This document shows positions 1-11,363 of a stretch of 11,363 bases of DNA, piece after piece; the stretch's first letter is position 1; each line of letters opens with the position of its first letter. Position numbers and translations under genes: made by a program. This DNA comes from Pseudomonadota bacterium. Lineage in GTDB: Bacteria; Bdellovibrionota_C; UBA2361; OMIW01. The notes beneath the pieces are model-generated. The model saw only the letters and a program-made list of their open reading frames with translations, was not told the origin of the DNA and searched no databases. Where the stretch lies: the NCBI GenBank assembly GCA_900299205.1, contig OMIW01000181.1, positions 1-11,363 on the forward strand, written 5' to 3'.

Positions 1-284
1 GTGATGAAATGACCGTGGGAGTCGGTGCGGGGCAAATGAGCCGGATAGATTCGGTCGAGGTTGCATTGATGAAGGCTGACCGACACGGGCATGTATTGCA
101 GGGGGCGGTTGCTGCGTCAGATGCCTTCTTTCCGTTTCCCGATAGTGTTGAGACCCTCGCCGAGCGGGGTATCACCGCGATAGTTTCCCCGAAGGGCGCA
201 CGACGGGATGAGGAGGTCATCGCCGCTTGTAATCAGCGCGGGCTGGCGCTTTATCTACTCGAGGACAGACATTTCCGTCATTAG
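1..284 (+). CDS. purH: Bifunctional AICAR formyltransferase / IMP cyclohydrolase, C-terminal end (5' partial)
   Basis: PurH catalyses the last two steps of IMP synthesis in the cytoplasm: formylation of AICAR, then ring closure to IMP. Only the last 93 residues are visible, in the frame whose first full codon is at base 3. They belong to the formyltransferase domain. The family signatures GVGAGQMSRIDSV, ASDAFFPFPDSVE, a GITAIVSPKGARRDEEVI stretch and the terminal RHFRH are all present in the expected order, and the protein ends at the usual place. The true start lies before the window, and no frameshift is visible. purD follows on the same strand after 141 bases, a common pairing of purine genes. 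The identification is from recognised family motifs and is nearly certain. Confidence 0.96.
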   Translation, partial: DEMTVGVGAGQMSRIDSVEVALMKADRHGHVLQGAVAASDAFFPFPDSVETLAERGITAIVSPKGARRDEEVIAACNQRGLALYLLEDRHFRH

Positions 285-425
285 GATGTAATCCCTGAAT
301 CAGAGGGGCGATTCAAACGTCTGTATGCATCTTGATTTCAGGGACATCTCCTCAGGGGGACTCGACGAGAGGCCCCTCCTATCGTAGTGTCTCAGGGGAT
401 GTCGTATCTGAGGGGGAGGGTAGCT
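285..425 (+). promoter_or_regulatory. purH-purD intergenic leader with inverted repeat and repeated G-rich word
   Basis: No gene is seen here. An imperfect inverted repeat pairs TCCCTGAATCA (292-302) with TGATTTCAGGGA (333-344), with one extra base in the right arm. It could form a stem around a loop of about 30 bases. Further on, the word CTCAGGGG occurs at 351-358 and 391-398, and a close variant CTGAGGGG at 408-415. The last copy runs into the purD Shine-Dalgarno. No T-tract follows the stem, so it is not a clear terminator. A regulatory role for purD is inference only. Confidence 0.4.
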
Positions 426-1685
426 ATGAAGGTACTTGTTGTCGGATCAGGTGGGCGTGAACACGCGCTCTGTTGGCGTCTCGCTCAATCTCCGCAGGTT
501 GAAAAAGTGTGGTGTGCGCCCGGTAACCCGGGCACGAGTGAATGTGCGACTAACGTTACTATTCGTGCCGACGATATCTCAGCATTAGCTGATTTCGCCG
601 CGCAGTTTGGGGTTGATCTAACGATTGTTGGTCCCGAGGCACCGCTGGTCGCGGGGATAGTGGATCTCTTCCGAAAGCGGGGCCTCCGGATCTTTGGTCC
701 CACGGCCTCGGCAGCTCGAATAGAGAGCAGCAAAGGATTCGCCAAAAATTTGATGGTCGAGGCTGGTATTCCTACTGCAGCCTATCGCCGGTGTGAGAGT
801 CGTCGCGATGCGGAGGATTATTGCCAACAGCGGGGGGCGCCTCTGGTGCTGAAGGCAGATGGACTTGCTGCCGGAAAGGGGGTGGTGGTTTGTTACAATA
901 GCGAAGAGATCCGACAAGGTCTTATACATCTTTACGATGTTATAAAGACTGACACCATTTTGGTTGAAGAGCTTCTGATTGGTCCCGAAGCATCATTTTT
1001 CGTAGCAACCGATGGTGAGCAGATCGTCCCGATTGGATCCGCGCATGATTATAAACGAGTCGGAGAGGGGAATACTGGGCCCAATACCGGGGGAATGGGA
1101 GCGGTATCGCCGACGCCGTTTTTGACCTCAGGAGACGAGGCGGTTGTTGTTGAGACTATTGTACAACCACTTCTCGCAGTGATGCGCTCGCACGGTACGC
1201 CGTTCAGCGGATTCCTGTATGTCGGGCTCATGCTCCCGGAGGGAAAGCTGCCTCACGTCATTGAGTTTAATGCTCGGTTTGGTGATCCTGAGTGTCAGGT
1301 GCTTATGCGTCGGATTCAGGGCGATCTTTTCTCTCTTCTTTACGATCTTGCCGATGGGGCGACCGCGCAGCCGCTTCCTCTATCATCGAAAACTGCAGTT
1401 GCTGTTGTGCAGGCTTCAGCTGGATATCCCGAGACGAGCAGGAGTGGGGATCAGATTCTGGGGTTACAGCGCGCTGAACAGGTAAAAGGGGTTGCCGTCT
1501 TTCATGCTGGTACTGCGATTGATAAGGTTGGTCATGTGGTAACCAACGGAGGACGGGTCCTCGCGGTAACCGCCGAAGGTAATACGCTTGAGGAGGCTTG
1601 TGATCGGGTATACGAAGCGTGTGAAAAGATATCCTTCGCCGGCCGGGTGATGCGGAGTGACATCGGCGGGCCTAATAACAGTTAG
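426..1685 (+). CDS. purD: Phosphoribosylamine-glycine ligase (GAR synthetase)
   Basis: PurD joins 5-phosphoribosylamine and glycine using ATP, the second step of purine synthesis in the cytoplasm. The predicted protein has 419 residues, usual for the family. It opens with the N-domain motif GSGGREHAL (about 7-15). The ATP-grasp region follows with KADGLAAGKGVVV (about 143-155), the loop GGMGAVSP (from 222) and the metal/ATP site EFNARFGDPE (280-289). The ATG at 426 was chosen because it gives the classical MKVLVVGSGGREHA start and has a G/A-rich Shine-Dalgarno (411-420) just before it. In-frame starts at 387 (GTG) and 399 (ATG) would add residues unlike the family. It follows purH and precedes a small secreted-protein gene on the same strand. 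Confidence 0.97.
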   Translation: MKVLVVGSGGREHALCWRLAQSPQVEKVWCAPGNPGTSECATNVTIRADDISALADFAAQFGVDLTIVGPEAPLVAGIVDLFRKRGLRIFGPTASAARIESSKGFAKNLMVEAGIPTAAYRRCESRRDAEDYCQQRGAPLVLKADGLAAGKGVVVCYNSEEIRQGLIHLYDVIKTDTILVEELLIGPEASFFVATDGEQIVPIGSAHDYKRVGEGNTGPNTGGMGAVSPTPFLTSGDEAVVVETIVQPLLAVMRSHGTPFSGFLYVGLMLPEGKLPHVIEFNARFGDPECQVLMRRIQGDLFSLLYDLADGATAQPLPLSSKTAVAVVQASAGYPETSRSGDQILGLQRAEQVKGVAVFHAGTAIDKVGHVVTNGGRVLAVTAEGNTLEEACDRVYEACEKISFAGRVMRSDIGGPNNS

Positions 1686-1735
1686 GGGGGATGAGCGCGC
1701 GCTGTATTCTGCTGTTGAGCGGTTGGAACGTCATA

Positions 1736-2206
1736 ATGCGATCTATGGTGAAGCTCAAAACAAGGGGAACAGTTTTTGAGGTTTTCTCACTCATTGTTAC
1801 CCGTTACCTCGTGCCATGTAGTCTCATCTTCTGTATCGCTGCCCCCGCGCTCGGAGACTGTATTGTTCAGGATAGTTCGGGACTAATACGGGGGGTTCTT
1901 CTCGGGGAGGGGACCGCAACGGTAGAGGTGGTGACGACAGGGGGTCCATCGCCTCTTTCGGGGGTACCTTCCTCTCCATCGACAACACCGGACGATGCCC
2001 AACTTCGACTTCGTCGTATCACCGGACTCTCATCAGAGGTTTTGGGAACCCGCGAGGGTTCTACCCTCATCTTCTCCAGTGTGGGAGATGGTACCTGGCA
2101 GGCCGAGCTCGATACCGATGCAATTGCATCGATCACAATCACCCGGGATGTACCAATGGCTCCCTCTGCGGTGCCGATTTCCACCCCCCCTTTACCCGCA
2201 TTGTAA
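1736..2206 (+). CDS. Hypothetical secreted protein with signal peptide
   Basis: I do not recognise this 156-residue protein. It starts with a basic stretch (MRSMVKLKTRG) and a hydrophobic segment ending in APALGDC, which reads as a type I signal peptide cleaved near ALG. The Cys sits one residue too far along for a lipobox. The mature part is rich in Ser, Thr, Pro and Gly. It has a low-complexity stretch (GGPSPLSGVPSSPSTTPDD), then a more ordered middle (RRITGLSSEVLGTREGSTLI, then a GDGTWQAELDTDAIASITIT segment) and a Pro-rich tail. The start is uncertain: 1736 has a weak GGA upstream, 1745 is also possible, and 1691 would sit directly against its G-run. It lies between purD and glpD, with 14 bases to glpD, so cotranscription is plausible. 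That it is a real gene is moderately sure; its function is unknown. Confidence 0.6.
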   Translation: MRSMVKLKTRGTVFEVFSLIVTRYLVPCSLIFCIAAPALGDCIVQDSSGLIRGVLLGEGTATVEVVTTGGPSPLSGVPSSPSTTPDDAQLRLRRITGLSSEVLGTREGSTLIFSSVGDGTWQAELDTDAIASITITRDVPMAPSAVPISTPPLPAL

Positions 2207-2220
2207 TCCTATCAGATCGC

Positions 2221-3798
2221 ATGTCTCTCATCTCTCTCTACGAGCAGGAACAACCCTCGGACGAGCCTCCATGGACTGCGCAGTTTGCATCGCGCAAAAA
2301 GCTGATTTCGGATCTCAAGGGTGAACCTTTCTTTGACATCGTGATCGTCGGGGGCGGAATTCATGGCGCTTGCCTCGCGCGACTCGCTGCGTTTAATGGC
2401 CTTAAGACCGCCCTCTTCGAAATGGAAGATTACGCACACGCAACCTCGAGTCGGAGCTCCAAGCTCGCGCACGGGGGATTCCGCTACCTGCAGATGGGGG
2501 ACATTCAGCAGGTGCTCGAAGGGGTACGGTGTCGCGAGGATTTTTTCACCATTGCGCCCCATTTGGTGACGCCACAGAAGTTCTTCCTGCCGGTCTATAG
2601 CTGTGCGGGGCGAGTCGTCGTCGGAGTTGGTATGTCTCTCTACGACCTCAATCTTCGCAAGCCGGAGAGGCGCTATCGGTGGCTCGCCGCGCATGAGGTG
2701 CCACCTCTCTTCCGCACCCCACCGATCGGCGGGTATCAATTTTTTGATGGAGTGATGGATGATACCCGTTTAGTGATCGAGGAGATTATCGCGGCGCGAC
2801 AAGAGGGAGCGGTGTGTCTTAATCACGCTCGGGTCGAATCGATGACCCATCGGTACGATGATCGGGTTGAGGTCGGAATCATCGACCGGACCTCCGACAC
2901 TCACCTCACAATCCACGCGGGTGTCGTCGTCAACTGTGCGGGTCCCTGGGCGCCCGCAATTGGGCGGGTCGCTCCCCTTTCGGGTCGGGTGCGGTTTAGC
3001 CGCGGAAGCCACCTTCTCTTTGATACTCCGTGGCCCCATCCCGCGGTTATCATGCCGATGGCGGAGCGAGGGCGGTATTACTTTATTATTCCGCACCGCT
3101 TTGGGGGTACCCTCGTCGGGACGACCGAGCGTGAGGTTGCAACTCTTGAGGCAGATCCGCAGCCATCGCCTGAGGAGGTTCGAGAGATACTCGATCGGCT
3201 TGCGCATGACGTCCCACACGCGGGTTTACGGGAAGACCGCATCGTCGGGGCATTCGCAGGCCTCCGCACCTTGCCGGTACAACCTCGTCGCTCCCCGTCG
3301 TCAAGCAATGAGGGAGCGACCAGCCGTGTCTCCCGACGCCACCGGTGGGAGTATACCAACGGGGTATTGACCCTGTACGGTGGTAAATACACGACCGCTC
3401 CGATCGTCGCCGAGGAGGCACTCTCTCAGGTCATGAAGCTCGCTCGCCTCAAACGACCCATCGTACCGCTATGGGGCCGCCCGCTGCCGGGAGCAGCAGG
3501 TCGGGAAAACGCCGAACAGCTCCTCGCCGATATGAGTGCTGCCACCGAGCAGGGCCGCCACCTCGCTCACCAAGCCATTACCCGATTCGGCGGGCTGGTC
3601 CGCCATTTCGCCCGGGGCAACGACTGGGCAACCCCGATAGGCGATCTCGGGCTCACGGGAGAGGTCGATTTTGTTGTTCAGGTCGAACAAGCCCACACCG
3701 TTGAAGACGTTGTCCGACACCTCGCGGGGATCGCCGTACCGATGCTGAACGAGGGGGAGAGAGCCGCGGTAGCGAGGCGGTTAGGGGTGGTGGGGTAG
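2221..3798 (+). CDS. glpD: FAD-dependent glycerol-3-phosphate dehydrogenase
   Basis: This enzyme oxidises sn-glycerol 3-phosphate to dihydroxyacetone phosphate and passes electrons through FAD to the quinone pool at the inner face of the membrane. The 525-residue protein, slightly longer than E. coli GlpD, has the Rossmann FAD motif VGGGIHGACLARLAA (from about 43). Next come the family's SSRSSKLAHGGFRYL (76-90), the FAD/substrate region around FAGLRTLP (345-352) and the C-terminal signature YGGKYTTAPIVAEEAL (from 386). That signature is close to the family GGKxTTYR pattern but has AP in place of YR. The start at 2221 lacks a clear Shine-Dalgarno. It is kept because it leaves about 40 residues before the FAD motif and lies 14 bases after the upstream stop. 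No glpK or glpF is in view. Its 3' end faces a convergent gene only 15 bases away. Confidence 0.93.
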   Translation: MSLISLYEQEQPSDEPPWTAQFASRKKLISDLKGEPFFDIVIVGGGIHGACLARLAAFNGLKTALFEMEDYAHATSSRSSKLAHGGFRYLQMGDIQQVLEGVRCREDFFTIAPHLVTPQKFFLPVYSCAGRVVVGVGMSLYDLNLRKPERRYRWLAAHEVPPLFRTPPIGGYQFFDGVMDDTRLVIEEIIAARQEGAVCLNHARVESMTHRYDDRVEVGIIDRTSDTHLTIHAGVVVNCAGPWAPAIGRVAPLSGRVRFSRGSHLLFDTPWPHPAVIMPMAERGRYYFIIPHRFGGTLVGTTEREVATLEADPQPSPEEVREILDRLAHDVPHAGLREDRIVGAFAGLRTLPVQPRRSPSSSNEGATSRVSRRHRWEYTNGVLTLYGGKYTTAPIVAEEALSQVMKLARLKRPIVPLWGRPLPGAAGRENAEQLLADMSAATEQGRHLAHQAITRFGGLVRHFARGNDWATPIGDLGLTGEVDFVVQVEQAHTVEDVVRHLAGIAVPMLNEGERAAVARRLGVVG

Positions 3799-3813
3799 GG
3801 GGTACGTTTGCGA

Positions 3814-4872
3814 TTATTTCATCACCAACACGATCTTCCCCCTTTGCTCCCCCGCTTCGAGTCGAGCCATCATCTCGATTCCGCGCTCAAACGGCGCGAT
3901 TGTGTCGACGAGAAGGTCAAGGTGTGGGTGAATGGTGGGGCTCCAGAGAAATTCGATTGCTTGATGAAAATCGTGGGTGCTTCCCATCGTTGAGCCGATG
4001 AGGGAGAGCTGCTTTGAGAAGATCATCCGGTTGTCAATTGCGAGCATTGGCCCACTGGTAGAGCCGACCGTTACAATTCGTCCACCCCGTCGGACTGCCT
4101 TGAGACTCCGCTCGATTGTTGTTGCTCCGACGTTGTCGACAACAAGGTCAACGCCACGACCTCCTGTCAACCGAAGTACCTCTCGATGCCATTGAGGTGT
4201 CTCATGATAGAGTATCGTTTCATCGGCCCCGATCGCTGTTATTGCGCGCTGTTTCTCGGGACTTCCTGCGAGTGCAATCACCCTCGCGCCGTGACGTCTG
4301 GCGATGAATGCGGCGAGTGAATTAACCCCGCCACCCGCGCCGACAATCAAAACGGTCTCCCCCGCAAGAAGATTTCCCCGAGAAAAAAGCATACGCCAGA
4401 CAGTGGTGCCGGTGAGCAGGAAAGCGGCTGCAAGGGGATCGCTGAGATGCTCGGGGACCGGTACGAGGCACTTTGTCGGCACAGCGACCAACTCAGCGAG
4501 CCCTCCCGGGCAATCCTCACCGATAATTCGATAGAGAGGGCTCACGCACTCTTCCCCGCGGTCGCTCCATGCATCAGGGCCTGTCACGTAGCCGGGGTTG
4601 ACCGCTACCCGAGTGCCCTCAGTGATGCGATCGTCGAGTGAGAGAGGCTCGGGATCGGGCACTACCACAGTTCCTACGATATCGCTGCCGGTCCAGTGGG
4701 GGAGTGGTAGGGTGAGCCCCGGCCATCCGCGGCGTACCCAGATGTCGAGATGGTTGAGCGCAACTGCCCGTACGGCGAGCACGGTCCAGCCAGGAGTCTC
4801 GGCTGGCTCTGGCACTTCCCGAAAGGCGAGGGTCTCGATACCCCCGTGAGATTCAAAGCCGAGCGCCCTCAT
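3814..4872 (-). CDS. Medium-chain dehydrogenase/reductase (zinc-type alcohol dehydrogenase-like, quinone oxidoreductase-like)
   Basis: This is a 352-residue NAD(P)-dependent oxidoreductase of the MDR superfamily; the substrate cannot be read from sequence. The N-terminal GroES-like domain shows the family run VALNHLDIWVRRGWPG (37-52) and TGSDIVG (61-67). The nucleotide-binding motif is VGAGGGVNSLAA (from 177). In zinc alcohol dehydrogenases the catalytic-zinc positions are a Cys near 38 and GHE near 60; here they read NH and GSD, so a catalytic zinc is doubtful. The lobe after VNPG (91-94), which normally carries four structural-zinc Cys, keeps only C109 and C121. The ATG at 4872 has GGAG six bases upstream; a longer reading to 5031 would overlap prmA. 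It starts 13 bases after the prmA stop, so the two are probably cotranscribed. Confidence 0.88.
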   Translation of the reverse strand: MRALGFESHGGIETLAFREVPEPAETPGWTVLAVRAVALNHLDIWVRRGWPGLTLPLPHWTGSDIVGTVVVPDPEPLSLDDRITEGTRVAVNPGYVTGPDAWSDRGEECVSPLYRIIGEDCPGGLAELVAVPTKCLVPVPEHLSDPLAAAFLLTGTTVWRMLFSRGNLLAGETVLIVGAGGGVNSLAAFIARRHGARVIALAGSPEKQRAITAIGADETILYHETPQWHREVLRLTGGRGVDLVVDNVGATTIERSLKAVRRGGRIVTVGSTSGPMLAIDNRMIFSKQLSLIGSTMGSTHDFHQAIEFLWSPTIHPHLDLLVDTIAPFERGIEMMARLEAGEQRGKIVLVMK

Positions 4873-4885
4873 GGGTATCTCCGAG

Positions 4886-5776
4886 TTATTCCGATGTGAT
4901 GGCCCTGCGATATCGCCGAGCCACCCATCGCATTCCGTGACTATCGTCTGCGCGGACTGGCGACTCCCACCGGTATTCAAGGATGAGGGGCAGGTCAGAA
5001 AAGGCGGTCTCGATTGATGGGTCGAGCTCAACAGCGATTCCAGAAATCAGGAGAACACCATTAGGGCGGGTAAGGTTTATGAGGTCGTGGCGCATTTCAA
5101 TGAGGAGCTCTGCGTAAAGATTCGCAATTACAAGATCTCGTGGGGAGGTCAAATCAGGGAGCGAGGTGAGCGAGAGAGCAACCTGAGGAGTAACCCCATT
5201 AATGGCACAGTTCTCTGCTGCATTGTCGAGAGCCGCAGGGTCGATATCGGTTGCGATAACCTCGGCATCGGGAAAAAGCATGGATGCTGCGATGGCCAGA
5301 ATCCCGCTGCCGGTGCCGACGTCAGCGACCGTCCGAATATTCCTTCCCTCGGAGGCGAGAGCACCAAGCATCGCAATTAGGGTATTGGTGGTATCGTGAT
5401 GGCCGGTGCCAAACCCCATACCTGGAATGAGATGGAGGACGCCCGGCTCGGGAGTTATCCCCACGGGAGATGCGTGAGGTTGAATGACAAGGCCTCCGAC
5501 CACCATTGGTTGGTGGAGCTCAGGGCAAAGCGCAGCCCAGTCGTGCTCTGCGATGGTGGATTGCTCTAGGACTATACCGCCAAGTCGCTCAATCGAGGCA
5601 AAAACCGGGGAGAGATCGGCATGTTCACAAAACACCCGAAGCCTGTGGGAAGCGGCCGGCTCCGAAGATGAAATATGTTCGGTTGAGCCTGCGCCCGCCT
5701 CAATAAGGAGCTCCCCCGCAGACTCGGGGTCGCACCCCTCAAGGGGAAGCGATATCGTGATGAGTAAATGGGTCAT
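4886..5776 (-). CDS. prmA: Ribosomal protein L11 methyltransferase
   Basis: PrmA is a SAM-dependent methyltransferase that trimethylates ribosomal protein L11 in the cytoplasm. The 296-residue protein matches the usual length. It has the N-terminal substrate-recognition domain, then a linker with DWAALCPELHQP (79-90), the PrmA motif PGMGFGTGHHDTT (118-130; the family usually has GTGTHPTT), the SAM-binding loop DVGTGSGILAIAA (152-164), DIDPAALDNAAENCAINGV (177-195) and NLYAELL (219-225) at the active site. The ATG at 5776 gives MTHLLITISLP, like other PrmA starts; a TTG at 5788 in the same frame is an alternative. Neither has a good Shine-Dalgarno. The leader carries two dyads described separately. 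It is followed after 13 bases by an MDR dehydrogenase. Confidence 0.93.
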   Translation of the reverse strand: MTHLLITISLPLEGCDPESAGELLIEAGAGSTEHISSSEPAASHRLRVFCEHADLSPVFASIERLGGIVLEQSTIAEHDWAALCPELHQPMVVGGLVIQPHASPVGITPEPGVLHLIPGMGFGTGHHDTTNTLIAMLGALASEGRNIRTVADVGTGSGILAIAASMLFPDAEVIATDIDPAALDNAAENCAINGVTPQVALSLTSLPDLTSPRDLVIANLYAELLIEMRHDLINLTRPNGVLLISGIAVELDPSIETAFSDLPLILEYRWESPVRADDSHGMRWVARRYRRAITSE

Positions 5777-5832
5777 CGGTTTGGACAACGCTTGAGATTT
5801 TTAATGAGATGAGGAAGAGTGCCCCCAAAGAC

Positions 5833-5930
5833 GATTTCTCCCTGGGAGAATGATCTAAATAAATAGCTCAAATTTCAAGTCCGATTCCGGGATGCCCGAA
5901 AGCTCGCGCTCTTTGCGGGAGAAATCTCCC
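5833..5930 (-). promoter_or_regulatory. Paired GGGAGA/TCTCCC dyads in the prmA leader
   Basis: Two perfect short palindromes lie between the receiver-like gene and prmA. One is TTCTCCC-T-GGGAGAA (5836-5850). The other is GGGAGA-AA-TCTCCC (5917-5930). They share a half-site, so GATTTCTCCC (5833-5842) is also the exact reverse complement of GGGAGAAATC (5917-5926). RNA from the minus strand could therefore form either two local hairpins or one long-range 10-bp stem. A smaller hairpin, CGGG-CAT-CCCG, sits between them. None is followed by a T-tract in the direction of transcription. They may be operator half-sites or a leader switch for prmA, or 3' structures of the upstream gene. Confidence 0.45.
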
Positions 5931-5957
5931 AACGACCTTCAACGGATGCAGATGCTT

Positions 5958-6674
5958 TTATTCCTCCTCTTTGAGAGAGAAAGATTTCTTCTGCTTTTCG
6001 GCGAATTTTCTCACTCGTGAACTTGCGCCTGAATAGGCGACCATTTTCCGGGGGATAATAGGTGGCGTAGGAACCTCATCGAAAATTTCCGTGGCCATTT
6101 CGAAATACAAAGCCAACTCATCCTCGTTGAGACCCTGCAGAACCGTTGCTGCCGATCTCAACTCTCTGATCGCCACTCCGGCTGGAAGAGCACTACAATA
6201 GTTGTACCAAACGGAGTCGAGCTTTGAGATGATCTCATCGAGGAGAAGTCGAATTGCCTGCTTGCGACGGGCAAGCGCGCGTTGTTTCTTTACTGCGGTC
6301 GACAGTGCAATGACCCCGGCGAGGTCCTCAACACTGAAGGGAGACATCAGGATTCCGTTGGCCCCACTGAGAAGGGTCTGCGCGACATTACCTACGGACT
6401 GGTCTTTGCTATCCAAGACCACGACGAACGCAGCGTCACTCGCCTCTTTAAGGAGTAGGCACTTCTCGATGAATTCCTCACTCGCCGCTGCGTCAAGATC
6501 GCTCGCGATAAATATGATGTCGCAAGAGCCCTCGAGATTTTCAAGTCGAGCGACTGCTTCTCGAAACGAAGAAGCCTGCATGACCCGCTGAAGCTCGGAC
6601 ATCAGAGACGTCGCTTGCTTCAGCAACATCCGCTTATAAGCATCAGGATCAACGATGATGGCGGTAAGGGACAT
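5958..6674 (-). CDS. Degenerate receiver-domain (CheY-like) protein
   Basis: This is a 238-residue protein with an N-terminal receiver fold (about 1-125) and an unassigned, mostly helical, charged C-terminal part ending in a Lys/Glu-rich tail. The receiver is seen from AIIVDPDAYKRMLLK (5-19), which keeps the acidic pair D9/D11, from DIIFIAS (52-58), and from SGANGILMSPFSVEDL (103-118). The key phosphorylation residues are lost: the acceptor Asp position reads A57, the conserved Thr/Ser position reads D88, and the conserved Lys before PF reads S111. It is unlikely to be switched by phosphorylation in the usual way. ATG 6674 was chosen because GGAG lies six bases upstream; a GTG at 6677 would be too close to it. 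It lies 64 bases after trxA. Function and partner are unknown. Confidence 0.75.
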   Translation of the reverse strand: MSLTAIIVDPDAYKRMLLKQATSLMSELQRVMQASSFREAVARLENLEGSCDIIFIASDLDAAASEEFIEKCLLLKEASDAAFVVVLDSKDQSVGNVAQTLLSGANGILMSPFSVEDLAGVIALSTAVKKQRALARRKQAIRLLLDEIISKLDSVWYNYCSALPAGVAIRELRSAATVLQGLNEDELALYFEMATEIFDEVPTPPIIPRKMVAYSGASSRVRKFAEKQKKSFSLKEEE

Positions 6675-6738
6675 CACTCACTCCGTTATTCCCCTCGCCA
6701 CCGAAATCGGGTGCTGTCTGACCGATACGGGAGGTAGG

Positions 6739-7065
6739 CTAGACCACTTTTTTGATCGCCGTTTCGAGGATGTCCTTCTGCACCGCGCCGACGATCTGCT
6801 CGACAACCTGACCCCCCTTAAAGAATACGAGATTCGGTATTCCACGCACGTTGTAATGCGGCGGGGTACGAGGATTGTCATCGACATTCAGCTTAACAAT
6901 CTTTAGCTTTCCCGCATACTCAGCGGCAAGTTGTTCAAGCACTGGCGCGATACTCTTACACGGACCGCACCATGGGGCCCAAAAATCTACAAGAACAGGG
7001 GTCCCTGATTGCAAAACATCTGTATCAAAAGCGCTATCTGAGGTTTCTCCAACAATCACTGACAT
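6739..7065 (-). CDS. trxA: Thioredoxin
   Basis: This is a small cytoplasmic thiol-disulfide reductant, kept reduced by thioredoxin reductase. The 108-residue protein has the usual length. It carries the active site WAPWCGPCK (29-37) with redox Cys C33 and C36, the strand KIVKLNVDDNP (55-65), and the cis-proline loop VRGIPNLVFF, with P77 matching the conserved proline. The residue after that proline is Asn where many thioredoxins have Thr. The ATG at 7065 has AAGGA about seven bases upstream. It lies between the lipoprotein gene and the receiver-like gene on the same strand. The 203-base gap before it could hold its own promoter, but no convincing -35/-10 pair was seen. Confidence 0.96.
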   Translation of the reverse strand: MSVIVGETSDSAFDTDVLQSGTPVLVDFWAPWCGPCKSIAPVLEQLAAEYAGKLKIVKLNVDDNPRTPPHYNVRGIPNLVFFKGGQVVEQIVGAVQKDILETAIKKVV

Positions 7066-7268
7066 ATCTCATCCTTTCTTCGTTAAGGTTATGGTTATTT
7101 GATGCGGGTCCCCGATACCGGTCTTTTCGAGAGCTTCCCCAGCCAGCCCTAATCGGCAACGATCCGCCGAAAGAGCATGGATTGAAATGCAATAACCGAT
7201 GGGGCGATGGGCTACTTCATTGAATCAATGCCTTGGACCCTCCCTTCGTCTGAGCCGTTCAGGGACTG

Positions 7269-7676
7269 CTAGTAGCGCCGATCATCGTACCGCGACCCGC
7301 GAGAGGGATCGGAATAACGGTAATCATCCTCGTAGGAGCGTTCTCCTCGGCGCAGTTCCTCAAGCTCTCGTCGTTGTCGCCTCAGTTCTTCTTCTTGGCG
7401 GCGGAGGCGTTCATCCTGATATTCTCGGCCCTCGTCTTGTTGATCCTGCGCTTCTCCCACAAGAGCACCTGCGATAGCACCGGTTGCCCCGCCTATAGCG
7501 ACTCCAGCTCCCGGGCTCCCCACCTGGTTGCCCACGATCGCCCCCAGCCCAGCCCCCAAGGCACCGCCTGTGAGGGCACCTTTCTCTCGCATGCCCAATC
7601 GAGGAGCCCCTGATTCGCACGCACTGAAAACAAGCATTGAAGACAACAAGCACAATGAGATGATTTGCTTCCTCAT
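7269..7676 (-). CDS. Glycine-zipper lipoprotein with charged coiled-coil tail
   Basis: This is a 135-residue envelope protein. It starts MRKQIISLCLLSSMLVFSAC, a lipoprotein signal peptide with the lipidated Cys at 20; Glu at +2 suggests outer-membrane sorting. Residues about 33-74 are a glycine zipper (GALTGGALGAGLGAIVG, then GAGVAIGGATGAIAGALVG), as in the SlyB/OmpA-associated glycine-zipper families. Residues about 77-110 are Gln/Glu/Arg-rich and probably form a coiled coil. The tail is Tyr/Arg/Asp-rich (YEDDYRYSDPSRGSRYDDRRY region). ATG 7676 was chosen because GGAG lies nine bases upstream; the in-frame TTG at 7685 abuts that site. The exact role is unknown; related proteins are linked to envelope integrity. 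Confidence 0.85.
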   Translation of the reverse strand: MRKQIISLCLLSSMLVFSACESGAPRLGMREKGALTGGALGAGLGAIVGNQVGSPGAGVAIGGATGAIAGALVGEAQDQQDEGREYQDERLRRQEEELRRQRRELEELRRGERSYEDDYRYSDPSRGSRYDDRRY

Positions 7677-8015
7677 GATATCCAACTCCCCGTTACGCGA
7701 TATCTTTCAATAAATTGCACATCCACCCGAGCCCGCAAGCTCTGGAATGTTTCTCGAATAATAGCGTGTAGGCTCCAAGAGCGCTAGTGGGACGACGGTT
7801 CATTAAAAAAGAACTCGTACGAAAAAATCTTACAAAAAGCACTTAAGGATTCGGCGTAAGAGGCCGTTAGTACATTTGTAAGGTCCGGGTTATCGCCTAC
7901 AACCTCTCGGGCTTTGCTGTCTTGGACAAGGGTATGTCGGTTAGCTCTGTCAGCGGTTAATCGCGATGGAATCGGCAGCTCGAAAGGATGCGTCTGCGGC
8001 ACCATATACTTCCAC
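7677..8015. other. Divergent intergenic region between lipoprotein and first flagellin
   Basis: About 340 bases without a supported gene separate two divergently transcribed genes, so both promoters should lie here. I found no convincing sigma-28 (TAAA / GCCGATAA) or sigma-54 (TGGCAC / TTGC) match for the flagellin. Three A-tracts lie at 7805-7810, 7822-7827 and 7834-7838, roughly in helical phase, and could bend DNA or act as an UP-like element. An open frame runs into the flagellin from 7914, but it has no ribosome binding site and its residues are not flagellin-like, so it is treated as leader. Confidence 0.5.
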
Positions 8016-8020
8016 GGAGG
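8016..8020 (+). promoter_or_regulatory. Ribosome binding site of first flagellin
   Basis: GGAGG lies seven bases before a GTG codon at 8028. This site decides the start: the GTG gives MTITIGSNIPSLNAQ, which matches flagellin N-termini, while the upstream ATG at 7914 does not. Confidence 0.85.
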
Positions 8021-8027
8021 ATTCAAC

Positions 8028-8900
8028 GTGACGATTACGATAGGATCTAATATACCATCGCTGAACGCGCAGCGACAATTGGGAGCCTCAACGGGGGCCT
8101 TGAACAGAGTATTTGAGCGACTCAGTTCAGGAAGTCGGATAAATAACGCATCAGATGATGCCGCCGGCTTGACGATCGCTGATTCATTACGTTCAGATGC
8201 AAAAGTCGCCGGGGTTGGTATACGAAATGCAAGCGACGGCCTCTCGTATATTAGTATCGCAGATGGAGCAATGTCCGAGATCGGCGGCGTGTTAAACCGA
8301 CTTGCTGAGCTTGCTCAGCAATCGGCTAACGGCGTTTACTCTTCAACCCAACGCTCAGCCTTGCAGAATGAATTTTCATCTCTTGGCTCCGAAATCGAGA
8401 GAATTGCTGTTACTACTGCGTTTAACAGTGTCATATTACTCTCGAGTGGTGCGACAACGAACCTCCAAGTTGGATTCAATGGGACTTCGACAAGTCAATT
8501 AACGATAACAAATGTTCGGGCGACGCTGCAGGCTCTCAACTTGGCTGCGTCGGGATCTTCTGTTCAAGTCTACTCCCTGACAGACTCGACGGGAGCATCA
8601 GATACCAATGCACAGTCTGCGGCTCGGCTCGCTCTTGATGCGGTAAACAGAGCAATCGGCTCGCTCTCGTCGACTCGAGGAACTTTGGGAGCAGCCGAGT
8701 CGCGACTTCGAACGAGCATCTCAAACCTCTCGATAACCCGAGAGAACTACCTTTCCGCGGAGAGTCGTATTCGGGATACCGATGTTGCCTCAGATGCAGC
8801 GGAGCTTACCCGATTGAACATCCTGCAACAGGCAGGGTCGTCAATTCTCGCTCAGGCAAACCAGCAACCTCAGATAGCCCTCAGCCTGTTGCGAGGATAA
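8028..8900 (+). CDS. fliC: Flagellin (first copy)
   Basis: Flagellin is exported through the flagellar type III system and polymerises into the filament. The 290-residue protein starts at GTG. It has the N-terminal D0/D1 helices: SLNAQRQLG (11-19), RLSSGSRINNASDDAAGLTIAD (31-52) and RLAELAQQSANG (91-102). A short variable centre covers about 140-195. The C-terminal D1/D0 helices follow: ALDAVNRAIGSLSSTRGTLGAAESRL (202-227), then ENYLSAESRIRDTDVA (239-254) and ILAQANQQPQIALSLLRG. The centre is too short for the outer D2/D3 domains. An intrinsic terminator follows within 15 bases, so it is probably monocistronic. It differs at many positions from the second copy, so the duplication is not recent. 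The C-terminus has an extra Gly after the usual LLR. Confidence 0.97.
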   Translation: MTITIGSNIPSLNAQRQLGASTGALNRVFERLSSGSRINNASDDAAGLTIADSLRSDAKVAGVGIRNASDGLSYISIADGAMSEIGGVLNRLAELAQQSANGVYSSTQRSALQNEFSSLGSEIERIAVTTAFNSVILLSSGATTNLQVGFNGTSTSQLTITNVRATLQALNLAASGSSVQVYSLTDSTGASDTNAQSAARLALDAVNRAIGSLSSTRGTLGAAESRLRTSISNLSITRENYLSAESRIRDTDVASDAAELTRLNILQQAGSSILAQANQQPQIALSLLRG

Positions 8901-8914
8901 CAAGGGTTTGGTGG

Positions 8915-8938
8915 GCTCTCGTGAGGATAGCTTTTTTT
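8915..8938 (+). terminator. Intrinsic terminator of first flagellin
   Basis: The arms GCTCTC (8915-8920) and GGATAGC (8925-8931) form a short stem with one mismatch and a five-base loop, directly followed by seven T (8932-8938), 14 bases after the flagellin stop. Confidence 0.7.
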
Positions 8939-9085
8939 ACTCCGATAGCCCGCCCCTCCACTGAGTCGCAAACATTAAGGCTGGCAGTGACAAACGAAAA
9001 GTCATTGAGGCGTTTGAAGTGATTCCGCCGTCTCTTGCTGTTACCTGCGAGAGGTGAGCAAAGGAGGGGGTGTGTCATTTCCGAA

Positions 9086-9120
9086 GGTAAACGACCGGTT
9101 CGGCTAACTGTCCGTTTACC
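9086..9120. repeat. Long stem-loop between flagellin genes
   Basis: GGTAAACG (9086-9093) pairs perfectly with CGTTTACC (9113-9120). Inside, CGGTT (9096-9100) pairs with AACTG (9106-9110) with one G-T wobble around a five-base loop. The result is a 13-bp stem with one 2x2 internal loop. There is no T-tract on either side, so it is not a standard terminator. It may be part of a small RNA, a REP-like element or an operator. Confidence 0.6.
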
Positions 9121-9285
9121 CTATTCGCATGGAAAATCGCTCGTCAGGATCGACCCGTCTAAGCGAAGTATGTGGGCATATTGAATTTCTCCGGTAGGCG
9201 ATACCCGGTGGGTTGTAGACTAAGAAGTACCGACGGAGGGGTGTAGAAGCATCTCGCTGTTGAGCAGTAGAAGAGTTGTAAAAAC

Positions 9286-9312
9286 GGGCCCTCGGAGTAA
9301 TTCTGAGGGCCC
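9286..9312 (-). terminator. Strong GC stem-loop, intrinsic terminator on the minus strand
   Basis: GGGCCCTC (9286-9293) pairs with GAGGGCCC (9305-9312). The stem extends by GGA/TCT, with one wobble, to 11 bp with a five-base GTAAT loop. On the minus strand the stem is followed after one base by TTTTT; on the plus strand no T-tract follows. It therefore reads best as a minus-strand terminator, though no minus-strand gene is seen upstream of it. Confidence 0.5.
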
Positions 9313-9614
9313 ACCCTTGTTGACTTTCCCATCAGGGTTTATCTCACCCCCCAGCGAATCGCAAGCCGATCAAAGCCGGTTCAAAATGATTCCTAATAAA
9401 TCTTGAGTGCTTTTTAAACGACATATTGGCTCAAAAATAGATTTTTTCATCAAGAAAACGAACGCCGCATCCGTTAGTTTGAATGTAACAAGGGGGGAGA
9501 TGACGTTGGTTGAGTACGAACCGAGACCTTCTGATATTCCCGTGTTCGCCTGAAGGGGATTTTTCCCTCCGGAAAGTGCAAGAGGTTCTCTCCGGATCTT
9601 CAAAGGAATTATTC

Positions 9615-9621
9615 AAGGAGG
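9615..9621 (+). promoter_or_regulatory. Ribosome binding site of second flagellin
   Basis: AAGGAGG, a near-perfect Shine-Dalgarno, lies seven bases before the ATG at 9629. It is stronger than most others in the window, as expected for an abundantly made protein. Confidence 0.88.
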
Positions 9622-9628
9622 AAGCGAT

Positions 9629-10486
9629 ATGGCTCCAATCATAGTCGGAAGTAACGTTCAGTCCCTTAATGCGCAAAGGCGCCTAGATAGCACATCGAGC
9701 AGGCTGCGAGATGTGTATGAGCGGTTAAGTTCAGGTCAGCGGATTAACTCTGCTGCTGATGATGCAGCGGGTTTAAATATCGCTGATAGGCTTCGCGGAG
9801 ACGGAAAAATTGCTTCGAGCGCGATACGTAACATAAATGATGGTGTGTCCACCATCGCGATAGCAGATGGCGCGCTTGACCAAATTGGAATCGTGCTAAC
9901 TCGCCTTGCAGAGCTTGCCGAGCAGTCGGCCAATGGCACGTACTCGACTAGTCAGCGTTCCGCGCTCGACCTTGAATTCAACGCTCTCTCATCCGAGATA
10001 GACAGGGTGGCCCGTACGACGACGTTTAACGGAGTGGGGCTTCTCTCCGGCGGTAATGCAATTGTGTTGCAGACAGGCTTCGATTCGGGTGCTGATTCAA
10101 GATTGACGATAAACGCCGTAACGGGGACTCTTCAGGGATTAAACCTCGCGACCGCGACGGCACCTATCTACTCTCTGAATGCTGCGTCATCTGATTTGGG
10201 TGCGTCAGCCTCTCGAAATGCTCTTGATGCGGTGAATCGGGCGATAACCTCTCTCAGCGCAGCACGGGGAACTCTTGGGAGTGCGGAATCGAGGCTCAAC
10301 ACTGCAGTAGCGAATCTTGCGTCAATACGTGAAAACTTTGCGGCTGCGGAGAGCCGAATCAGAGACACCGATGTTGCAGCTGATGCCGCTGAACTGACCA
10401 GACTAAATATTCTTCAGAACGCAGGGGTTAGTGTGCTCACGCAGGCTAACCAGATACCTGCGCTTGCATTGTCTCTCCTCCGTTAG
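9629..10486 (+). CDS. fliC: Flagellin (second copy)
   Basis: This is a 285-residue filament protein, paralogous to the first copy. The N-terminal D0/D1 region has VGSNVQSLNAQRRL (6-19), RLSSGQRINSAADDAAGLNIAD and RLAELAEQSANGTYSTSQRSAL. The variable centre (about 141-193) is short, so no D2/D3 domains are expected. The C-terminal D1/D0 region has DAVNRAITSLSAARGTL, a RIRDTDVAADAAELTRLNIL segment and the terminal ANQIPALALSLLR. It starts with ATG and a near-perfect Shine-Dalgarno, and ends 28 bases before a strong intrinsic terminator, so it is probably its own transcription unit. Two divergent flagellins suggest a composite filament or differential expression; which copy is major cannot be read from sequence. 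No other flagellar gene (fliD, flaG, fliS) is in the window. Confidence 0.97.
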   Translation: MAPIIVGSNVQSLNAQRRLDSTSSRLRDVYERLSSGQRINSAADDAAGLNIADRLRGDGKIASSAIRNINDGVSTIAIADGALDQIGIVLTRLAELAEQSANGTYSTSQRSALDLEFNALSSEIDRVARTTTFNGVGLLSGGNAIVLQTGFDSGADSRLTINAVTGTLQGLNLATATAPIYSLNAASSDLGASASRNALDAVNRAITSLSAARGTLGSAESRLNTAVANLASIRENFAAAESRIRDTDVAADAAELTRLNILQNAGVSVLTQANQIPALALSLLR

Positions 10487-10514
10487 CGGCTCACCGATGT
10501 TGGGCTCAGGTTCG

Positions 10515-10567
10515 AATGGCCTTTCTTCGGGCATTGTTGAGATTTTTCGAAGAGGGGCCATTTTTTT
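10515..10567 (+). terminator. Intrinsic terminator of second flagellin
   Basis: AATGGCCTTTCTTCG (10515-10529) pairs with CGAAGAGGGGCCATT (10548-10562) over 15 bp, two of them G-T wobbles. Seven T follow (10561-10567, the first two shared with the stem). The loop is 18 bases. It lies 28 bases after the flagellin stop codon. Confidence 0.85.
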
Positions 10568-10574
10568 GGAGTAA

Positions 10575-10640
10575 TCCGGCTCATCGGTTCTCGCTCAGGC
10601 GAATCAGATCACGAGTCTCGCATTGAATCTTCTCCGATAG
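10575..10640 (+). pseudogene. 3'-terminal fossil of a third flagellin gene
   Basis: Twenty-one codons and a TAG stop encode a peptide containing SSVLAQANQITSLALNLLR. This matches the extreme C-terminus of both intact flagellins (ILAQANQQPQIALSLLRG and VLTQANQIPALALSLLR). An in-frame TAA (10572-10574) lies just before it, no start codon or ribosome binding site is present, and the fragment begins right after the T-tract of the second flagellin terminator. The peptide is not identical to either neighbour, so it is not a simple copy of their ends. It shares the 13-base TTCTCGCTCAGGC with the first copy. The rest of the third gene is absent, which points to loss by deletion or recombination inside a former flagellin array. 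It is not expected to be translated. Confidence 0.85.
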
Positions 10641-10650
10641 GGGCGTAATA

Positions 10651-10664
10651 GGCCCTAAGGGGCC
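10651..10664. terminator. GC stem-loop between flagellin fossil and rhomboid gene
   Basis: GGCCC-TAAG-GGGCC is a perfect 5-bp stem with a four-base loop, three bases beyond the rhomboid stop codon. No T-tract follows on either strand, so termination is weakly supported. It could serve the rhomboid gene or be the old terminator of the lost flagellin. Confidence 0.35.
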
Positions 10665-10667
10665 GAA

Positions 10668-11363
10668 CTACCATCGGCGTCGGAAAACCGCCCTGTGCTC
10701 GTGAAGGTATTTTCGTGGCCTTAACACGAGAATAGCGACGGAGCCTGCAATGAATCCACCGAGGTGCGCGGCATAAGCGACAAGAGAGCCGGAGGGAGCA
10801 GCCGAACCAAATTGTCCCACCAGCTGCATCAAGAACCACCCCCCGAGAACGACGACAGCGGGGAGGTGGATGAGCGACCTGAACACAATCACGGTGATCC
10901 GATTGTGAGGATGAGTAATGAGGTAAGCGCCGAGCACCCCGGCGATAGCACCCGAGGCACCGAGACATGGCATCGGTGAGCGGGTATCGGCCCCGTAGTG
11001 AGCGAGGGTTGCCACCACTCCGCAACCAAGATAAAAGAGCAGAAAACGAAATCGACCGAGACGATCTTCGATTTGGTCACCAAATATCCAAAGGTACACC
11101 ATATTGCCGATGAGATGCCCCCAAGAGCCGTGCATGAACATCGCTGAGAAGGCTGTCAGAAGAAGGGGATGAGGACTTCGGTAGAGGGTGAAGGTGACGG
11201 GTTGATGGTTGATCGCGAGTTTGACCGGGCCGATCATGTCTCGGCCTGCTGTCATCTCAGCCGGAACGAAGGAATAGCCATAGGTGAACGAGTCCCCTCG
11301 CGATAGTTGGAGATACCATCCGATAGCGTTAAGGATAATCACGAGCGGAACGATCACCGGGAA
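10668..11363 (-). CDS. Rhomboid family intramembrane serine protease (5' partial)
   Basis: Rhomboids are inner-membrane proteases that cut membrane proteins within or near their transmembrane segments, using a Ser-His dyad. The visible 231 residues enter the window in frame (FPVIVPLVIILNAIGW, probably in the first membrane helix), so the start lies beyond 11363; the GTG at 11357 is not a likely start. Seen in order are HGSWGHLIGNMVYLWIFGD (conserved His/Asn before helix 2), EDRLG, the catalytic GASGAIAGVLGAY (Ser codon 10953-10955), and AYAAHLGGFIAG with the catalytic His (codon 10764-10766). Several hydrophobic membrane segments lie between. The tail is basic and Arg-rich. A roughly 40-residue insertion after the first helix forms a loop before helix 2. 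The substrate is unknown. It converges with the flagellin fossil. Confidence 0.92.
   Translation of the reverse strand, partial: FPVIVPLVIILNAIGWYLQLSRGDSFTYGYSFVPAEMTAGRDMIGPVKLAINHQPVTFTLYRSPHPLLLTAFSAMFMHGSWGHLIGNMVYLWIFGDQIEDRLGRFRFLLFYLGCGVVATLAHYGADTRSPMPCLGASGAIAGVLGAYLITHPHNRITVIVFRSLIHLPAVVVLGGWFLMQLVGQFGSAAPSGSLVAYAAHLGGFIAGSVAILVLRPRKYLHEHRAVFRRRW

Follow-up and report, generated by a model that had tools for sequence, protein, structure and literature searches.

An orphan flagellin C-terminus behind a tandem flagellin pair, probably left by a lost third copy, in an uncultured deltaproteobacteria-like order

Multiple flagellins, partly adjacent to each other, are known from Stenotrophomonas maltophilia (fliC1-fliC2-fliC3), and flagellin copy number has been credited to within-lineage duplication in the same work (PMC8998449), while Bdellovibrio bacteriovorus also has multiple flagellins, fliC1-fliC6 (PMC2791853). 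The locus described here resembles both of them in having several similar flagellins with conserved ends, some of which lie side by side. However, the genes in those papers are intact, whereas in the window (the whole stretch of DNA analysed, 11,363 nucleotides) one copy appears to be reduced to a 3' remnant of 20 codons. A literature search found no paper on such a flagellin remnant, which by itself says little.

The locus contains two intact flagellins on the forward strand, both with Pfam matches PF00669 and PF00700, namely fla1 (8028..8900), for which we infer the GTG start at 8028 from a GGAGG about 7 bases upstream, and fla2 (9629..10486, 285 aa). They are 62% identical and were recovered as sisters (support 97/91) in a tree of 66 flagellins, in which two flagellin classes of this order can be distinguished. 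In the same tree the branch of fla2 is long (1.26 changes per column vs. 0.61 for its sister fla1), so that fla2, judged by its branch, may be evolving fast. The 728 bases between the two genes hold a perfect hairpin, GGGCCCTC-GGAGTAATTCT-GAGGGCCC (window 9286-9312; -23.3 kcal/mol, z -4.12), which has no T-tract. Behind fla2 there is an intrinsic-terminator-like hairpin with a long stem (10514..10567, forward strand, T-tract 10561-10567), supported by the RNA fold of 10510-10567 (-24.8 kcal/mol, z -4.83), and the fragment which is the subject of this study abuts it. Downstream, the locus is bounded by a convergent rhomboid-family gene (10668..11357, reverse strand, Pfam PF01694), which lies outside the remnant; since the rhomboid homologues of relatives are on different contigs from the compared flagellins, this boundary is not visibly conserved. 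Elsewhere in the window, a 239-aa protein (5958-6677, reverse strand) looks by eye like a response-regulator receiver, with no Pfam match at E 1e-3.

The fragment (10578..10640, forward strand) was characterised by profile, HMM, tail alignment and tblastn. Its frame at 10578-10637 reads GSSVLAQANQITSLALNLLR, which as a sequence is unmistakable as a flagellin C-terminus, and it ends at the native stop TAG (10638-10640). The original prediction of a flagellin C-terminal fossil after the second flagellin is thus borne out, although the 21 codons plus stop that it counted are obtained only if TCC at 10575-10577 is included; otherwise there are 20 codons and the TAG. With a position matrix for which 64 loci supplied 74 distinct intact tails, the fragment scored 46.6 bits, the intact tails themselves scoring 52 to 73, and in six frames of these 64 loci nothing else outside flagellin genes reached at least 8 bits, except three genes truncated by contig ends. 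The flagellin HMM, with all HMMER filters off, matched the fragment at E 1.2e-6 over model positions 266-289 of 289, which is the C-terminal helix, and between the genes of the window it found no further piece of flagellin (next best E 2.1). The RNA fold of the fragment is ordinary (z -1.03), and Rfam gave no match.

No start codon precedes the fragment, as the original prediction of a startless piece within about eight bases of the T-tract had it, and the upstream in-frame codon at 10572-10574 is TAA; with start and body missing, the fragment is unable to make a flagellin. The homology could begin as early as 10566, since both the HMM and tblastn include the residues L-E-stop-S (LE*S, 10566-10577), but this extension adds only trivially to the score, and we therefore leave the breakpoint at 10566-10578, which puts the start of the fragment 0-10 bases from the T-tract of fla2. 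This position, right at the end of the terminator, together with the origin of fla1 or fla2 by duplication in this lineage, which their sister relationship implies, could mean that fla2 and its terminator replaced the body of an older flagellin, by insertion into it or by recombination across it, and left the tail of that gene behind fla2. We hold this to be quite improbable, as the junction has no extended repeat: when 10550-10595 was compared with the rest of the window, the longest match was 9 bases in direct and 11 bases in inverted orientation. The same comparison bears on the possibility that the metagenome assembler misjoined two flagellin contexts. The window is a complete contig of a fragmented 2.45 Mb assembly (206 contigs, 89.75% complete), and repetition is typical of flagellin arrays, but a direct junction repeat of at most 9 bases within the window is too short for the usual assembly overlap, and an artefact of this kind seems very unlikely to us.

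The fragment is distinct from both intact copies of the locus, as had been proposed, with 23 of 60 bases differing from the tail of fla2 (13 of them at third codon positions) and 24 of 60 from that of fla1 (14 at third positions). Because these differences are rich in third positions, the fragment would have diverged as a coding gene before it was lost. It is not a copy of the third intact flagellin of the genome, on contig C142, either, and when scored by class it fits that of fla1 and fla2 about 17 bits better (47.0 bits) than the class of the C142 gene (29.8 bits). In the alignment with the 3' ends of flagellin genes in relatives, suggested along with the original prediction, the closest tail differs from the fragment at 17 of 60 bases. 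In one place the fragment has Thr where the intact tails have Pro (107/107), a modest sign of relaxed constraint, limited to a single residue, and such as a sequence released from selection should show. On these comparisons, the fragment is best described as the tail of a paralogue which is separate from the intact copies, belongs to the same class as fla1 and fla2 and is apparently no longer fully constrained. Since there is little decay apart from this one residue, the putative loss must be fairly recent.

These comparisons also weigh on another origin, in which unequal or illegitimate recombination brought a copy of no more than the 3' end of a flagellin here and the locus never had a full third gene. 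With only about 20 codons left and no other flagellin recognisable in the intergenic DNA, such a partial duplication has something to recommend it, but none of the three intact copies of the genome resembles the fragment closely, and even this origin would thus call for a source flagellin that is lost or was not sampled. Moreover, the right end coincides with the natural stop, which is at least as well accounted for by a deletion sparing the last part of the gene. We therefore consider it unlikely, albeit the strongest competitor to a lost third gene.

Beyond the window, the host genome has one intact flagellin (contig C142) and two flagellin-like genes. One of these two, at C134:14525-15262, is about 300 residues long with weak Flagellin_N and Flagellin_C matches, and is distinct from the FlgL-like gene on contig C171. 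The C142 flagellin (C142:20047-20898) is the host's one member of its class, vs. a close tandem pair of this class in seven relatives in the tree, and the second copy may have been lost in the host or be absent from the assembly. No orphan flagellin N-terminus was found elsewhere in the incomplete assembly, where one set of five genes accounts for both the five PF00669 matches and the PF00700 matches.

For the comparison with relatives we used 95 loci with 146 complete tails from 40 related genomes, all outside the host's own family, plus 79 named loci with 109 complete tails, and neither the 95 nor the 79 loci contained a second orphan tail. Tandem flagellins are common in the group: the window and the loci of relatives together gave 34 runs of two, 3 of three and 2 of five genes, the median gap being 444 bases. 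One five-flagellin array, in the related genome G026, has a decayed flagellin between intact copies (locus L102, 7391-7723; 38% identity over 106 residues, E 6e-15), the middle part of which is in another frame and contains a stop. The decayed gene as a whole (L102:7391-7981) lies within a 1.95 kb gap of that array, and its N-terminal part is 38% identical to its neighbour. Both this gene and the fragment in the window are flagellin remnants without function, in flagellin arrays of one and the same order. In L102, however, it is the N-terminal and middle parts that survive, with heavy mutation, whereas here only an intact-looking C-terminal end is left; the pseudogene of L102 is different from, and older than, our fragment. 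A related array has a similar-sized gap at the matching place with no recognisable remnant, and the arrays of G013 and G012 have gaps of about 1.9-2.0 kb, in which tblastn found no flagellin piece. The decayed copy and the remnant-free matching gap mean that copy loss in these arrays is seen independently of the window.

Twenty codons alone cannot prove a former whole gene. However, given the tail of a distinct paralogue, its assignment to the locus's class, the broken invariant residue, the commonness of tandems and the decaying copy in another array, we think it probable that the fragment is the 3' end left after deletion of a third tandem flagellin of the fla1/fla2 class. The interpretation given in the original prediction is supported in part, in that the distinct tail of the locus's own class, the missing start and the lost invariant residue are what we observe, while the full copy and its deletion are what we infer from them, as the simplest account. 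A third flagellin would once have stood in tandem with fla1 and fla2, and a deletion that began just past the terminator of fla2 and stopped about 20 codons short of the third gene's end would have removed the promoter, start and body of that gene. The remnant, lacking a start, preceded by an in-frame stop and sitting behind a terminator, would not be translated and would now be drifting.

Two further suggestions of the original prediction were not supported. The repeat GGAGTAAT, the first copy of which lies at 9294-9301 (not 9293-9300), had been taken as a weak hint of the recombination site, but 22% of the 8-mers of the window have another copy on the same strand and in 82% of its 10-base stretches one or more repeated 8-mers begin, so this repeat is no more than chance would give and is uninformative. 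It had also been suggested that the fragment could serve as homology for flagellin gene exchange. Bacterial homologous recombination usually needs more than about 20 bases, and the longest exact match between the fragment and an intact flagellin of the host is 13 bases, which makes such exchange unlikely. A donor cassette for gene conversion would have long identity with an expressed copy and be one of several silent cassettes; here the fragment is a single one in the examined loci of the host. That the 3' piece has been kept for a function, e.g., by serving as a patch for recombination or by forming part of the 3' end when fla2 transcripts read through, is hardly credible in our opinion.

A deletion remnant in a flagellin array is an ordinary outcome of gene turnover. 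Its use is limited to a data point on flagellin copy-number change, leaving views of flagellar biology unaltered; as an example of copy loss it is clean, and it comes from the flagellin array of an uncultured order that is deltaproteobacteria-like.
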